From IMG/VR virus record IMGVR_UViG_3300025466_000012, positions 1 through 64,000 of that record: 64,000 nucleotides of DNA; one strand, given 5' to 3'. The position numbers and the translations under genes were made by a program. The notes beneath the pieces were generated by a model. The model worked only from the letters and a program-made list of their open reading frames with translations. It was not told the DNA's origin and made no database searches. Positions 1 to 64,000 of this stretch are shown in pieces (positions within the stretch are counted from its first letter, which is position 1; each line of letters starts with the position of its first letter). The DNA is from a virus.

Positions 1-1
1 G

Positions 2-865
2 CCAACTGGCATGACCACAGCAGAATTCTTGGGTGTAGTGGGCGGAGCCAATGCCGGCATCGCTACCAGCTCGTATCCAGTGGTGCAAATCACAGCCAAC
101 GTGAACGGTCAGCAAGGCAATGCCTATATCATTACACAAAAAGGTCAGACCAAATACCTGGTTTCGGGCGAAGACTCGGTCACAGCCGGTTCATTTACTC
201 CGGGTTTTTCATATCAGATCCAGAGCCTGGGCAATACCAACTGGACCACGATTGGCGCCGGAATCAATCCGCAAGTGGGTCAGGTGTTTACGGCCAACGG
301 CGTGGGTGCTGGTACAGGCACAGCATCAGATGCTGGCCAATGTGTCTTGGTGGCCAACGCCACAATCACCAGCGGACAAATGAACATGATATTCAATGCC
401 AACGGTGGATCGGCTTATGCCAGCCGCCTTACAAACAAATACATCTGGGATGCTTCAAACACTCGCTATGCCGTGAACTTCTTTGTGGCAGGTACCACGA
501 CTCCGCTGTCGTTGGCCAACGTCACAATCACCGGCAATGCCGGCACATTCACTTGCTCCAACACCAATATTGGTTTGGGCGAACTGATCACAGTCAGCGG
601 CGCACTGAGCAACGTGGCCACAGGTACAATTTCTGGTTACAGCAATCCAACCATTTATTATGTGACCAACACCAACGGCACAAACACATTCACCTTGAGC
701 ACCACAGAAGGTGGCGCTAATATTGTGACAGGTACTGGTAACACAACTGGCTTGACATTCAGCACATCAAGTTCAACCACGTTCAAATCGGGAGCAGATC
801 CAGTGACCTGGACCAACGGCACCGGCAACTTGACTCTGGCACAGGTACAGAATTACACATCATAA
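2..865 (+). CDS. Virion structural protein, C-terminal part (gene runs in from the left edge)
   Basis: The reading frame is open from base 2, so the gene starts outside the window; the first ATG (base 11) is probably internal. The protein is rich in Thr, Asn, Gly and Val and has no catalytic motif. Near residues 58-100 it carries a module common in phage structural proteins (Y-x-I-x-S-L-G-N-T-N-W-T followed by V-F-T-A-N-G-x-G-x-G-T-G-T-A). The remainder looks like stacked beta-strand repeats (I-T-V-S-G-A, T-N-G-T-N-T-F-T-L). Placement directly upstream of a large fibre cassette suggests a tail-fibre or baseplate-wedge component. The exact role is not recognised. Confidence 0.75.
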   Translation, partial: PTGMTTAEFLGVVGGANAGIATSSYPVVQITANVNGQQGNAYIITQKGQTKYLVSGEDSVTAGSFTPGFSYQIQSLGNTNWTTIGAGINPQVGQVFTANGVGAGTGTASDAGQCVLVANATITSGQMNMIFNANGGSAYASRLTNKYIWDASNTRYAVNFFVAGTTTPLSLANVTITGNAGTFTCSNTNIGLGELITVSGALSNVATGTISGYSNPTIYYVTNTNGTNTFTLSTTEGGANIVTGTGNTTGLTFSTSSSTTFKSGADPVTWTNGTGNLTLAQVQNYTS

Positions 866-899
866 AAAACGGGCAAGAGCTTGCAACCGCAGGCTCGCC

Positions 900-907
900 T
901 ATAAATA
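900..907 (+). promoter_or_regulatory. T4-type late promoter TATAAATA
   Basis: Exact match to the T4 late consensus TATAAATA, 22 bases before the GTG start of the giant fibre gene at 930, with an AGGAG ribosome site between. The match is seen; use by a gp55-type sigma is inferred. Confidence 0.75.
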
Positions 908-929
908 GTAATACTAACAGGAGACTACC

Positions 930-3900
930 GTGGCCGTCACAAGAATAAAAAACAACCAAATCACTGATGCAATATCAGGAAATAGCATTGTTGGTATCAA
1001 TGCCAACACCAAGATACAGGACCACAGTATAACGTCGATCAAATTGTCCAACAACCTAACCTATGGTAGCGATCTTACCATCACAGGTAATCTGAGCGTG
1101 ACTGGTACTACTACAGCAGTCGACACTACATACACCAATATCCAAGATCCGTTGATTGTATTGGCAGACGGACAGACCACAGGAAGTCCAACTGTGGACA
1201 TTGGCTATATCGGTCTACGTGGAAACCAAGCCAACATTGCTCTCATCTGGAATGAGGCCAACAGCACTTTTGCTGCTACCTATACCAACAGCGGTGTAAA
1301 CGACGACACGATTGTTGCTATCAACAGCTATGCCGACTTCAAGGCCAACAATGTAAACACCGTGACTGATGTTAGTGCTGGTGGTAACGTAACAAGTGGC
1401 AATGTAAATGTGACCACTAATGTAAGTGCCGGCGGCAATGTTACAGCTGCTACCAATGTAAGTGCTGGCAGCAACGTACTGGCCAATACCGATGTAAGTG
1501 CTGGTGGTAACGTAACAGGTGGCAATGTAAATGTGACCACTAATGTAAGTGCCGGCGGCAATATATACGGTGCAAATTTTGCAACAACAGGTTCGGGTGG
1601 CAATATCACCGGAGCCAATGTTATTTCTGCAACCACAATAACAACCACTGGCGATGTCAGTGCAGGTGGCAATATCATTGCTGGTGTCAATGTCAGCGTA
1701 GGCGGAAACGTCTCAGTTGCTGGCAACATCACGGCCACTGGTAATGTTGGCACAAATCAGTACCTGTTTGGTGACGGTTATTATATCAGCAACATCAATG
1801 CTGGCAACGTGTCTTCAACAAAAATATTCAATGGTGGCAGTTATGCCAACATAGCCGCCACTGACGGCAACTTGGTAGTGGCTGTTGGCAGTAGTTCAAA
1901 CATAGTGGCCACATTCTACGACACTGGTATCAACACCAACGGCAATCTCAGTGCCAGTGGTAATATACTAGCCGGAACCAATGTAAGTGCTGGTGGTAAC
2001 GTAACGGGTGGCAATGTAACTGCTACTACCAATGTATCAGCAGGTGGCAATGTTTTAGCCAATACAGATGTAAGTGCTGGTGGCAATGTAACAGGTGGCA
2101 ATGTAACTGCTACTACTAATGTAAGTGCTGGCAGCAATGTTCTTGCTAACACTGATGTGTCAGCAGGTGGTAACGTAACAGGTGGCAATGTAACTGCTAC
2201 TACTAATGTAAGTGCTGGCAGCAATGTTTTAGCCAATACAGATGTAAGTGCTGGTGGTAACGTGTTTGGTGGCAATGTAACTGCCACAACCAACGTTTCA
2301 GCTGGCAGCAATGTGCTTGCTAATACCGATGTGTCAGCAGGCGGAAACGTAACTGGCGGCAATGTAACTGCTACAACCAACGTTTCAGCTGGCAGCAATG
2401 TAATTGCAGGTACAGACGTTAGTGCAGGCGGTAACGTATTGGCTTACAACAGTGTTTCTGCTAACGGAAATATAGCAGGTGATAATATAATTGCTGGCAC
2501 TACCATTTCATCAGGTGGCAACATACAGGCTTATGGCACTGTAACAGCTGGTGGTAACATACAGTCCAATCAAAATGTACAGGCTTACCAAGACGTTAGT
2601 GCTGGTGGTAATATAATTGCAAACTTCAACGTAACTGCTACAGGCAACGTAACCGGTGGTAACGTAAATGCCACAACTGATGTGTCAGCAGGAGCCAACG
2701 TGGTTGGTGGCAACATAGTCACTCAAGGTACTATCACAGCCACAGGTACACTACAAGCCGGTAACATAATCACTGGCGGTTATGTGACTGCTACAGGTAA
2801 CGTACAAGCCGGTAATATCAACACAGCAGGTGATGTAAGTGCCACAGCCAATGTAAATTCAGGCAATGTAAACAGCGTCACGATCAGTGCTAGCGGTGCA
2901 GTGTACGGAGCCAACATCAACAGCAACTATCTCTACAGTGCCAACAGCAGTTTGGTTATCAGTGCAGTGGGTACCAATAGCGGTATCAGCATATTCACCA
3001 ACGGTACAGGCAACATTGGTGTAGGTAACGCCTATATCAACAACTTGGCCAATCCGCAACAGGCACAAGATGCGGCCACCAAGTACTATGTTGACAGTGC
3101 AGTACAAGGTCTAGCAGTCAAAACTTCTGTGAGTGTGAGCGAAGTTTCTACATTGGCCAATGTGGCCAATGTGACCAATGTGGCATACTTTAATGGAACA
3201 GCCGGAGTTGGTGCCACATTGACTGTGACCAGTACAGCTCAAATCAGCCTGGACGGTGTTGATCTCAGCACATTGCCGGCCAATGCCAGAGTATTGATCC
3301 AGAATGAAACTGGATCTGGTGCCAACGATACCAATGCTGCCTGGAACGGTATCTATTACATATCAACCAACAGTCCAACCAGCACTGTGTTTACACGCAG
3401 TTTGGACATGGACACACCAAGCCAATTCTACGGTGCATTTACCTTTGTTGAAGATGGTACTGTGTATAAAGCATCAGGTTGGGTATGTACCAACACTGCT
3501 GATGCCACTCCGATCACGATTGGTACTACCGCCGTTACCTGGAGTCAGTTCTCAGGTGCGGGTGCTTACACACAAGGCAACGGTATCGCAATCACAGGTA
3601 CAGTAATCAGTACTAGAATCAACACTGGCAATTTGCAATATGATGGTAGCGGAAACCTACAGGTATCCAGCTATGCCAATTTGACTTATCCAAATATTGG
3701 GTCAGCAACTGGTACCACATTGAGCTTGACCGGTAATTTAGTTGCCAGCGCAATTGGTTCAACCGACAGCATGAGTGCTGCTGGTAACGTTTATGCAGCC
3801 AATATCAGCACCAGCGGCAACGTGTTTGCTGTGGCCAACATAACTGGTGGCAACTTGTTGACTGGCAACATTGTGAGTGCTGGTGGTAATGTTATTGGTA

Positions 3901-5942
3901 GCAACTTGTTGACCACTGGATATGTCAGCGCAACTGGCAACCTGTACAGTGGTAATCTCAGCTTGTCGGGCAATGTGTCCAGCGACATAAAAATGTTGGG
4001 CAACATTACCGCAGGTGGTTACATAACTGCGGTTGGTAACATCAGCGGCGGCAACGTAAACACTAGCATTGTTTCAGCCAGCGGTAACGTGTACTCGGCC
4101 AATGTATTGGCCACAGGCGATATTATTCCTACCGCGGCCAACACATACAATTTGGGTAACGCAACCAATAACTGGCAGAGTTTGTATCTAAGCGGAAGTA
4201 CCATTTACTTGGGCAACATCCAGCTCAAGCAAACCACAACAAATACTTTCAGCGTAACAACCAGCGATGGTACTACACCAGCTAATTTTGCTACCAACAA
4301 CATCAGTGCTGCAGGAAATGTCAGTGCTGGTGGCAATGTATTGGCCAATGTCAATGTAAGTGCTGCTGCCAATGTGTATGGTAACAACATTTCAGCCACA
4401 ACCAACGTGTTGGGCGGCAATGTTTATGCGACCAACAACATCACAGCTGGTGGTAATGTTCTTGCTACCACAGACATAAGTGCCGGTGGTAATGTTCTTG
4501 CTACCACAGACATAAGTGCCGGTGGCAATCTAATTGGTGCAAATGTCAATGTCAACTATGTCAATGCCAACAACAATATCAGCGCAGGTGGCAACATTAC
4601 AGGTGCCAATTTTACAACAACTGGTTCACAAGGCAACATCACAGGTGCCAATGTAATCAGCGGTGTAACTTTGACAGCCAGTGGCAATATCTACGCAAAC
4701 GGCAGTATCACTGCTGTTGGTAACATTGGATCTGGTCAATACTTGTTTGGTGACGGTTATTATATCAGCAATATCAATGCTGGCAACGTGGCCACAACCA
4801 AGATCTTTAATGGCAACAGCTACGCTAACGTGGCTGCAACCAACGGTAATGTCACAATTGGTGTAAACAGTAATTTGGTTGCTACATTTTACAATACCGG
4901 AGTCAGTGTAGCTGGTAACATACAAACCAATGCGTTTGTGCTTGGTGCCAACTTGAGTCTGAGTGGTAATGTTGACGGTGCACTCAATGTGGGTGGCAAT
5001 GTGACTGGTGTTAACTTGATAGCAGTTACTGATGTCACAGCAGGTGGTAATGTAAATGCCAGTGCAGTTGGTGTACAAACCACTGTCAGTGCAGGTGGCA
5101 ACATTTATGGTGCCAATCTAGCAATTACTGGATATGGAACAGTGTCAACGGGTGGTAATATAATCGCTGATATCAACATCAGTGCTGGCGCCAATGTTAT
5201 CGCAGGCAATGTGCGCACAGGTGGATTGATTAGTTCGGTTGGTAATATCACAGCTGGCACTTTGCTTTATGTAGATACCACAGACGGCACAGTGTTGATT
5301 GGTAACAACACACCAGTATCCAGTTCGATCTTGACCTTGAACAGCACTACCAGCTTTGTGGTACCAACTGGTAACACTGTACAACGTCCAGCAACAGGTT
5401 ATACAGGTATGGTGCGTTTCAATACCAGCCAGAACAATCTGGAAGTGTACGACAATGCACAATGGAGTCCGGTGGGTTCAACCACGTTTACTGTAATCTC
5501 AGATCAACAGTTTGCTGGTGATGGCGCAACAGTGAACTTTACACTGGGCAGCACACAAACTACCAACAGTTGCTTGGTCAGTATCAACGGTGTGGTACAA
5601 ATTCCAACCCTGGCTTATGCTGTGTCTGGAACCTACCCAACCTGTGTGCTCACATTCACAGAAGCTCCAGAAAGCGGTGACGTGATTGACGTAAGAGAAA
5701 TCACAACCACGGTGACCTTGTATGAATTGGCCAGTACCAGTGGCAATGCCAGTGTAAGCGTAAGCAACACCAGCGCCGAAGTGGACATCAAGGGTAATTT
5801 GGTAACTACTCTGAGTGCAAGTGCTCCGGCTCTGACTACCAACGCAACCATGAGCTTCCAGTTGGTCAACAACACCACTCTAGCATTTGTGGTGCGTGGC
5901 ACAGACGGCGTGACAAGAACTGCTACTGTGACGCTGGCTTAA
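930..5942 (+). CDS. Giant repetitive tail-fibre protein (1670 aa)
   Basis: Starts at GTG behind AGGAG. Residues about 45-120 hold a fibre module (G-N-L-S-V-x-G-T-T then D-P-L-I-V-L-A) that recurs in the fibre genes at 8501, 10144 and 13561. Most of the rest is short G-N-V/G-N-I units such as V-S-A-G-G-N-V, each a probable beta-helix or beta-prism turn. A Y-L-F-G-D-G-Y-Y-I-S-N block occurs twice (about residues 275 and 1270). Residues about 720-880 contain a W-N-G-I-Y-Y...T-R-S-x-D module shared with the next gene. The C-terminus has the common phage motif Q-R-P-A-T-G-Y-T-G-M-V-R-F-N and a beta-rich end. Likely a trimeric adhesion fibre; the receptor cannot be told. Confidence 0.85.
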   Translation: MAVTRIKNNQITDAISGNSIVGINANTKIQDHSITSIKLSNNLTYGSDLTITGNLSVTGTTTAVDTTYTNIQDPLIVLADGQTTGSPTVDIGYIGLRGNQANIALIWNEANSTFAATYTNSGVNDDTIVAINSYADFKANNVNTVTDVSAGGNVTSGNVNVTTNVSAGGNVTAATNVSAGSNVLANTDVSAGGNVTGGNVNVTTNVSAGGNIYGANFATTGSGGNITGANVISATTITTTGDVSAGGNIIAGVNVSVGGNVSVAGNITATGNVGTNQYLFGDGYYISNINAGNVSSTKIFNGGSYANIAATDGNLVVAVGSSSNIVATFYDTGINTNGNLSASGNILAGTNVSAGGNVTGGNVTATTNVSAGGNVLANTDVSAGGNVTGGNVTATTNVSAGSNVLANTDVSAGGNVTGGNVTATTNVSAGSNVLANTDVSAGGNVFGGNVTATTNVSAGSNVLANTDVSAGGNVTGGNVTATTNVSAGSNVIAGTDVSAGGNVLAYNSVSANGNIAGDNIIAGTTISSGGNIQAYGTVTAGGNIQSNQNVQAYQDVSAGGNIIANFNVTATGNVTGGNVNATTDVSAGANVVGGNIVTQGTITATGTLQAGNIITGGYVTATGNVQAGNINTAGDVSATANVNSGNVNSVTISASGAVYGANINSNYLYSANSSLVISAVGTNSGISIFTNGTGNIGVGNAYINNLANPQQAQDAATKYYVDSAVQGLAVKTSVSVSEVSTLANVANVTNVAYFNGTAGVGATLTVTSTAQISLDGVDLSTLPANARVLIQNETGSGANDTNAAWNGIYYISTNSPTSTVFTRSLDMDTPSQFYGAFTFVEDGTVYKASGWVCTNTADATPITIGTTAVTWSQFSGAGAYTQGNGIAITGTVISTRINTGNLQYDGSGNLQVSSYANLTYPNIGSATGTTLSLTGNLVASAIGSTDSMSAAGNVYAANISTSGNVFAVANITGGNLLTGNIVSAGGNVIGSNLLTTGYVSATGNLYSGNLSLSGNVSSDIKMLGNITAGGYITAVGNISGGNVNTSIVSASGNVYSANVLATGDIIPTAANTYNLGNATNNWQSLYLSGSTIYLGNIQLKQTTTNTFSVTTSDGTTPANFATNNISAAGNVSAGGNVLANVNVSAAANVYGNNISATTNVLGGNVYATNNITAGGNVLATTDISAGGNVLATTDISAGGNLIGANVNVNYVNANNNISAGGNITGANFTTTGSQGNITGANVISGVTLTASGNIYANGSITAVGNIGSGQYLFGDGYYISNINAGNVATTKIFNGNSYANVAATNGNVTIGVNSNLVATFYNTGVSVAGNIQTNAFVLGANLSLSGNVDGALNVGGNVTGVNLIAVTDVTAGGNVNASAVGVQTTVSAGGNIYGANLAITGYGTVSTGGNIIADINISAGANVIAGNVRTGGLISSVGNITAGTLLYVDTTDGTVLIGNNTPVSSSILTLNSTTSFVVPTGNTVQRPATGYTGMVRFNTSQNNLEVYDNAQWSPVGSTTFTVISDQQFAGDGATVNFTLGSTQTTNSCLVSINGVVQIPTLAYAVSGTYPTCVLTFTEAPESGDVIDVREITTTVTLYELASTSGNASVSVSNTSAEVDIKGNLVTTLSASAPALTTNATMSFQLVNNTTLAFVVRGTDGVTRTATVTLA
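2013..2447 (+). repeat. 87-bp in-frame repeat array in the fibre gene
   Basis: The sequence beginning AATGTAACTGC recurs at 2013, 2100, 2187, 2274 and 2361, spaced exactly 87 bases (29 residues). Copies differ mainly by synonymous changes and one GSN/GGN switch. It encodes N-V-T-A-T-T, N-V-S-A-G-x, N-V-L-A-N-T, D-V-S-A-G-G and N-V-T-G-G units. Confidence 0.9.
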
Positions 5943-5959
5943 TAGCTGCAACGCTCTAG

Positions 5960-5991
5960 AAAAAATAGGACTCCTGGAGTTCTATTTTTTT
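5960..5991 (+). terminator. Rho-independent terminator, probably bidirectional
   Basis: A-rich left arm (A6-TAGGACTCC) pairs with GGAGTTCTA-T7, allowing one G-T pair, with a very short loop. It lies just after the giant fibre gene. The A-run and T-run make it usable in both directions. Confidence 0.8.
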
Positions 5992-6023
5992 GACTAAATA
6001 CTGTCAATAAAAGGTAAAACAAT

Positions 6024-8492
6024 ATGGCCCTGACCAAACCACGTGCGTATCAAATCTATGATATAGATTACAAACAGGCCACTCGTGTGGTCACTGTGAC
6101 CAACATAACATCGTTGACCACTGCGGCCCCTAACAATGTTGATGGCGTCATGCTGTCAGTCAACGACAGAGTCTTGGTTACCGGACAGACTGATCAAAGC
6201 CAAAACGGTATCTATGTGATAGTCACTACCGGTTCTGGGTCAAATGGCGTCTGGGCCCGCAGCAACGATACCAATGCCACTGGCGAATTGCTGGCCGGTA
6301 CCATAGTCATGGTTACCGAAGGTGTGATCTACGCCGACACACAATGGAAACTGATCACTGACAATCCAATCACGATTGGAACCACGTCTCTGGTATTCAC
6401 ACAGAACTACTATGCCAATGTGCTACATGCCGGTACCAGCAATGTCACGGTATACAGCAATGCCAATGTGGCCATAACAGCCGCAGGAATAGCCAATGTG
6501 GCCACCGTGGCCACAGATGGTGTGTACGTGATTGGCAATGTGAGTGCCAGTGGCAATATCGCCGGCAACTACATTTTAGGTAACGGTTACGATCTTACTG
6601 GCCTGGCCAATGTGACGTTTGCCAATGCACCTCCTACATCAAACTTGGTCATTGGTGACACCTGGATTGACAGCACAAGTGGTTTGCAATACATTTGGTT
6701 CAACGACGTCACTGGCAATGTATGGGCCGAAATGGAAGCCCAAACTGCCTATTCGTCAACTGGCTATGCCAATCTTACTACCAATACCTTAAACACACAG
6801 ATTCTCTACAACAGTGCCAATGCTATCATTGGTAGCAATGCTTTGACCTTTGACGGCACCACTGTCAGCGTGACCGGTATCACAGTCAATGCCAATCTCA
6901 GTATCACCGGCAATACCATACAGAGTACAGCATCCAACGCCAATCTTACCATCACCACCACAGGATCTGCGGCCTATGTGAACATGACCGGCCAATTTGG
7001 AGTCTATAGCTCGGGCGGCAATAGACTGTTACAGACTGTGAGTGACACTGTTAATTTTTACACCCCTATACTGAATTCTTTGGACAGTGCTATCGATATC
7101 ATTGGCACGCCCGATGGCAACATTATTCCAGTCAACAACACCGGTGTCATGTTGCACATTACCGGTCAACCCACATTGCCGTCCAGGATCTACAACGATG
7201 CTGCCAACAGCTATGCGGCCTTTATTGGTCGTGCCATCAACGGCAATGTGAACGCACCCACACAGATCACGGCCGGTCAGACCGTGGCTCGATTTGCAGC
7301 ACAGCCCTATGCCAACGGTGCTTATCCGTCGATCAGTACCACACGCATAGACATGGTGGCCACCGAGACACAGACCACAGCCAATGCAGGAAGCCAGATT
7401 ACATTTTGGACCACGCCACAAGGATCTAATGTCGTAACACAAGTAATGAGTCTTACTCAGGCCAATCTCAGCGTCACTGGTAATATCATAACATTGAGTA
7501 ATGTGGTTACCAACAATATTGTTGCTTTATCTGGGGGTAACATATATCACGCGGGTAATTTATTGCCGACGGCTAATACATACAGTCTGGGCTTGCCAAC
7601 TGTGCCTTGGGCAAATGCCTACTTTGGACCCAGCTCCATTACTATTCTTTCAGGCGACAGCAACGTTGCTAACGCTGTAATTATCGAGAATTTAAGCGGC
7701 AATACTATAATTAACACTGGCGGGTTTATTATCAATGGCAATGGCGTTCCCGTATTCCGAGTTGAGGCCTTAACCGGACAAGTGTATTCCAACGCAAAAA
7801 CCATTATTCAAAACACAACTGACTCTGCTAATACCACTTCGGGATCATTACAAACAGCCGGTGGTGCTGGCATAGCCAAAAATCTTTATGTTGGTGGCAA
7901 TACCAATATTGCTGGCAACTTATCTGTTAGTGGAACAACAACCTATGCTTCAATTATTGGAAATGTTGTATCCGCATCGGGCAACGTTTATATTGCTGGA
8001 AATTTAAGTGTTGGCGGAACTGTTAATTTTGTTCCGGCTACTTACGGTACATTTGCCAACACATCTAGTATTACCGCTGCAACCAACAACACTCCTGCTG
8101 TTATTTTATGGAATACTGCCATAGCTAATTCAGGAGTAACTTACAGCGCAGGAAATAGTCGCATTATTGTAACTAAAACAGGGACTTACAATTTTACATA
8201 TACAGCAATGTTTAATGGCAATGGTGGATCGCCCACAGGATATGTTTGGTTAAGACTTAACGGTACTGATGTAGCTAACAGTATGGCCACTGGATCAACA
8301 ACAGGTACGGTACAAGTAGTTATAAGCGGTGGAGCACCTATCAGTATTACTGCTAATCAATACGTGGAGGTAGTGTGGGCCGTAGATAATAAAACCAATG
8401 GAAATTTAGTATCGTTTGCTGCCAATAGTGGAGGATTTACTCATCCAGCAAGTCCATCTGTAACTTTAACAGTAATGCCCACAGGAGTATAA
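6024..8492 (+). CDS. Tail-fibre protein with C1q/TNF-like C-terminal domain (822 aa)
   Basis: Residues 1-135 form a phage fibre module (R-V-L-V-T-G-Q-T, Q-N-G-I-Y-V-I, W-A-R-S-N-D, I-T-I-G-T-T-S-L-V-F) also present inside the preceding gene. A middle part of N-V/N-L repeats follows. The last about 145 residues (P-A-T-Y-G-T-F-A-N onward, with G-T-Y-N-F-T-Y-T-A, G-Y-V-W-L-R-L-N-G and V-E-V-V-W-A-V) resemble a C1q/TNF-like jelly roll, a fold often used as a fibre tip. From about base 7480 the DNA turns visibly more AT-rich with different codon choice, suggesting the tip was exchanged by recombination. The domain call is by eye. Confidence 0.8.
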   Translation: MALTKPRAYQIYDIDYKQATRVVTVTNITSLTTAAPNNVDGVMLSVNDRVLVTGQTDQSQNGIYVIVTTGSGSNGVWARSNDTNATGELLAGTIVMVTEGVIYADTQWKLITDNPITIGTTSLVFTQNYYANVLHAGTSNVTVYSNANVAITAAGIANVATVATDGVYVIGNVSASGNIAGNYILGNGYDLTGLANVTFANAPPTSNLVIGDTWIDSTSGLQYIWFNDVTGNVWAEMEAQTAYSSTGYANLTTNTLNTQILYNSANAIIGSNALTFDGTTVSVTGITVNANLSITGNTIQSTASNANLTITTTGSAAYVNMTGQFGVYSSGGNRLLQTVSDTVNFYTPILNSLDSAIDIIGTPDGNIIPVNNTGVMLHITGQPTLPSRIYNDAANSYAAFIGRAINGNVNAPTQITAGQTVARFAAQPYANGAYPSISTTRIDMVATETQTTANAGSQITFWTTPQGSNVVTQVMSLTQANLSVTGNIITLSNVVTNNIVALSGGNIYHAGNLLPTANTYSLGLPTVPWANAYFGPSSITILSGDSNVANAVIIENLSGNTIINTGGFIINGNGVPVFRVEALTGQVYSNAKTIIQNTTDSANTTSGSLQTAGGAGIAKNLYVGGNTNIAGNLSVSGTTTYASIIGNVVSASGNVYIAGNLSVGGTVNFVPATYGTFANTSSITAATNNTPAVILWNTAIANSGVTYSAGNSRIIVTKTGTYNFTYTAMFNGNGGSPTGYVWLRLNGTDVANSMATGSTTGTVQVVISGGAPISITANQYVEVVWAVDNKTNGNLVSFAANSGGFTHPASPSVTLTVMPTGV

Positions 8493-8500
8493 AATAAATC

Positions 8501-9253
8501 ATGGCCATCTTATCATTTCCAACTTCGCCAACCCTAAATCAAACCTATACTTTTGGTACCAAGACCTGGATCTGGACCGGGTTGGCGTGGAAGCTACAGA
8601 CGCAGGGTGCTATCAACAACGTTCCAATTGGCAACGCTATTGCCAGTACCGGTGCATTTACCACTGTAACAGCGGCCAGTTTCACCGGCGGTGTGGTGTC
8701 AATTACCGGCAACGTAACCGGCAGCAATGTACAAGGTGGCGGAGTCATATTGACCGGCAACACCATTGGTGGTCCCGACCAACTGACCATAACCACCGCC
8801 AACACGGTGATTTCAGGCAATCTGTATGTGCAGGGCAACACTACGTTTGTCAGTGCCAACAATGTGACCACCAACAGCCTGCTGTTGCAGTTGGCCAACA
8901 ACGTGACCTTGCCGACCCTGGCCAACGGTGCTGGCATCACGGTTGGAGCCACTGGCAACACCATTACCAGCATGCTGTACAACAGCGTCAGCAACACTTG
9001 GAATTTTGCTACCGGACTCAGTGTCAACGGCAATGTGATATCCAGCAATTTTGCCACAGCTGGTCGTGTGTCGGCCACCGGCAATGTGACCGGTAACAAT
9101 GTGGTTGCTGTGGCAGGATTTTTGGGCAACAACATCAGTGTGTCTGGCAACGTGACCCTGGGCAACCGACTGGATTGGACCAGCAATGGCAACAGCGCAG
9201 TCTATCAGGTCTACAATGCCAGCACTGGTAGTCTCGACACTATTTTTGGATAA
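8501..9253 (+). CDS. Short tail-fibre protein (250 aa)
   Basis: Begins with F-P-T-S-P-T-L-N-Q-T-Y and W-I-W-T-G-L-A-W-K-L, a short N-terminal module common in phage fibre proteins and likely the attachment end. Residues about 105-175 repeat the G-N-L-Y-V-x-G-N-T-T-F-V / L-x-L-Q-L-A-N-N-V module seen in the neighbouring fibres, followed by G-N-V repeats. Ends in S-L-D-T-I-F-G, close to the S-I-D-F-T-F-G end of the 922-residue fibre, so the two share a C-terminal cap. It starts 8 bases after the previous gene and is probably co-transcribed with it. Confidence 0.75.
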   Translation: MAILSFPTSPTLNQTYTFGTKTWIWTGLAWKLQTQGAINNVPIGNAIASTGAFTTVTAASFTGGVVSITGNVTGSNVQGGGVILTGNTIGGPDQLTITTANTVISGNLYVQGNTTFVSANNVTTNSLLLQLANNVTLPTLANGAGITVGATGNTITSMLYNSVSNTWNFATGLSVNGNVISSNFATAGRVSATGNVTGNNVVAVAGFLGNNISVSGNVTLGNRLDWTSNGNSAVYQVYNASTGSLDTIFG

Positions 9254-9256
9254 TGC

Positions 9257-10126
9257 ATGTCTACACTAGCAACACGGCTGACCGCAGATGGCGTATTCCT
9301 TACCAATGCCTACTTTGACGAAATCACCCAATCCTGGGTCAGCATAAGTCCTGGCGCGGTGTATGCAGGTCTGTTTGATGAAGTTTTTCTGTCGGCTGGC
9401 AGCCTGTTGTTTTCGGGATCCACCGATTATCTTTACGGTACTAACAGTGTTTTTAATATTGGCACACCTGGCACAGCCTGGACATTTGAAACCTGGATAT
9501 ATCCTACCACAGCCGGTGCGGTATTCAGCATCGGAGATGGCACACAGTACGGACAGAGTTTTGCTCTAGACTGGGGTGTCACAGCCACCGACAAATTTAC
9601 CTTTAGACAAGGCGATGGCTCTGCTTATCCAGTCTCAATCACCAGTTCTGGTACCTACACCAGTGGATCCTGGTACCATGTGGCTGTGACCTGTACCGTT
9701 ACTGGACTACGGGCCATTTACATAAACGGGATTGACAGTGCCAGCTATATGACATCAAACGCCATGAGTTTGGCCGACCAATGGGTAGTCAACGGATTTT
9801 ACGACAATGCTGGCCTGGGCAACAGTGGGTCGGTTGCACACATCAGCAATCTACGTTTGATGGTTGGCGTTGCATTGTACACAGCCAATTTTACACCGCC
9901 CTATGCACCCTTGGTAGCTGTGTCTGACACACAACTGTTGCTGTGCATGCCCAACAACGGTGGTGCGTTTACAGACAGCAGTGCCAACGGATTCAAAATT
10001 CAGACCCATGGAACCCCGCAACAGACTGTTTCGAAACCCTTTGTACTAAATACTGCGAAGAGAGAATTGAGCTCGGGGACTTTACAGGTTTCTGGCTATT
10101 TTGACGAACAGTCAGGAATAACTTAA
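9257..10126 (+). CDS. Fibre-associated protein with LamG-like (concanavalin-type) domain
   Basis: Residues about 45-260 look like a Laminin-G/concanavalin A-like lectin domain: W-T-F-E-T-W-I-Y-P, F-R-Q-G-D-G, G-S-W-Y-H-V-A-V-T, I-Y-I-N-G-I-D, I-S-N-L-R-L-M-V-G and L-L-L-C-M-P-N-N. Such domains commonly bind sugars, so a host-glycan role is plausible. The flanks (A-G-L-F-D-E-V near residue 38 and the end V-S-G-Y-F-D-E-Q-S-G-I) match the whole of the 74-residue protein at 12928, so the lectin domain appears inserted into that scaffold. It starts 3 bases after the previous stop. Confidence 0.8.
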   Translation: MSTLATRLTADGVFLTNAYFDEITQSWVSISPGAVYAGLFDEVFLSAGSLLFSGSTDYLYGTNSVFNIGTPGTAWTFETWIYPTTAGAVFSIGDGTQYGQSFALDWGVTATDKFTFRQGDGSAYPVSITSSGTYTSGSWYHVAVTCTVTGLRAIYINGIDSASYMTSNAMSLADQWVVNGFYDNAGLGNSGSVAHISNLRLMVGVALYTANFTPPYAPLVAVSDTQLLLCMPNNGGAFTDSSANGFKIQTHGTPQQTVSKPFVLNTAKRELSSGTLQVSGYFDEQSGIT

Positions 10127-10143
10127 AAAAAGAAAGAAATAAA

Positions 10144-12912
10144 ATGGCTAAACTGCTATCAGGAACCACCATATACGGTAATGCGGTCGTACAAACCTAC
10201 ATTACCGTCACAGGCAACGTCATCGGCGGTAACGTATTAGTTACCAGTGCTGGACAGATTAGTACAGCTGGCAACGTCTATGCTGGCAATACAATTATAG
10301 CTGGATCAGAATCGGTTGCTGGAAACATAACTGGTGGTAACATACTGTCGGGCGGTTTACTTAGCATCGCTGGTAATATTACCGGTGGAAACATACAGAC
10401 AGCCGGGCAGATATCGGCCACAGGCAATATCACAATACCACAAGGCAATTTCTTTATTGGTAATGGTAGTCAATTAACAGGCGTAACAGCGTCGAGTGTA
10501 AATGCCAATTCTCTCACTGGCAACACAATAAATTCAGGTGTCATTAACTCCAGTTTACAAAACTTTGGGCTGGTTACAGCAATCAGCGCCACAGGTACTA
10601 TCACTACCACAGGTAACGTGATTGGTGGTAACTTGGTCACAGGTGGTTTAATAACATCGGTTGGCAATATCACCGGCGGCAACATCATCAGTTTGGGCGC
10701 AATCACAGCCACAACCACTGTAAATGCAGCAGGTAATGTCACTGGCGGCAACATACTCACAGCCGGACAAGTAAGTGCTACTGCCAACGTCACTGGCGGC
10801 AATGTGCTGACAGCAGGACTGGTAAGTGCTACTGGCAACGTAACTGGCGGCAATATTACCACAGCTGGTGCTATAACAGCAACCGGTACCATTATTTCAT
10901 CTGCCAATATCACTGGTGGTAATTTGATAACAGGTGGATTGGTCAGCGTTGGCGGTAATGTAAACAGTGCTGGTGTAAACACTGGCTATATCAGCCAAAC
11001 TGGTAATTTATATGTTGGTGGTAATGCAAATATCATTGGTAATTTGAATGTTCAAGGCAATGTAACATTTGTCAACAGCAATGTGATCACTGTAAATGAT
11101 CTCTATATTGAACTGGCCAACAACGTCACCACCTATGCCAATGCCAATGCAGCTGGTTTAGCAGTTGGACCAACAGGTAACAGCCTGTTCAACTGGCAGT
11201 ATCTCAACTCGGCCAATGCTTGGTCAACCAACATTGGCATCAGTGCTCAAGGCAATGTAAACGGCGGAAATGTGATCACAGGTGGTTTGATAACAGCCAC
11301 CGGCACTATATCTGGTGGTAACATCAGTACAGCTGGTTATGTAAGTGCTGCGGGCAACATCTATGGTGGCAATTTGAGCGTGACTGGCAGTATCAACTTT
11401 GCCACAGTGACAGGTACTACAATTTCAGTAACCGGCAACGTGACGGGTGGAAACTTGTTGACAGGTGGTGGCATAAGTGCTGCTGGACAAATTTCAGCCA
11501 CAGCCAATATCACCGGTGGCAACATATTGACAGCAGGACTAGTAAGCGCCACGGGTGCCATCACTAGTGGTGCTAACATCACAGGCGCCAACATACTCAC
11601 AGCCGGCTTAGTAAGTGCTACTGCCAACGTGATTGGCGGCAACGTGCTGACAGCTGGTTTGATCAGCGCAACTGGTACTATTACCAGCAACGCCAACATT
11701 TCGGGTGCCAACGTTAATACAACAGGGCAGGTAAGTGCTACTGCCAACATCACTGGTGGCAACTTGTTGACAGCAGGTTTGATCAGTGCTACGGGTGCTA
11801 TAACCAGCGCAGCCAACATCACTGGTGGCAACGTGCTGACAGGTGGTTTGATCAGTGCCACAGGGGCTATCACAGCTGCCAATATTACTGGTAGCAACTT
11901 TAACACAGCAGGCCTAATCACAGCAACTGGCAACATCACTGGTGGCAACATAAACACAGCTGGACAAGTGGTTGCTACTGCCAACATAACTGGTGGTAAC
12001 TTGTTGACAGCTGGTTTGGCCAGCGTAGGCGGCAATTTGACTGCGGGCAACATACAGACAGCAGGTCAGATATCAGCCACAGGCAATATCACAGCAGCAA
12101 CTGGTGCGTACTTTGTTGGTAACGGTAGTCAGTTGACTGGTGTAACTGCAAGCAGTGTGAATGCTAACAGCTTGACCGGCAATACCATAAATTCAGGTGT
12201 TGTTAATTCCAGTTTGACCAATTTTGGTTTGGTCACAGCAATCAGTGCCACAGGCACAATCACTACCACAGGTAACGTGATTGGTGGCAATGTACTCACA
12301 GGCGGTTTGATCAGTGCTACAGGTGCCATAACCAGTGCAAACAACATTACCGGTGCTAATATACTCACAGCAGGCCAGGTAAGTGCAGGTGGCAACATTT
12401 ATGCACAAAACATCAGCGTAAGCGGCAACATCACTGGCAACATCAGCTTTGATACCACTATCAGTGCTGCCGGTAACATCATTGGTGGCAATTTACTGAC
12501 AGCTGGTTTGATAACAGCCACAGGCACCATAACTGGTGGAAATGTAAGCACTGCTGGCTATGTGACTGCTACTGGCAACGTGACCGGTGGTAATATTAAC
12601 ACAGCCGGACAGGTCAACGCAACTGCCAACGTAACTGGTGGCAACATACTCACAGCAGGACTAGTAAGTGCCACAGGTGCCATAACCAGCGCAGCCAACG
12701 TGACTGGTGGCAACATACTCACAGCTGGACAAGTAAGTGCCACTGCCAACGTAACTGGTGGCAACATAGCCACAGCTGGTCAGGTGACAGCAACTGGTAA
12801 CATAACAACCAGTGCATACTTGAATTTGGCCAACAGTGCCAATGCAAGCGGCCCAGGTGGACACATAATTTACAACACCAGCTTACAAAGTATAGACTTT
12901 ACATTCGGTTAA
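10144..12912 (+). CDS. Repetitive tail-fibre protein (922 aa)
   Basis: N-terminus M-A-K-L-L-S-G-T-T-I-Y-G-N-A is nearly the same as that of the 125-residue protein at 13160. Most of the chain is G-G-N-I/L-x-T-A-G-x-V-S-A-T repeats. A block Y-F-V-G-N-G-S-Q-L-T-G-V-T-A occurs twice, and a D-L-Y-I-E-L-A-N-N-V block near residue 320 is almost identical to one in the 1221-residue fibre, which points to duplication or recombination among fibre genes. Ends S-I-D-F-T-F-G. Likely a long beta-helical fibre shaft; no enzymatic motif is seen. Confidence 0.8.
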   Translation: MAKLLSGTTIYGNAVVQTYITVTGNVIGGNVLVTSAGQISTAGNVYAGNTIIAGSESVAGNITGGNILSGGLLSIAGNITGGNIQTAGQISATGNITIPQGNFFIGNGSQLTGVTASSVNANSLTGNTINSGVINSSLQNFGLVTAISATGTITTTGNVIGGNLVTGGLITSVGNITGGNIISLGAITATTTVNAAGNVTGGNILTAGQVSATANVTGGNVLTAGLVSATGNVTGGNITTAGAITATGTIISSANITGGNLITGGLVSVGGNVNSAGVNTGYISQTGNLYVGGNANIIGNLNVQGNVTFVNSNVITVNDLYIELANNVTTYANANAAGLAVGPTGNSLFNWQYLNSANAWSTNIGISAQGNVNGGNVITGGLITATGTISGGNISTAGYVSAAGNIYGGNLSVTGSINFATVTGTTISVTGNVTGGNLLTGGGISAAGQISATANITGGNILTAGLVSATGAITSGANITGANILTAGLVSATANVIGGNVLTAGLISATGTITSNANISGANVNTTGQVSATANITGGNLLTAGLISATGAITSAANITGGNVLTGGLISATGAITAANITGSNFNTAGLITATGNITGGNINTAGQVVATANITGGNLLTAGLASVGGNLTAGNIQTAGQISATGNITAATGAYFVGNGSQLTGVTASSVNANSLTGNTINSGVVNSSLTNFGLVTAISATGTITTTGNVIGGNVLTGGLISATGAITSANNITGANILTAGQVSAGGNIYAQNISVSGNITGNISFDTTISAAGNIIGGNLLTAGLITATGTITGGNVSTAGYVTATGNVTGGNINTAGQVNATANVTGGNILTAGLVSATGAITSAANVTGGNILTAGQVSATANVTGGNIATAGQVTATGNITTSAYLNLANSANASGPGGHIIYNTSLQSIDFTFG

Positions 12913-12927
12913 TAAAGGAACCCAATT

Positions 12928-13152
12928 ATGACATTTTTAGCCGCTAGACTATACAATTCTGGAAACCTGTTGATAGCTAACACCATCCAGTTTGATGAGA
13001 CTACATACAGCAATGCTCATATCGCTAACAGTGCCTGCTATGCAGGCCTGTTTGATGAGGTAACAGGAACTGGAAATGTAGCGTATAGAATCACCAACAC
13101 TGGAACAATGCTGGTATCGGGAATATTTGACGAGTATACTGGCATAAGTTAA
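12928..13152 (+). CDS. Small fibre-associated scaffold protein (74 aa)
   Basis: Starts behind AAAGGA. Its two halves match the first about 45 and last about 25 residues of the LamG-containing protein at 9257: A-x-R-L-x-x-x-G near the start, Y-A-G-L-F-D-E-V in the middle, and V-S-G-I-F-D-E-Y-T-G-I-S at the end. It therefore looks like the minimal form of that family without the lectin domain. The repeated F-D-E triplets (three here) are its only clear feature. Probably a virion protein; function unknown. Confidence 0.7.
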   Translation: MTFLAARLYNSGNLLIANTIQFDETTYSNAHIANSACYAGLFDEVTGTGNVAYRITNTGTMLVSGIFDEYTGIS

Positions 13153-13159
13153 AGGTACT

Positions 13160-13537
13160 ATGGCCAAATTACAAAGTGGAACCACGGTATATGGTAATGC
13201 CACGGTTAACACATATCTAACAGTCGGAAGTTATGCTTCTGTTTCTGGTAATGTGTATGCTGGCAACACCGTTGTTACCGGATCTGAAACAGTCACCGGT
13301 AACATTGTTGGTGGTAACATACAGACACTGGGGCAAATTTCAGCCACCGGCAATATCACAGTCAATGCCAGCGGTTACTTTATCGGCAACGGTAGCCTGT
13401 TGACCGGTGTACAATCCAGCAACGGCGGTAACCTTGTTGTTTTGCAACGCACCGGCAGCTTGAAAGTGCCTATTGTGTATGGTTATCTATTGGTCATGGG
13501 TCGCGCTGGAAATGTACAATGCCCGATTGTCGCATAA
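13160..13537 (+). CDS. Short paralogue of the fibre proteins (125 aa)
   Basis: Residues 1-90 copy the N-terminus of the 922-residue fibre (M-A-K-L-x-S-G-T-T-x-Y-G-N-A, then G-N-V-Y-A-G-N-T and F-I-G-N-G-S-x-L-T-G-V). The shaft is missing, and a hydrophobic 35-residue end (L-K-V-P-I-V-Y-G-Y-L-L-V-M-G) takes its place. It begins 7 bases after the scaffold gene. Either a truncated remnant or a short fibre that shares an attachment end. The stop codon overlaps the late promoter of the next gene. Confidence 0.65.
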   Translation: MAKLQSGTTVYGNATVNTYLTVGSYASVSGNVYAGNTVVTGSETVTGNIVGGNIQTLGQISATGNITVNASGYFIGNGSLLTGVQSSNGGNLVVLQRTGSLKVPIVYGYLLVMGRAGNVQCPIVA

Positions 13538-13540
13538 ATA
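13533..13540 (+). promoter_or_regulatory. Late promoter CATAAATA
   Basis: NATAAATA match 20 bases before the ATG at 13561. Overlaps the stop codon of the preceding short gene. Confidence 0.6.
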
Positions 13541-13560
13541 CAAGATACTAGGACAATACC

Positions 13561-16500
13561 ATGGCAAATAGATTTCCGTTAATAGCTAATGCAACAGCTG
13601 ATCAAATACAAGAACTGGCCAGTGGGGATTTTTTAGATCTCAGCCAAAGCGGCATTGCCAACAGTGGCAATATCACCGTGGCCAGTGGCAGTTTCTATTT
13701 TGGTAACGGCAGCCAGCTCACTGGAGTCATAGCTGCAGATTCTGGTTTTCCAATCACAGCTGGCACTAGCAATTTAAACGCACCATCCAACGGCAACATC
13801 ACGGCCACAATAGGCGGTACTGGTGTAGTGGTCTGGGCCACTACCGGCGAATACGTTACTGGTCTTATATCAGCATCGGGCAATGTGACCGCTAGTCAAT
13901 TTAATGGATCTGGTGCAGGCCTGACCAGTATACCAGGTGCCAATGTGACAGGCACAGTGGCCAATGCCACATACGCAACATCGGCAGGGTCAGCAGTGGG
14001 CACTGCAGCCACGGTAACTGTCAATGCACAACCAAATATCACTTCAGTTGGTACCTTGACATCAGTAACATCGTCGGGTCTTGTATCAACCACAGGCAAC
14101 ATAGTTGGTAGCAATATTATAACCAGCGGAAGTGTGTTGCCCACAGCCAATGCCACACAAGACCTAGGATCACCCACATTACAATGGGCTCACCTTTATG
14201 TCAGTGGTAACAGTATCTATCTTGGCGGCGGTGCTCTTACTGCCAATGCTGGTCAGCTGTCTTTTTCTGGAAATGCTGTAGTCACAGCCAATGCCACAGG
14301 CGTTTCAAGCACAGTAGGAAATGTGGCTATCAGCGGCAATGTGCAAGGTGGCAACATACTCACAGCTGGCTTAGTAAGTGCCGGTGCCAATATCACAGGC
14401 GGCAACGTACTTACAGCTGGATCAATCTCAGCCACTGGCAATATCACTGGCAATTATATTATTGGTAACGGCAGCCAATTAACCGGTGTAACTGCAAGCA
14501 GTGTGAATGCCAACAATTTGACTGGCAATACTCTTGCTAGTGGTGTAATCAACTCCAGCTTGACAAATTTTGGTCTAGTCAGCTCAATCAGTGCTACTGG
14601 TACTATCAGTACTGGCGGCAACGTACAAAGTGGCAACGTCCTAACTGGTGGTTTGATCAGTTCAACTGGCAACATAACCGGCGGCAATGTTGGTGCTACT
14701 ACTATAACTGCAACCACAGTAACAGCAAGTGGCAATGTGTATGCTGGAAATCTTGTCAATTCGGGCAGTTCTAGTATAACCGGAAATATCACAGCTGGCA
14801 ACATACTTACAGCAGGCTTGATAAGCGCCACTGGTACAGTAACCGCTAGTCAGTTTAATGGATCTGGTGCAGGCCTGACCAGTATACCGGGTGCCAATGT
14901 GACAGGTACAGTGGCCAATGCCACTTACGCAACATCGGCAGGGTCAGCAGTAGGTACCGCGGCCACAGTGACAGCCAATGCACAACCAAACATAACATCT
15001 GTTGGCACACTTACATCAGTAACATCATCGGGCTTGATTTCAACCACAGGTAATGTGGTTGGTAACTATATCTTGGGCAATGGTGCACTTTTAACTGGTG
15101 TGATCACCAGCGTGGCCAACATCAACAACGGCACTAGCAATGTGACCGTGACTGCGTCGGGCGGCAATATCACTGTGGGTGTGAGTGGTGTGGGCAATGT
15201 GGCGGTATTTGCTCCAACTGGAGAATATGTAACTGGTATAGTCAGCGCCTCGGGCAACATTGTTGGAGGCAATATATTAACAACTGGATTGATTAGCTCA
15301 ACTGGTAATGCTATACACGGCAACATACTTACAGCTGGGTTAATTAGCTCAACTGGTAATATTATTGGTGGTAACATCGCTACGGCCGGGTTGATTAGCT
15401 CAACTGGTACAGTAACCGCTAGTCAATTTAATGGATCTGGAGCTGGCTTGACCAGTATACCAGGTGCCAATGTGACAGGCACAGTGGCCAATGCCACTTA
15501 CGCGGTCAGTGCTGGATCAGCAGTGGGCACTGCAGCCACCGTGACAGCCAATGCACAACCAAACATAACATCAGTTGGTACCTTGACATCAGTAACATCG
15601 TCGGGCTTGATTTCAACCACAGGTAATGTGGTTGGGGCCAATATCAACACAACTGGGTTGGCCAGCGTTGGAGGCAATTTGTATGTGGGCGGTAGCGCCA
15701 ACATTATTGGCAACCTGAACGTACAAGGCAATGTCACATTTATCAATTCAAATGTAATCACAGTCAACGATCTCTACATCGAATTGGCCAACAACGTCAC
15801 TACCTATGCCAATGCCAATTCGGCTGGTTTAGCAGTTGGACCAACAGGCAGTACATTATTTAATTGGCAGTATCTCAATTCGGCCAATGCTTGGAGCACC
15901 AACATTGGCATTACTGCTACCGGTAACGTTACCGGCGGCAACATACTTACGACTGGGTTGATCAGTGCTGCTGGCAATCTTGCAGGTGGCAACCTGTTGT
16001 TGACAGGCACTATTAGTACATCAGGAAACAGTCAAGCAGCCAGCTACAGTGCCAGTGGCAACATAACCGGTGGCAATATAAACACAGGTGGAGTAGTTAG
16101 TGCCACAGGTAACGTTTATGTGGCTAATCTAATCAATAGCGGATCTGAAACCGTCACCGGTAACATAACCGGTGGCAATATAAACACAGGTGGACGTGTT
16201 ACAGCAGTTGGTAATGTTATAGCAGCCGGGTTCCAGTATGCCAATGGGACGCCTGTACAAGGATCGGGCGCACAAGGTACTACGGGTACTACTGGATCGC
16301 AAGGAACAACAGGAAGCCAGGGCACTGCTGGAACAAATGGCAGTCAAGGAACAACAGGCACACAAGGCACAGTCGGAACACAAGGTACTGTGGGTGCTCA
16401 AGGTACTGTGGGTGCTCAAGGTACTGTGGGTGCTCAAGGTGCTACAGGCTCAGCAGGAAGCCAGGGCACTGTAGGAGCTCAAGGTACTGCCGGAACAAAT

Positions 16501-17226
16501 GGCAGTCAAGGTACAGCTGGAACAAATGGCAGTCAAGGAACAACAGGAAGCCAGGGTACTGCTGGAACAAACGGAAGCCAAGGTACAGCTGGAACAAATG
16601 GTAGTCAAGGAACCACAGGTACCACAGGTAGCCAAGGTACTGCTGGATCAACAGGTAGCCAAGGTGCCACAGGCCCAAGCACAGCAATCAATGCCACCGC
16701 AGTCACAACTGGTACATTTTATCCAGTATTTGTGGCTAGTGCTGGGTCAAATCAAACTCCCAGCGTGCGGACCACTGCCACAGCATTCAGCATCAATGCT
16801 GCTACCAATGTGCTCACAGTCACAGCAACCACAGCGCAATATGCCGACTTGGCAGAATGCTACGCAGCCGATACCGACTACGAACCAGGCACAGTTATGG
16901 TATTTGGTGGTGCCAATGAAATCACTATCAGCAATTCTGCTAGCGATCCTGCCATAGCTGGGGTGGTATCTACCGAACCAGCACACCTCATGAACGGATT
17001 CCAGAGCGGAGAAAATGTGTTGCCAATTGCCCTGGTTGGTCGCGTGCCGTGTCGGGTGGTTGGACCCATAGTCAAAGGTGATCGACTTGTAACTGGAACT
17101 GTTCCAGGAACAGCAGTCAAATTGGATCCGGCGCAGTACCAACCCGGTTGTCTAATCGGTAAAGCCCTACAAGATTACGACAGTGCCACGCCAGGTGTGA
17201 TTGAAATATCCGTAGGTCGCGCCTGA
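13561..17226 (+). CDS. Tail-fibre protein with collagen-like region and chaperone-like C-terminus (1221 aa)
   Basis: G-N-I/T-A-G-L repeats fill residues 1-900, with a block F-N-G-S-G-A-G-L-T-S-I-P-G-A-N present three times. Residues about 901-1040 are Gly-x-y triplets (Q-G-T-T-G-S), a collagen-like trimeric rod. The C-terminal about 130 residues begin Y-A-D-L-A-E-C-Y and contain E-P-G-T-V-M-V-F-G-G, A-G-V-V-S-T-E-P-A and A-L-V-G-R-V-P-C, a domain found at the end of many phage fibres and related to intramolecular chaperone or Peptidase G2-type modules. Self-cleavage is possible but not shown. Own late promoter upstream. Confidence 0.85.
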   Translation: MANRFPLIANATADQIQELASGDFLDLSQSGIANSGNITVASGSFYFGNGSQLTGVIAADSGFPITAGTSNLNAPSNGNITATIGGTGVVVWATTGEYVTGLISASGNVTASQFNGSGAGLTSIPGANVTGTVANATYATSAGSAVGTAATVTVNAQPNITSVGTLTSVTSSGLVSTTGNIVGSNIITSGSVLPTANATQDLGSPTLQWAHLYVSGNSIYLGGGALTANAGQLSFSGNAVVTANATGVSSTVGNVAISGNVQGGNILTAGLVSAGANITGGNVLTAGSISATGNITGNYIIGNGSQLTGVTASSVNANNLTGNTLASGVINSSLTNFGLVSSISATGTISTGGNVQSGNVLTGGLISSTGNITGGNVGATTITATTVTASGNVYAGNLVNSGSSSITGNITAGNILTAGLISATGTVTASQFNGSGAGLTSIPGANVTGTVANATYATSAGSAVGTAATVTANAQPNITSVGTLTSVTSSGLISTTGNVVGNYILGNGALLTGVITSVANINNGTSNVTVTASGGNITVGVSGVGNVAVFAPTGEYVTGIVSASGNIVGGNILTTGLISSTGNAIHGNILTAGLISSTGNIIGGNIATAGLISSTGTVTASQFNGSGAGLTSIPGANVTGTVANATYAVSAGSAVGTAATVTANAQPNITSVGTLTSVTSSGLISTTGNVVGANINTTGLASVGGNLYVGGSANIIGNLNVQGNVTFINSNVITVNDLYIELANNVTTYANANSAGLAVGPTGSTLFNWQYLNSANAWSTNIGITATGNVTGGNILTTGLISAAGNLAGGNLLLTGTISTSGNSQAASYSASGNITGGNINTGGVVSATGNVYVANLINSGSETVTGNITGGNINTGGRVTAVGNVIAAGFQYANGTPVQGSGAQGTTGTTGSQGTTGSQGTAGTNGSQGTTGTQGTVGTQGTVGAQGTVGAQGTVGAQGATGSAGSQGTVGAQGTAGTNGSQGTAGTNGSQGTTGSQGTAGTNGSQGTAGTNGSQGTTGTTGSQGTAGSTGSQGATGPSTAINATAVTTGTFYPVFVASAGSNQTPSVRTTATAFSINAATNVLTVTATTAQYADLAECYAADTDYEPGTVMVFGGANEITISNSASDPAIAGVVSTEPAHLMNGFQSGENVLPIALVGRVPCRVVGPIVKGDRLVTGTVPGTAVKLDPAQYQPGCLIGKALQDYDSATPGVIEISVGRA
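16261..16680 (+). repeat. Collagen-like Gly-x-y repeat with 18-bp exact DNA repeats
   Basis: About 140 residues of Gly-x-y. At about 16384-16440 the DNA repeats GGTACTGTGGGTGCTCAA exactly with an 18-base period. Such tracts change length easily by slippage. Confidence 0.9.
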
Positions 17227-17236
17227 TCAAAGAATA

Positions 17237-17276
17237 ATGTATACTAGCATTTGTCGTCATAAATGCTAGTATACAT
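17237..17276. other. 16-bp perfect inverted repeat with 8-base loop
   Basis: Left arm 17237-17252 (ATGTATACTAGCATTT) and right arm 17261-17276 (AAATGCTAGTATACAT) are exact reverse complements with loop GTCGTCAT. No T-run follows, and the right arm contains the start codon of the next gene at 17275. It could be an operator, an RNA hairpin covering the start, or a transcript end. Confidence 0.8.
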
Positions 17277-18279
17277 GAACTTATCCCAACAAATTGCCCA
17301 GTCGGGTCTGGTAAAATCCAGTCTAGATCGAGGTGGTAGCATACATCCCTTGATCATACCCAGTGAATTGACCAATGGAACCGGGCTCATGAATCCCAGT
17401 ATCTATCTAGACGGAGACCAGTTGTTGGTCAACATACGTCATGTCAACTATACCCTTTACCATTCCGAGCAAAAACGATTCCAACACAGATATGGACCTT
17501 TGCAATATCTGCATCCTGAAAATGATCGCAAACTACGGACCTGGAACTATTTTGGCGTACTAAATCCAGATCTTGCTCTCAAACAGATCACGGCCGTGGA
17601 TACTACCCGTCTGGATGTGGAACCCATATGGGAGTTTGTAGGCCTAGAAGATGCACGCCTGTTTCGTTGGGACAACAAGATGTTCCTGAGCGGAGTCAGA
17701 CGAGACACTACCACAAACGGCCAAGGCAGGATGGAACTGAGCGAGCTATCGGTCAAGACCAATATTGTGCGAGAAATCAAACGCACTCGTATTCCGGCAC
17801 CGGGAGCCAACGCCAGCTATTGCGAAAAGAACTGGATGCCGATCTTGGATCAGCCCTATCACTATGTCAAGTGGTCCAATCCTACCGAAGTAGTTAGGTT
17901 TGACCCGGCCACCGGAATCACAGAAACAGTGCATCTGGATGAAACCAAATTTATCAGTGGTCAGCCCGATTTCCGCGGCAGCAGCCAGGTCATACCCTAT
18001 GGCGATCTTTATTTGGCACTCATACACGAAGTGGATCTGTTCAAGAGCGAGCATGGTGAAAAAGATGCCAACTACAAACACAGATTCTTGGTCTGGGACC
18101 GATCGTGGAACATAGTCAAATTCACCGACGCATTTACATTCATGAATGCCGATATCGAGTTTTGTTGCGGTGCTGCTTTTGTAGGAGACGATCTTTTGTT
18201 GAGTTTTGGATTCCAAGACAACGCAGCATTCATCTTGCGTATGCCTAAAACTGTGTTGCGTGAATATCTAGGAGTGTGA
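17275..18279 (+). CDS. GH130-like five-bladed beta-propeller protein
   Basis: The ATG at 17275 is preferred; an in-frame ATG at 17263 lies inside the hairpin, and neither has a good ribosome site. The sequence carries G-L-E-D-A-R-L-F-R-W, E-K-N-W-M-P, F-R-G-S-S-Q-V-I-P and D-I-E-F-C-C-G-A-A-F. These are spaced like propeller blades in the glycoside hydrolase family 130 / mannoside phosphorylase-like group, which occurs in phages and next to glycosyltransferases. No catalytic assignment can be made by eye. With the next two genes it forms a glycan-related cassette between the fibre genes and the neck operon. Confidence 0.6.
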   Translation: MNLSQQIAQSGLVKSSLDRGGSIHPLIIPSELTNGTGLMNPSIYLDGDQLLVNIRHVNYTLYHSEQKRFQHRYGPLQYLHPENDRKLRTWNYFGVLNPDLALKQITAVDTTRLDVEPIWEFVGLEDARLFRWDNKMFLSGVRRDTTTNGQGRMELSELSVKTNIVREIKRTRIPAPGANASYCEKNWMPILDQPYHYVKWSNPTEVVRFDPATGITETVHLDETKFISGQPDFRGSSQVIPYGDLYLALIHEVDLFKSEHGEKDANYKHRFLVWDRSWNIVKFTDAFTFMNADIEFCCGAAFVGDDLLLSFGFQDNAAFILRMPKTVLREYLGV

Positions 18280-18281
18280 TC

Positions 18282-19514
18282 ATGTTTGCACAGCGACTAC
18301 AACAATATATCAACAACCACAATGACTCAATGGCCAATTTTGCACTGGCACAGGAATACGAACAGATGGGCCAGACTGGTGCCGCTATCAGTTTTTATCT
18401 GCGTGCAGCCGAACGTAGCACAACTGATCTCGAGCAGTACGAATCCTTGATCAGGATGGCCTTGTGCTTTGAACGACAAAAAACTCGTGATGACACCGAG
18501 AAAGTGATCTTGCAAAAGGCTATCACGCTCATGATCGATCGTCCTGAAGCCTATTTCCTGCTCAGTCGCCTGCATGAATTCAATCGAGAATGGCACGAAA
18601 GCTATACCATGGCCTGTGTGGGTCTGCATGCGGCTCGGTTTGATCTTGACCCGTTAAAGACTGACACTCAGTATCCAGGACAGTACGGTTTGATTTTTCA
18701 AAAGGGTGTGGCCTCATGGTGGGTAGGGCTGTGTGAAGAAAGTCGACAGATCATGCACGATCTCAAGTTTGGACATCGGATGAATGATCTGTTTCGATTG
18801 GCTGTGGATAGAAATTTAGGCAACATAGGCTGGCCCAACACACGAACAGATTACAAACCCGAATTGGCATCACGTGCTCGTGCGCCATTTGCGGGACTGG
18901 ATCAACTGGAACATAATCATGCACAAAGCTACCAGGATCTATTTGTGTTGTCAGCCACCGGCGGCAAGCGCAATGGTCGATATTTGGAGATTGGCTGTGC
19001 TGAGCCATTTGACAGCAACAACACAGCCCTGTTAGAAACCAAATTTGGCTGGACCGGGGTCAGCATGGACATCAACCAACAAGTGGTCGAACAGTTCATG
19101 CGCGAACGTGACAATCTGGTATTTTGCCTGGATGCCATGCGTGTGGACTATGCCAAGTTCTTGCTCACTGTGGGATTCAGTGGAGATTTTGATTACCTAC
19201 AGGTCGACTGTGATCCGCCCAGCCACTCGTTCGCTATTCTACAACGTATTCCGTTTGATACTGTGAGATTTGCCACCATAACTTTTGAGCACGATTACTA
19301 CGTGGACCCCAGCATAAGAGATCTTTCCAGGAAATTTTTACTCGGCAAAGGTTATGTGCTAGCAGCCGGTGATATAGCATACAACCACACGCACAGCTAC
19401 GAGGATTGGTGGATCCATCCAGATTTGGTTGACCCAATCATACAGCAACAGTTGATAGATCGCAGCGATCAAATCAAACACGCCAGAGATTACCTGTTCC
19501 CCACAGCTAAATAA
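18282..19514 (+). CDS. TPR-like repeat protein fused to FkbM-type methyltransferase
   Basis: ATG 18282 is 7 bases after GGAG and is preferred over the upstream in-frame GTG at 18276. Residues about 5-130 are helical repeats of TPR type (A-L-A-Q-E-Y-E-Q-M-G-Q, A-I-S-F-Y-L-R-A-A-E). Residues about 205-400 are a class I methyltransferase of the FkbM group: S-Q-Y/S-Y-Q-D-L-F entry, Y-L-E-I-G-C-A-E SAM-binding loop, G-V-S-M-D-I-N, D-Y-L-Q-V-D-C-D and F-E-H-D-Y-Y. FkbM proteins methylate sugars. Likely acts on a glycan together with the preceding propeller protein. Confidence 0.7.
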   Translation: MFAQRLQQYINNHNDSMANFALAQEYEQMGQTGAAISFYLRAAERSTTDLEQYESLIRMALCFERQKTRDDTEKVILQKAITLMIDRPEAYFLLSRLHEFNREWHESYTMACVGLHAARFDLDPLKTDTQYPGQYGLIFQKGVASWWVGLCEESRQIMHDLKFGHRMNDLFRLAVDRNLGNIGWPNTRTDYKPELASRARAPFAGLDQLEHNHAQSYQDLFVLSATGGKRNGRYLEIGCAEPFDSNNTALLETKFGWTGVSMDINQQVVEQFMRERDNLVFCLDAMRVDYAKFLLTVGFSGDFDYLQVDCDPPSHSFAILQRIPFDTVRFATITFEHDYYVDPSIRDLSRKFLLGKGYVLAAGDIAYNHTHSYEDWWIHPDLVDPIIQQQLIDRSDQIKHARDYLFPTAK

Positions 19515-19531
19515 TAGCAAAGGGGAATCGC

Positions 19532-20194
19532 ATGGATGCAAAATATCGTACAGATTATGCTGGCGAGTTCGTTATCACACATACTCGTTGGGCCGGTCGC
19601 AAACGTGAAGAGACCAGAGAATGGATAGCCAATCCAATTGAAAATCATCACATCAGCGGTCGTGCAGTCTGCATTGGGCACACTTCAGAGCGTGAATATT
19701 TTGATTACACTAGATTACAACGCCATCGCGGCGGACTGCTGGGATCAAAAAAATTACAAACCTACGGAGTTGGTGCAATAGCTCACGAGATGCCATTGGA
19801 TTTTGCCGTCGACACCACCACAGACGGACTAGCTAAACTGTTAGAATCCGGCTACGCAGAAAAAAATATTGTGTATACCAATGCCAGGAACTGTATACAG
19901 CATCCAGAAAAATTTTATCTGATACCGTACAAACCTCAACTGTTGGACATTGCTATCATTATGTATCTGGCAGCATTTGATGGACACAGTGAAATATTCA
20001 TGCTGGGTTATCATAAAGAAACCGACACCGGCTCCAACAGATGGATCGAACAGATTACATCTGTGATACAGGCCTATTCAGGAACGCAATTCACATTTGC
20101 AGGCGAACCCACCAACATGCCCGATGCTTGGCTGGATCAGCCCAACGCACGGGCGTTAAATTATAGAGATTTTATAGGCTACTGCGACATTTGA
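19532..20194 (+). CDS. Unknown protein of the glycan cassette (220 aa)
   Basis: Starts behind AAAGGGGAA. Not recognised. Visible features are a basic N-terminus, a conserved-looking stretch T-Y-G-V-G-A-I-A-H-E, and F-M-L-G-Y-H-K-E-T-D-T near residue 165. Shape and neighbours are compatible with a sugar-processing enzyme, but no nucleotide-sugar or metal motif could be pinned down. Its end overlaps the end of the Nudix gene on the opposite strand by 16 bases. Confidence 0.6.
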   Translation: MDAKYRTDYAGEFVITHTRWAGRKREETREWIANPIENHHISGRAVCIGHTSEREYFDYTRLQRHRGGLLGSKKLQTYGVGAIAHEMPLDFAVDTTTDGLAKLLESGYAEKNIVYTNARNCIQHPEKFYLIPYKPQLLDIAIIMYLAAFDGHSEIFMLGYHKETDTGSNRWIEQITSVIQAYSGTQFTFAGEPTNMPDAWLDQPNARALNYRDFIGYCDI

Positions 20195-20619
20195 ATCTGT
20201 GATTCGATCAGCTGTATTTTGTCTTGCACAGTGTCAAAATTCACAGTGCTCCACAAGCCCGGATGCAACGGTTTGGGCCAACGCCCGCTGTCGATCCAGG
20301 CCCAGCCCACGTGCTCGTCGTTGAGTACAGGTGTAAATTCTTCTGCGACGCTACAAAAAAATGTATGATAAGCAAACGTCAGATCGGCTGTGGTGAATTT
20401 TTCTAACGGGACCAATTTGAGATATTGGGGCATGCAACCTAGTTCTTCGCGGCATTCACGCTCGATAGTTTCAATCAAGGTTTCACCAGATTCGCAACGC
20501 CCCCCTGGCAGGCCCCAGGTATCCGGATGTTTGGTATCGTTCCTCATCAGATAAAGATAGCGTCTGGTGGCTATGCTGTAAAACCATATGCCTACAGCAG
20601 TTACAATACCAGAGTCCAT
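20179..20619 (-). CDS. Nudix hydrolase
   Basis: The Nudix box is complete: G-G-R-C-E-S-G-E-T then R-E-C-R-E-E-L-G at residues about 50-70 of the 146-residue protein, so the Mg-binding glutamates are present. These enzymes cleave nucleoside diphosphates linked to another group (damaged dNTPs, NAD, capped RNA, nucleotide sugars). The substrate cannot be told. The ATG at 20619 has GGGAGG 4 bases upstream and is preferred over a longer frame. It overlaps the end of gp15 by 19 bases and so is the last gene of the minus-strand gp14-gp15 operon. Confidence 0.88.
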   Translation of the reverse strand: MDSGIVTAVGIWFYSIATRRYLYLMRNDTKHPDTWGLPGGRCESGETLIETIERECREELGCMPQYLKLVPLEKFTTADLTFAYHTFFCSVAEEFTPVLNDEHVGWAWIDSGRWPKPLHPGLWSTVNFDTVQDKIQLIESQIQMSQ

Positions 20620-22007
20620 AGGCCTCCCTTGTACAAGCCCTGGTAGCTCTTGACCCAGGCTTGGCCAGTCCATCTATATTGCAGTTCTGTGGTAATGTTG
20701 GTCACATATTGATAGTTTTCGGGACTGCTGGCGCTGTCAAAAGAAATGGTCCACCTGGCTCCGTCCCATTCAATAATGTCGTTGGCTTGGGCCACCATGG
20801 GTGCCCCTGAGGTACCGGACCATGCGGCGGCATGTTGATTGTATGGATCATCCCAGTCACCACTGCTCTCGGTCAGTAGATAGCGAGTTCCTATCGCAGG
20901 TTCGGGCAATCCAGTTCCGGGCCCGCTCAACAGCGGATTGATCACAGCATCGATCGCAGTCAGGGTATCAGCTGGTACAGTATCGATATTGGTACTGTAC
21001 AGCAGATATCGATCATCGGTTGGGTCGTAGGTCACAGTACCAATCACTTCGGTTCCGTCGGGCTGTTCTAGACTGATGTAGCTGATTCCGGGCCGCAGAG
21101 TACCGTATAGTCCAATCACGGCCGACCAAGTCAGATTGGTATCAGGATTATCGGGCGCTGTCAGGCTGGCATTGCTCTGATCAACCACAACAGGTTCGGG
21201 CAATACCTGTAACTGATTGTTGATCAGTACCACTTGATAGTTGTAAGGTGTTATGGCCATTCTGGTACCCAGCAATAGGTCATTGTCGGTCACTGCCAGA
21301 CTGGCATCGCCGTTGGCATCATAGATACTGGCTATTATTCTTTCAACCACACCCAGTTTCTTGACCTTGGCTGGACTGGAGATCCACATGGGTAGTTTGA
21401 AAGTCAGAGTAGCTATGTCTATGGGGTTGTCGGTACCAACTGGTATCACACGACTACTCCAGTTCACATCATCTAGATAAACTGTGGTAAGACTGGTCCA
21501 ATCTATATAGTTGTCGGTGCTTTGTATTTCCAGACTGGGATTAAACAATACCAAGATCTGTTCCAGCAGTTGCATTTTTTGATTGGTGTTTGACGTCCAC
21601 ATGTCCAATTTCAATGTCAGTTCAAACGGAACTGGCATGAGTCTGTCTATAGTAAACGCATTACCTTGTGTGGTATCATAGGTGTTGGTCACACTATCAT
21701 AGGTGCGTTGTCGTACATTGATGGTGCCAACAAAATTGGGTTCTTGTATCATGGCCCTGTTGTATTTGAGATCGGTTATGTAAAACGTCATCAACGGCGT
21801 GCTGGGCAGTTCACTGGCTGAATTTTGCTGTATGATGGTTTGTGCCTGGCGGCTGCTGTCACCATAGCGTACTGGCACACGCACTAGAGTATCATTTTTT
21901 CCGTCCTCGTTGCGTCCGTATTCAACCTGGAAATTGCTAAAGATCCTGGCGAACTGCAACATGAATCGTCTGATCTGCGCATCATAAAAAAACTGTGTTA
22001 CGGCCAT
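20601..22007 (-). CDS. 15: gp15-like tail sheath terminator/stabiliser (468 aa)
   Basis: Starts M-A-V-T-Q-F-F-Y-D-A-Q-I-R-R-F at 22007, the normal start of cyanophage-type gp15. Other family marks are V-P-V-R-Y-G-D-S-S-R-Q, R-L-M-P-V-P-F-E-L-T, L-D-M-W-T-S-N-T, N-P-S-L-E-I-Q-S-T-D-N-Y-I-D-W-T-S and P-M-W-I-S-S-P-A-K-V-K-K-L-G. gp15 caps the tail tube and sheath and joins the tail to the neck. T4 gp15 is 272 residues. The additional about 200 here include a C-terminal W-x-G-x-x-W-type beta extension (I-E-W-D-G-A-R-W) also seen in gp14. Confidence 0.9.
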   Translation of the reverse strand: MAVTQFFYDAQIRRFMLQFARIFSNFQVEYGRNEDGKNDTLVRVPVRYGDSSRQAQTIIQQNSASELPSTPLMTFYITDLKYNRAMIQEPNFVGTINVRQRTYDSVTNTYDTTQGNAFTIDRLMPVPFELTLKLDMWTSNTNQKMQLLEQILVLFNPSLEIQSTDNYIDWTSLTTVYLDDVNWSSRVIPVGTDNPIDIATLTFKLPMWISSPAKVKKLGVVERIIASIYDANGDASLAVTDNDLLLGTRMAITPYNYQVVLINNQLQVLPEPVVVDQSNASLTAPDNPDTNLTWSAVIGLYGTLRPGISYISLEQPDGTEVIGTVTYDPTDDRYLLYSTNIDTVPADTLTAIDAVINPLLSGPGTGLPEPAIGTRYLLTESSGDWDDPYNQHAAAWSGTSGAPMVAQANDIIEWDGARWTISFDSASSPENYQYVTNITTELQYRWTGQAWVKSYQGLYKGGLWTLVL

Positions 22008-22014
22008 GATATTC

Positions 22015-23403
22015 CTAGTATGAAGGTGGTGGGTTGGGCGGCAAATTACCTCCCTGATCACCATTGTCGGCCAAGGGCCGCAAGATCTGGCTGAGACTTT
22101 GACGACTTGGTATATTGCCCAGATCTGTGGTTGGTACAGTGTATGTATTGTTCACAAAGCTGTTGCGTTGAGTTTGTGCAGCCGGAGCCAGGTCAAGATC
22201 GGTCCTGACAGCACTTTCTATGGCAACCCATCGGGCACCATCATAGCGGAACAGTCGATTGGGAAAATAGTCCAGTCTGAGCGCATAGGCACCAATCACT
22301 GGGTCGGGCGGAAAACTCACACCCGGGGTCACCGGAAGACCGTTGGGTGGCAACAGATAACCGGTATCAGGATCGTATCCGCCGGTCAAATAGCCCATGG
22401 TATAACCAAAACTGCCAGGAGTTTCGCCTATGCCGGTCTGTGTGGTACCAGCACCAGTGTTGTCATCGGATGCCAGCAAGCTGTCTCCGCCGGGCTGGCC
22501 ATGCATTGTGGTTGGCAGTATATAAAATTTGGTGTTGTCGTATCCGCTGAATGGCACATCTGCTTGTGCCTGTGCCAACAATGCATCATTGATTGAAAGA
22601 TCTTTGGGACGGGTACTCATCTGATCAGCCACTGTGGTGGGGTTGGTGATGGGTGTCCAGTACGGTTGTCTAGTACCGGGATTTACAGCATCGATCGCTG
22701 TGCCGGGCGGTACATTGCCCGCAGCTCGATAGTAACTGTCACCATCATTCACGATATCGCCTCCGGGATAAAAGTTTCCAGGATCCCAGATATTATCGGG
22801 CATAAATGGCTTGTTGGTGATCTGATTAAATTCCTGTGCATTGACCATGGGGGTGGCCTTGACTCGCCACAGATGTGGTAACCAGGTCTGGCTGAATCCT
22901 TCGCTGGCATAGGCCGCGTCTTGTATCACATAATATCTGGGTAACGGAAGCGGTATGGTAGGATCCAACGGATAGTAATCTTTGAGATTGGGCAGTTCTA
23001 ACACATCGCCCGACATCAGTTTACGACCAAAAGCATCCAGCATGTAGTTGTAATGAAACGTGATAAACAAAGTATCATTGTTCATGAACAGGCCAAATTG
23101 CGTGAGATCAAAATCAATATCCTGTTGTCGGTACACACCGCGCATGACATAAACATCGGGCTCATAGGCTCGATCTCGGTTTTCCAACAACAGTAGATCT
23201 TCTATGAACAAGGGATTGGTAGTATCGTAGACCGGTAAAGTGGCATCGTTGTTGCCAGGATTTGGGCTGTTGTCCACGATGGGACCGGCATATTTGTGTA
23301 TATAAATGTCCAGACCACCCACTGTGAACTGTTCCTTGATTGTGCGATCAAAGAACTGATAATCGGCCGTCCGGTTCGGCCTGTACATGGATAATCTTGG
23401 CAT
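22015..23403 (-). CDS. 14: gp14-like neck protein (462 aa)
   Basis: Starts M-P-R-L-S-M-Y at 23403. Family marks are F-F-D-R-T-I-K-E-Q-F-T-V-G-G, Q-D-L/E-D-L-L-L-L-E-N-R-D-R, D-F-D-L-T-Q-F-G-L-F-M-N-N-D-T and G-F-S-Q-T-W-L-P-H-L-W-R. gp14 forms the neck ring below the portal. T4 gp14 is 256 residues. The extension carries F-Y-P-G-G-D-I-V then P-G-T...Y-W-T-P-I (residues about 200-245), resembling a small carbohydrate-binding module of the CBM5/12 kind, and ends in Pro-rich repeats. It is followed by gp15 after 7 bases. Confidence 0.9.
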   Translation of the reverse strand: MPRLSMYRPNRTADYQFFDRTIKEQFTVGGLDIYIHKYAGPIVDNSPNPGNNDATLPVYDTTNPLFIEDLLLLENRDRAYEPDVYVMRGVYRQQDIDFDLTQFGLFMNNDTLFITFHYNYMLDAFGRKLMSGDVLELPNLKDYYPLDPTIPLPLPRYYVIQDAAYASEGFSQTWLPHLWRVKATPMVNAQEFNQITNKPFMPDNIWDPGNFYPGGDIVNDGDSYYRAAGNVPPGTAIDAVNPGTRQPYWTPITNPTTVADQMSTRPKDLSINDALLAQAQADVPFSGYDNTKFYILPTTMHGQPGGDSLLASDDNTGAGTTQTGIGETPGSFGYTMGYLTGGYDPDTGYLLPPNGLPVTPGVSFPPDPVIGAYALRLDYFPNRLFRYDGARWVAIESAVRTDLDLAPAAQTQRNSFVNNTYTVPTTDLGNIPSRQSLSQILRPLADNGDQGGNLPPNPPPSY

Positions 23404-23410
23404 AGTAGTG

Positions 23411-23418
23411 TATTTACC
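23411..23418 (-). promoter_or_regulatory. Late-type promoter GGTAAATA for the gp14-gp15-Nudix operon
   Basis: On the minus strand GGTAAATA lies 7 bases before the gp14 ATG. It differs from NATAAATA at one base, but the same octamer precedes the other minus-strand gene at 58749. Confidence 0.45.
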
Positions 23419-23425
23419 GCGTTGT

Positions 23426-23455
23426 TTGACCAAAAACACCGATCAGTCATAAAAT
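23426..23455 (+). promoter_or_regulatory. Sigma70-type promoter (TTGACC - 18 - TAAAAT)
   Basis: -35 at 23426-23431 and -10 at 23450-23455. The ATG at 23461 is 5 bases beyond the -10, so the expected RNA start falls on the start codon (leaderless). Confidence 0.65.
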
Positions 23456-23460
23456 AATGT

Positions 23461-23718
23461 ATGGACAATCAATTGACACAACGCAAAGAACAACTCACAC
23501 AGCAGATTCTGCGTGTGTCCAATCGCCGCGCTCGTAACGATCTGCTCAAAATGATGAAACCGGTTGAATCAGCTCTTTCAAATCTAGATCGCGAAAGTGT
23601 GGAATGCCGTCGCCTAAATCGTACCACTTCCCGATACCAAGACCTGGACCTGGCAGCCAAACACATGATCAACACACTCGAACAGTACCTGACTTTTGCG
23701 TGCCTGATAGGTGATTGA
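23461..23718 (+). CDS. Small basic coiled-coil protein (85 aa), unknown
   Basis: No family recognised. Mostly helical and charged (R-K-E-Q-L-T-Q-Q-I-L-R, L-K-M-M-K-P-V-E-S-A-L), with many Arg and Leu and hence a probable coiled coil. It has no ribosome site, and a sigma70-type promoter places the RNA start at or next to the ATG. It is divergent from gp14. A second promoter for the following gene begins inside its 3' end. Confidence 0.6.
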   Translation: MDNQLTQRKEQLTQQILRVSNRRARNDLLKMMKPVESALSNLDRESVECRRLNRTTSRYQDLDLAAKHMINTLEQYLTFACLIGD

Positions 23719-23743
23719 CTATAAATCACAATCCAGGTATAAT
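23715..23743 (+). promoter_or_regulatory. Sigma70-type promoter (TTGACT - 17 - TATAAT)
   Basis: -35 at 23715-23720 overlaps the stop of the previous gene; -10 at 23738-23743 with 17-base spacing. Drives the gene at 23773. Confidence 0.75.
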
Positions 23744-23772
23744 AACAACTGCTCTCTATAAAAAAATACATT

Positions 23773-24930
23773 ATGGTCAAAATTCAAAAATCTCATGACA
23801 CGCAGACAATCAAGCCGTTGAATCCCAAAAGTGCCGACGTCAAATATACCGGTGGCGAGCCCACCTGGACGCAAACTCGGACCGATGGCGACCGAATCAG
23901 TGCTATGCTGAAAGCATTTGCCTGGTACAACTACCACTACGACAAAAAAGATGCCAAAGGCATGATAGTGTCTTGGCTGGAACGTAGAGACCGATCTGTC
24001 GAAGCCAAGACACTGTCGGGTATTCCAGACAGTCGCATACGATCAACCACGGCCTGGGTATGCAGGATGAACGTGGCCGGACTGGAATTGACCAAACCCG
24101 AACTGGCCGTGATAGAATCCGAAATAGCCGGCATGTTGCGGGTCAAACAGGAAGTGATACGCACCGTGACCGAAGCTGAAACAGCTCAGGCACGTCTGAC
24201 CATACAGGATCACTTGCGTGAACGAGCCAGTGAATGTGCCGGTGAACTGGAGGGCATGTTTGATGAATTTGTCACGCAGGGGGCAAAAATGAGTGCTGAC
24301 TTCAAACCCATGGCACAGATACGTGGCATGAATATAGCACCGCAAATGACCGGTGCCATAGCCAATCGCTGGCGAGATCGCCTGAGTGAATTCCAATCAG
24401 TGCTGGAAGGTCGAGATGGTGACCTGGTAGAAGGTTATAGCCATCTGACCAAACTACAACTCAAAAACTGTGTGAAATTTTGCGAAACTGTGATCAACGA
24501 CTGCGCCAGCTATGTACAAATCAAGAAAGTTGAACGCAAACCCAGAGCCAAACGAGCTGTCAGTGCAGAAAAACTCAGTTCAAAGTTTAAATATCTCAAA
24601 GAGTTTGCCGAACTCAATTTGACATCGGCCGCACCATCTTGTTTGGTCAACGCCACTGAAGCTTGGTTGTACGATACCAAGAAACGCAAACTGATACATG
24701 TGGTGGCTGACAGCCATGTGGGCAACTTCACAGTCAAAGGCAACAGTTTGGTGGCATTTGATTCGGCCAACAGTTCTCAAAAAACCCTAAGACGCCCGGC
24801 CGAGCAAATCAAAAGCATCGTGAGTGTGGGCAAACCGGCTGCTCGCAAAGCCTATAACGAGATCAAGAGTACCGAGATACAGTTTAATGGACGTGGCAAC
24901 GAGAATCTGATCATACTCAAAGCCTGGTAG
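23773..24930 (+). CDS. Conserved phage protein of unknown function (385 aa)
   Basis: Not assigned. The order is a Lys-rich N-terminus, a probable conserved helix around A-F-A-W-Y-N-Y-H-Y-D-K-K-D-A-K (residues about 48-62), a long charged helical middle, a basic stretch K-V-E-R-K-P-R-A-K-R-A (residues about 257-267), and a beta-rich end with A-W-L-Y-D-T-K-K-R-K-L. The basic patch suggests nucleic-acid contact, which is inference only. No Shine-Dalgarno is visible before the ATG. A strong sigma70-type promoter precedes it, so it is probably expressed before the virion genes. Confidence 0.7.
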   Translation: MVKIQKSHDTQTIKPLNPKSADVKYTGGEPTWTQTRTDGDRISAMLKAFAWYNYHYDKKDAKGMIVSWLERRDRSVEAKTLSGIPDSRIRSTTAWVCRMNVAGLELTKPELAVIESEIAGMLRVKQEVIRTVTEAETAQARLTIQDHLRERASECAGELEGMFDEFVTQGAKMSADFKPMAQIRGMNIAPQMTGAIANRWRDRLSEFQSVLEGRDGDLVEGYSHLTKLQLKNCVKFCETVINDCASYVQIKKVERKPRAKRAVSAEKLSSKFKYLKEFAELNLTSAAPSCLVNATEAWLYDTKKRKLIHVVADSHVGNFTVKGNSLVAFDSANSSQKTLRRPAEQIKSIVSVGKPAARKAYNEIKSTEIQFNGRGNENLIILKAW

Positions 24931-24944
24931 CAGGCCATTGGCTG

Positions 24945-24952
24945 TATAAATA
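24945..24952 (+). promoter_or_regulatory. Late promoter TATAAATA for gp13
   Basis: Exact T4 late consensus, 19 bases before the gp13 ATG at 24972. Confidence 0.75.
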
Positions 24953-24971
24953 TACTCATAGGAGCATGATC

Positions 24972-25745
24972 ATGGGCATACAGTCACAAAGCACACTAGA
25001 AACACAAAAACAAGACTTATTCAAATATGTGCAGTACCAGCTGGGTGGACAGATCATAGACCTCGAGCTGGATGCCGAACACTTTGAAGCAGCCTATCAG
25101 AACACAGTGGGAACCTATCGCCAGAGATCGCAAGGCGCCTACGAGGAAAGTTACAGTTTCATGGAACTGGTGGCCAACGTCAACATCTACGAACTGCCAC
25201 AAGAAGTATACAGCGTGCGACAGATCTTCCGACGCACATTTGGTGACAGTACTGGACCATTTGCCAGCAATTTTGATCCGTTCAGTCAGGCCAGTCTCAA
25301 TGTGTACCTTATGAATTTCAACGTGGCTGGCGGACTGGCCACATACGATTTTTACAGCCAGTATGTGAGCTTGGCCGGGCGCATGTTTGGTGCCTACATG
25401 AACTACACGTTCAACCCAGTTACCAAAAAATTACAGCTGATACGTGATCCCAAAGCCACTGGCGAATCGGTGCTGTTATGGTGCTACAACTACAAGCCTG
25501 AATTCAACATGATGAGTGATCCGCTCATACTACAGTGGATGAGGAACTACATGGTGGGCAACTGCAAGAAAATAATCGGTGAAGCCAGAGAAAAGTTTGG
25601 TACCATAGCAGGTCCACAAGGTGGTGGTACCCTCAACGGTACTGCCATGAAAACCGAAGGACAGGCTGCCATGGACCAATGTGTTGAAGATCTTAAAAAT
25701 TACGTGGATGGAGCCCAGCCAATCACCTGGGTGGTACACGGCTAG
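24972..25745 (+). CDS. 13: gp13-like neck protein (257 aa)
   Basis: ATG 24972 is 7 bases after AGGAG; the ATG at 24966 is too close to it. Family marks of cyanophage-type gp13 are Y-R-Q-R-S-Q-G-A-Y-E-E-S-Y, I-F-R-R-T-F-G, G-G-L-A-T-Y-D-F, M-F-G-A-Y-M-N-Y-T-F-N-P-V-T-K-K-L, L-W-C-Y-N-Y-K-P and A-R-E-K-F-G-T-I-A-G-P-Q-G-G. gp13 and gp14 form the head-tail neck. In this genome gp13 lies on the opposite strand from gp14, separated by two unknown genes, but also has a late promoter. Confidence 0.93.
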   Translation: MGIQSQSTLETQKQDLFKYVQYQLGGQIIDLELDAEHFEAAYQNTVGTYRQRSQGAYEESYSFMELVANVNIYELPQEVYSVRQIFRRTFGDSTGPFASNFDPFSQASLNVYLMNFNVAGGLATYDFYSQYVSLAGRMFGAYMNYTFNPVTKKLQLIRDPKATGESVLLWCYNYKPEFNMMSDPLILQWMRNYMVGNCKKIIGEAREKFGTIAGPQGGGTLNGTAMKTEGQAAMDQCVEDLKNYVDGAQPITWVVHG

Positions 25746-25828
25746 CAATCTTTGTGCCATCGTATAAAGTTTGTTAGAGTCGGTGGATATTCCCGTATCG
25801 CAATCGACACTCTTGTTTACCATAACGG

Positions 25829-25857
25829 TTGATATTTTTTAAATGTTAGCATATAAT
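25829..25857 (+). promoter_or_regulatory. Sigma70-type promoter (TTGATA - 17 - TATAAT)
   Basis: -35 at 25829-25834, -10 at 25852-25857. The exonuclease ATG at 25864 is 6 bases downstream, giving a predicted leaderless transcript. Confidence 0.75.
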
Positions 25858-25863
25858 GTCAAT

Positions 25864-26388
25864 ATGAGCTCATTAATGATTGACATCGAAACCATTGGGG
25901 TGGCACCTGCTGCTACTATTTTAACTATAGCTGCCCAATCATTTGACCCTTTAGGTACTGGATACTATGAACAACATTACTATGCTAGGATTTCATTAGA
26001 AAGTCAGGAAAATCGAACCATTGATGATAGTACTTTAAATTGGTGGGCGACACAACCTGCTGAGGCACGAAATGAAGCATTTTCTGAAGAAGATCGTATT
26101 CCGTTAGATCAGGCACTAGATGAATTAGGCAAACTAATTTGGACCAGTAAATTTTTGTATTGTCAAGGCCCAACATTTGATTGCACAATTCTAGAACATG
26201 CCTATAAAAGTTATGGCAAGCCCATACCGTGGCAGTTCTACAATGTGCGTGACAGCAGGACGGTGTTTGGACTATGGCCTGAACTACCCAAGCCTGCTAC
26301 CACACACCATGCCTTGGAAGATTGTAGACGGCAGATTGAATTATTACAAAAAACATTACGACACCTAAATGTAAAGGCATTGACATGA
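25864..26388 (+). CDS. DEDDh 3'-5' exonuclease (DexA / Rv2179c-like, 174 aa)
   Basis: Starts M-S-S-L-M-I-D-I-E-T-I-G, the first exonuclease motif (D-x-E). D-D-S-T-L-N-W-W and P-T-F-D-C-T follow, and H-H-A-L-E-D near residue 150 supplies the H and D of the last motif. These match Rv2179c-like 3'-5' exoribonucleases and T4 DexA (227 residues). It may act on RNA or single-stranded DNA. An ATG at 25864 without ribosome site follows directly on the promoter. The first two-thirds of the gene are more AT-rich than the last third, perhaps a recombination tract tied to the adjacent homing endonuclease. Confidence 0.85.
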   Translation: MSSLMIDIETIGVAPAATILTIAAQSFDPLGTGYYEQHYYARISLESQENRTIDDSTLNWWATQPAEARNEAFSEEDRIPLDQALDELGKLIWTSKFLYCQGPTFDCTILEHAYKSYGKPIPWQFYNVRDSRTVFGLWPELPKPATTHHALEDCRRQIELLQKTLRHLNVKALT

Positions 26389-26409
26389 TTATCTTTTCCT
26401 GTTCGTATT

Positions 26410-26417
26410 GATAAATA
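26410..26417 (+). promoter_or_regulatory. Late promoter GATAAATA for the HNH endonuclease
   Basis: NATAAATA match 5 bases before the ATG at 26423, predicting an RNA that starts at the start codon. Confidence 0.55.
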
Positions 26418-26422
26418 GTTGT

Positions 26423-27175
26423 ATGTTCATTAAAAACAAGTATACACAATGTTATCAAAAAATTATTAATCAATCACAAAATCGTCAGTTAATAGACGAA
26501 TACACCGAACGTCATCATATTATTCCTAAAAGCATGGGCGGTGATGATAATATACATAATATAGCAACGCTTACAGCGAGAGAACATTTTATTTGCCATT
26601 TATTGCTAACAAAAATGGTTAGCGGTCAAGAAAAATATAAGATGGTAAAAGCGGCATTAATGATGGCCCATATAACAGGACCCGGTCAAGAAAGATACAA
26701 AGTCACTGGTCGGGTGTACGAGTTGCTAAAGTCGTCTCAGCCGCCTGTGCCGCAATCTACAAGAAATAAAAATAGTAAATCTCAAAAAGAAAGATTTAAA
26801 AATATACCAGGCACATTCAAGAATAAAAAACACAACGAAGAAACATTAAAAAAATTACGAAAACCTAAATCAGAAGAACAAAAATTAAATCATTCGCGTA
26901 CTATGACAGGCAGATTTAAGGGTCGTATTCCACACAACAAAGGCAAAACATACGAAGAATTGTACGGCAATAAAAGAGCCACAGAATTAAAGGAAAAAGT
27001 AAAACGTCCAGGTGAAAAAAACGGATTCTATGGTAAACAACATTCGGCTATACAACGAGAGAGAAAAAGACAAGAAAAACTTGCGGCTCCTAAGAAAATG
27101 TGTTATTATTGTAATACAGAAGTAGATCCAATGAATTATGGGAGATGGCACGGTGATAAATGTAAACACAAATAA
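26423..27175 (+). CDS. HNH homing endonuclease (250 aa)
   Basis: HNH core E-R-H-H-I-I-P-K-S-M-G-G at residues about 28-40, with D-N-I-H-N-I-A-T-L-T-A-R-E-H-F following, matches phage mobile HNH nucleases. The C-terminus has C-Y-Y-C...C-K-H, a likely zinc knot, and the middle is Lys-rich with N-K-G-K-T and Y-G-K-Q-H-S pieces typical of DNA-binding NUMOD-like modules. The gene is much more AT-rich than its neighbours. It has its own late promoter and runs 38 bases into the dNMP kinase reading frame, as expected for a recently inserted free-standing mobile endonuclease. Confidence 0.88.
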   Translation: MFIKNKYTQCYQKIINQSQNRQLIDEYTERHHIIPKSMGGDDNIHNIATLTAREHFICHLLLTKMVSGQEKYKMVKAALMMAHITGPGQERYKVTGRVYELLKSSQPPVPQSTRNKNSKSQKERFKNIPGTFKNKKHNEETLKKLRKPKSEEQKLNHSRTMTGRFKGRIPHNKGKTYEELYGNKRATELKEKVKRPGEKNGFYGKQHSAIQRERKRQEKLAAPKKMCYYCNTEVDPMNYGRWHGDKCKHK

Positions 27176-27836
27176 AAACCCTCTAATAATAGGCCTGGTT
27201 GGGTTCCAAGGCTCGGGCAAAGACACCATAGCCGACTACCTGGTGAACATACACGAGTTTAGACGTGAAAGTTTTGCCAATACTCTAAAAGATTCTGTGG
27301 CCGCTGTGTTTGGCTGGGATCGCAACATGCTGGAAGGACGCACCAAGCAGAGCCGAGAGTGGCGCGAACAACCAGATGCATGGTGGAGCGAACGATTGGG
27401 CATGTCGATCACGCCCAGATGGGTTCTGCAATACTGGGGAACCGAAGTATGCAGGAAAAACTTCCACGATGATATCTGGATCGCCAGCCTGGAAAACAAA
27501 CTGCGTACCAGCAGTGACAGCATAGTGATATCAGATTGCCGTTTCCCCAACGAGATACTCAGCATCAAGAGGGCCGGTGGCCGGATTGTGCGGGTAGTTC
27601 GCGGGCCAGAACCAGAATGGTATCGGTTCGCAGAGATGGTCAATCAAAAATCCAGCCCCACACTTGAACACAGCTGGGCCCAGGTCAAGCTGGACAAATT
27701 CAACGTACATGTGAGCGAAACTGCCTGGATTGGTACAGAGTTTGATCACATTATCACCAACAATGCCAGCTTAGACGATCTGTATCGCCAGGTCACAGGT
27801 CTGGTTCAAGATCCCCAGACCGCCACGGTAGATTAG
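27138..27836 (+). CDS. 1: Deoxynucleoside monophosphate kinase (gp1-like, 232 aa)
   Basis: P-loop G-F-Q-G-S-G-K-D-T near residues 22-30 and the family marks L-Q-Y-W-G-T-E-V, S-D-C-R-F-P-N-E and V-R-G match T4 gp1 (241 residues), which phosphorylates dNMPs for phage DNA synthesis. The start is uncertain: ATG 27138 and GTG 27153 both lie inside the end of the HNH gene. The 3' end overlaps the opposite-strand zinc-finger gene by 44 bases. The N-terminal codons were probably reshaped by the HNH insertion. Confidence 0.88.
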   Translation: MGDGTVINVNTNKNPLIIGLVGFQGSGKDTIADYLVNIHEFRRESFANTLKDSVAAVFGWDRNMLEGRTKQSREWREQPDAWWSERLGMSITPRWVLQYWGTEVCRKNFHDDIWIASLENKLRTSSDSIVISDCRFPNEILSIKRAGGRIVRVVRGPEPEWYRFAEMVNQKSSPTLEHSWAQVKLDKFNVHVSETAWIGTEFDHIITNNASLDDLYRQVTGLVQDPQTATVD

Positions 27837-28140
27837 ATCGACTCACGTGTATCACGCAGTTCTGACAGATAGTGCGTAGATTGCGCACATGGACATTGTT
27901 CATGTCACCGTCCACGTGATACACCAGCAGTTGTGCCACATACCTGGATCTAAACCCACACAATTCGCATGTGGTTTTTTTAGTATAGCCGCCTGATTGC
28001 CATTTGGGAACAGGTGGTCGTGGTCGTAGATTCCTTTTGATACAAGGGTCGCACCGACTGCGATAGTGCGTGCATCCATCTCGGTGATAATTCACAGCAC
28101 ATAATCTTTGTTTACAGGTGTTGCACACGGGTCTGGTCAT
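27793..28140 (-). CDS. Zinc-finger protein, possible HNH-type fold (115 aa)
   Basis: Start M-T-R-P-V-C at 28140. Four cysteine pairs are visible: C-N-T-C, C-D-P-C, C-E-L-C and C-Q-N-C, with a V-N-Y-H-R-D-G piece and Y-H-V-D-G-D between the last two, as in a zinc-ribbon HNH-like fold. Similar small proteins occur in T4-like marine phages. A nuclease function is not established. Minus-strand TTTAAATA sits 4 bases before the ATG. The gene ends inside the 3' end of the dNMP kinase. Confidence 0.7.
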   Translation of the reverse strand: MTRPVCNTCKQRLCAVNYHRDGCTHYRSRCDPCIKRNLRPRPPVPKWQSGGYTKKTTCELCGFRSRYVAQLLVYHVDGDMNNVHVRNLRTICQNCVIHVSRSNLPWRSGDLEPDL

Positions 28141-28144
28141 GCTG

Positions 28145-28152
28145 TATTTAAA
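28145..28152 (-). promoter_or_regulatory. Possible late promoter TTTAAATA (minus strand)
   Basis: One mismatch to NATAAATA, 4 bases before the ATG at 28140. Placement resembles the other leaderless starts. Confidence 0.35.
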
Positions 28153-28200
28153 CCAAACCTTTGCAAAGGGGCCTGTGCCGAGCATTTTTTCTCAAGACTA

Positions 28201-28208
28201 CATAAATA
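28201..28208 (+). promoter_or_regulatory. Late promoter CATAAATA for the tail sheath
   Basis: NATAAATA match 28 bases before the ATG at 28237, with AAAGGA in between. Confidence 0.7.
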
Positions 28209-28236
28209 TCAATACTAGAATATAAAGGATTATGAT

Positions 28237-31200
28237 ATGTCTCTACTGTCACCAGGTGTACAAGTTAGCATAATTGACCAAAGCAATTATGTCCCAGGCG
28301 CTACCAATTCGGTTCCGTTCATTTTGCTGGCCACAGCCCAGAACAAGATTTCTGGTGCCGGAGTTGGCGTAGCAGCTGGCACGTTGGCTGCCAATGCCAA
28401 CCGGACTTATCTGATGACCAGCCAACGAGATTTATTAAACACATTTGGTACTCCATTTTTCTACAGCACCACTGCTGGTGTTCCGATCAATGGCTACGAG
28501 CTCAACGAATACGGCCTACTAGCCGCCTATAGTGCCCTAGGCATCACCAATCAATGTTATGTACAACGTGTCAACATTGACTTGGCTGCACTTACAGCCA
28601 GTCTAACACGTCCGGTTGGTACCCCGCCCAATGGTACCTATTGGTTAGATACTGTAAACAGTTCCTGGGGTATTTTTGAATGGAATGTGACCACCGGAGC
28701 ATATACCAATCAGATTCCTAGTGTGATTACCAGCACTGCCAATCTTGTAAACGGAACAACTACTCCGCTGGCCAGCTACGGCAGCATTGGAAATTACACT
28801 GTGGTGGCTGGTGAGATACAAACTGCCAACATAGCAGGATCCTTGCAGAATCCCGAATACTACAAGCGTGGAGGTCCTACTGCCAGTCAGACCACTTCCA
28901 GTGCGCTCAGCTCGGTGTACAACAGCTGGGTCTTGGTCGGTAGCGATGACTGGAAGACCGCATGGCCCACAATCAGTGGCACGCAGAGTCCAGCCAATCT
29001 TGTAGCCAATACCAATATTGTTATCAACAACACCAACACTATCACTGTGCCATCCGCACCAAACAACACAGTGGCCAATGTGTCTGCGCAGATCAATGCT
29101 GCTAATATTTCAGGCGTGTATTCGGGCGTGATTGGTGGAACCATGTATCTTTATGCCGACAGTCAAGCACCAGGATTTACAGGAACTGTGTCAAGCGGCA
29201 CAGCCAATGTCACAGCTGGAACTGCTACCCTGGTATTCACCAATGGGGCCAATGTACCAACTCCATATCCAGTCGGCAGCACCATCACAGTGTCCGGAAC
29301 TGCCAATACCAACTACAATGGCACTTACAATGTGACAGCCAGTACTAATACTTCGGTCACGTTTGATTTTGCCGGTGCCAATAGGTCTACCAATGTAGGA
29401 ACAATAACCTGGCCCGACAGTGTCAGTATCTCAGGTACAGCTCTGTCTGCGCTGGGAATTGCTTCTGGATCATATTCGACTCCGCAATATTTGGCCAGCA
29501 ACAGTTATCAAAATCCAAGATGGACCAGCACCAGCGCCACACCTGCTCCTACCGGATCAGTATGGCAAAAGACCAACAACGTGAATCTTGGTACCAATCT
29601 GGTGTTAAAGCAATACAGCACCACTTTGGGAACATTTGTGGCACAGAATTGTCCAGTTTATGCCAACAATGCTACAGCCAATTACAATCTTGATCCGTCG
29701 GGCGGCGGATACGACATTGGACAAGGCTATACCTATGCCCAGGTTGATGCGTACGGCAATGGAACTGCCACGTTCATGATCTGGCAACGCCATGCAGTAG
29801 GAGCCACAAACGTGACTGGTTATTCAGCACCAGGCGATGTGTTTACCGCAGGCAATCAATTTACTATTTCCGCCACACAGGCCGGTAGTACGACTCTCAA
29901 CACAGCCACGGCCACTCTCGAAGGCACCAGTCCAGCAGATTTCATTGCTGCTGTATCGTCTGCAGGTGTACCGTATGTGAGTGCTACACTTAATAGTTCG
30001 GGACATGTAGTATTCACACACAGTCAAGGTGGAGATATACAACTGACCAGCATCTCGGGTGATCCTGTAGGTGAGGCCGGTTTTGCACTGGGCGAAAATA
30101 TCGTGGGCTTGACTGCACTAGATGTGACCACAGTTGATACCCTGGTACTCAGCAACTGGGTCAGCTATCCTACTTTCTCTTATACCTCTAGCAACACTTC
30201 TCCAGATCAGAATCCGCTAAACGGAACTTACTGGTACTACAGCGATACCACCCAGGTGGATATCATGATACAGAACAGCGGTCAATGGGTAGGATATCAA
30301 ACTGTGACCAATGACATACGTGGCTACAATCTCAGTCTGACCAATGCCGCAGGTCCGCAAATTTCAGCTACGGCTCCTACCACACAAAACAACACAGCAC
30401 AGTCACCGTTGGTTCACGGAGATCTCTGGATTGATACCAGCGACCTTGAACTGTACCCAGTGATCAATCGTTGGCAAAATGTCAATGGCCAGGATCAATG
30501 GGTGACCTTGGACAACAGCAACAGAACCACATCAAATGGCGTGCTGTTTGAAGATGCAAGATGGGCACCAAATGGAACCACAGATCCTGTGGCCGATGCC
30601 TTGCCAACCATTACCAGCCTGTTGACCAGCAACTATCTTGACCCGGATGCACCAAGTCCTAGCCTGTATCCAGATGGTATCTTGCTGTGGAATACTCGAC
30701 GTTCAGGATTCAATGTCAAGACCTTTGAATCCAACTACTTCAACAACACAGCTTACCCAGCCTATCAATGGCTCAGCACCACAGCCTACAGCATTGGCAA
30801 TTTGGTCATGTACAACGGTGTTGTGTATATCGCACTCAAGCCCAGTACCAATCAGACCCCCGGAACTACTGTGTACTGGACACCAATCACAGTGACCAAT
30901 ACTTGGAAGACCACCAGCGGCAACAGGCCCGATGGCAGCCCGTACATGGGTCGTCAGGCTCAACGTGCTATTATCGTAGCCGCACTGCGTAGTGGAATTG
31001 ATGCGAACACTACCATCAGAGAAGAACAGAATCAATTCAATCTCATAGCCTGTCCACAGTATCCAGAGCTGGCACCAAATCTAGCTGTGCTCAACGTGGA
31101 TCGAGGCCAAACTGCATTTGCTGTGGTTGATACTCCATTGCGATTGACACCAGACGAAATTGTCACTTGGTCTACCAACAACAATGGTCTAGGCCTAATC

Positions 31201-31896
31201 ACAGCCGACGGCAATCTTGATTCCGGAGATGCTTATGCTGGCGCTTTCTACCCTAGCTGTACCACAACTGACCTCAGTGGAAACTTGGTGGTGACATGCC
31301 CAAGTCACATGATGTTGCGTACCATTATACGCAGTGACGAAGTGTCTTATCCATGGTTGGCTCCATCCGGAACCAGACGTGGTGTGGTTGACAATGCTAC
31401 CCAGATTGGTTATGTGAACGGCCAAACAGGTGCATTTGTACCACTAGGAGTCACACAAAGTCTACGTGATGTGCTGTATCAGCACAACATCAACCCAATC
31501 ACGTTTATTCCGGGTGTGGGCATAACCAACTTTGGTAATCATACTCTGCAAGGAAGTGCCACTGCTCTTGATCGTATCAACGTGGCACGCTTGGTGGCGT
31601 TCTTGAGAGCCAGATTGAGTGCCATTGGCAAGACCTACTTGTTCGAGCCCAACGATACCATCACACGCCAACAGATCACCAACAGCATAACCAATCTCAT
31701 GATTGACTTGGTGGCCAAACGTGGAATCTATGACTACCTGGTTGTGTGCGATCTTACCAACAACACACCGGCTCGCATTGATGCCAATGAATTATGGGTT
31801 GATATCGCGATCGAGCCAGTCAAGGCTGTTGAGTTCATATACATACCAGTACGTATACAGAACACCGGTACCATTGCAGCCCAAACTATAGCATAA
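28237..31896 (+). CDS. 18: Tail sheath protein gp18, greatly enlarged (1219 aa)
   Basis: Starts with S-P-G-V-Q-V-S-I-I-D-Q-S. The C-terminal third has the sheath core marks N-L-I-A-C-P-Q-Y-P-E-L, S-H-M-M-L-R-T-I, Y-P-W-L-A-P-S-G-T-R-R-G, N-P-I-T-F-I-P-G-V-G and R-L-V-A-F-L-R-A-R-L. T4 gp18 is 659 residues. The extra is inserted between the N-terminal handle and the C-terminal core and holds repeated G-T-Y-W and G-D-L-W-I-D modules plus a CBM5/12-like unit (Y-S-I-G-N-L-V-M-Y-N-G-V-V-Y, then Y-W-T-P-I, residues about 840-885). These probably decorate the outside of the sheath. Confidence 0.93.
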   Translation: MSLLSPGVQVSIIDQSNYVPGATNSVPFILLATAQNKISGAGVGVAAGTLAANANRTYLMTSQRDLLNTFGTPFFYSTTAGVPINGYELNEYGLLAAYSALGITNQCYVQRVNIDLAALTASLTRPVGTPPNGTYWLDTVNSSWGIFEWNVTTGAYTNQIPSVITSTANLVNGTTTPLASYGSIGNYTVVAGEIQTANIAGSLQNPEYYKRGGPTASQTTSSALSSVYNSWVLVGSDDWKTAWPTISGTQSPANLVANTNIVINNTNTITVPSAPNNTVANVSAQINAANISGVYSGVIGGTMYLYADSQAPGFTGTVSSGTANVTAGTATLVFTNGANVPTPYPVGSTITVSGTANTNYNGTYNVTASTNTSVTFDFAGANRSTNVGTITWPDSVSISGTALSALGIASGSYSTPQYLASNSYQNPRWTSTSATPAPTGSVWQKTNNVNLGTNLVLKQYSTTLGTFVAQNCPVYANNATANYNLDPSGGGYDIGQGYTYAQVDAYGNGTATFMIWQRHAVGATNVTGYSAPGDVFTAGNQFTISATQAGSTTLNTATATLEGTSPADFIAAVSSAGVPYVSATLNSSGHVVFTHSQGGDIQLTSISGDPVGEAGFALGENIVGLTALDVTTVDTLVLSNWVSYPTFSYTSSNTSPDQNPLNGTYWYYSDTTQVDIMIQNSGQWVGYQTVTNDIRGYNLSLTNAAGPQISATAPTTQNNTAQSPLVHGDLWIDTSDLELYPVINRWQNVNGQDQWVTLDNSNRTTSNGVLFEDARWAPNGTTDPVADALPTITSLLTSNYLDPDAPSPSLYPDGILLWNTRRSGFNVKTFESNYFNNTAYPAYQWLSTTAYSIGNLVMYNGVVYIALKPSTNQTPGTTVYWTPITVTNTWKTTSGNRPDGSPYMGRQAQRAIIVAALRSGIDANTTIREEQNQFNLIACPQYPELAPNLAVLNVDRGQTAFAVVDTPLRLTPDEIVTWSTNNNGLGLITADGNLDSGDAYAGAFYPSCTTTDLSGNLVVTCPSHMMLRTIIRSDEVSYPWLAPSGTRRGVVDNATQIGYVNGQTGAFVPLGVTQSLRDVLYQHNINPITFIPGVGITNFGNHTLQGSATALDRINVARLVAFLRARLSAIGKTYLFEPNDTITRQQITNSITNLMIDLVAKRGIYDYLVVCDLTNNTPARIDANELWVDIAIEPVKAVEFIYIPVRIQNTGTIAAQTIA

Positions 31897-31915
31897 TTTT
31901 GGCACGCACAGATAC

Positions 31916-31923
31916 CATAAATA
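31916..31923 (+). promoter_or_regulatory. Late promoter CATAAATA for the tail tube
   Basis: NATAAATA match 25 bases before the gp19 ATG, followed by a TTAGGAGA ribosome site. Confidence 0.7.
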
Positions 31924-31948
31924 AAAGTACATTAGGAGATAGAGAAAA

Positions 31949-32587
31949 ATGGCTACATCATCATTAACCAAAATGACCGTACCACTGGCCAGCGATCAGA
32001 GCAGTCCATCGCAAGGCCTGTTGATGCCCAAACTGAAGTATCGCTTCAGAGTCAGCTTCCAGAATTTTGGAGTATCAAGCCCAGTAACAGAGCTGACCAA
32101 ACAGGTGGTGGATTTCACTCGTCCCAACGTGACTTTTGAAAATATTGATCTTCCTATCTACAACAGTACTATCAAGTTGGCTGGCAAATACAGCTGGCAG
32201 GACATCACTTGCAACATACGTGATGATGCTGCTGGTAATGTGACTCGACTGGTTGGCGAACAACTACAGAAACAGTTGGATTTTGCTGAAATGAGTAGTG
32301 CCAGTTCGGGTATTGACTACAAGTTTACCACAGTGTTTGAAGTGCTAGACGGCGGCAATGGTACCAATGCTCCAATCGCGTTAGAGACCTGGTCCATACT
32401 TGGTTGCTATCTACAAGGTGTCAACTACGGTGATATGAATTATGGCACAAACGAAGCCATGCAGATTGCATTGACCATCCGCTTCGACAATGCTGTACAA
32501 GGTGTTGGCGGAACAGGTCCTGGTGTAGGACAAGCAATTGGTCGTACATTGGGTGATGTGGTCACTGGTGTTGGTACTGCACAATAA
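31949..32587 (+). CDS. 19: Tail tube protein gp19 (212 aa)
   Basis: Family marks of cyanophage-type gp19: L-K-Y-R-F-R-V, V-V-D-F-T-R-P-N-V-T-F-E, Y-S-W-Q-D-I-T, L-E-T-W-S-I-L-G-C-Y-L and N-Y-G-T-N-E-A-M-Q-I-A-L-T-I-R. It stacks as hexameric rings that form the inner tube inside the sheath. T4 gp19 is 163 residues; the longer version is usual outside enterobacterial phages. It directly follows the sheath gene and precedes a related tube-like gene. Confidence 0.92.
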   Translation: MATSSLTKMTVPLASDQSSPSQGLLMPKLKYRFRVSFQNFGVSSPVTELTKQVVDFTRPNVTFENIDLPIYNSTIKLAGKYSWQDITCNIRDDAAGNVTRLVGEQLQKQLDFAEMSSASSGIDYKFTTVFEVLDGGNGTNAPIALETWSILGCYLQGVNYGDMNYGTNEAMQIALTIRFDNAVQGVGGTGPGVGQAIGRTLGDVVTGVGTAQ

Positions 32588-32600
32588 CTGATAGACCGCC

Positions 32601-33794
32601 ATGAACCTTAGCTCGTTTGGCGAGAACATCTTACAAGGATTCTTTGGTACCGATCAATTAAAAGATTATAGTCATGCTTCTAGAACTTTTAGAAGCAACA
32701 ACTATGAACTGACTCCAAGAACCAAGTATCTATTCCACTGCTTTTTCAATATCAACTCGGGCGAAATTCCGGCCCTGCGCACGGCTTTTGCAAACAATGA
32801 CATAGCCAGTGTGGGGCTCATGGTCAAGACAGCCGATTTACCCAGCTTTGAAATTTCAGCCGAAACCCTGAATCAATACAATCGCAAAAGAATAGTACAG
32901 ACCAAGATCAACTATCAACCGGTCACTATCACTTTGCATGATGATCAAAGCGATCTTATCAGGAATCTCTGGTACAACTACTACACCTACTACTACAAAG
33001 ATCCCACCTACGGTTACAACAACGTGCCCAACACCAGTGGCAGTCTAGGCCGGTCTCAAACCTTGCAAAATGGATTTGGGTACAATACCTCCGACACTTA
33101 TACCAATAGACAAAATACCGATTGGGGATTTATAGGCGAAAGCTATACTGACAGTAGCGCAGGCAATGCCTCAGGAAACAACAACGGAAAGCCTAGATTT
33201 TTCAACGATATCACCATATACGGTCTGGCACAAAAACGATTTGCCAGCTATATCTTGATCAATCCTGTCATCACCAACTGGAAAAGTGATCAGTATGATT
33301 ATAGCCAAGGTGCTGGCACCATGAGTCATACCCTGACTATCAGTTACGAATCAGTCAAGTACAACAGCGGAGCCATCGGCGGCGCACAACCCAGCACCAG
33401 TGTGCCAGGATTTGCTGATCCAGCCCACTACGATACAACCAAGAGCAAGCTGTCAAGACCAGGTGGTACTGCCACAGTGTTTGGACAAGGCGGTATCATT
33501 GATGCAGTATCGGGGGTAACCCAGGATCTTGAAGCCCTGGCATCGGGACAGGGTGGATTACAAAATATTATTGGTGCTGTACAAACAGCCGGCACGGCCT
33601 ACAACACGTTTAAAAATGTCAACCTAGGACAGATAGCTGGTGCAGAAGTGCAGGGAGTAGCTACCAGTGTGATACAACAGGGTTTTGCTGGCAACATGCG
33701 ACAGGCCACTGCCACTGGCAACGGTCAACTGTTTCTAAATCCTCCTAGAGTAAATACTTCGGGCGCCACTATACAATCACAACTGGGATTATAA
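32601..33794 (+). CDS. Tube-like baseplate/tail protein (gp19/gp54-type, 397 aa)
   Basis: Residues about 35-255 have the layout of a tail tube fold: P-R-T-K-Y-L-F-H-C-F-F, V-G-L-M-V-K-T-A-D-L-P-S-F-E, Q-T-K-I-N-Y-Q-P-V-T-I-T-L-H-D-D and M-S-H-T-L-T-I-S-Y-E. This resembles gp19 and the T4 tube-initiator gp54. A flexible Gly/Gln-rich C-terminal part follows. The position after gp19 is typical of marine T4-like phages, where this gene encodes a virion protein. Tube initiator is the best guess, not proven. Confidence 0.65.
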   Translation: MNLSSFGENILQGFFGTDQLKDYSHASRTFRSNNYELTPRTKYLFHCFFNINSGEIPALRTAFANNDIASVGLMVKTADLPSFEISAETLNQYNRKRIVQTKINYQPVTITLHDDQSDLIRNLWYNYYTYYYKDPTYGYNNVPNTSGSLGRSQTLQNGFGYNTSDTYTNRQNTDWGFIGESYTDSSAGNASGNNNGKPRFFNDITIYGLAQKRFASYILINPVITNWKSDQYDYSQGAGTMSHTLTISYESVKYNSGAIGGAQPSTSVPGFADPAHYDTTKSKLSRPGGTATVFGQGGIIDAVSGVTQDLEALASGQGGLQNIIGAVQTAGTAYNTFKNVNLGQIAGAEVQGVATSVIQQGFAGNMRQATATGNGQLFLNPPRVNTSGATIQSQLGL

Positions 33795-33797
33795 ATC

Positions 33798-34157
33798 ATG
33801 GGTTCTGTAAACTACGCTAATCCCAACAAAGATGCCACAGTACAAATCTTTGATCAATTTTATGCTTACCAAAGTTCAGTCTCTGTTGACGAATACGATG
33901 CAGTCAATAGTTATTTTGTCAGTCAGTTTGGCACCGGTGAAGCTGCAGGAAACTTTACTGTGAGTCTGTTTAGAACAGCAGAACTCAGTGGTACACCAGT
34001 CATGACCTTATTGCAAGAAATACGCGGCCAGACCGGACCAGATCTGACGCTGAGTCTGTCCTACTTTCTCAACGCCACTCGCAGCACTAGCACTCTGTTG
34101 GGGATCAATGTCAACACACAGCCCAATTTTTACGTGGCACACAACATCCGTAGCTGA
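33798..34157 (+). CDS. Conserved small phage protein (119 aa), unknown
   Basis: Starts 3 bases after the previous stop. Contains Y-D-A-V-N-S-Y-F-V-S, then L-L-Q-E-I-R-G and L-S-Y-F-L-N-A-T-R-S. A protein of this pattern, in this position, is found in cyanophages and other T4-like marine phages, usually unnamed. Probably a helical virion assembly factor. No known domain is seen. Confidence 0.65.
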   Translation: MGSVNYANPNKDATVQIFDQFYAYQSSVSVDEYDAVNSYFVSQFGTGEAAGNFTVSLFRTAELSGTPVMTLLQEIRGQTGPDLTLSLSYFLNATRSTSTLLGINVNTQPNFYVAHNIRS

Positions 34158-34215
34158 CTTAGTCAGAAAAGTAGAAAATGTTCATTACGTATTGATATAT
34201 TATAGGAAATGTACC

Positions 34216-34659
34216 ATGCCCAATTTCTCTAGAGGAAAATTTGTAGTTACAAATTCTCAAAAATATGTAGGAAAAGGAGAGCCAACTTGGAGAAGTAGCT
34301 GGGAATGGGCTTTCATGAATTTCTGCGACAACAACAACAATATATTGCAATGGGCCAGCGAACCAGTTCGCATACCCTACCAACATCCGCTTACAGGCAA
34401 AATGACCACCTATGTTCCGGATTTTATTGTGACCTATCGTGGACCCAACAATACCACCCGTGCTGAACTGATTGAAATCAAACCTACCAGCCAAAGTCGT
34501 TTGTTGGAAAACCAAAGTCAGCGAGATCGTGCCCAAGTGGCAATCAATCATTGCAAATGGGCTGCAGCTTCAACCTGGTGCAAGCGCAACGGACTCACAT
34601 TCAGAGTCATTACCGAAACAGATATCTTTAGACAAGGCAAGCCCGGCCGCGGTAAATAG
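34216..34659 (+). CDS. 4: Head completion protein gp4 (147 aa)
   Basis: ATG 34216 behind TAGGAAA; the longer upstream frame is rejected. Matches T4 gp4 (150 residues): G-K-G-E-P-T-W-R-S-S-W-E, Y-V-P-D-F-I-V and L-I-E-I-K-P, i.e. the E, D and E-x-K of a PD-(D/E)XK nuclease-like fold. gp4 acts when DNA is packaged, stabilising the end of the DNA before tail joining. The same R-S-S-W-E / D-F / E-V-K-P pattern returns in the homing endonuclease at 52322. Confidence 0.9.
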   Translation: MPNFSRGKFVVTNSQKYVGKGEPTWRSSWEWAFMNFCDNNNNILQWASEPVRIPYQHPLTGKMTTYVPDFIVTYRGPNNTTRAELIEIKPTSQSRLLENQSQRDRAQVAINHCKWAAASTWCKRNGLTFRVITETDIFRQGKPGRGK

Positions 34660-34662
34660 GGT

Positions 34663-35151
34663 ATGACAAAGAAATTAGAAGAATTATTTCAGTTCGATCG
34701 ACTCGACCCTGTCTCGGAAACTGATGAACCAATACTCACTGTGGAACAAACTCGTGAAACTATTGTGGCCATTGACACCAACATAGACAAAATTGATGCG
34801 GCCTTGCCGGGCATACAAGATCTTGATACCTTGGATCGAGAACTGGATGAATTGGCCGACTTGGCCAAACAAAGCTACCAGGATCTCAGTGATCTGGGCA
34901 TGAACATAGAATCCAGATTCGCAGCCGAACTGTTTGCTGTGGCTGGTACCATGCTGGGGCACGCACTCACCGCCAAAACTACCAAGCTGAACAAACGATT
35001 AAAGATGATTGATCTACAGTTGAAGAAACTCAAACTGGATAGAGATGCTCCCGAGACCGACGATATACCCACAGCCGAAGGACATTTGATGAGTCGCAAT
35101 GATCTGCTGGAACGCTTGATTGCCACTCGAGATCAAAAAAATCAATCTTGA
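34663..35151 (+). CDS. 16: Terminase small subunit gp16 (162 aa)
   Basis: Length equals T4 gp16 (164 residues). Family marks are I-D-K-I-D-A-A-L-P-G-I, D-L-D-T-L-D-R-E-L-D-E-L-A-D-L-A, D-L-G-M-N and L-G-H-A-L-T-A-K, followed by K-M-I-D-L-Q-L-K-K-L-K-L. gp16 forms rings that regulate the gp17 motor and recognise DNA. It starts 3 bases after gp4. The large subunit lies 5 kb downstream, with head-interior-type genes in between. Confidence 0.88.
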   Translation: MTKKLEELFQFDRLDPVSETDEPILTVEQTRETIVAIDTNIDKIDAALPGIQDLDTLDRELDELADLAKQSYQDLSDLGMNIESRFAAELFAVAGTMLGHALTAKTTKLNKRLKMIDLQLKKLKLDRDAPETDDIPTAEGHLMSRNDLLERLIATRDQKNQS

Positions 35152-35157
35152 TAAATA
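35150..35157 (+). promoter_or_regulatory. Late promoter GATAAATA
   Basis: NATAAATA match overlapping the gp16 stop codon, 17 bases before the ATG at 35175, with AAGGAAAA between. Confidence 0.65.
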
Positions 35158-35174
35158 TCATATAAGGAAAAATT

Positions 35175-35783
35175 ATGAAAAAATTCCACGATTATCTGGC
35201 CGAGTCCGAACGAACCTATAACTATCGAATCAAGATAGCCGGCGATGTACCAACCGGATTCGTCAAGGACCTGGGTGAAAAACTCAAGCAGTTCGACGTT
35301 GTAAAAATGTCAACAGCCAAGACCACACCAGTACAGGCACGCCTGAACGACTTTCCAGAAATTGAAAACGATCGAGTCACACACATGGATGTGGAGTTCC
35401 GGTATCCGGCTGTAGAGCCGCAGATCAAACAGATTGCGCAACTGTTGATGTTTGATCCCAACAGAATCAGAATGTTGACCACACCCTACGAGGACAGCAT
35501 GGATGAGGAAACTCGCAAGATCCAAGAGCAAAACCAGGATCTTCTCGCAGATACAGATTTTCCTGCACCCGACAAACAGCAAAAGGCCTTGTACAAAGAC
35601 TACAGTACCGAATACAACAATCATGCTGTGTTAAAAAATGCGTACAGAAGCGAATACACCGTGGCCGGTGGACCAACACCAGCCGCCAAGACAACCAATG
35701 ATCTGCCCATGGGCAACAAGAGTCCAATGACCACGATCAAGTTGCCACCAAAACCGCCCACCGGCAGTAAACCAAGAGGATAA
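35175..35783 (+). CDS. Probable head-interior protein with capsid-targeting-like N-terminus (202 aa)
   Basis: Starts M-K-K-F-H-D-Y-L-A-E-S, strikingly like the capsid-targeting peptide of T4 internal proteins (M-K-T-Y-Q-E-F-I-A-E-A), which ends at a gp21 protease site (L/I-x-E). Residues about 15-110 form a conserved-looking alpha/beta part with I-K-I-A-G-D-V-P, T-P-V-Q and F-P-E-I; a charged then Pro-rich tail follows. A related protein is known in cyanophages without function. Packaging into the prohead is inferred from the N-terminus only. Confidence 0.65.
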   Translation: MKKFHDYLAESERTYNYRIKIAGDVPTGFVKDLGEKLKQFDVVKMSTAKTTPVQARLNDFPEIENDRVTHMDVEFRYPAVEPQIKQIAQLLMFDPNRIRMLTTPYEDSMDEETRKIQEQNQDLLADTDFPAPDKQQKALYKDYSTEYNNHAVLKNAYRSEYTVAGGPTPAAKTTNDLPMGNKSPMTTIKLPPKPPTGSKPRG

Positions 35784-35785
35784 AC

Positions 35786-37825
35786 ATGGATAATTTTTTC
35801 TACAATCTAAACAAAAAGATGGCTGATCTGGCCAAACAACAGGATCTGACCGAAGGCGCCGTGAACGAACGCGACATGGGCAAACACAACAATGCCACCA
35901 CCGGTTTCAAGGCTTTGGCCAAGAAAGCCGGCAAAGAATATGGTAGCAAAGCGGCCGGCGAACGTGTGGCTGGTGCTCAATTCCAAAAGATGAAAAAAGC
36001 CAGCCAGCTGGAAGAAGACGGCATGGAAGAAAGTGCCTTACAAGGTTATCTTGGTAAAAAGAAATATGGCCCCGAAGGCATGCAGGCCCTGCAAAAGGCC
36101 GGTCGTGAACATGCAGGCAAAGCCAAAATGGACAAGATCCGCGATCGCTATGACAAGATGGACGAAGCTGACATGGAAGAAGGCAATGCCTTCAGCGGCG
36201 CATTGGCCAATGCCAAAAAAGATCATAAAAGCGAATTTGAAGTCGATGGAAAAAAATACAAAGTGGTCGAAGCTGATCCGACTGGCATGGAGGAAGGTGC
36301 AGGTAACGAGCCCGACACCGAACACCAGATAAAACAACCTCGTCACAAAGTGGGCCGAGGCGAACTCAATCAAGTTGCTGGTATGCAAAATGTCAAGTCA
36401 CACAATCGAGAGCATCCGCTCAAGAATGTTGCCAAAGGCATCAAGGCATTCGTCACAGGCAAAGAAGAACCCATGGACGAAGAAAAAGAATCACGCAGCA
36501 AAGGTACAGCGTTTGATCCTGAGCACATGAAAAAAAGCAAAACCGACCGAGAAGGCACTGGCAACTTTGACAAGAAAAAAGTCAGTACCGGTACCGTGTA
36601 CACTCGCCGTCACCGAGAAGATGACGAAGAAGAAGTCAAGAGCGATCAACCCAAGAAAAAAGGCCGTCCAAAAGGTCCTGCCAAAGGTCCTGAGCGTGTG
36701 ACAGCCAAAAGCTACAAATACAAACAAGGTCGCCCAGTTAAAGAAATGGAAATTCCTATTACCAGTCAAGGCGAATACGACCAAGAAGGCGACGAAGTCA
36801 AAGGCGACATGCACACCGTGATCCGTCATGCCCAAGAACTAGAAAAGCACTTGAGAGACAGTGAAAATCTACCAACCTGGATCATTGAAAAAGTGGGCCA
36901 GATCAAGGGCATGATGACCAGTATCTCGGATTATATGTTGTCACAACACGAACGTGGCGCCGAACACGAAACCGGCCAAGAAGGAATCCGTATTGCCGAA
37001 AAAGCAGTCAGTGTCAAGCAACGTAGGGCTGCTGGCATAGCACATGCCGCACAAAAAGGCGAGATACCTAAAAAAGAATTGCGCGGAGCATCAAAAGCCA
37101 TGGCCCAGATGCCAGCCGGAGAACTACACAAGTTTGCAAGCACCAAAGAAAAAGGCCTTCCAACAAAAGTCAAAGAAAACGGCAAACCAGACTTTTTAGA
37201 TCTAGACAACGATGGCAACAAGACTGAGCCAATGAAACAGGCAGCCAAACAGGTCAAGGGCAAGAAAAAAGAAGTTGACGAAACCACTACCTCGGGCAGT
37301 GTGGCCACGGCTACAGCAGCTCCCAAAGCCAGCAAGGGTATGGCATTTGGCAAGGGTGTGTACGAAGGTGCCATCGCTGAAAGTTACGAAAACAAGTTGA
37401 GCAACATGCTGGCAGAAGGCATGAACGTCAGCGTAAACATGGGACAAGACGAAAGTGGACAGATGCGTAACAACATCACAGTCAGTGCTGACGGTGAGGA
37501 AGCTGACAAGTTGGCCCAGTTGTTAAAACTGGCCGGCATGCATCATGAACCTGAAGCGGCCTGTGCAACTTGCGGAAGTGCACCATGCGGCTGTGCCGAG
37601 CAGGTAGACGAGAATCAACCCGATTGGCCAACCAACACCGAGACCATGGACGGACATGATCCACACATGCGAAATCACTCAGGTGGCCTAAACGGTGCCA
37701 AGAGCAGTGGTCAGACCACTATACCAGTTCTTAACCGCAACAGACAGCGTCAGACCAGCATGGATGAAAATGTCGAACTTGAGCGCACTCTTTTTAAAAC
37801 ATGGAAGAATTACAAAGGCCAATGA
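35786..37825 (+). CDS. Highly charged head-associated protein with DUF3008-like domain and AT-hook (679 aa)
   Basis: Very rich in Lys, Glu and Gly. Visible parts, in order: a Lys-rich N-terminal half with many E-E-G / M-E-E-G steps; an AT-hook-like K-K-G-R-P-K-G-P at about residues 292-299; a DUF3008-like module (Q-R-R-A-A-G-I-A-H-A-A-Q-K-G-E-I-P, then F-A-S-T-K-E-K-G-L-P) at about 411-454; a D-L-D-N-D-G-N-K-T-E calcium-loop-like piece near 472; and L-S-N-M-L-A-E-G-M-N plus a C-x-x-C...C-G-C cluster near 593-606. It suggests a DNA-binding internal head protein with possible protease sites. Function is not known. Confidence 0.6.
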   Translation: MDNFFYNLNKKMADLAKQQDLTEGAVNERDMGKHNNATTGFKALAKKAGKEYGSKAAGERVAGAQFQKMKKASQLEEDGMEESALQGYLGKKKYGPEGMQALQKAGREHAGKAKMDKIRDRYDKMDEADMEEGNAFSGALANAKKDHKSEFEVDGKKYKVVEADPTGMEEGAGNEPDTEHQIKQPRHKVGRGELNQVAGMQNVKSHNREHPLKNVAKGIKAFVTGKEEPMDEEKESRSKGTAFDPEHMKKSKTDREGTGNFDKKKVSTGTVYTRRHREDDEEEVKSDQPKKKGRPKGPAKGPERVTAKSYKYKQGRPVKEMEIPITSQGEYDQEGDEVKGDMHTVIRHAQELEKHLRDSENLPTWIIEKVGQIKGMMTSISDYMLSQHERGAEHETGQEGIRIAEKAVSVKQRRAAGIAHAAQKGEIPKKELRGASKAMAQMPAGELHKFASTKEKGLPTKVKENGKPDFLDLDNDGNKTEPMKQAAKQVKGKKKEVDETTTSGSVATATAAPKASKGMAFGKGVYEGAIAESYENKLSNMLAEGMNVSVNMGQDESGQMRNNITVSADGEEADKLAQLLKLAGMHHEPEAACATCGSAPCGCAEQVDENQPDWPTNTETMDGHDPHMRNHSGGLNGAKSSGQTTIPVLNRNRQRQTSMDENVELERTLFKTWKNYKGQ

Positions 37826-38340
37826 AAAATCTACGAGACTATCTTGCTGAATCAGAATCTTGGATGCTGACACCAGCAGCTGGTGACGACTTTGGAATAG
37901 AATTGGCTGATGGCAGTCTAGTAGAATCCTATGTGTTAGAATCAGAATCGGGTGATGTATTGTTGGCAGCCACGACAGAAATTGTCACAATGCTAGAATC
38001 GCGTGGCATGTTGAGCGATCATGAAACCGATGAAGAAATCGTTCTTGAAACCATGGGCTACGGTACCTTGGTTGGTGAAGAGGAAGACGAAATGGACGAG
38101 GCCAAATATCACGGCCGCGAAGTACCGCTTGGCAAGCCCATGAAGGGCGATGTAAAAAAATCAAAAGTGTATGTGAGAGATCCCTCAACCGGCAACATCA
38201 AAAAAGTAAACTTTGGTGATCCCAACATGCGAATCAAAAAAAGCAGTCCTGCACATAGAAAAAGTTTTAGAGCAAGACACCATTGCGAGAACCCCGGATC
38301 ACGACTAAAAGCCCGTTATTGGTCGTGTCGTGCATGGTAA
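37822..38340 (+). CDS. Head-associated protein with capsid-targeting-like N-terminus and conserved Cys-His tail (172 aa)
   Basis: ATG 37822 overlaps the previous stop (ATGA). Starts M-K-N-L-R-D-Y-L-A-E-S, the second gene here with this T4 internal-protein-like leader. The acidic middle is followed by a conserved basic end: V-Y-V-R-D-P-S-T-G-N, F-G-D-P-N-M-R-I-K-K, S-F-R-A-R-H-H-C and K-A-R-Y-W-S-C-R. This C-terminal domain is shared by many T4-like marine phages but has no known function. The Cys/His residues could bind zinc. Confidence 0.7.
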   Translation: MKNLRDYLAESESWMLTPAAGDDFGIELADGSLVESYVLESESGDVLLAATTEIVTMLESRGMLSDHETDEEIVLETMGYGTLVGEEEDEMDEAKYHGREVPLGKPMKGDVKKSKVYVRDPSTGNIKKVNFGDPNMRIKKSSPAHRKSFRARHHCENPGSRLKARYWSCRAW

Positions 38341-38356
38341 TTAAAAGGAAAACAAA

Positions 38357-38836
38357 ATGAGTCAAGCAAATGTCTACACTTCGGTCGCAAATGCTGTCTG
38401 GTACACAGACAAATGTGAAATAGTGACCGAAACAGCGGTCAGTTACAATGTATATGTGGTACAAGCCGGCAACAAGCGTGTGGGATTAACTGGTTCTGTG
38501 ACCAATGGAAGCAATGTCATGTTGACCGGTCAAGCTGCAGCCGGCATGGTCAATGCTACCTTTGTTACCGGAACCGGTGTGGCCAATACCACTACCGTGG
38601 TCAGTGTGGTCAACGGACAAAGTCTTACCATGAGTGCCAACGCTACCAGCGACAGCACAGGCCCATACACGCTGACCATGGGAGCTCCTGGCAACTTGTA
38701 TAGTTCAGCTGTACAGGTGGCAGCCAACAGCAAACAGACAGTGTATGTGGGTTCCGGCAACTATCTCACTATCACTGGTTCGGGATTTACTGCCAGAGAA
38801 ACAGGTACAGCAACATCAGCTACCGCAGGACACTGA
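38357..38836 (+). CDS. Beta-rich small structural-type protein (159 aa)
   Basis: Starts behind AAAAGGAAA. Composition (Thr, Val, Ala, Gly, Asn) and strand-turn periodicity are those of small virion decoration or fibre proteins; the middle (G-S-V-T-N-G-S-N-V, T-V-V-S-V-V-N-G-Q-S-L-T-M-S) resembles an Ig-like or beta-sandwich unit. No catalytic residues or family are recognised. It lies inside the head-protein run, so a capsid decoration role is possible but unproven. Confidence 0.6.
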   Translation: MSQANVYTSVANAVWYTDKCEIVTETAVSYNVYVVQAGNKRVGLTGSVTNGSNVMLTGQAAAGMVNATFVTGTGVANTTTVVSVVNGQSLTMSANATSDSTGPYTLTMGAPGNLYSSAVQVAANSKQTVYVGSGNYLTITGSGFTARETGTATSATAGH

Positions 38837-38838
38837 TC

Positions 38839-39216
38839 ATGCGAGCCCGCGAGTTTATAATCGAAGAAAAAGAAGGCAAGTTGAATCCTGATCATTCATC
38901 AGTGATGCCAACTGCACGCAGAATTCGTGATCGAGGCGGATATGATCGTACCAATCATATGAATCGCATGATGATGGCATTGGCCATGCACGACGGCAAA
39001 ACAAAAAATGCCATACCAAAAGAACAAATGGATCCCAACAGCTGGGTAGAAAAATATAACACAGCACATCCTTATACCAAAGAAGAAGACAACATGATAG
39101 TCGGCGCCATGAAAACGCTGGGTTCAGATCATCATCATGTGATATCAGACCATCGCAGTATTGAACCAACAGATGTACACAAAATCAGCCCAGTCAAAGG
39201 ATTTGGCGGTTATTGA
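38839..39216 (+). CDS. Conserved phage protein (125 aa), unknown
   Basis: Starts M-R-A-R-E-F-I-I-E-E-K-E-G-K-L, an amphipathic leader ending in I-I-E-E that resembles the leaders of the two genes upstream. It continues with D-R-G-G-Y-D-R-T-N-H-M-N-R, W-V-E-K-Y-N-T-A-H-P-Y-T and a terminal D-V-H-K-I-S-P-V. Homologues of this pattern occur in aquatic T4-like phages with no known role. Its place in the head-protein run suggests a virion protein. Confidence 0.65.
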   Translation: MRAREFIIEEKEGKLNPDHSSVMPTARRIRDRGGYDRTNHMNRMMMALAMHDGKTKNAIPKEQMDPNSWVEKYNTAHPYTKEEDNMIVGAMKTLGSDHHHVISDHRSIEPTDVHKISPVKGFGGY

Positions 39217-39252
39217 TCCATGAATATCACACAATCAACCAAGGAGTATCAC

Positions 39253-39966
39253 ATGAAAAAGTTTTTATTTACAGCCGTATTGGCATTGATGTCCATCTCG
39301 GCACAGGCACAAATCGCCACACAATGTCCACAGTTTACCGTGAACGGTACCCCCAAATATCAAGCACATCCGGGTGATCAGGAATTGTGCAAGACCAACT
39401 ATGCTGTGATACATCGTTGTGATGTCAAAGCACCGGTTGCAGTATTTGAACACCTTACACCGGCAGTCATTACCGGCCCAGCCAAACGCAAAGACAATTT
39501 CAGACCCGATCCAGCTGTGACAGCCACGTGCCAAGCACAATTGGCCGACTATGCCACTGCCGGCAATATCTACGATCGAGGACACATGGCACCAGCTGGC
39601 AACAACACTGTAAATGACGCTGTCATGAGTGAAAGTTTTTTCTTGTCAAACATGGTTCCGCAAGTGGCCAACAACAATCGTGGTATCTGGAAACAGCTGG
39701 AAACCTGGGAACGTGATTGGGCACTCAAAGGTGGTGACTTCTACATCATATCGGGTGGCATCTACAATCCGGGTCACAAGGTCATTGGCAACGGTGTGGG
39801 TGTTCCTGATGCCTTGTACAAGATCATCGTTGATAAAAAATCTGGTCAGGTAATGGCCTACATGATGCCCAACACAGCACTGCCTGTGGCCGACTTGCCA
39901 AAATACCAGACTACCATGACTGCGATCGAGCAGGCCACTGGCATGCAATTTAATTTGGGCAAGTGA
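39253..39966 (+). CDS. Secreted DNA/RNA non-specific endonuclease (NUC1/Serratia family)
   Basis: ATG 39253 follows AAGGAG. The N-terminus M-K-K-F-L-F-T-A-V-L-A-L-M-S-I-S-A-Q-A is a classic Sec signal peptide with cleavage after A-Q-A. The catalytic D-R-G-H-M-A-P-A is at about residues 109-116 (His as general base), and N-N-R-G-I-W-K-Q-L-E supplies the metal-binding Asn. The protein should act in the periplasm or outside the cell. A signal peptide on a phage nuclease next to virion genes is unusual. It could clear extracellular DNA, block superinfecting DNA, or scavenge nucleotides. Confidence 0.9.
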   Translation: MKKFLFTAVLALMSISAQAQIATQCPQFTVNGTPKYQAHPGDQELCKTNYAVIHRCDVKAPVAVFEHLTPAVITGPAKRKDNFRPDPAVTATCQAQLADYATAGNIYDRGHMAPAGNNTVNDAVMSESFFLSNMVPQVANNNRGIWKQLETWERDWALKGGDFYIISGGIYNPGHKVIGNGVGVPDALYKIIVDKKSGQVMAYMMPNTALPVADLPKYQTTMTAIEQATGMQFNLGK

Positions 39967-40020
39967 TTGGCATCAACATAATTACTGTATGCGAAACATC
40001 AACTACAGTGATTTAACACC

Positions 40021-41580
40021 ATGGCCGACGAAGCCAATCTAGTCAAGGCGCCACATCGGCGCCAGACCTACACCGAAATCCAGCTGTCAGAATTTGTGGC
40101 CTGTATGGATCCAGTCACAGGTCCGCACTACTTCATGGATAATTTTTTCCATATCCAGCATCCAACCAAGGGCAAGATGCTGTATCGGGCGTTCGACTAT
40201 CAAAAACGCCTGATTGACACCTATCACAACTACAGATACAGCATCAGCATGATGCCTAGACAGACTGGTAAAAGTACCAGTGCTGCCGGTTATTTGCTAT
40301 GGATGGCCATGTTTCGCCCAGACAGCACCATCTTGATTGCTGCACACAAGTACACTGGTAGCCAAGAGATCATGCAGAGAATACGTTATGCCTATGAGCT
40401 GTGTCCGGATCATATCCGTGCCGGTGTGACCAGCTACAACAAGGGCAACCTGGACTTTGAAAACGGGTCAAGGATAGTATCGACCACTACAACAGAAAAT
40501 ACCGGTCGTGGTATGAGTATCACACTCCTGTACTGTGACGAGTTTGCATTCGTGCGTCCCACCATAGCACGCGAGTTCTGGACTTCGATCAGCCCTACCT
40601 TGGCCACTGGTGGTAAAGCCATCATTACCAGCACCCCCAACTCAGACGAAGATCAATTTGCCTTGATCTGGAAAGGAGCCAATCGATGTGAAGACAGCTA
40701 CGGCAATCCTACCGAGATCGGCATCAATGGATTTAGAGCTTATAGAAGCTACTGGAACGAACATCCAGATAGAGATGAACGTTGGGCCTCAGAACAGCGA
40801 GCCCAGCTGGGAGACGATCGTTTCCGGCGCGAAATGGGTTGCGAATTCTTGATCTACGAAGAGACCTTGATAGCACCAGCCAAACTGGTAGACATGACCG
40901 GAATTGATCCGGTCGCGACCATAGGACAAGTGCGATGGTATCAGACACCCAAACCGGGACGTATCTACACTGTGAGTCTGGATCCCAGTCTGGGCACCGG
41001 TGGCGACAATGCGGCCATACAGATATTTGAAGCCAATACCACCGAGCAGATAGGCGAGTGGAAACACAACCGGACAGCCATACCTGAACAGATACAACTG
41101 CTGGCATCGATCTGCGCCCATATCAACGAAACAGTAAAAAATCCTGAAAACATCTACTACAGCGTGGAAAACAACAGCATAGGTGAAGCAGCCTTGGTCA
41201 GCTTGCAACAGTACGGTGAAGAAAACATCAAGGGCTATTTTTTAAGCGAAAGCGGAGCTGCTGGCCGCACGTATAGAAAAGGGTTCAATACCACACACAA
41301 GAGCAAGATAGCTGCCTGCTCCAAACTCAAGACCTTGATCGAAACCGGCAAGATGAAGATACGCAGCAGGCCTTTGATCAGCGAACTCAAAACCTTTGTG
41401 GCAGCCAAGATGAGCTATGCGGCCAAAATTGGTGAAAGCGACGACTTGGTCATGGCCACCTTGCTGGCTGTACGAATGATGCAACAGCTACAAAACTATC
41501 ATCCTGAAATGGACCGTCAGTTGAGAGATTTCAGCGACAACCTGATTCCACCAATGCCATTTGTGGCCACATTACGATAA
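40021..41580 (+). CDS. 17: Terminase large subunit gp17 (519 aa)
   Basis: ATPase: Walker A P-R-Q-T-G-K-S-T (about residues 80-87), Walker B L-L-Y-C-D-E-F (about 170-176), then T-S-T-P-N-S coupling motif. Nuclease: V-S-L-D-P-S-L-G-T-G-G-D (about 317-328) and the late D-D-L-V-M-A-T (about 473-479) give RNase H-fold acidic residues. T4 gp17 is 610 residues. The motor translocates DNA into the prohead and cuts it at headful. No intein or intron is seen. The stop codon overlaps the next late promoter. Confidence 0.95.
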   Translation: MADEANLVKAPHRRQTYTEIQLSEFVACMDPVTGPHYFMDNFFHIQHPTKGKMLYRAFDYQKRLIDTYHNYRYSISMMPRQTGKSTSAAGYLLWMAMFRPDSTILIAAHKYTGSQEIMQRIRYAYELCPDHIRAGVTSYNKGNLDFENGSRIVSTTTTENTGRGMSITLLYCDEFAFVRPTIAREFWTSISPTLATGGKAIITSTPNSDEDQFALIWKGANRCEDSYGNPTEIGINGFRAYRSYWNEHPDRDERWASEQRAQLGDDRFRREMGCEFLIYEETLIAPAKLVDMTGIDPVATIGQVRWYQTPKPGRIYTVSLDPSLGTGGDNAAIQIFEANTTEQIGEWKHNRTAIPEQIQLLASICAHINETVKNPENIYYSVENNSIGEAALVSLQQYGEENIKGYFLSESGAAGRTYRKGFNTTHKSKIAACSKLKTLIETGKMKIRSRPLISELKTFVAAKMSYAAKIGESDDLVMATLLAVRMMQQLQNYHPEMDRQLRDFSDNLIPPMPFVATLR

Positions 41581-41583
41581 ATA
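41576..41583 (+). promoter_or_regulatory. Late promoter GATAAATA
   Basis: NATAAATA match at the gp17 stop, 7 bases before the ATG at 41591. Confidence 0.55.
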
Positions 41584-41590
41584 ATAAATC

Positions 41591-44557
41591 ATGGCAAAAG
41601 AAACTATTGGAAAAAAACTCTACGATTTGCTGGCCACCCGGGACTATGACAACTTCCAGGCCCTGGACAGCGCCACTGGCAAGGTACCCGTAGATCCCAA
41701 AACAGGTGCACAGAATGTGGGCGAAGCCAACATGTTTGTGTTTGACTGGAGCTCCAGTCGCGGCAAAAACTACGGTACTGCTGTGATCTTGTTGACCGAC
41801 GATCATGATCTTGAACTGTACTTTGGCGACAACCTAGGCAAGACCATGGAAGATCGCGAAGACAAAAACGAGTGGTTTGCATTCATGGAGCAGCTGAGAC
41901 ATTTTGCCACACGTACCAATTTCAACGGATTCAGACCGCTCAACATCAATCAACTGAGACACAGCCTGCAAGGGCAAGCTGCCATCCGGGAAGGACTTTT
42001 TGAAAGCTGGCAAGGTCGCAAGAACATGAGCTGGAACGGTGTGGCCACCGAAGCCAGACTCATGATACGTCACAAAAGAGACCTTGGACCCGACGAAGCC
42101 AGACACAGATATGTGGAGAGCCTGTTCATTGAAACAGCAGAAGGTGAACGTTACAAATTGCCATTTGTGAATCTAGGCGGTGGCAAGGCCATGCTGGAAC
42201 ATGTGCGCCAGGGTGGCAGACCCTACGATACAAGAGGTCAACACATAGCCAACATGATCCAAGAGATCAATATTTTGAGCAGATTTGAACGCAGCGTGGC
42301 CGGCGATGCCTTGATGGAAGGCGATACTGCGCAACTGGTGACCGAAGCTCACGGGTACAAACACAGTCTCAAAACCAATCTCAAACGTCTGGCTACCGGA
42401 CGCGGATACGCAGACTATTTTGAATCATGGAATCCGGCCAGCATCACTGAGCAAGATGTGGTAGTGGAAAGTCTCAAGCAACTGTTTGTAAAACAGACTC
42501 TGGACACCAGGATTGAACAAGCACTGCCGTTACTGGCAAAGATACAACAACAAGGACAAGCTATGAAAGAAGCCACGATATTTGAAGCCTGGGCCAACCG
42601 CCTGGTAGAAGGAACCTGGAGCCTGCCGGACACTCCAGAAAAACAGCAACAGCTGATAGATTTTATGAGCCAGGAACAACCGGTTGGTGCCGATGCTACA
42701 GATGCCACTGAGCAACTGTATGACATCCTGGGCGATGATCAGTTGTTTGATCGACTGAGTGAGTTGGCCGATCAGCACCCTGACAGCGATTGCCGCCAGT
42801 TGGTTCTGGACCGCATGCAGGAACTCAGCGATGATCCAGATGTGCGAGAGGCCTTGGAAAAACTCAATGTCAACACAGATGCTACCATGCACCCAGCGGC
42901 GGCTACTCCAGCCGATCTAGGCGGTGATAGCGATGGCGGCGACATCGATGAAAGCATGAGTGACCACCAGCATCATGTGTGGACTGTGCATTTTGCCGAC
43001 GGAACCCAGCGTCGTGTACCAGTAGGCAGCGATGAATTTGATTACGAAATCAAACGTATCCAGGATCATTTTGCCAAACAGGGACTTGAAGTGGTTGACG
43101 TGGACACAGATACTGCCATACACGGTGAACCACCCGCTGAACCAGAAGATTATGAAAAGACCGAAGGTGTCGCAGAAGGTCATGCAGACCAACAACGCAA
43201 AGTGTTTAAGAAGAATGGCAAGCCAGTAGGCGAAGTCGGTATTGACCGTGAATCGAGCCCAGGTGTTGGTCAGTATTACATGAAGCATTATGCTAGTGGT
43301 AAAGATTTGTCTGGGTATGATTCATACGAAGAAGCAGTAGCAGAACTAAAACATTGTCTAAAACAAGGTGTCGCAGAAGGTCATGCAGACCAACAACGCA
43401 AAGTGTTTAAGAAGAATGGCAAGCCAGTAGGCGAAGTCGGTATTGACCGTGAATCGAGCCCAGGTGTTGGTCAGTATTACATGAAGCATTATGCTAGTGG
43501 TAAAGATTTGTCTGGGTATGATTCATACGAAGAAGCAGTAGCAGAACTAAAACATTGTCTAAAACAAGGTGTGGCGGAAGGCTCAACTACACGAGGTGGG
43601 TTTGGTGGTTCAGCCAGTCAAGCACATCACGAAATTGAATGGCTTAAGAATAAGATTGAAACACTGAAACCGTTGTTGACCAAGAAACCCGGTGTTGCTC
43701 GTCAAATACGAGATTTGGAAAGACAGATCCGTGAGAGAGAACTGGCTATGGCATATCACGATCAAGGTGTGGCGGAAGATGCAATCCAATCTTTACGCAG
43801 AGCCGCTGGCTTGAATGAAAATGTGTTACGTGATAGCACCGGCAGCACACTGGATCATATTGCTGATAAATTCAAACGTGACATCCGAGATTTTGAAGCC
43901 ACAGGCAATCTCAGTGATGATTTGTTTGACGCACTATACGATTATTACCAAGATGACATGCCATACGGTGTACAAAAAGCTCGCTCGGGCGATCCGCACG
44001 ATTGGATCGCAGATCGAATCACTCAAGACTTAGGGTTACAACCAACCGATCTTGATCCGTTTGAAAAATTCAAATTGCGTAATAACGCAGCTCGTGACCA
44101 AGCAGGCATGCCACCCAATCCAGATTTCCAAGAAGAACGTGATCCACATTCGGTAGATGGCGGCATGGCCAATGCGTTGTTGGCTGACGATGCCGTCTGC
44201 AACATGAGCGATCATGGTCATCATTGCCCGGTACACGGAATTGAAGAATGTTGGGGTGCTGAATCCATGCCCGGTATGGAAGAAGGCGCAGTTGGAGCTG
44301 TAGCAGGTGCAGTACTAGCTCCTGAACTGGGACCACTGGCCAGCCGTGTTGGTAGCATGGCACAAGATGCCATGACCGATTCAGATGACGACCTTGACGA
44401 AGAAGGATTTGGTCTCAACCCAACTCCGGCAGCCATGGAAGAAGAACGCAGTCCGTTGGCTGGCATATATGGACATTCGGGCAAGATGAAGGAAGTGGGC
44501 CGTGACGTCGGCTTTTTGGACAGACTGAAAGAGCTGGCCGGCATGCGACAGGCATAA
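41591..44557 (+). CDS. Large virion protein with repeat module and V-A-E-G steps (988 aa)
   Basis: Residues 1-330 are a conserved domain of aquatic T4-like phages (E-W-F-A-F-M-E-Q-L-R, L-Q-G-Q-A-A-I-R-E-G-L-F-E-S-W, W-N-G-V-A-T-E-A-R-L-M-I-R-H-K). A helical middle follows, then two identical 67-residue modules (residues 525-658; V-F-K-K-N-G-K-P-V-G-E-V, Y-D-S-Y-E-E-A-V-A-E-L). Each module begins G-V-A-E-G, and further G-V-A-E steps follow. V-A-E-G resembles the (I/L/V)-x-E|(G/A) sites of the T4 prohead protease. The end is acidic with A-G-A-V-L-A-P-E-L-G. Probably an internal head protein; that is inference. Confidence 0.7.
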   Translation: MAKETIGKKLYDLLATRDYDNFQALDSATGKVPVDPKTGAQNVGEANMFVFDWSSSRGKNYGTAVILLTDDHDLELYFGDNLGKTMEDREDKNEWFAFMEQLRHFATRTNFNGFRPLNINQLRHSLQGQAAIREGLFESWQGRKNMSWNGVATEARLMIRHKRDLGPDEARHRYVESLFIETAEGERYKLPFVNLGGGKAMLEHVRQGGRPYDTRGQHIANMIQEINILSRFERSVAGDALMEGDTAQLVTEAHGYKHSLKTNLKRLATGRGYADYFESWNPASITEQDVVVESLKQLFVKQTLDTRIEQALPLLAKIQQQGQAMKEATIFEAWANRLVEGTWSLPDTPEKQQQLIDFMSQEQPVGADATDATEQLYDILGDDQLFDRLSELADQHPDSDCRQLVLDRMQELSDDPDVREALEKLNVNTDATMHPAAATPADLGGDSDGGDIDESMSDHQHHVWTVHFADGTQRRVPVGSDEFDYEIKRIQDHFAKQGLEVVDVDTDTAIHGEPPAEPEDYEKTEGVAEGHADQQRKVFKKNGKPVGEVGIDRESSPGVGQYYMKHYASGKDLSGYDSYEEAVAELKHCLKQGVAEGHADQQRKVFKKNGKPVGEVGIDRESSPGVGQYYMKHYASGKDLSGYDSYEEAVAELKHCLKQGVAEGSTTRGGFGGSASQAHHEIEWLKNKIETLKPLLTKKPGVARQIRDLERQIRERELAMAYHDQGVAEDAIQSLRRAAGLNENVLRDSTGSTLDHIADKFKRDIRDFEATGNLSDDLFDALYDYYQDDMPYGVQKARSGDPHDWIADRITQDLGLQPTDLDPFEKFKLRNNAARDQAGMPPNPDFQEERDPHSVDGGMANALLADDAVCNMSDHGHHCPVHGIEECWGAESMPGMEEGAVGAVAGAVLAPELGPLASRVGSMAQDAMTDSDDDLDEEGFGLNPTPAAMEEERSPLAGIYGHSGKMKEVGRDVGFLDRLKELAGMRQA
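43164..43565 (+). repeat. Perfect 201-bp tandem duplication inside the 988-residue protein gene
   Basis: Bases 43164-43364 and 43365-43565 are identical, coding two copies of a 67-residue module. A third copy of the first few bases (AAGGTGT) follows. Complete identity, with no silent changes, points to a very recent duplication. Confidence 0.93.
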
Positions 44558-44560
44558 ATA
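44553..44560 (+). promoter_or_regulatory. Late promoter CATAAATA upstream of gp32
   Basis: NATAAATA match overlapping the stop of the preceding gene. Together with the sigma70-type promoter at 44564 it would give gp32 both early and late transcription. Confidence 0.5.
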
Positions 44561-44563
44561 TCA

Positions 44564-44592
44564 TTGTGACAGGCTGAAGCGCATGCTATAAT
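44564..44592 (+). promoter_or_regulatory. Sigma70-type promoter (TTGTGA - 17 - TGC-TATAAT)
   Basis: -35 at 44564-44569, extended -10 (TGCTATAAT) with hexamer at 44587-44592. The same TGCTATA core recurs before 50140, 54093 and 60016. A second TATAAT at 44673-44678 lies closer to gp32 but lacks a -35. Confidence 0.7.
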
Positions 44593-44685
44593 ACAACATG
44601 CGCTCAAAACTGATCTACCAAACTAACTCAAGCAACTTAACCAAAGATGTAGCAAACACTGACAGCAGAGTGTATAATCAGCTGT

Positions 44686-44742
44686 AAGGCAACATTTAAG
44701 GCAATCTTAAATCAACATTTTAAATCAACTTAGAAAGGCAAC
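44686..44742 (+). promoter_or_regulatory. Repeat-rich gp32 leader, possible autoregulation site
   Basis: AAGGCAA occurs at 44686, 44698 and 44735 and TTAAATCAAC at 44707-44716 and 44720-44729, ending at the ribosome site. T4 gp32 represses its own translation by binding an unstructured A/U-rich leader; this leader has the right character. No pseudoknot was identified. Confidence 0.45.
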
Positions 44743-44747
44743 ACAAA

Positions 44748-45734
44748 ATGGCGTCACTTAGCGAAATTAGAGCGAGACTAGCAGCATCAGAAAACAAACA
44801 GGGTACAGGTGGTAGCAGTGGTGGAGATGGAGCAATTTATCCACACTGGAATATGTCAGAAGGTGAAAGCGCCACCTTGCGATTCTTACCCGACGCAAAT
44901 ACCAAAAACACATTCTTTTGGGCCGAACGACAATTACTTCGTTTGCCATTCAACGGCATCAAAGGAGACATGGATTCAAAACAGGTGTATGTACAAGTGC
45001 CATGCGTAGAGATGTGGGGTGATCCATGTCCTGTGCTGGCTGAAGTGCGTACCTGGTTCAAAGACAAGAGCCTGGAAGAAATGGGTCGCAAGTACTGGAA
45101 GAAACGCAGTTACATTTTCCAAGGATTTGTGCGAAAGAATCCCATTGCTGACGACAAGACTCCGGCCAACCCCATCCGCAGATTTATCATAGGTCCACAG
45201 ATCTTTACCCTGATCAAGGGTGCCTTGATGGATCCCGAACTGGAAGAGTTGCCCACTGACATCATGCGTGGTCTAGACTTTACCATCGCCAAGACCAGCA
45301 AGGGTGGATATGCTGACTACAACACTTCAAAGTGGAGTCGTAAAGAATCAGCCTTGACTGAAGAAGAACAAACAGCTATCGCCGAACATGGCCTGTTTGA
45401 TCTCAGCACATTCATGCCCAAGCGTCCAACTGACGTGGAGCTCAAGATCATCAAAGAAATGTTCGAAGCCAGTGTAGACGGACAGAGCTATGATACTGAA
45501 CGTTGGGGTGCCTACTACAGACCAGCCGGTGTAACGGCTCCTGCTGGCACCGGCTCAACTCCAGCCATGGTCGATCTAGACGAAGATGCGCCAGCAGTCA
45601 AGTCAGTAGCGGCTCCAACTGTCAATGACTTTGATGACGAACCTGTTGCAACCGCAGCGCCAGTACAAGCCAAACCGGCCGCAGGCAACACACAGGACAT
45701 CTTGGCCATGATCCGCGCACGTCAAAAGCAGTAA
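44748..45734 (+). CDS. 32: Single-stranded DNA-binding protein gp32 (328 aa)
   Basis: Begins S-L-S-E-I-R-A-R-L-A-A-S with the basic LAST-like motif used for cooperative binding. The core has W-N-M-S-E-G-E-S-A-T-L-R-F-L-P-D and F-W-A-E-R-Q-L-L-R-L-P-F. T4 gp32 is 301 residues and binds zinc through one His and three Cys. Here only V-P-C-V-E-M-W-G-D-P-C-P-V-L is left, and the Cys expected after C-P-V is Leu, so the zinc site looks lost. An acidic Ala-rich tail leads to a helical end I-L-A-M-I-R-A-R. It coordinates replication and recombination with UvsX, UvsY and gp41 encoded downstream. Confidence 0.92.
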   Translation: MASLSEIRARLAASENKQGTGGSSGGDGAIYPHWNMSEGESATLRFLPDANTKNTFFWAERQLLRLPFNGIKGDMDSKQVYVQVPCVEMWGDPCPVLAEVRTWFKDKSLEEMGRKYWKKRSYIFQGFVRKNPIADDKTPANPIRRFIIGPQIFTLIKGALMDPELEELPTDIMRGLDFTIAKTSKGGYADYNTSKWSRKESALTEEEQTAIAEHGLFDLSTFMPKRPTDVELKIIKEMFEASVDGQSYDTERWGAYYRPAGVTAPAGTGSTPAMVDLDEDAPAVKSVAAPTVNDFDDEPVATAAPVQAKPAAGNTQDILAMIRARQKQ

Positions 45735-45755
45735 TCAACTATCAGTAACAAACAC

Positions 45756-45776
45756 ACCCAGGGACTGTCCCTGGGT
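45756..45776. other. 9-bp hairpin between gp32 and uvsX
   Basis: ACCCAGGGA and TCCCTGGGT pair around a CTG loop. No T-run follows, so it is more likely an RNA stabiliser or processing site than a terminator. Confidence 0.6.
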
Positions 45777-45796
45777 CTGACACAAGGAGCATAAAC

Positions 45797-46858
45797 ATGG
45801 CCAATAAACCATTTGACATATCAAAATTCCGCAAGGACATTACCAAGAGTATTGACGGACTCAGTATTGGATTTAACGATCCTACTGATTGGATTTCAAC
45901 CGGCAACTTTGCCTTGAACTATCTTATTTCAGGAGATTTCAACAAGGGTATTCCGTTGGGCAAGGTCACGGTATTTGCTGGCGAATCCGGAGCAGGTAAA
46001 AGTTACATCTGCTCTGGTAACATTGTAAAAAACGCACAACAACAAGGCATTTTTGTGATCTTGATTGACACAGAAAATGCGCTGGATGAAAAGTGGTTGC
46101 ATGATCTAGGTGTAAGCACAGATGAAAGCAAGTTGCTCAAACTCAACATGGCCATGATCGATGATGTGGCCAAAACAATCAGCACATTCATGATCGATTA
46201 CAAGGCCTTGCCCGATGGCGAGCGTCCCAAGGTGCTGTTTGTGATTGACAGCTTGGGCATGTTGCTTACTCCCACTGATGTCAATCAGTTTGAAGCAGGT
46301 GACATGAAAGGTGACATGGGTCGTAAACCCAAGGCACTGACAGCATTGGTGCGTAACTCGGTCAACATGTTTGGCAGTTTCAACGTGGGCCTGGTTGCAA
46401 CCAATCATACCTATGCCAGCCAAGACATGTTTGATCCAGATGACAAGATTTCAGGCGGACAAGGATTTATCTACGCCTCCAGTATCGTGGTAGCCATGAA
46501 GAAGATGAAGCTGAAAGAAGACGAGGATGGCAACAAGATCAGCGAAGTCATGGGTATCCGTGCTGGTTGCAAGGTCATGAAAACTCGCTATGCCAAGCCA
46601 TTTGAAGGCATGCAGGTCAAGATTCCTTACGAAACAGGTATGAATCCCTACTCGGGACTGACCGATTTGGCTGAGAAAAAAGGACTGTTGAAAAAAGACG
46701 GGAATAGACTAATGTTTGTGACCAGTGATGGTGAAATTATCAAACAGTTCCGCAAGGCCTGGGAATCAAACGAAGACGGATGCTTGGACCGGGTCATGGC
46801 TGATTTTGTCAATCAGCGAGAAACGGTAAGTACTGAAGATACAGCCACGGAGGAATAA
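45797..46858 (+). CDS. uvsX: RecA-like recombinase UvsX (353 aa)
   Basis: Walker A G-E-S-G-A-G-K-S at about residues 62-69, Walker B V-L-F-V-I-D-S-L-G at about 147-155, L-I-D-T-E-N-A-L-D after strand 3 and A-T-N-H-T-Y in place of the RecA Q-x-x motif. T4 UvsX is 391 residues. It coats single-stranded DNA with help from UvsY and gp32 and performs strand exchange and recombination-primed replication. It starts behind AAGGAG and is followed after 2 bases by a small acidic gene. No intein is present. Confidence 0.95.
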   Translation: MANKPFDISKFRKDITKSIDGLSIGFNDPTDWISTGNFALNYLISGDFNKGIPLGKVTVFAGESGAGKSYICSGNIVKNAQQQGIFVILIDTENALDEKWLHDLGVSTDESKLLKLNMAMIDDVAKTISTFMIDYKALPDGERPKVLFVIDSLGMLLTPTDVNQFEAGDMKGDMGRKPKALTALVRNSVNMFGSFNVGLVATNHTYASQDMFDPDDKISGGQGFIYASSIVVAMKKMKLKEDEDGNKISEVMGIRAGCKVMKTRYAKPFEGMQVKIPYETGMNPYSGLTDLAEKKGLLKKDGNRLMFVTSDGEIIKQFRKAWESNEDGCLDRVMADFVNQRETVSTEDTATEE

Positions 46859-46860
46859 CA

Positions 46861-47109
46861 ATGACATTGGAACTGGTAAGCGAAATCTGGAGCGAGCTCC
46901 GGCGTTATGTAAACACAACCGATCGAGACGACGCAGCCGAATGCATGGTGTCGGTACTGATCGACAACAACATCGATGCTGACGAAATCAAATCTGCGTT
47001 CAAAACCGACAGTGAAGTCAGGCGTGCCTTGACCACCTATCTACAGAATCATGATGAGGATGAGGATGAAGAAGACTATGCCGATGACACCGACGACGAT
47101 GATTACTGA
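46861..47109 (+). CDS. Small acidic protein downstream of uvsX (82 aa)
   Basis: A helical first part (E-I-W-S-E-L-R-R-Y, V-S-V-L-I-D-N-N-I-D-A-D-E-I-K-S-A-F) leads to a tail of almost only Asp and Glu. A gene of this shape sits next to uvsX in cyanophages too and remains unnamed. The acidic tail could mimic DNA or bind a basic recombination partner; this is inference. The next gene starts inside its last codons. Confidence 0.75.
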   Translation: MTLELVSEIWSELRRYVNTTDRDDAAECMVSVLIDNNIDADEIKSAFKTDSEVRRALTTYLQNHDEDEDEEDYADDTDDDDY

Positions 47110-48244
47110 TTTTTATTGCAATCAAAAATTTTATTTTTTATCAGTTGATCTTGAGAGAAGGTCGGCATACTCGTGTTGCTCGGCTACTCCTTCAAAAATA
47201 GATATACAGTGGATCAAAAAAAATCCTGGAAAACTTTTTAATACTCCTCAGCTTCAGCAGGAACGTCAGGACATGTTGGCTAACATTGCGGTTGACAGTT
47301 GCAAAACAAACTGTTGGAATCCTGAACAAAACAACTTAGTAAGTCGCCGCATGATGTATAACGGCCAGATCAAAACTCATACCGACATAAACTCTCGGCC
47401 CGAAGTATTGAACATTGTGTTAGGATCCAGTTGTAATCTGACCTGTTCTTATTGCGACAAACAGTACAGCAGTGCATGGTTGAGAGATATCAAAACCAAT
47501 GGTGCCTACCTTGACTTACCAAAATTTAATTTGACCAGAGCAGATCAAATCTTGTCAAATATCAGTCAAAACGAGCATCTGGAATCAGATGGTTTTAACA
47601 CGTTGACAAAAGAAATTGGATCGTTTGATCGGCTGGATAAAGTTGTTGTTTCTGGCGGAGAACCCTTTCTGTTTAACAAATTACCACAGCTTTTAAACAA
47701 TCTGGGTCCGGTAAAACACATAGAGATTTTTACAGGGCTAGGAGTTGGTCATGACAGATTGAAAAATCAACTGGATAAAATCGACCATATCAAAAATTTA
47801 AAAATGATTGTCAGCGCAGAAAATATCGACAGATACTACGAATTCAATAGACACGGCAACAGCTATGATAATTTTTGTAAAAATCTTGAACTGTTGCGCA
47901 ATAGAGGATTTGATATCGGATTTAGCTCGGTGGTCAGCAACGTGACCATCTTTGGTTTGATCGATTTTGTTGATCGTTACGGCGACGAAAATATAATTTA
48001 TTCGATGTGCAACGACCCAGATTTTTTAAAATTGGGGGTGCTAGATCCCGACAGTAAAGATCGACTGATAGCTCAATTTGAATCCAGCACTATTACAATA
48101 CGAGAATCCATCATACAAAATTTACAAATATTGCCCACTGAACAACAACGTCAACAGTTTTCGACCTTTGTCAAAGAGTTTGCTCGCAGACGTGAATTGA
48201 GTCTTGGCATTTTTCCAAACAGCATGTTACAATGGCTAGAATAA
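47099..48244 (+). CDS. Radical SAM (twitch-type) protein (381 aa)
   Basis: The ATG at 47099 overlaps the previous stop and is preferred over in-frame ATGs buried in the acidic gene. The iron-sulfur motif C-N-L-T-C-S-Y-C-D is at about residues 117-125, V-V-V-S-G-G-E-P-F near 195 is the SAM-binding strand, and the first 50 residues (F-Y-F-L-S-V-D-L, C-C-S-A) match twitch-domain radical SAM proteins of phages. The substrate is unknown; a phage peptide, a sugar or a modified nucleotide are possible. The gene is AT-richer than neighbours, suggesting acquisition between uvsX and uvsY. Confidence 0.85.
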   Translation: MITDFYCNQKFYFLSVDLERRSAYSCCSATPSKIDIQWIKKNPGKLFNTPQLQQERQDMLANIAVDSCKTNCWNPEQNNLVSRRMMYNGQIKTHTDINSRPEVLNIVLGSSCNLTCSYCDKQYSSAWLRDIKTNGAYLDLPKFNLTRADQILSNISQNEHLESDGFNTLTKEIGSFDRLDKVVVSGGEPFLFNKLPQLLNNLGPVKHIEIFTGLGVGHDRLKNQLDKIDHIKNLKMIVSAENIDRYYEFNRHGNSYDNFCKNLELLRNRGFDIGFSSVVSNVTIFGLIDFVDRYGDENIIYSMCNDPDFLKLGVLDPDSKDRLIAQFESSTITIRESIIQNLQILPTEQQRQQFSTFVKEFARRRELSLGIFPNSMLQWLE

Positions 48245-48253
48245 AAGGAAATC

Positions 48254-48706
48254 ATGTGGTATAGCAAAATAACCAGCGACATTGGCAATATTCCTGATTT
48301 TGTCAGCTATTACGAACAACAACTGTTGGAAGCCAAATTGGAATGTCGAGTAGGCGGTCTGATTGAAAAAAACATAACCACCTTACCTGGCATCACCGAG
48401 CATAGATTCAATCAGCTACAAGAAATCGAAGCTGTACTCAACTTTCTCAACATACAGCTGAGGAAAATCCGTCGCAAGCATTTCCAGAAATATCTAGAAG
48501 GCTATGCCAGGGCCTTGACCAGTCGAGATGCTGAAAAATACGTGGACGGAGAAGATGAAGTTATTGATTTTGAAACCTTGATCAACGAAGTGGCATTGTT
48601 GCGTAACAAATTTTTAGGCATAATTAAAGCATTTGAAAGCAAGAATTTCATGCTGGGGCATGTGGTTCGATTGCGAGCAGCCGGCATGGAGGACATACAG
48701 GTATGA
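48254..48706 (+). CDS. uvsY: UvsY-like recombination mediator (150 aa)
   Basis: Size and layout match cyanophage-type UvsY (T4: 137 residues). The N-terminal half has E-Q-Q-L-L-E-A-K and a basic helix L-R-K-I-R-R-K-H-F-Q-K-Y. The C-terminal helix contains I-K-A-F-E-S-K-N-F-M-L-G-H-V-V-R-L-R-A-A-G, equivalent to T4 I-K-S-R-G-F-A-I-K-H-I-x-x-M-R-A. UvsY loads UvsX on gp32-covered DNA. The short distance to uvsX and gp32 supports the call. Confidence 0.72.
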   Translation: MWYSKITSDIGNIPDFVSYYEQQLLEAKLECRVGGLIEKNITTLPGITEHRFNQLQEIEAVLNFLNIQLRKIRRKHFQKYLEGYARALTSRDAEKYVDGEDEVIDFETLINEVALLRNKFLGIIKAFESKNFMLGHVVRLRAAGMEDIQV

Positions 48707-49467
48707 CATTTACCAACACACAACAGAGCCATGCTCACAGTCGTTATGTGATTGACCAGCTGTACGAGTACGATGATTTCATGAGCAGCATCGGCACCTT
48801 GATCGATATGGGCTGTGGTCGTGGCCTAGATCTCGATTGGTGGGCCACTGCTACCACCCGAGACGAGAATCCCGAACCGTTGAATATCCAATGCGTGGGT
48901 GTGGACCTAGACGATGACCCAGGTATTGGCAACAGATACGCCAACTTGGCTTATCAAAAAACTGATTTTGAACAACAGGGCATTGACTTGATCGGTCAGT
49001 CTCGTACCTATGATGTGGTCTGGTGTCATGACGCATTCCAGTATGCAATTGATCCGTTGCGCACCTTGTCACAGTGGTGGAACATCACCAGCGACGGTGG
49101 CATGCTGTATATAGGAATACCACAAACCACCAACATGCGTCGAGGGCAACAGGATTTCACACAGGTCTCGGGCTGTTATCACCACTATACCATGGTCAGT
49201 CTCATACATCAGTTGGCTGTATGCGGATGGGATTGTCGTGCTGGATTTTTCTCCAAACAGATAAATGATCCCTGGATACATGCTGTGGTATATAAAAGCG
49301 AAATTGGGCCGCAAGATCCGAGAACTACCACTTGGTATCAATTGGCCGAACAGGGGTTGATACCCGAAAGTGCTGCTCGTAGCGTGCAAGCACACGGGTA
49401 TTTGAGACAGCAGGATCTGGTAGTGGCCTGGTTGGACAAAGGTTTACAATACATGGGACATCAATAA
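48703..49467 (+). CDS. Class I SAM-dependent methyltransferase (254 aa)
   Basis: Overlaps the UvsY stop (ATGA). Motif I L-I-D-M-G-C-G-R-G-L-D-L at about residues 32-43, acidic end of strand 2 V-G-V-D-L-D, then Y-D-V-V-W-C-H-D-A-F-Q-Y and G-G-M-L-Y-I-G-I-P-Q match small-molecule/sugar methyltransferases found next to UvsY in other T4-like aquatic phages. The substrate is unknown. With the following cupin it may work on a sugar or sugar nucleotide; this is inference from context. Confidence 0.8.
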   Translation: MTFTNTQQSHAHSRYVIDQLYEYDDFMSSIGTLIDMGCGRGLDLDWWATATTRDENPEPLNIQCVGVDLDDDPGIGNRYANLAYQKTDFEQQGIDLIGQSRTYDVVWCHDAFQYAIDPLRTLSQWWNITSDGGMLYIGIPQTTNMRRGQQDFTQVSGCYHHYTMVSLIHQLAVCGWDCRAGFFSKQINDPWIHAVVYKSEIGPQDPRTTTWYQLAEQGLIPESAARSVQAHGYLRQQDLVVAWLDKGLQYMGHQ

Positions 49468-49468
49468 C

Positions 49469-49795
49469 ATGAAAACAGAAAGAATCTGGGGATACTATCG
49501 AGTGATCGACGAGACCCCCAACATGAAAGTCAAAGAATTGGTCGTAGAGCCAGGAAAAAGTCTCAGCATGCAACGGCATTTCAAACGCAACGAATTCTGG
49601 GTCATACAGTCTGGAGCCTGTGTGGTCAACCTGGAATCAGAATCGGTACCGTTGATACAGCACGAAATCATGGCCATTCCGGTTGAGGCCTGGCATCAGC
49701 TGACCAACCCATACAACGAGCCCTGTCATGTGATGGAGATACAGTACGGCGACGCCTGCGACGAAGCAGACATAGAAAGACAAGCTCTAAAATAG
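49469..49795 (+). CDS. Cupin of the mannose-6-phosphate isomerase type II family (108 aa)
   Basis: Typical opening W-G-Y-Y-R-V-I-D, then V-K-E-L-V-V-E-P-G-K-S-L-S-M-Q-R-H, R-N-E-F-W-V-I-Q-S-G and H-Q-L-T-N-P-Y-N-E-P. These give the metal-binding His/Glu set of the small stand-alone cupin related to phosphomannose isomerase. T4-like aquatic phages commonly carry it. It could make or bind a sugar phosphate. It starts 1 base after the methyltransferase and is followed by a strong terminator. Confidence 0.85.
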   Translation: MKTERIWGYYRVIDETPNMKVKELVVEPGKSLSMQRHFKRNEFWVIQSGACVVNLESESVPLIQHEIMAIPVEAWHQLTNPYNEPCHVMEIQYGDACDEADIERQALK

Positions 49796-49818
49796 ACCCT
49801 GCTAGATGCAGGGTTTTT
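49796..49818 (+). terminator. Rho-independent terminator after the cupin gene
   Basis: Stem ACCCTGC/GCAGGGT with TAGAT loop and a run of five T. Ends the gp32-to-cupin transcription unit. Confidence 0.88.
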
Positions 49819-49823
49819 CATGG

Positions 49824-49852
49824 TTGACCAAAATGTCAAGATCGGTTATAAT
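49824..49852 (+). promoter_or_regulatory. Sigma70-type promoter (TTGACC - 17 - TATAAT)
   Basis: -35 at 49824-49829 and -10 at 49847-49852, directly after the terminator. Drives the small gene at 49881, which has an AGGAG site. Confidence 0.85.
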
Positions 49853-49880
49853 GTATGTATAGTAACAAATTAGGAGCAAT

Positions 49881-50081
49881 ATGGCTTATACTGTTTTTGC
49901 ACACGATACCAGTTTTGGTCCAAGAAAAGGCCTAGAAGGCCCGTTCCATTACCCCAATGGTCAGGTGTTGTATTATGACAACAAGGCCGGTGAATATTGG
50001 GATCCACGCACAGATTTCTATGTGGAACGCGATCGTGTTGCTGAATTACAACAGTCGATACTGGACAGAATCCGCGGTTGA
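49881..50081 (+). CDS. Small conserved phage protein (66 aa), unknown
   Basis: Starts behind TTAGGAGC. Contains F-G-P-R-K-G-L-E-G-P-F, Y-P-N-G-Q-V-L-Y-Y-D and Y-W-D-P-R-T-D-F-Y-V-E, an aromatic-rich compact protein with a helical end. It has its own strong promoter and is separated from the next gene by a further promoter, so it may be an early host-takeover or regulatory protein. This is inference; no family is recognised. Confidence 0.65.
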   Translation: MAYTVFAHDTSFGPRKGLEGPFHYPNGQVLYYDNKAGEYWDPRTDFYVERDRVAELQQSILDRIRG

Positions 50082-50106
50082 CCCAAAATGAGCCATTTGC
50101 TATAAT
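50078..50106 (+). promoter_or_regulatory. Sigma70-type promoter (TTGACC - 17 - TATAAT)
   Basis: -35 at 50078-50083 overlaps the previous stop codon; -10 at 50101-50106 with TTTGC before it. Almost the same layout as the promoter at 49824. Confidence 0.85.
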
Positions 50107-50139
50107 ATTAGTACAGTGACAAAACAAGGAGCGCAACAC

Positions 50140-51159
50140 ATGACCAAAGTAAAAATTATAAACGGAATATACCGTAATCAACCTGTAAGAGATGTAGCAT
50201 TTACCCTGGTAAAAGGCCTGCAAATGGGCGCCAGAGGCAGTTTTGTCACTGTGGACAGCGAGGGTTATTTTGGACCCGAGTTTGACGTGGTGCGTATCAA
50301 AGTGGATGGCATCGAAGATGTGGAATTTGTGGGCGGTGATGCAGTTACAGCTCAACCGTCTGTGAAGGCAGTTGCCGTACAAGAAACTGACGAAGCAGTC
50401 ATGAGCCGTATCGGCGAACGATTTGATATCTTGGACCAAATGACCAAGGCTGCTATCGCCGGCGATGTGCGAGCCATGATTGTGGTTGGCCCTCCTGGTG
50501 TGGGCAAGAGTTATGGTGTGGAAAAACAGCTGGAACAGTCGGGCCTGTTTGACAAGTTGGCTGGACGCAGGATCAAGTACGAAATCATCAAGGGTGCCAT
50601 GACACCGATTGGTTTGTACTGTACCTTGTACAAGAATTCTGATCCATGCAACGTGTTGGTGTTTGACGACTGCGACTCAGTATTCCAAGATGACTTGAGC
50701 CTGAACATTCTCAAAGCAGCTCTGGATTCAGGCAAGAAACGCAGGATCTACTGGAATTCGGACAGTTCCATGTTAACCCGTGAAGGTGTTCCCAACAATT
50801 TTGACTTCAAAGGTGCCTGTATCTTTATCACCAACCTGCAGTTCCAGAATTTGAAAAGCAAGAAACTGCAAGATCACCTGGAAGCCCTGCAAAGTCGTTG
50901 TCACTTCTTGGACTTGACCCTGAACACACAACGCGACAAGTTCTTGCGTATCAAACAGATCTTCCGCAAAGGTGACCTGTTCCAGGACTACGATTTTAGC
51001 CCAGAACAGGGCGAAGAGATCCTGGACTACATGGATGCCAACAAGGATCGTTTGCGAGAGCTCAGTTTACGCATGGCACTCAAGATTGCAGATTTGACCA
51101 AGATCTCGGCAACCAACTGGAAAGCACTAGCAGTCAGCACATGTATGAAAAATAGTTGA
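50140..51159 (+). CDS. AAA+ ATPase (339 aa)
   Basis: ATG 50140 follows AAGGAG; the frame upstream is not used. Residues about 1-90 are a beta-rich N-terminal domain. Walker A G-P-P-G-V-G-K-S at about 117-124, Walker B V-L-V-F-D-D-C-D at about 173-180, sensor I C-I-F-I-T-N, and L-Q-S-R-C-H, which looks like the SRC arginine motif of clamp-loader ATPases. It lacks the usual gp44 opening W-V-E-K-Y-R-P and has D-D in place of D-E in Walker B, so it is not called gp44. Similar ATPases occur in T4-like aquatic phages and may remodel a replication or packaging complex. Confidence 0.8.
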   Translation: MTKVKIINGIYRNQPVRDVAFTLVKGLQMGARGSFVTVDSEGYFGPEFDVVRIKVDGIEDVEFVGGDAVTAQPSVKAVAVQETDEAVMSRIGERFDILDQMTKAAIAGDVRAMIVVGPPGVGKSYGVEKQLEQSGLFDKLAGRRIKYEIIKGAMTPIGLYCTLYKNSDPCNVLVFDDCDSVFQDDLSLNILKAALDSGKKRRIYWNSDSSMLTREGVPNNFDFKGACIFITNLQFQNLKSKKLQDHLEALQSRCHFLDLTLNTQRDKFLRIKQIFRKGDLFQDYDFSPEQGEEILDYMDANKDRLRELSLRMALKIADLTKISATNWKALAVSTCMKNS

Positions 51160-51192
51160 TGCTGGCCAAACCGATTAAGTAAAGATAGCTCC

Positions 51193-51211
51193 TGAGTAGT
51201 AATACTACTCA
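51193..51211. other. 8-bp palindromic hairpin TGAGTAGT/ACTACTCA
   Basis: Perfect inverted repeat around an AAT loop just before the terminator at 51218. No T-run, so possibly an operator or an RNA processing hairpin. Confidence 0.6.
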
Positions 51212-51217
51212 CTTTAT

Positions 51218-51243
51218 ACAGGCCTTTCGGGGCCTGTTTTTTT
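51218..51243 (+). terminator. Rho-independent terminator before uvsW
   Basis: Stem ACAGGCC/GGCCTGT, six-base loop, run of seven T. Separates the AAA+ gene from the uvsW promoter. Confidence 0.9.
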
Positions 51244-51271
51244 GATTTTGTCACTATAAGTGTGTTATACT
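51242..51271 (+). promoter_or_regulatory. Sigma70-type promoter for uvsW (TTGATT - 18 - TATACT)
   Basis: -35 at 51242-51247 follows the terminator's T-run; -10 at 51266-51271. The ATG at 51278 is 6 bases further, predicting a leaderless message. Confidence 0.65.
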
Positions 51272-51277
51272 AAATCT

Positions 51278-52294
51278 ATGCGAACAGCCAAAATAATAGT
51301 GCGTGACGAAGTCAATATCAAAATTGAAGGACTTGAGTTAGACGCAAGACGGGCCTTGGTCCGAGCTTTTGAATATGATGTGCCTGGTGCCAGATACTTG
51401 CCAGCAGTTAGACTGGGCCGTTGGAACGGCAAGACCAGCTACTTCCAGTTAGGAGGTAGTAGCTATGTGAATCTTTTACCCGAGATCGTGCCCATACTCG
51501 AGCAGTTCAATTACGATATCGAGCTGGATGACCAACGCGAATACTCAACCACTTTTGAATTTGCGCAAGTACACGAAAACAGTTTTGCACACATAGCTTG
51601 GCCCAAGGGACATCCTTCAGAAGGTGAACCCATGCAGTTACGGGATTATCAGGTCAGCATAATCAACGATTTTTTGATCAATCCACAATGCATACAGGAG
51701 ATAGCTACCGGTGCCGGCAAGACCGTGATAACTGCTGCACTATCAAACGCAGTGGCACCACTAGGGCGTACCATAGTTATTGTGCCCAACAAGAGCTTGG
51801 TCACACAGACCGAACGAGACTACATCAACATGCAACAGGATGTGGGTGTGTACTTTGGCGACAGAAAAGAATGGGGTCGGCAACACACTATCTGTACCTG
51901 GCAAAGCCTCAATGTGTTGTTAAAGAATACCAAGTCAGGTGTGGGTGATTGCACCATTGGCGAGTTCCTGGAAGATGTGGTGTGTGTGATTGTAGACGAA
52001 TGTTTTGCTGGAGATAGTAAAGTGCTGACTCCGGATGGATATAGGCAGATCAAAGATATTAAATCGGGCGATAAAGTTATTAACTATTCTGAGACTACCA
52101 AAGAGTTTAAAGTAGATACTGTAGTTAAACAGCATAAGAACCTGACAAATTCTGCTAGCGAAACTATGTTTGAATTAGAATTTGATAATGGCAACCAAAT
52201 ACAAGTCACAGGTAATCATAAGTTTCTTACTGATCGAGGCTGGGTCCGGGCAGATGCACTGACAGAAGAGCACGAAATTATTAATAAAACATAA
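51278..52294 (+). CDS. uvsW: UvsW helicase N-terminal half fused to a split N-intein
   Basis: Residues 1-241 are UvsW: N-terminal domain with L-G-R-W-N-G-K-T-S-Y-F, Q motif L-R-D-Y-Q, Walker A A-T-G-A-G-K-T, motif Ia V-P-N-K-S-L-V-T-Q and the start of motif II V-I-V-D-E. At residue 242 the reading frame goes straight into an intein: C-F-A-G-D-S-K-V-L-T-P-D-G (block A) and V-T-G-N-H-K-F-L-T-D-R-G-W-V (block B), 97 residues, then a stop. The host protein is therefore cut between E and C of the DECH box. Activity needs trans-splicing with the product of 53211. The ATG at 51278 has no ribosome site. Confidence 0.93.
   Translation: MRTAKIIVRDEVNIKIEGLELDARRALVRAFEYDVPGARYLPAVRLGRWNGKTSYFQLGGSSYVNLLPEIVPILEQFNYDIELDDQREYSTTFEFAQVHENSFAHIAWPKGHPSEGEPMQLRDYQVSIINDFLINPQCIQEIATGAGKTVITAALSNAVAPLGRTIVIVPNKSLVTQTERDYINMQQDVGVYFGDRKEWGRQHTICTWQSLNVLLKNTKSGVGDCTIGEFLEDVVCVIVDECFAGDSKVLTPDGYRQIKDIKSGDKVINYSETTKEFKVDTVVKQHKNLTNSASETMFELEFDNGNQIQVTGNHKFLTDRGWVRADALTEEHEIINKT
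52001..52291 (+). other. Split N-intein (97 aa) in UvsW
   Basis: Starts with Cys1 and has the block A (D-S-K-V-L-T) and block B (T-G-N-H) residues needed for the first splicing step. No endonuclease domain is fused to it. The length of about 97 residues is usual for the N part of naturally split inteins. Confidence 0.92.
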
Positions 52295-52297
52295 ATA
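52290..52297 (+). promoter_or_regulatory. Late promoter CATAAATA for the endonuclease inside uvsW
   Basis: NATAAATA match overlapping the N-intein stop, 24 bases before the endonuclease ATG, which has an AGAGGT ribosome site. Confidence 0.65.
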
Positions 52298-52321
52298 CAT
52301 ATAACTAAAGCAGAGGTATTT

Positions 52322-53233
52322 ATGAAGAAAACAGCAGATCAGATGATGAAAATTATTAATAACAGATTAACAGAATATAGCCAACACACCAGAGTAGTTG
52401 AGTGGTCGGGTAAGAATATTATGTTATCAACCGGTAAAATATTAACAAATTCCGACAGGGCAAGATTTATAAAACGAATCATGAATACAAAAACTGATCT
52501 ATGGTGTCGTTGCATGGACAGATTGATAAGCGGTGAGATAACAGAACCTGAAATTAAATCCAAGTTATCTGCAATCGGTGGTACCGCAGTCCAGAAAAAA
52601 CACGGTAATACTATCAAAAAAAATCTTAATACCGGCATTCCCTGGAATGCCGGAACTAGAGGACAGAACATAGGTACCCGCGGAGCCCGAACACAAATAG
52701 TTAAAGATAAAATTAGTGTAAAAAATTCTGGGAGCAACAATGGAATGTACGGGGTTAGGTTGTCAGACTTGGACAAAAAAACAAAGTCTGAAATAATGAA
52801 ACAAAAAATATTGTCGGGTGAATTTACCCCAAACAGTAATAACAGAAATACACATTGGGAATCAACATTTGCTGGTAAATCATACCGGTCTAGTTGGGAG
52901 GCATTATATCAATATTTTAATAAAGATGCCGAATACGAAAAACTAAGAATCAAATATAATATTAACAATACAACAAAAATTTATATTGTTGATTTCGTAG
53001 ATTATATCAACCGGCAAGTTATAGAAGTTAAACCTCGAGAGCTATGTACTGGAGAAAAATTTCAAGCCAAACTAACTGCATTGACCGCCTGGGCAGAATT
53101 AAACAAATATGCGTTGATAATAGCAGACAAAGAATGGTTTCAATTACAAAATAACAATATAGATTATACAAAATTTGATGATAGTACTGCACGAAAAATA
53201 AAAGAACTATATGAAACTAATAAAAAGAACTGA
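52322..53233 (+). CDS. Free-standing homing-type endonuclease inserted between the uvsW halves (303 aa)
   Basis: The N-terminal two-thirds is Lys/Asn-rich with G-I-P-W-N-A-G-T-R-G and N-N-G-M-Y-G-V, resembling NUMOD3-type DNA-binding pieces of mobile nucleases. The C-terminal domain has Y-R-S-S-W-E-A-L (about 189-196), Y-I-V-D-F-V-D-Y and V-I-E-V-K-P: the E, D and E-x-K of a PD-(D/E)XK or Vsr-like nuclease. The same pattern and spacing is seen in this phage's gp4. The gene is AT-rich, has its own late promoter, and overlaps the start of the UvsW C-half by 23 bases. It probably mobilises the intein locus. Confidence 0.8.
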   Translation: MKKTADQMMKIINNRLTEYSQHTRVVEWSGKNIMLSTGKILTNSDRARFIKRIMNTKTDLWCRCMDRLISGEITEPEIKSKLSAIGGTAVQKKHGNTIKKNLNTGIPWNAGTRGQNIGTRGARTQIVKDKISVKNSGSNNGMYGVRLSDLDKKTKSEIMKQKILSGEFTPNSNNRNTHWESTFAGKSYRSSWEALYQYFNKDAEYEKLRIKYNINNTTKIYIVDFVDYINRQVIEVKPRELCTGEKFQAKLTALTAWAELNKYALIIADKEWFQLQNNNIDYTKFDDSTARKIKELYETNKKN

Positions 53234-53315
53234 AATCCTCAAACCACTCGAAGTGTTTAATTTGCACATAGAAAACGATCACAATTACATTGTGGATGGT
53301 GCAGTGGTATCAAAT
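53211..53315 (+). other. Split C-intein (35 aa) in UvsW
   Basis: Block F-like N-D-H-N-Y-I-V-D-G and block G V-V-S-N before Cys+1. The penultimate residue is Ser in place of the usual His; the terminal Asn and the following Cys are present. Confidence 0.92.
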
Positions 53316-54053
53316 TGCCACATGGCCAAGGCCGATGCACTCAAAACACTCCTGACCGGCGTAATGAGTCGTATTCCCATCCGTTGGGGATTAACAGGAA
53401 CTATTCCCAAAGAACCATTCGAGTCGCAGGCCTTGAAGTGTAGTCTAGGACCAGTGATCAATCAGCTTACCGCCAGCGAATTGCAAGACCGTGGTGTGCT
53501 GGCCCAGTGTCATGTGAACATAGTACAACTGGTGGACCATGCCGAGTTTGCCAACTATCAAAGCGAACTGAAATTTTTGCTAGAAGAATCTGGACGTCTA
53601 GATGCCATGGCCAGTTTGATACGTCAGGTAAATGAAACCGGCAATACCCTGGTTCTGGTGGACCGGATCGCAGCCGGACAAGGACTTTTAGAACGTTTGG
53701 GCAACGGGGCTGTCATGGTATCGGGTGCGACCAAGGCCCAGGCCCGACAGGACGAATACGACGAAGTGGCCGATGCCACCGGCAAGATTATCGTGGCCAC
53801 ATACGGTGTTGCAGCCGTAGGTATCAACATACCCAGGATCTTTAATCTGGTCTTGGTCGAGCCTGGCAAGAGCTTTGTGCGGGTGATCCAGAGCATTGGT
53901 CGTGGCATCAGGAAAGCCGAAGACAAGGATCATGTTGAAATCTGGGACATAACCAGCACCTGCAAGTTTGCCAAGCGACACTTGACCAAACGCAAACAGT
54001 TTTATAAAGAGGCCAAGTACAATTTCACACAGGAGAAATTGGAGTGGAAATAA
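53211..54053 (+). CDS. uvsW: Split C-intein fused to the UvsW helicase C-terminal half
   Basis: Residues 1-35 are the C-intein (L-E-V-F-N-L-H-I-E-N-D-H-N-Y-I-V-D-G, ending V-V-S-N). Residue 36 is the Cys+1 that begins C-H-M-A-K-A-D-A-L, completing the DECH box. The rest carries W-G-L-T-G-T-I-P-K (motif III), A-T-Y-G-V-A-A-V-G-I-N-I-P (motif V) and Q-S-I-G-R-G-I-R-K (motif VI). Joining 241 and 245 residues gives a 486-residue helicase, close to T4 UvsW (503). Translation starts inside the endonuclease gene without a strong ribosome site, so it may be coupled to it. Confidence 0.93.
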   Translation: MKLIKRTEILKPLEVFNLHIENDHNYIVDGAVVSNCHMAKADALKTLLTGVMSRIPIRWGLTGTIPKEPFESQALKCSLGPVINQLTASELQDRGVLAQCHVNIVQLVDHAEFANYQSELKFLLEESGRLDAMASLIRQVNETGNTLVLVDRIAAGQGLLERLGNGAVMVSGATKAQARQDEYDEVADATGKIIVATYGVAAVGINIPRIFNLVLVEPGKSFVRVIQSIGRGIRKAEDKDHVEIWDITSTCKFAKRHLTKRKQFYKEAKYNFTQEKLEWK

Positions 54054-54080
54054 AAGGTCGTGCTGACTCGCAACATGTGC

Positions 54081-54086
54081 TATACT
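54081..54086 (+). promoter_or_regulatory. Extended -10 promoter TGC-TATACT
   Basis: TATACT preceded by TGC, no clear -35. The ATG at 54093 is 6 bases downstream, again predicting a leaderless RNA. Confidence 0.55.
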
Positions 54087-54092
54087 GAACAT

Positions 54093-54596
54093 ATGAAAAT
54101 ATTAACACTAGACCAAAACCAATCATTCGATCTTGATCATCTGCCTGAAGAAGTGGATGACATGAGATTTGCCATCCTGGACAACAGCAGTCCGTCCGAT
54201 CCTGACTATCACTACATACCCTTGATCTTTCTTGAAAGTTTTACTGCTCCGGCCTTGGTACTACGCATTGGCGAAAATCGTGTGCGCATGCCCATGGACT
54301 GGCAGATCTTGATCGGTGAACCCGACCTGGGCGACCTTGAAGTGTTGCCGCTCACGGCCATCAATGATCGGGGATTCAAGGCCTTCCAGTTCAATCCTAT
54401 CAGCAGTTTCAGGCCCAGTTTCCTGGACATCGAGATACTGGATGTGTATCAGGAAGTGACCTGGTATGCGCCCAAGCTGAAAAATGGCCAGATGTTGTGT
54501 GTGCCGGTTGCCGAGGGCGAACGCCCGGACTGTGTGTACTTTGTCAAGGACATCAGTCGCAACTGCGAAATAGTTGATTACAATAAAGCCTGGTAA
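54093..54596 (+). CDS. Conserved cyanophage-type protein (167 aa), unknown
   Basis: Shares with cyanophage relatives the pattern V-R-M-P-M-D-W-Q-I-L-I-G-E-P, G-D-L-E-V-L-P-L-T-A-I-N-D-R-G-F, F-N-P-I-S-S-F and A-P-K-L-K-N-G-Q-M-L-C-V-P. The family has no known role but always sits in the replication block. It appears to be a single alpha/beta domain without catalytic motif. The start at 54093 is chosen over the in-frame GTG at 54060, which lies inside the promoter. No ribosome site. Confidence 0.72.
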   Translation: MKILTLDQNQSFDLDHLPEEVDDMRFAILDNSSPSDPDYHYIPLIFLESFTAPALVLRIGENRVRMPMDWQILIGEPDLGDLEVLPLTAINDRGFKAFQFNPISSFRPSFLDIEILDVYQEVTWYAPKLKNGQMLCVPVAEGERPDCVYFVKDISRNCEIVDYNKAW

Positions 54597-54597
54597 C

Positions 54598-54894
54598 ATG
54601 GGAAATTTAAAACCTGGCGCAACCCTTATATACGAGCGTGTGGGCGATGTGGTCTATGAGCGAGAGTTCGGTGCCGATCCAGCCAAGCGGCGGGTGGTGG
54701 GTTGGGATCATGTCATGGATCCCACCTATGATCATTATGATCCCAGAACAAAGATCGACTCTGCGATAGATCGTCTGAGACAGGACCGGCTATGGGGAGA
54801 AATTCGGCGAGCCGCACAAGAAAATACCGCACTGCGAGATGTGTTGGATCAAGCCGTGGCAATATATCAATTGAGCAGGCCCAATGACAGATAA
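54598..54894 (+). CDS. Small conserved phage protein (98 aa), unknown
   Basis: Starts one base after the previous stop. Opening G-N-L-K-P-G-A-T-L-I-Y-E-R-V-G-D-V-V-Y-E-R-E-F-G is a widely shared phage pattern in three parts, followed by a W-D-H repeat region and a C-terminal helix. Possibly a replication accessory or structural protein. No domain with known role is recognised. Confidence 0.65.
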   Translation: MGNLKPGATLIYERVGDVVYEREFGADPAKRRVVGWDHVMDPTYDHYDPRTKIDSAIDRLRQDRLWGEIRRAAQENTALRDVLDQAVAIYQLSRPNDR

Positions 54895-55789
54895 AGTCAC
54901 GATTGAGATACACTCAGAAGGCGATGTATGGACCAATCGTGACAGCGTGATACAGCAATTGGGTACGGTCTCGGTTGATCAAGTGGTAATCATACATACC
55001 AGATTTGAAGGAATCAGTCTTGCAGCCTCCGGAGTGCTGGCAGTGTTGGGCGACTGGGTAGCGTCGACCGGGCGTGATCCCAGTACTGTGAAGGTCAATA
55101 CTCCCAATCAGTACGAAACAATACCTTATCAGTTTGAAAATAACCCAACAGTTCCACACTTTTTCAAACCCAGCCTGCTAAAATACCACCGTGCATGTAC
55201 CGCGATTGATCCTGACGCATCGTTGTTTGGACTGTTTGTTGGCAGATATACTGCCATGCGCAACACCATGGCCCGAGACATGCTCCATGGCTATTCGGAT
55301 CATACTGTCATCAGCGTGATGAATACTCCTAGATTGGGAGCAACCAACTGGTGGGATCCCGAAGTGGAACAGATCGGATCTTTAGACAATTTCGATCTGA
55401 TGGATCATTACAATCATGTGGCCGATATCAGCCAGAGTCTATTACAGTTCTACGATCGTTTCCAGATTGAAATTGTGTCCGAAACTGTTACTCTAGGCGA
55501 TTCATTTTTTCCTACCGAAAAGACCATACGTCCTATCGTGGGATCCAAACCATTCTTGTCTTATGCCACCCGAGGTTTCTTGTCTCGGTTGCGAGATCTT
55601 GGATTCCAGACTTTTGATAAATTATGGTCTGAGCACTACGATCAACTTGAAGGTGCTGACCGCTGGCATCAGATCAAGATAGTCATAGACAGCATAATTG
55701 AGCAAGGGTACGATCGCAATCTGGCCAACAAGATAGTACAATACAACTATGCTCATCAAAAAACAATAACCAATAGTAGACATGGATAA
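54884..55789 (+). CDS. Conserved phage protein (301 aa), unknown
   Basis: Overlaps the previous gene by 11 bases. The most conserved-looking stretch is F-F-P-T-E-K-T-I-R-P-I-V-G-S-K-P-F-L (about residues 207-224) and G-F-Q-T-F-D-K-L-W-S-E (about 241-251), a pair seen in phage and giant-virus proteins, sometimes labelled glycosyltransferase-like. No sugar-nucleotide site is evident by eye, so no function is assigned. It lies in a run of overlapping replication-block genes. Confidence 0.6.
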   Translation: MTDKVTIEIHSEGDVWTNRDSVIQQLGTVSVDQVVIIHTRFEGISLAASGVLAVLGDWVASTGRDPSTVKVNTPNQYETIPYQFENNPTVPHFFKPSLLKYHRACTAIDPDASLFGLFVGRYTAMRNTMARDMLHGYSDHTVISVMNTPRLGATNWWDPEVEQIGSLDNFDLMDHYNHVADISQSLLQFYDRFQIEIVSETVTLGDSFFPTEKTIRPIVGSKPFLSYATRGFLSRLRDLGFQTFDKLWSEHYDQLEGADRWHQIKIVIDSIIEQGYDRNLANKIVQYNYAHQKTITNSRHG

Positions 55790-56234
55790 ACTCTCAATAG
55801 CCAACGAGATGGCACAATTTGACAGCAAGAATAGACAGTTCTATGACCAGCTCGCAGACGACGAGCAAAAAAAATTCAGCTCGTTTCTCATGATCAGGTG
55901 GGGCAGCACCGTGGCCGGCAGTCGGGCTCTACAAGAATTCTATCTTATTGCTACCAATCGGTTGCTGAACCGCAAATTTTCTGAAATAAGCACAGCCAAG
56001 CACAAAAAACTACAGTGGTTATTGGCCACCACAATAAGTCCAGGCATGGGCAATCAACGCCACGTCTGGATAGCGCCACGCAAGAAAACAGCCGGTGCCG
56101 GAACCATACGCAAGCAGTTGGCTGAACTGTTTCCTGACCGTCGTGATGACGAACTGGATTTATTGGCCCAGATAACCACCCAGGCCGAACTGGATATATA
56201 CTTGCGCGAACTAGGACAGGAGAAGAAAAAATGA
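55782..56234 (+). CDS. Possible clamp-loader small subunit (gp62-like, 150 aa)
   Basis: Carries F-Y-D-Q-L, F-S-S-F-L-M-I-R-W, L-Q-E-F-Y-L-I-A-T-N and L-Q-W-L-L-A-T-T-I-S-P-G-M-G, a layout that resembles the phage clamp-loader A subunit family (T4 gp62, 187 residues: K-F-M-V-E-N...A-V-P-R-G-K). Similarity is partial. If correct, gp44 is expected outside this window or replaced by another ATPase. Overlaps both neighbours by a few bases, so translation is probably coupled. Confidence 0.5.
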   Translation: MDKLSIANEMAQFDSKNRQFYDQLADDEQKKFSSFLMIRWGSTVAGSRALQEFYLIATNRLLNRKFSEISTAKHKKLQWLLATTISPGMGNQRHVWIAPRKKTAGAGTIRKQLAELFPDRRDDELDLLAQITTQAELDIYLRELGQEKKK

Positions 56235-56446
56235 TGGGATTTTTTAGACAAAAGCAGGTGGCCAAGGCACCAGCATACAAGGCCATCACGTTTGGCGGCT
56301 GGCGCTACACACCACAACCAGATATCACTGCTTATGAACTGAGCCTCCTGGCTCCAGTGTTTGGCAACATCATGCACAGACAAGATATCAAACCCTACAT
56401 CGAACAAAACAACCTTGTCAGACATTTCCAAATAGACGCCCAGTGA
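56231..56446 (+). CDS. Small unknown protein (71 aa)
   Basis: Start overlaps the previous stop (ATGA). Contains W-R-Y-T-P-Q-P-D-I-T-A-Y-E-L and a conserved-looking Y-I-E-Q-N-N-L-V-R-H-F end. The overlap and spacing match the neighbouring translation-coupled genes. No domain recognised. Confidence 0.6.
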   Translation: MMGFFRQKQVAKAPAYKAITFGGWRYTPQPDITAYELSLLAPVFGNIMHRQDIKPYIEQNNLVRHFQIDAQ

Positions 56447-57114
56447 ACGTTTGTCAGTATTGCAAAAAACAATTTGTCAAGGAAACCAGCCTGGCTGTGC
56501 ATGTGTGCGAGCCAAGACGCCGCAGACAGCAGCAGGATGAACCCGGAGTGAGATTGGGTTTCCAGGCCTACATCAAGTTCTACGAAATGACCCAAGGGTC
56601 GGCCCGACTCAAAAGCTACGATGATTTTGCCGACAGCCCGTATTATCGTGCCTTTGTCAAGTTTGGTCGATACTGTGTGGATACTCGGGTGATCAATCCT
56701 GAGCAGTTCATGCGATGGGTGCTCAAACAAAACAAAAAAATCGATCACTGGTGCAGCGACTCTGTGTACACTGAATATCTCAGCCAATATCTTGTGCTGG
56801 AGAATGTGAACGATGCCATGGCACGAGCCATGGAATATGGACTGGCCTGGAGCGAGCGAACTGGCTATCCAGCTCATCACTGCCTGATGCATGGCAATGC
56901 CAATACCACTGTGCATGCTATCACAGCTGGACGAGTCAGTGCCTGGATCATATACAACTGTGCCAGTGGTCAGGAGTTCCTGGGCAATCTGGATAGCAGT
57001 CAGTTGACCATGATCTGGCCCTACATTGATTCGGATACATGGATGAAACGATTTGCAGATTATCCGGCCGATCAGGCCTATGTGAAAGAAATGCTACAGA
57101 AAGCCGGTTGGTGA
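56443..57114 (+). CDS. Zinc-finger protein (223 aa), conserved in T4-like phages
   Basis: GTG start overlapping the previous stop (GTGA). The N-terminal C-Q-Y-C-K-K-Q-F then H-V-C-E-P is a C2H2-type zinc finger. The rest is a conserved alpha/beta region with S-Y-D-D-F-A-D-S-P-Y-Y, F-M-R-W-V-L-K-Q, H-W-C-S-D and N-A-N-T-T-V-H-A-I-T-A-G. Such proteins recur in aquatic T4-like phages just before the DnaE-like gene, unnamed. DNA binding in replication is plausible from the finger and position. Confidence 0.7.
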   Translation: MNVCQYCKKQFVKETSLAVHVCEPRRRRQQQDEPGVRLGFQAYIKFYEMTQGSARLKSYDDFADSPYYRAFVKFGRYCVDTRVINPEQFMRWVLKQNKKIDHWCSDSVYTEYLSQYLVLENVNDAMARAMEYGLAWSERTGYPAHHCLMHGNANTTVHAITAGRVSAWIIYNCASGQEFLGNLDSSQLTMIWPYIDSDTWMKRFADYPADQAYVKEMLQKAGW

Positions 57115-57680
57115 TGAGCGCAGATATTGACATTGACCTAGCAGATAGAGATCAATTATTACAGTTGATCCAGGCAACACCAGCACGTCAAATGCATCAA
57201 GGTCAAGTGCGTAGACATAATAGCGGTGTGTATGTCACAGACATACCTCGTGATCCGATTAATCAGTGTGCGGCCATAGACTATGCGACAGCAGAATCGC
57301 GTGGTTATTTCAAGATCGATCTGCTGAATATGACTGTGTATCAACTGTTGAAAGATCAGGCACACTACGACAGCATGTTGTCGCTAGAACCCAATTGGTC
57401 TCGCTTGTGGCGTGATCCTGAATGGGCTGGCCAATTGGTGCATGTGGGTAACTATACCGCGTTGCTGGAGCACATGAGACCCGATTCGATACCCCGTATG
57501 GCTGCTTTTATTAGTATTATTAGACCGGGTAAAGCGCATTTACAGAATCAGCCCTGGGATCGAGTGTTTGAGTCAGTATGGGACGGTGATGATTCCAAGG
57601 GATTTGTATTCAAACGTAGCCACGCAATTTCTTATAGTGCGTTGGTTGCCCTGCATATGAATATCCTTTCAGAAAAATAA
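57114..57680 (+). CDS. Miniature DnaE (Pol III alpha)-like protein (188 aa)
   Basis: ATG 57114 overlaps the previous stop. Order of motifs follows the palm and fingers of bacterial Pol III alpha: D-I-D-I-D-L-A-D-R-D (residues 4-13, equals P-D-F-D-V-D-F of DnaE), R-R-H-N-S-G-V-Y-V-T-D (33-43, equals M-H-A-G-G-V-V-I), Y-F-K-I-D-L-L-N (65-72, equals V-K-F-D-F-L-G-L), M-A-A-F-I-S-I-I-R-P-G-K (equals A-L-x-R-P-G-P) and F-K-R-S-H-A-I-S-Y-S-A-L (equals F-N-K-S-H-A-A-A-Y). The three catalytic Asp positions are kept. PHP, thumb, clamp and OB domains are missing. Whether it polymerises is unknown. Confidence 0.75.
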   Translation: MSADIDIDLADRDQLLQLIQATPARQMHQGQVRRHNSGVYVTDIPRDPINQCAAIDYATAESRGYFKIDLLNMTVYQLLKDQAHYDSMLSLEPNWSRLWRDPEWAGQLVHVGNYTALLEHMRPDSIPRMAAFISIIRPGKAHLQNQPWDRVFESVWDGDDSKGFVFKRSHAISYSALVALHMNILSEK

Positions 57681-57697
57681 CGCAATGGCTTTTTTTA

Positions 57698-57705
57698 AAT
57701 AAATA
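57698..57705 (+). promoter_or_regulatory. Late promoter AATAAATA for the HNH endonuclease
   Basis: NATAAATA match; an RNA start near 57711 would include the GGAGG site that serves the ATG at 57723. Confidence 0.55.
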
Positions 57706-57722
57706 CTCGTATGGAGGTTTAT

Positions 57723-58397
57723 ATGGGAAGACCCAAAGGTAGTTTAAGCAAAATATCAAAAATACAATATCCACGCAAATGCAATCATTGCGAGTATATG
57801 TCAAACACTCCGCAGATGTATTTTTATCACAAACAAACACACGAGCCAATACCTGCTAATACGTATTGCCATTTTGGTTGCGGCAATGTTGCGTTAGTTA
57901 AAAACACAGGAGGAAAATATACTTGTTTTAAAAAATGGTCTAATTGCCCTGAATATATCAACCAATTGTCATCAAGAACAAAGAACAGTTGGAAAGATGC
58001 AGATAACCGAAAAGAAAAAACCAGAGAAACTTTTTTACAACATTGTTGTGGTCAACCAGGTCCGCTTGCTAAAATGAAAAAAACTAAAAGAAAAAAATCT
58101 GGATTACTTACGCCGTTGATTGCAAAAGATTATCGTCACTATGCAAGAGCTATACGAAAAAAAGCACAACACTGGGCAAAGGAGCAAGGATATGTATTAG
58201 GACAACAAACATATCATGTTGATCATAAGTTTAGTATTCTGGATGCATGGCACGCTGATTTAGCAGAAGCAATCGTAAATCATCCATCAAACTTACAAAT
58301 TTTAGATGCAAAATTAAATAGCGGAAAAGGATCAAAGAGTAGTATCACCCTTGAAGAATTATTGTACAATATCAGTCAAGCCGACGCACCAGCGTGA
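57723..58397 (+). CDS. HNH-type homing endonuclease with zinc-finger N-terminus (224 aa)
   Basis: ATG 57723 has GGAGG 5 bases before it; the upstream ATG at 57711 overlaps that site. N-terminal C-N-H-C and C-H-F-G-C pieces form zinc fingers. The nuclease end has Y-H-V-D-H-K-F-S-I-L, N-H-P-S-N-L-Q-I-L-D and N-S-G-K-G-S-K-S-S-I-T-L-E-E-L-L, the H-D-H and N-L-Q pattern of a phage HNH family. AT-rich compared with neighbours and with its own late promoter, so it is a mobile insert. Its end overlaps the minus-strand gene by 26 bases. Confidence 0.82.
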   Translation: MGRPKGSLSKISKIQYPRKCNHCEYMSNTPQMYFYHKQTHEPIPANTYCHFGCGNVALVKNTGGKYTCFKKWSNCPEYINQLSSRTKNSWKDADNRKEKTRETFLQHCCGQPGPLAKMKKTKRKKSGLLTPLIAKDYRHYARAIRKKAQHWAKEQGYVLGQQTYHVDHKFSILDAWHADLAEAIVNHPSNLQILDAKLNSGKGSKSSITLEELLYNISQADAPA

Positions 58398-58749
58398 TGC
58401 TTTTACGTTTGGTTTTTTTGCGTGCTATTTCGGCCAGACTGCATACAGGACCGTGTAGCACTGTAAGATCTTTGTTGATGAATGTTCTTAGACTGGGGCG
58501 GAACGGCTCCCATTCGGTCTTGAGGAATATGTTGATGGGAACACTTCGGTTGCTTTCCCACCACCATACATTGGCCAGTTCTAAAAATTTCTTTTTTTGT
58601 TCTAGATCCTGTATGGCACCAAAGTCATATATGGTGGTCACGACATCGTCTTGATTTTGTATGATGCCCACATACTCGTTGGTGGCATACACGCACAAAG
58701 TTATAAAAGGGTATTTTTCGGCCAGCTGCGCAAAGATGTCGTTACCCAT
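58372..58749 (-). CDS. Conserved T4-like phage protein (125 aa), unknown
   Basis: Pattern shared with cyanophages: K-Y-P-F-I-T, N-E-Y-V-G-I-I-Q-N-Q-D, Y-D-F-G-A-I-Q-D, W-W-W-E-S-N-R-S-V-P-I-N-I-F-L and I-A-R-K-K-T-K-R-K-S-I-T-L-V-R-R. The basic C-terminus could contact nucleic acid. No function known. A minus-strand GGTAAATA (58776-58783) precedes it. Convergent with the HNH gene. Confidence 0.75.
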   Translation of the reverse strand: MGNDIFAQLAEKYPFITLCVYATNEYVGIIQNQDDVVTTIYDFGAIQDLEQKKKFLELANVWWWESNRSVPINIFLKTEWEPFRPSLRTFINKDLTVLHGPVCSLAEIARKKTKRKSITLVRRLD

Positions 58750-58775
58750 AAATATCGTATAAATCTATCATGAGA

Positions 58776-58783
58776 TATTTACC
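58776..58783 (-). promoter_or_regulatory. Late-type promoter GGTAAATA (minus strand)
   Basis: Same octamer as before gp14, 26 bases upstream of the ATG at 58749. Confidence 0.4.
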
Positions 58784-58822
58784 AAATTGCAACCATACCC
58801 AAATCATTGCCAACCCACCACT

Positions 58823-58830
58823 GATAAATA
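58823..58830 (+). promoter_or_regulatory. Late promoter GATAAATA
   Basis: NATAAATA match 6 bases before the ATG at 58837, predicting a leaderless late message. Confidence 0.6.
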
Positions 58831-58836
58831 ACATGC

Positions 58837-59988
58837 ATGTACTCAACACAACTATATCTTTATCAGCAGATCACCCAGGTCGTGTGCTTGGACGACTCCG
58901 ACAGTGCTGCATTTTCCTACAGGTATAATCCAGTGTACGCCAAGGTCCTGACCATAAACAAAGGTGTTGACAATGTGCTGTTGTTTGAGTTCATCAACCA
59001 AAACGAAAAACCGGTCAACATAACCGGTAGCACATTTATTTTTCGCGTGATCAATACCCAAGGCGACACTGTGTTGATCGAACAGCCTTTGGTTACATTG
59101 AATGCAGCCACCGGCCGTGCCAAGGTCACCCTGTCGGCTTCGGACCTACTGGAAGTGTTGGCACAGCCTGCATACTACAGCCTGACTCGCACCAGTGGCA
59201 ATCTCACTGAACCGGTTTTTGTTGATGCACAATCAGGCGGTCGTGCACCATTGACTATTGCGGATTCGGTGTTGCCACAGTATACTCCCAGCCGTCCGCT
59301 TACCATACCCACTACCAAGATTTCTGCACAAGGCAGTCCAGACGGCACCAGCGTGGCCAATGCTTCTTACAACGACTGGTACTGGAACGGTAACCCCAAT
59401 GGCGCCAACTACTGGAACAGTTTTGCCATAACCGAATTTTACAGCAGTTTTGTCAAGCCCACACAGGCCATAACCACGGTACAGATGACTTTGGATCACT
59501 ATACCGGCACTATCAAGGCCCAGGCAGCACAGGACTACGAAGCAGTGCCGTTTAATGTGACTGAAAGTGTCACCTATCTCAACTATACCGGAACCATCTA
59601 CCATAACATCGTAGGCTGGTATCCGCTGGTACGCATGTGTTTTAACAACAGCATATTTGCTGTGCCCAACGGGCAAGGCGTCCCAGCCAACGCCTATGCC
59701 TACTGTGTAAACGGTCAGGTTGAAAGCATCACGATCCAAAATGCCGGTCGCGGCTACCTGGCTCCGCCCAAGATCAACATCATTGGTGAAGGATCGGGTG
59801 CCCAAGCCGAAGCCACCATAGATGACACTGGTGCGATTGCATCAATCACGGTGACCAATCCGGGATCAGGCTATTGGTTGGTGCCCAATGCTGGTATCAA
59901 CACTCCGTATTATCCGGTGGCACCCAACAATCAAGGTGCCATGGTCATAATCAGCACCGGATATGTGGTGGACCTTTTCTATAGATAA
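58837..59988 (+). CDS. Virion structural protein with BppU-like N-terminus (383 aa)
   Basis: Residues about 40-110 (D-N-V-L-L-F-E-F-I-N-Q, V-N-I-T-G-S-T-F-I-F-R-V, G-R-A-K-V-T-L-S-A-S-D-L) resemble the BppU / baseplate upper protein N-terminal fold. The C-terminal part has G-R-G-Y-L-A-P-P-K-I and G-A-I-A-S-I-T-V-T-N-P-G-S-G-Y, a repeat type common in phage structural proteins. It starts with ATG 58837 right after a late promoter and has no ribosome site. A virion gene alone in the replication block is unusual. Confidence 0.75.
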   Translation: MYSTQLYLYQQITQVVCLDDSDSAAFSYRYNPVYAKVLTINKGVDNVLLFEFINQNEKPVNITGSTFIFRVINTQGDTVLIEQPLVTLNAATGRAKVTLSASDLLEVLAQPAYYSLTRTSGNLTEPVFVDAQSGGRAPLTIADSVLPQYTPSRPLTIPTTKISAQGSPDGTSVANASYNDWYWNGNPNGANYWNSFAITEFYSSFVKPTQAITTVQMTLDHYTGTIKAQAAQDYEAVPFNVTESVTYLNYTGTIYHNIVGWYPLVRMCFNNSIFAVPNGQGVPANAYAYCVNGQVESITIQNAGRGYLAPPKINIIGEGSGAQAEATIDDTGAIASITVTNPGSGYWLVPNAGINTPYYPVAPNNQGAMVIISTGYVVDLFYR

Positions 59989-60004
59989 CTGTGACAAAAC
60001 ATGC

Positions 60005-60010
60005 TATAAT
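60005..60010 (+). promoter_or_regulatory. Extended -10 promoter TGC-TATAAT for the primase
   Basis: TGCTATAAT with no good -35. The ATG at 60016 is 5 bases downstream, predicting a leaderless transcript. Confidence 0.6.
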
Positions 60011-60015
60011 ACAGC

Positions 60016-60972
60016 ATGATCGATGTGACTGCCTATCTGCCCGGAAGAATCAAACGCAACAGCTCGGGCTGGATCAACTTCGACGCTCCCTGTTGTATCC
60101 ATAATGGTACATCGGCTGACCACAGGAAACGTGGTGGCCTCAAAGTCCAAGAATCTGATTGGATCTATCATTGTTTCAATTGCGGATTTAGCACCAGCTT
60201 TACTCTAGGTCGCACCCTGACTGTGCGAGCACGTCGCGTGCTGGGGTGGCTCAATGTACCTGCGGAAGAAATTGAGCGCATGAATCTAGAAAGTCTACAG
60301 CATAGGGGTGCACTGGGTATCTTGGATGATCGACGCAACATGATGCAACAGCTCAGCAATATCAGATTTGACGAACATTATCTACCGAATCCAACGCAAC
60401 CCCTTGCTGAGGAGGCTGCTACATATCTGACCCGGCGTGCGATTCCATTGGATTATCCGTTCCTGAGTACCGGTATTGGACGACCTGGCATCATAGTACC
60501 GTTCACTCATGATCAAACAGTGGTGGGTCACTCAGTGAGATTCTTGGACAGCAGGATGCCCAAATATATACAACGCACGCAACCGGGCTATGTATTTGGC
60601 ACAGATCTACAACGCGATGCCTGGCACACAGCCATCGTTGTGGAAGGTGTGTTTGATGCACTCAGCATCGATGGCCTAGCAGTTTTGCATGCCGAAATCA
60701 ATGATGCACAAGTGCGTTTGATACGCAGTCTGGAACGCGACGTGATCGTGGTACCTGATCAAGACCTAGCTGGTATGAGTCTGGTGGATCGTGCAGTAGA
60801 ACTGAACTGGGCTGTCAGCATGCCCGAATGGCCCGCCGGAATCAAGGATGTGAATGATGCAGTAATCTGCATGGGGCGAGTGGCTACCTTGCTAACTATC
60901 ATGCAGTCCCGAGAGCACAATCGAGTCAAAATAGAACTAAGGAAACGACAAATTGTTAAAAGATTACGATAA
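60016..60972 (+). CDS. 61: DNA primase gp61-like (318 aa)
   Basis: N-terminal zinc region C-C-I-H and C-F-N-C (about residues 26-58), TOPRIM motifs A-I-V-V-E-G-V-F-D-A-L-S (about 210-221) and V-I-V-V-P-D-Q-D-L-A-G (about 244-254), then A-G-I-K-D-V-N-D-A. T4 gp61 is 342 residues. It makes RNA primers on the lagging strand and works in one complex with the gp41 helicase encoded downstream. A predicted leaderless start follows the promoter directly. The end overlaps the SGNH gene by 20 bases. Confidence 0.9.
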   Translation: MIDVTAYLPGRIKRNSSGWINFDAPCCIHNGTSADHRKRGGLKVQESDWIYHCFNCGFSTSFTLGRTLTVRARRVLGWLNVPAEEIERMNLESLQHRGALGILDDRRNMMQQLSNIRFDEHYLPNPTQPLAEEAATYLTRRAIPLDYPFLSTGIGRPGIIVPFTHDQTVVGHSVRFLDSRMPKYIQRTQPGYVFGTDLQRDAWHTAIVVEGVFDALSIDGLAVLHAEINDAQVRLIRSLERDVIVVPDQDLAGMSLVDRAVELNWAVSMPEWPAGIKDVNDAVICMGRVATLLTIMQSREHNRVKIELRKRQIVKRLR

Positions 60973-61675
60973 ACTTTGGGTATTTGGTGACAGCTATGCC
61001 ACTACAAATTTTTGCGTAGACGCCAAAGATTCTTTCTGGGGATTAACAGCTAATCTACTGTCGACGAACACAATTTTTAATTATGCCTGGCCAGGAAATA
61101 GTTTTGATAGTGTAGTTCATGTCATGATCAGTGAGCAGAATTCATATGATTGGAAAAAAGATTTTTTCCTGATTGGAGTTCCGCCATTGCCCCGACTAAC
61201 TGTAGTCAGTAAAGATGATAAAAAAACAACAATCGGCCATAAGATTGACCCTATTTCTTGGCAAGACGATGCATTCAATGTTTTGTGTCATCACGGTATG
61301 GAAAATATTTCAAGTCATGTAGATAAAAAATTTGCTATACATGAAGACAGCACATGGACCCAAACTCAAGCTATGCGTAATATTTTTTTATTAAATACCT
61401 GGTTAGATTCAAAAAATGCCAACTACTTAATATTGAATTTGTCTGTGGATTTTTATCAAGATAATTCATCTGTTGGAGATTTTTTATTAACACATTGTTT
61501 ATCTCATTCACGCAACATATTGTTCCAGGATGGATACTATTCTATTAATTTAAATGTCAATGAGCCAGCAGATTTTAAACAACACGGATGGATGGGCCAT
61601 CATGGACCTCGGGGTAATAGGCATTATTTTGAAAAATCAATCATACCAGCATTAGAAAGAAATAAATTAATTTAA
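60953..61675 (+). CDS. SGNH/GDSL-type hydrolase (240 aa)
   Basis: TTG start at 60953 behind AAGGA, in frame from L-K-D-Y-D-K. Block I is L-W-V-F-G-D-S-Y-A (Ser nucleophile near residue 13); the C-terminal W-M-G-H-H-G-P-R-G-N-R-H-Y-F-E supplies the catalytic His. Between them N-Y-A-W-P-G-N-S-F-D fits block II. Such hydrolases act on esters of lipids or glycans. It is AT-rich relative to primase and helicase and splits the gp61-gp41 pair, so it is probably an acquired gene. The target is unknown. Confidence 0.8.
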   Translation: MLKDYDKLWVFGDSYATTNFCVDAKDSFWGLTANLLSTNTIFNYAWPGNSFDSVVHVMISEQNSYDWKKDFFLIGVPPLPRLTVVSKDDKKTTIGHKIDPISWQDDAFNVLCHHGMENISSHVDKKFAIHEDSTWTQTQAMRNIFLLNTWLDSKNANYLILNLSVDFYQDNSSVGDFLLTHCLSHSRNILFQDGYYSINLNVNEPADFKQHGWMGHHGPRGNRHYFEKSIIPALERNKLI

Positions 61676-61684
61676 AGGAATCGC

Positions 61685-63082
61685 ATGCTTAAAGATTACG
61701 GACTTGAAGTCCAACGCCTGTTCCTAGAAATGATGTTGCAAGACGCAGAAAGCTATGTGCGTGTGCAAAACATCTACAATCCGGAAAACTTTGATAGAAG
61801 CCTAAGATCAGCAGCCCAGTTCATCGCCGACCACAGCGACCAACACAAAACCTTGCCCACAGTGGCACAGATTTCGGCCAGTACCGGAATCGTGCTAGAA
61901 CACTTGCCTGACCTCAACGAAGGGCATTTTGAATGGTTCATGGCCGAGTTTGAGCAGTTTACTAGACGCCAAGAACTGGAACGTGCGATCTTGAAAAGCG
62001 CCGATCTCCTGGAAAAAGGCGAGTACGATCCGGTAGAAAAACTGATCAAGGACGCGGTACAGATCAGTTTGACCAAGGACATGGGCACAGACTACTGGGC
62101 CGATCCCAGAGCCAGGATTGATCGATACTTTAATTCAGGTGGACAAGTCAGCACAGGCTGGCCGCAGATGGATCGTATCTTGTACGGTGGATTCAGCAGA
62201 GGTGAACTCAATATATTTGCTGGTGGATCGGGATCAGGCAAGAGTCTTGTCATGATGAACATAGCCTTGAGCTGGTTGCAGATGGGACTGAGTGGTGTGT
62301 ATGTGAGTCTAGAATTGAGCGAAGAACTGTGTGCGCTCAGGACCGATGCCATGCTGGCTGGCATGAGCACCAAGGAGATCCGCAAGGACATTGACCAAAC
62401 CGAACTCAAGGTCAAGCTGGTCAGTAAAAAAGCCGGACAGTATAGAATCAAGGCCTTGCCGGCACAGAGCAACATCAACGATATCCGCAGTTATATCAAA
62501 GAAGTGCAGGTGCAGACTGGCATACGTGTGGACTTTGTCATGGTTGACTACCTGGATCTCTTGATGCCGGTCAGTGCCAAAGTCAGCCCCAATGACCTAT
62601 TTGTCAAAGACAAGTATGTGAGTGAGGAATTGCGTAACCTGGCCAAGGAACTCAATGTGCTGTTTGTGACAGCAAGTCAGTTGAATAGATCGGCCGTGGA
62701 AGAAGTGGAATTCGATCACAGTCATATATCGGGTGGTATCAGTAAAATCAACACAGCTGACAATGTGTTTGGTATCTTTACCAGTCGAGCCATGCGTGAA
62801 CGTGGCAAGTATCAGATACAATGCATGAAATCTCGTAGCAGTACTGGTGTGGGCATGAAGATTGACCTAGACTACAACATTGAAACCATGCGTATCACAG
62901 ACCCTGGCGAGGAAGAACAAAATAGTTTCAAACGTCCGGGTGGCAACCTCATGGACAGTATCCGTGCCAAGAGTACAGTGACTGCCGCAGATGTGCCGTT
63001 TGAACCAGACAGCGCAGTTGGCGCAGTGGATATACAAAGTGCCAAACTCAAACAATTACTGGGCAAGATCAAGACTGGTTGA
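61685..63082 (+). CDS. 41: Replicative DNA helicase gp41 (465 aa)
   Basis: DnaB-type: Walker A G-G-S-G-S-G-K-S at about residues 180-187, V-Y-V-S-L-E-L-S-E (motif H1a), V-M-V-D-Y-L-D-L (Walker B) and T-A-S-Q-L-N-R-S (sensor). T4 gp41 is 475 residues. The hexamer opens the fork ahead of the polymerase and binds gp61. An N-terminal helical domain and a C-terminal acidic tail are present. No intein is found here, though gp41 is a known intein site in other phages. Starts behind AAAGGA. Confidence 0.95.
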   Translation: MLKDYGLEVQRLFLEMMLQDAESYVRVQNIYNPENFDRSLRSAAQFIADHSDQHKTLPTVAQISASTGIVLEHLPDLNEGHFEWFMAEFEQFTRRQELERAILKSADLLEKGEYDPVEKLIKDAVQISLTKDMGTDYWADPRARIDRYFNSGGQVSTGWPQMDRILYGGFSRGELNIFAGGSGSGKSLVMMNIALSWLQMGLSGVYVSLELSEELCALRTDAMLAGMSTKEIRKDIDQTELKVKLVSKKAGQYRIKALPAQSNINDIRSYIKEVQVQTGIRVDFVMVDYLDLLMPVSAKVSPNDLFVKDKYVSEELRNLAKELNVLFVTASQLNRSAVEEVEFDHSHISGGISKINTADNVFGIFTSRAMRERGKYQIQCMKSRSSTGVGMKIDLDYNIETMRITDPGEEEQNSFKRPGGNLMDSIRAKSTVTAADVPFEPDSAVGAVDIQSAKLKQLLGKIKTG

Positions 63083-63106
63083 TTGGGACTCGATTGATCA
63101 GTGATC

Positions 63107-63114
63107 CATAAATA
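63107..63114 (+). promoter_or_regulatory. Late promoter CATAAATA
   Basis: NATAAATA match 22 bases before the ATG at 63137. Confidence 0.6.
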
Positions 63115-63136
63115 ATAAAAAGATCCTGGACCCCAT

Positions 63137-63385
63137 ATGCAAAAGAAAACTCGTAGTATCCTGGAAGAACTAGAAAATCTCTATGCCGAGCGAGACAGCC
63201 GTCACGTGATCGAAAATCGTGCTGCCAACGTGATTGCCAGCGCCATACGCTTGCTGGAACAGATTGATTCCAGCTATACCAGCGAGCAGGCCGAAAATCT
63301 ACAACGCAAGTTGATCAATGCCATACGATTGAGAGATCCAGCCAAGTTCACCAGAACCGTGAGACGCACCGATGCAAATTCATGA
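63137..63385 (+). CDS. Small conserved phage protein (82 aa), unknown
   Basis: Helical protein with R-S-I-L-E-E-L-E-N-L-Y-A-E-R-D, V-I-A-S-A-I-R-L-L-E-Q-I and R-L-R-D-P-A-K-F pieces that also appear in a cyanophage family of the same length downstream of gp41. Its basic C-terminus (R-T-V-R-R) overlaps the next gene start. Role unknown. Confidence 0.7.
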   Translation: MQKKTRSILEELENLYAERDSRHVIENRAANVIASAIRLLEQIDSSYTSEQAENLQRKLINAIRLRDPAKFTRTVRRTDANS

Positions 63386-64000
63386 ACTGACTCTATCGCG
63401 CAAGCCGCAACTGAATGAAATCTTTGGCTTGGGCAAAAGCAAACAAGACAAAATAAATGCCCAGGCGGCCAAGTACGCCGGCAAATTACAAAAAAAAGTC
63501 AGCCAAAATGCAGGAACCACAGCACCATTGCAGACCGATGCCACACGCATGGCACAGGCCTCGGCCAAATTCCACGCCAATCCGGCTGCCCAACAATGGG
63601 TCAATAATGCTGTGGCCAAGTGGCCATCCGCAGCTGCAACTATAAAAGCCCAGGCACAACCCACAACAACCAACGCACCTGTGGCTTCGGCTTCCACTGC
63701 TGGCTCGGCTCCGGTCAGTATAGGTGGACAAACGCTGGATCCCAACAATCCGGCCCACGCACAGATACTGAGTCAGATGAAAAAACAGGGTATTTCAGAA
63801 GCCGCTGCCGGAGACAATTATGCCACACTGTTCCGCACCTGGGCCAATCAACAGCTCAGAACTGTCACACTGGATGCGCTAGAGCAGAATGCTGAGGTCA
63901 AAAACAAGCTAGAGTCGCTGATAACCCAGATCGAAGCCACGCAGAACAATTTGCCAGCCCAGACCAAATTGGTGGCTGAGTTTTTGAGTACGGCCGTGAT
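63372..64000 (+). CDS. Structural-type protein, N-terminal part (runs off the right edge)
   Basis: ATG 63372 overlaps the end of the preceding gene; the frame stays open to the window end, giving 209 residues. It starts M-Q-I-H-E-L-T-L-S-R-K-P-Q-L-N-E-I-F-G, similar to leaders of virion proteins of aquatic phages. An Ala/Gln/Thr-rich middle follows, then helical A-T-L-F-R-T-W-A-N-Q-Q-L and L-E-S-L-I-T-Q-I-E-A-T. It is likely a head or virion-interior protein, but the rest is needed to judge. Confidence 0.7.
   Translation, partial: MQIHELTLSRKPQLNEIFGLGKSKQDKINAQAAKYAGKLQKKVSQNAGTTAPLQTDATRMAQASAKFHANPAAQQWVNNAVAKWPSAAATIKAQAQPTTTNAPVASASTAGSAPVSIGGQTLDPNNPAHAQILSQMKKQGISEAAAGDNYATLFRTWANQQLRTVTLDALEQNAEVKNKLESLITQIEATQNNLPAQTKLVAEFLSTAV

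What the first reader, a model, noticed from the sequence alone, without database searches (positions are those of the whole stretch)
51278..54053. Fractured uvsW with a split intein placed inside the DECH box
The N-half stops the helicase after V-I-V-D-E and continues into C-F-A-G-D-S-K-V (intein start). The C-half begins with a 35-residue C-intein ending V-V-S-N and resumes C-H-M-A-K-A-D. Splicing would rebuild D-E-C-H and a 486-residue UvsW. Until trans-splicing occurs neither half has a complete Walker B, so the intein controls helicase activity. Split inteins in fractured phage genes are known for gp41, NrdJ and IMPDH types; a UvsW site is one I do not recognise as described. The penultimate Ser instead of His is also unusual.
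Basis: partly seen in the sequence, partly recalled or inferred. Interest (0 to 1): 0.92.

Follow-up and report, generated by a model that had tools for sequence, protein, structure and literature searches.

The report
Mobile split intein breaking phage UvsW
In this virus the DNA-repair helicase gene uvsW is cut in two by a self-splicing protein element (a split intein) carrying its own DNA-cutting mobility gene; relatives show the element jumping between phages and losing that mobility gene, so it is a new and well-sampled case of a known kind of selfish element.

Summary
Rejoining the exteins gives a 486-residue UvsW (profile match to T4 UvsW 2OCA, E 2.1e-41). Three other metagenome contigs carry a 100% identical arrangement, so an assembly error is unlikely.

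It is not unique. The same site is fractured in Salmonella phage S16, Proteus phage PM2 and about 60 IMG/VR contigs. The PHROGs library already holds both halves as families, annotated only 'DNA helicase'.

Between phages the insert is far more alike than the flanking exteins (94.5% vs 59-65% DNA; 97.6% vs 73-75%), with steps at the splice junctions: lateral movement as one cassette. Relatives show empty sites, HEG decay or deletion with the gene still split, and contiguous mini-inteins; one group of these keeps a trace of the HEG 3' end, suggesting re-fusion.

Penultimate Ser is the norm here (24 of 32; Ala 6, His 2) and occurs in DnaE inteins. Regulation of helicase activity is not supported; a mobile parasite kept harmless by trans-splicing fits best. 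New member of the fractured-gene kind. Splicing and cleavage are inferred, not shown.

The parts
51278..52294 (+). N-half ORF: UvsW residues 1-241 fused to the N-intein (338 aa, stop TAA 52292-52294)
   Evidence: phrog_16259 over residues 4-336, E 2.3e-59
51278..52000 (+). N-extein (UvsW N-terminal domain and helicase motifs up to Walker B DE)
   Evidence: Pfam ResIII 2.8e-13; profile vs T4 UvsW 2OCA E 2.1e-41
51707..51724 (+). Walker A T-G-A-G-K-T; intact here, but in several relatives it carries a second, atypically split intein (GAGK|T)
   Evidence: alignment; for relatives
51995..52000 (+). D-E of the DECH box: insertion point between codons 241 and 242
   Evidence: uninterrupted in empty-site relatives
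52001..52291 (+). N-intein, 97 aa: Cys1, block B T-G-N-H
   Evidence: TIGR01445 E 8.5e-13; PDB mini-inteins 7cfv 2.4e-7, 4o1r 3.3e-7
52310..52316 (+). Shine-Dalgarno-like GCAGAGG of the endonuclease ORF
   Evidence: sequence; similar AG-rich motif in relatives
52322..53233 (+). Free-standing homing endonuclease gene, 303 aa: NUMOD3-type linker and TnsA-like PD-(D/E)XK nuclease (conserved E193, D224, E235-x-K237)
   Evidence: Pfam over 21 homologues: TnsA-like 17 (best 2.6e-9), NUMOD3 15 (best 4.3e-8); invariant residues; AF2 pLDDT 85; Foldseek TnsA, I-Bth0305I, weak
53211..53233 (+). 23-nt overlap of the HEG 3' end with the C-half start; C-half lacks a strong ribosome site, so probably translationally coupled
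   Evidence: inference
53211..54053 (+). C-half ORF: C-intein fused to UvsW residues 242-486 (280 aa)
   Evidence: phrog_9690 residues 5-273, E 5.7e-52
53211..53315 (+). C-intein, 35 aa, ending V-V-S-N (penultimate Ser, terminal Asn)
   Evidence: TIGR01443 22.1 bits vs cut-off 15.6; 8.2e-6 in whole record
53316..54050 (+). C-extein starting Cys+1-His (rest of DECH box and RecA-like domain 2)
   Evidence: Pfam Helicase_C 4.3e-8

Best explanation
This is a fractured gene: a mobile cassette made of a canonically split class 1 intein plus a free-standing homing endonuclease, inserted at the DE|CH codons of uvsW. Shown by sequence: the anatomy, the exact site, and lateral transfer of the cassette between phages. 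Inferred: (a) the HEG cuts uvsW alleles with an empty site during mixed infection and recombination copies the cassette in; (b) the two half-proteins are made separately, the HEG from its own ribosome site and the C-half probably by coupling to the HEG it overlaps; (c) the intein halves associate and splice in trans by the ordinary Cys1 / Asn / Cys+1 chemistry, giving intact 486-residue UvsW. Placing the insert in the ATPase Walker B box lets only precise removal restore function, which protects the parasite. Over time the HEG decays or is deleted, leaving a two-gene split intein, and in at least one lineage probably a re-fused contiguous mini-intein.
For: Intein signatures on both halves above curated cut-offs. 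Cys1 in all 60 loci read and T-x-N-H block B in all 60; Asn-Cys+1-His at the C junction in all 32 distinct inteins tallied (L066 left out). Empty sites in about 20 relatives are continuous across the junction to the base, e.g. L080 749-1027/1028-1759. Lateral transfer: L038 vs L041 insert 94.5% DNA identity, exteins 58.5% and 65.3%, step at the junctions; window vs L008 97.6% vs 75.1% and 72.7%; HEG dS 0.10 while extein silent sites are saturated. Presence/absence needs at least 9 changes on the extein tree; one clade of empty alleles rejected, AU p 1.3e-7. L017's intein groups with L010's while its extein groups with empty alleles (AU p 0.014). The same cassette sits at the same site in Salmonella phage S16 and Proteus PM2, with intein 59-63% (N part) but extein only 24-28% identical to the window. 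HEG family carries NUMOD3 and TnsA-like nuclease; omega 0.10-0.35 for HEG, 0.05-0.14 for inteins where dS is measurable. A contiguous relative folds as a Hint domain inside UvsW (2lwy, TM 0.79, rmsd 2.5).
Against: No splicing or cleavage experiment exists in this work. The HEG fold match is weak (best Foldseek E 0.048) and its DNA target is not known. Exteins may differ in rate from the insert, though a step of 20-30 points at both junctions is hard to get that way. The polarity of split versus contiguous states is not settled by rooted trees.
Confidence: 0.88

Rival explanations
1. Regulatory switch: trans-splicing (rate, redox state, or delayed production of the C-half) times UvsW helicase activity during infection, and the intein is kept for that benefit.
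For: Insertion in Walker B leaves both halves without ATPase activity until spliced (sequence). Redox- and stress-responsive inteins in a helicase are published for mycobacterial DnaB (PMC6195587, abstract).
Against: Patchy presence with at least 9 gains/losses, close relatives without it (L097 next to L020), lateral spread as a cassette with an endonuclease, and contiguous or empty alleles in close kin all fit a parasite and need no benefit.
Confidence: 0.06
2. No splicing: the halves work as a non-covalent two-subunit helicase, as described for the split NrdA of phage Aeh1 (PMC2988022), or UvsW is simply lost.
For: Split phage enzymes that work unspliced are known (PMC2988022). Splicing was not tested here.
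Against: Both intein parts are conserved with all catalytic residues in every relative and under strong purifying selection, even where the HEG is gone (L014, L017, L036, L047). A 97 + 35 aa interruption inside DECH is unlikely to be tolerated unspliced.
Confidence: 0.04
3. Assembly or chimera artefact joining two genomes.
For: Sharp GC drop in the insert.
Against: Identical arrangement in three other IMG datasets and the same arrangement in deposited genomes of cultured phages.
Confidence: 0.01

Closest known systems
Fractured genes with split inteins and free-standing homing endonucleases (Dassa et al. 2009, NAR 37:2560; gp41, NrdA, NrdJ, IMPDH types)
   Same: Enzyme gene broken in two ORFs by a canonically split intein with an endonuclease gene between the halves, in phage
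   Different: Host gene and site (UvsW DE|CH); HEG looks TnsA-like with NUMOD3, where the paper (from memory, not held here) describes a Vsr-like family. Whether the paper's eight enzyme types (from memory) include UvsW could not be checked.
Fractured terminase TerL with atypically split intein (AceL-TerL, GOS-TerL kind)
   Same: In Escherichia phage HY03 and Shewanella phage Thanatos-2 a related TnsA-like HEG lies between two TerL halves, inserted at the Walker B DE|C of TerL with Cys+1
   Different: TerL intein is split near its N end (short N-intein); the UvsW intein is split at the usual position (97 + 35 aa)
Fractured uvsW of Salmonella phages S16, STP4-a, SEA1 and Proteus phage PM2
   Same: Same site DE|CH, same split position, same HEG family, HEG overlapping the C-half
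   Different: Penultimate His (ALAHN) instead of Ser; exteins only about 24-28% identical; annotated merely as DNA helicase
Cyanobacterial DnaE split inteins (Ssp, Npu)
   Same: Canonical split, short C-intein, penultimate Ser, Cys+1 (and general knowledge)
   Different: No HEG between the halves (general knowledge); other host gene
T4 segE/uvsW intronless homing
   Same: Endonuclease targeting uvsW in T-even phages (PMC2988022)
   Different: SegE is GIY-YIG and sits beside uvsW between genes, not inside the gene with an intein

Membership tests
Fractured-gene split intein (Dassa type) | Conserved enzyme gene broken into two ORFs whose joined exteins give a full-length protein | tested here: met
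   486-aa UvsW; empty-site relatives continuous
Fractured-gene split intein (Dassa type) | Split intein halves at the break | tested here: met
   TIGR01445 and TIGR01443 above cut-off
Fractured-gene split intein (Dassa type) | Free-standing endonuclease gene between the halves | tested here: met
   ORF 52322-53233, NUMOD3 and TnsA-like family
Fractured-gene split intein (Dassa type) | Protein trans-splicing | not testable with these tools
   needs expression of both halves
Class 1 intein | Cys/Ser1, block B T-x-x-H, C-terminal Asn, Cys/Ser/Thr+1 | tested here: met
   C1, TGNH, N, C+1 in the window; C1 and TxNH in all 60 loci read, N and C+1 in all 32 distinct inteins tallied
Class 1 intein | Penultimate His (assisting, not obligatory) | tested here: not met
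   Ser in the window; Ser 24, Ala 6, His 2 of 32; inteins without it splice (references in PMC4031507)
UvsW helicase (SF2) | Overall homology to T4 UvsW | tested here: met
   2OCA E 2.1e-41 by profile; top Foldseek hit of contiguous relative
UvsW helicase (SF2) | Walker A and DECH motifs | tested here: met
   TGAGKT 51707-51724; DE|CH after joining
Vsr-like homing endonuclease (I-Bth0305I type) | Recognisable sequence or fold match to I-Bth0305I / Vsr | tested here: inconclusive
   No sequence match in PDB; weak fold match to 3r3p, prob 0.66, E 0.21, TnsA scores better
Homing endonuclease | Cuts the intein-free allele near the insertion site | not testable with these tools
   only indirect: lateral spread of the cassette with sharp boundaries

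The most novel reading that the evidence does not exclude
The UvsW DE|CH site preserves the whole life cycle of a fractured gene, including its reversal: a split intein with HEG loses the HEG but stays split (L014, L017, L036, L047) and in the L028/L059 lineage is re-fused by deletion into a contiguous mini-intein that still carries the HEG 3' end in another frame. Split and contiguous inteins would then be interconvertible states driven by HEG turnover. Some relatives carry a second split intein at Walker A, so uvsW is broken twice.
Probability: 0.5. Interest if true: 0.68.

Novelty: new member of a known kind. Interest (0 to 1): 0.52.

Why it matters
It adds a host gene and site to the fractured genes, with a deep natural series (about 60 contigs plus cultured phages) at one codon. 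Empty, split with HEG, split with decayed or deleted HEG, and contiguous alleles occur side by side, so how split inteins arise and whether they can heal becomes directly testable. Proteus phages PM2 (broken) and Pm5461 (intact, exteins 97.5% and 90.6% identical in DNA) form a ready natural pair. The many intein halves are also new candidates for trans-splicing tools.

Tried and rejected
Assembly artefact: rejected by independent identical contigs and cultured phages. Penultimate Ser as a defect: rejected, it is the family norm. L045 as a recent re-fusion of L041: the two are sisters by extein (100/99), but their inteins are much more diverged than their exteins and L045 shows no HEG trace, so I do not use it as proof, though it keeps a Met where the C-half start lies. 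L031 and L046 contiguous inteins show no HEG trace either and may be older states. HEG scan of viral contigs with a 3-sequence alignment was unspecific (8 loci). Genome-contig scan found only two distant intein or Hint-like matches. VidaL/T4Lh literature search gave nothing on the site.

Full report
Check of the observation. The N-half ORF (51278-52294), the C-half ORF (53211-54053), the break after V-I-V-D-E and the resumption at C-H-M-A-K-A-D are all as described. N-intein 52001-52291 (97 aa) scores E 8.5e-13 against TIGR01445 and the C-intein 22.1 bits against a cut-off of 15.6 for TIGR01443. Both are the only such hits in the 199,683-bp virus record. The helicase is UvsW: a 43-row profile of relatives finds T4 UvsW 2OCA at 2.1e-41. 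The exteins join to 241 + 245 = 486 residues.

Between the halves lies a 303-aa ORF (52322-53233) with its own ribosome-site-like GCAGAGG. It overlaps the C-half start by 23 nt. Of 21 homologues, 17 match the Pfam TnsA-like nuclease and 15 match NUMOD3, a DNA-binding motif of homing endonucleases. Conserved residues E193, D224, E235-x-K237 fit a PD-(D/E)XK nuclease; the AlphaFold model (pLDDT 85) has as its best nuclease matches TnsA and the homing endonuclease I-Bth0305I, both weakly. The insert is AT-rich.

Not one of a kind. PHROGs 16259 and 9690 cover the two halves including the intein parts. Salmonella phages S16, STP4-a and SEA1 and Proteus phage PM2 have the same cassette at the same codon, annotated as 'DNA helicase' or 'uvsW_1/uvsW_2'. 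A viral-contig search gave 69 loci, about 60 of them with an intein at DE|CH. The window's arrangement is 100% identical in L005, L006 and L009 from other datasets, which excludes an assembly error in practice.

Mobility. About 20 contigs have an uninterrupted DECH at roughly 45-73% extein identity. On a 44-row extein tree, presence versus absence needs at least 9 changes, 7 forced by well-supported branches; L020 (broken) is sister to L097 (empty). The empties as one clade are rejected (AU p 1.3e-7). L017's intein is sister to L010's (98/85) while its extein is sister to empty alleles (96/87); forcing its extein with the window group is rejected at p 0.014. DNA identity profiles are plain: L038 vs L041 94.5% in the insert against 58.5% and 65.3% in the exteins, window vs L008 97.6% against 75.1% and 72.7%, with the step at the splice junctions. 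HEG dS is 0.10 for L038/L041 while extein silent sites are saturated. The cassette therefore moves as one unit between phages.

Life cycle at one site. States seen: split with HEG (most); split with frameshifted HEG (L044, L063); split without HEG (L014, whose N-ORF now ends in the HEG tail IYETN-stop; L017, where TAA is followed directly by the C-half ATG; L036; L047, with a 25-residue HEG remnant); and contiguous mini-inteins (L028-L030, L031, L045, L046, and L059/L061/L067). In L028 and L059 the 15-21 nt before the C-intein resemble the HEG 3' end of split relatives (13 of 15 nt; p 0.007 or lower against shuffles), as they do in L047, but not in L031, L045 or L046. Contiguous inteins are not one clade (AU p 7e-5), although L028, L059 and L045 alone are not rejected as one (p 0.16). 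I read L028/L059 as re-fusion after HEG deletion; the alternative, that a HEG invaded a contiguous intein and took over the linker as its own tail, is not excluded without a rooted tree.

How it most likely works. Shown: anatomy, exact site, lateral cassette transfer, purifying selection on intein (omega 0.05-0.14) and HEG (0.10-0.35) in the pairs where dS is measurable. Inferred: HEG cleavage of empty uvsW and copying by recombination; coupled translation of the C-half (its start overlaps or abuts an upstream stop in the window, L014 and L017); assembly of the intein halves and class 1 trans-splicing through Cys1, Asn and Cys+1. A contiguous relative (L045) is predicted to fold as a Hint domain within UvsW (2lwy, TM 0.79; mean pLDDT 75, so moderate confidence).

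Penultimate Ser. 24 of 32 distinct inteins at this site have Ser, 6 Ala and only the two enterobacterial-phage rows (S16, PM2) His. The DnaE intein alignment also runs to Ala-Ser before the last residue, and splicing without the penultimate His is established (references in PMC4031507).

Regulation. That both halves lack a whole Walker B before splicing is a consequence of position, not evidence of control. The patchy, laterally spread distribution favours a selfish element.

Novelty. I found no paper naming a UvsW split intein, but the library does not hold Dassa et al. 2009 and does not cover most subscription journals, so absence is weak evidence. By kind it is a fractured-gene split intein: new member, new host-gene site as far as I could check.

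Noticed in passing
L047, L048, L051, L052, L054-L060, L064, L065 (Walker A of uvsW): A second, atypically split intein at GAGK|T: short N-intein of about 25-40 aa (e.g. L056 CRTYDSTMDIDVGNSDFAQFLLNRRKT), remainder of the intein ending HHN|T on the next ORF, often with another ORF of about 400 aa between. Where both sites are occupied uvsW is broken twice.
   Followed up: partly
L114 (Escherichia phage HY03) 1396-4248; L115 (Shewanella phage Thanatos-2) 467-3567: T4-like terminase gene fractured at its Walker B DE|C with a TnsA-like HEG related to the window's between the halves; in Thanatos-2 the HEG is fused in frame to the N-half. One HEG family seems to serve DE|C boxes of two different ATPases with differently split inteins.
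   Followed up: partly
L003 (Proteus phage PM2) vs L113 (Proteus phage Pm5461): Closely related cultured phages, one with fractured and one with intact uvsW; exteins 97.5% and 90.6% identical in DNA. C-extein identity falls sharply in the last 200 nt, next to a second homing endonuclease in PM2.
   Followed up: partly
L003 4546-5256; L002 1212-1847: Further homing endonuclease genes beside uvsW: in PM2 between uvsW and uvsW.1, in S16 between inh and uvsW (the segE position of T4).
   Followed up: no
L044 and L063, 1084-1353: Another N-intein-like stretch (30% identity to the window's N-intein) about 2.9 kb upstream of the fractured uvsW.
   Followed up: no
window 54884-55789: 301-aa ORF downstream of uvsW with no PHROG match at E 0.01.
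   Followed up: no
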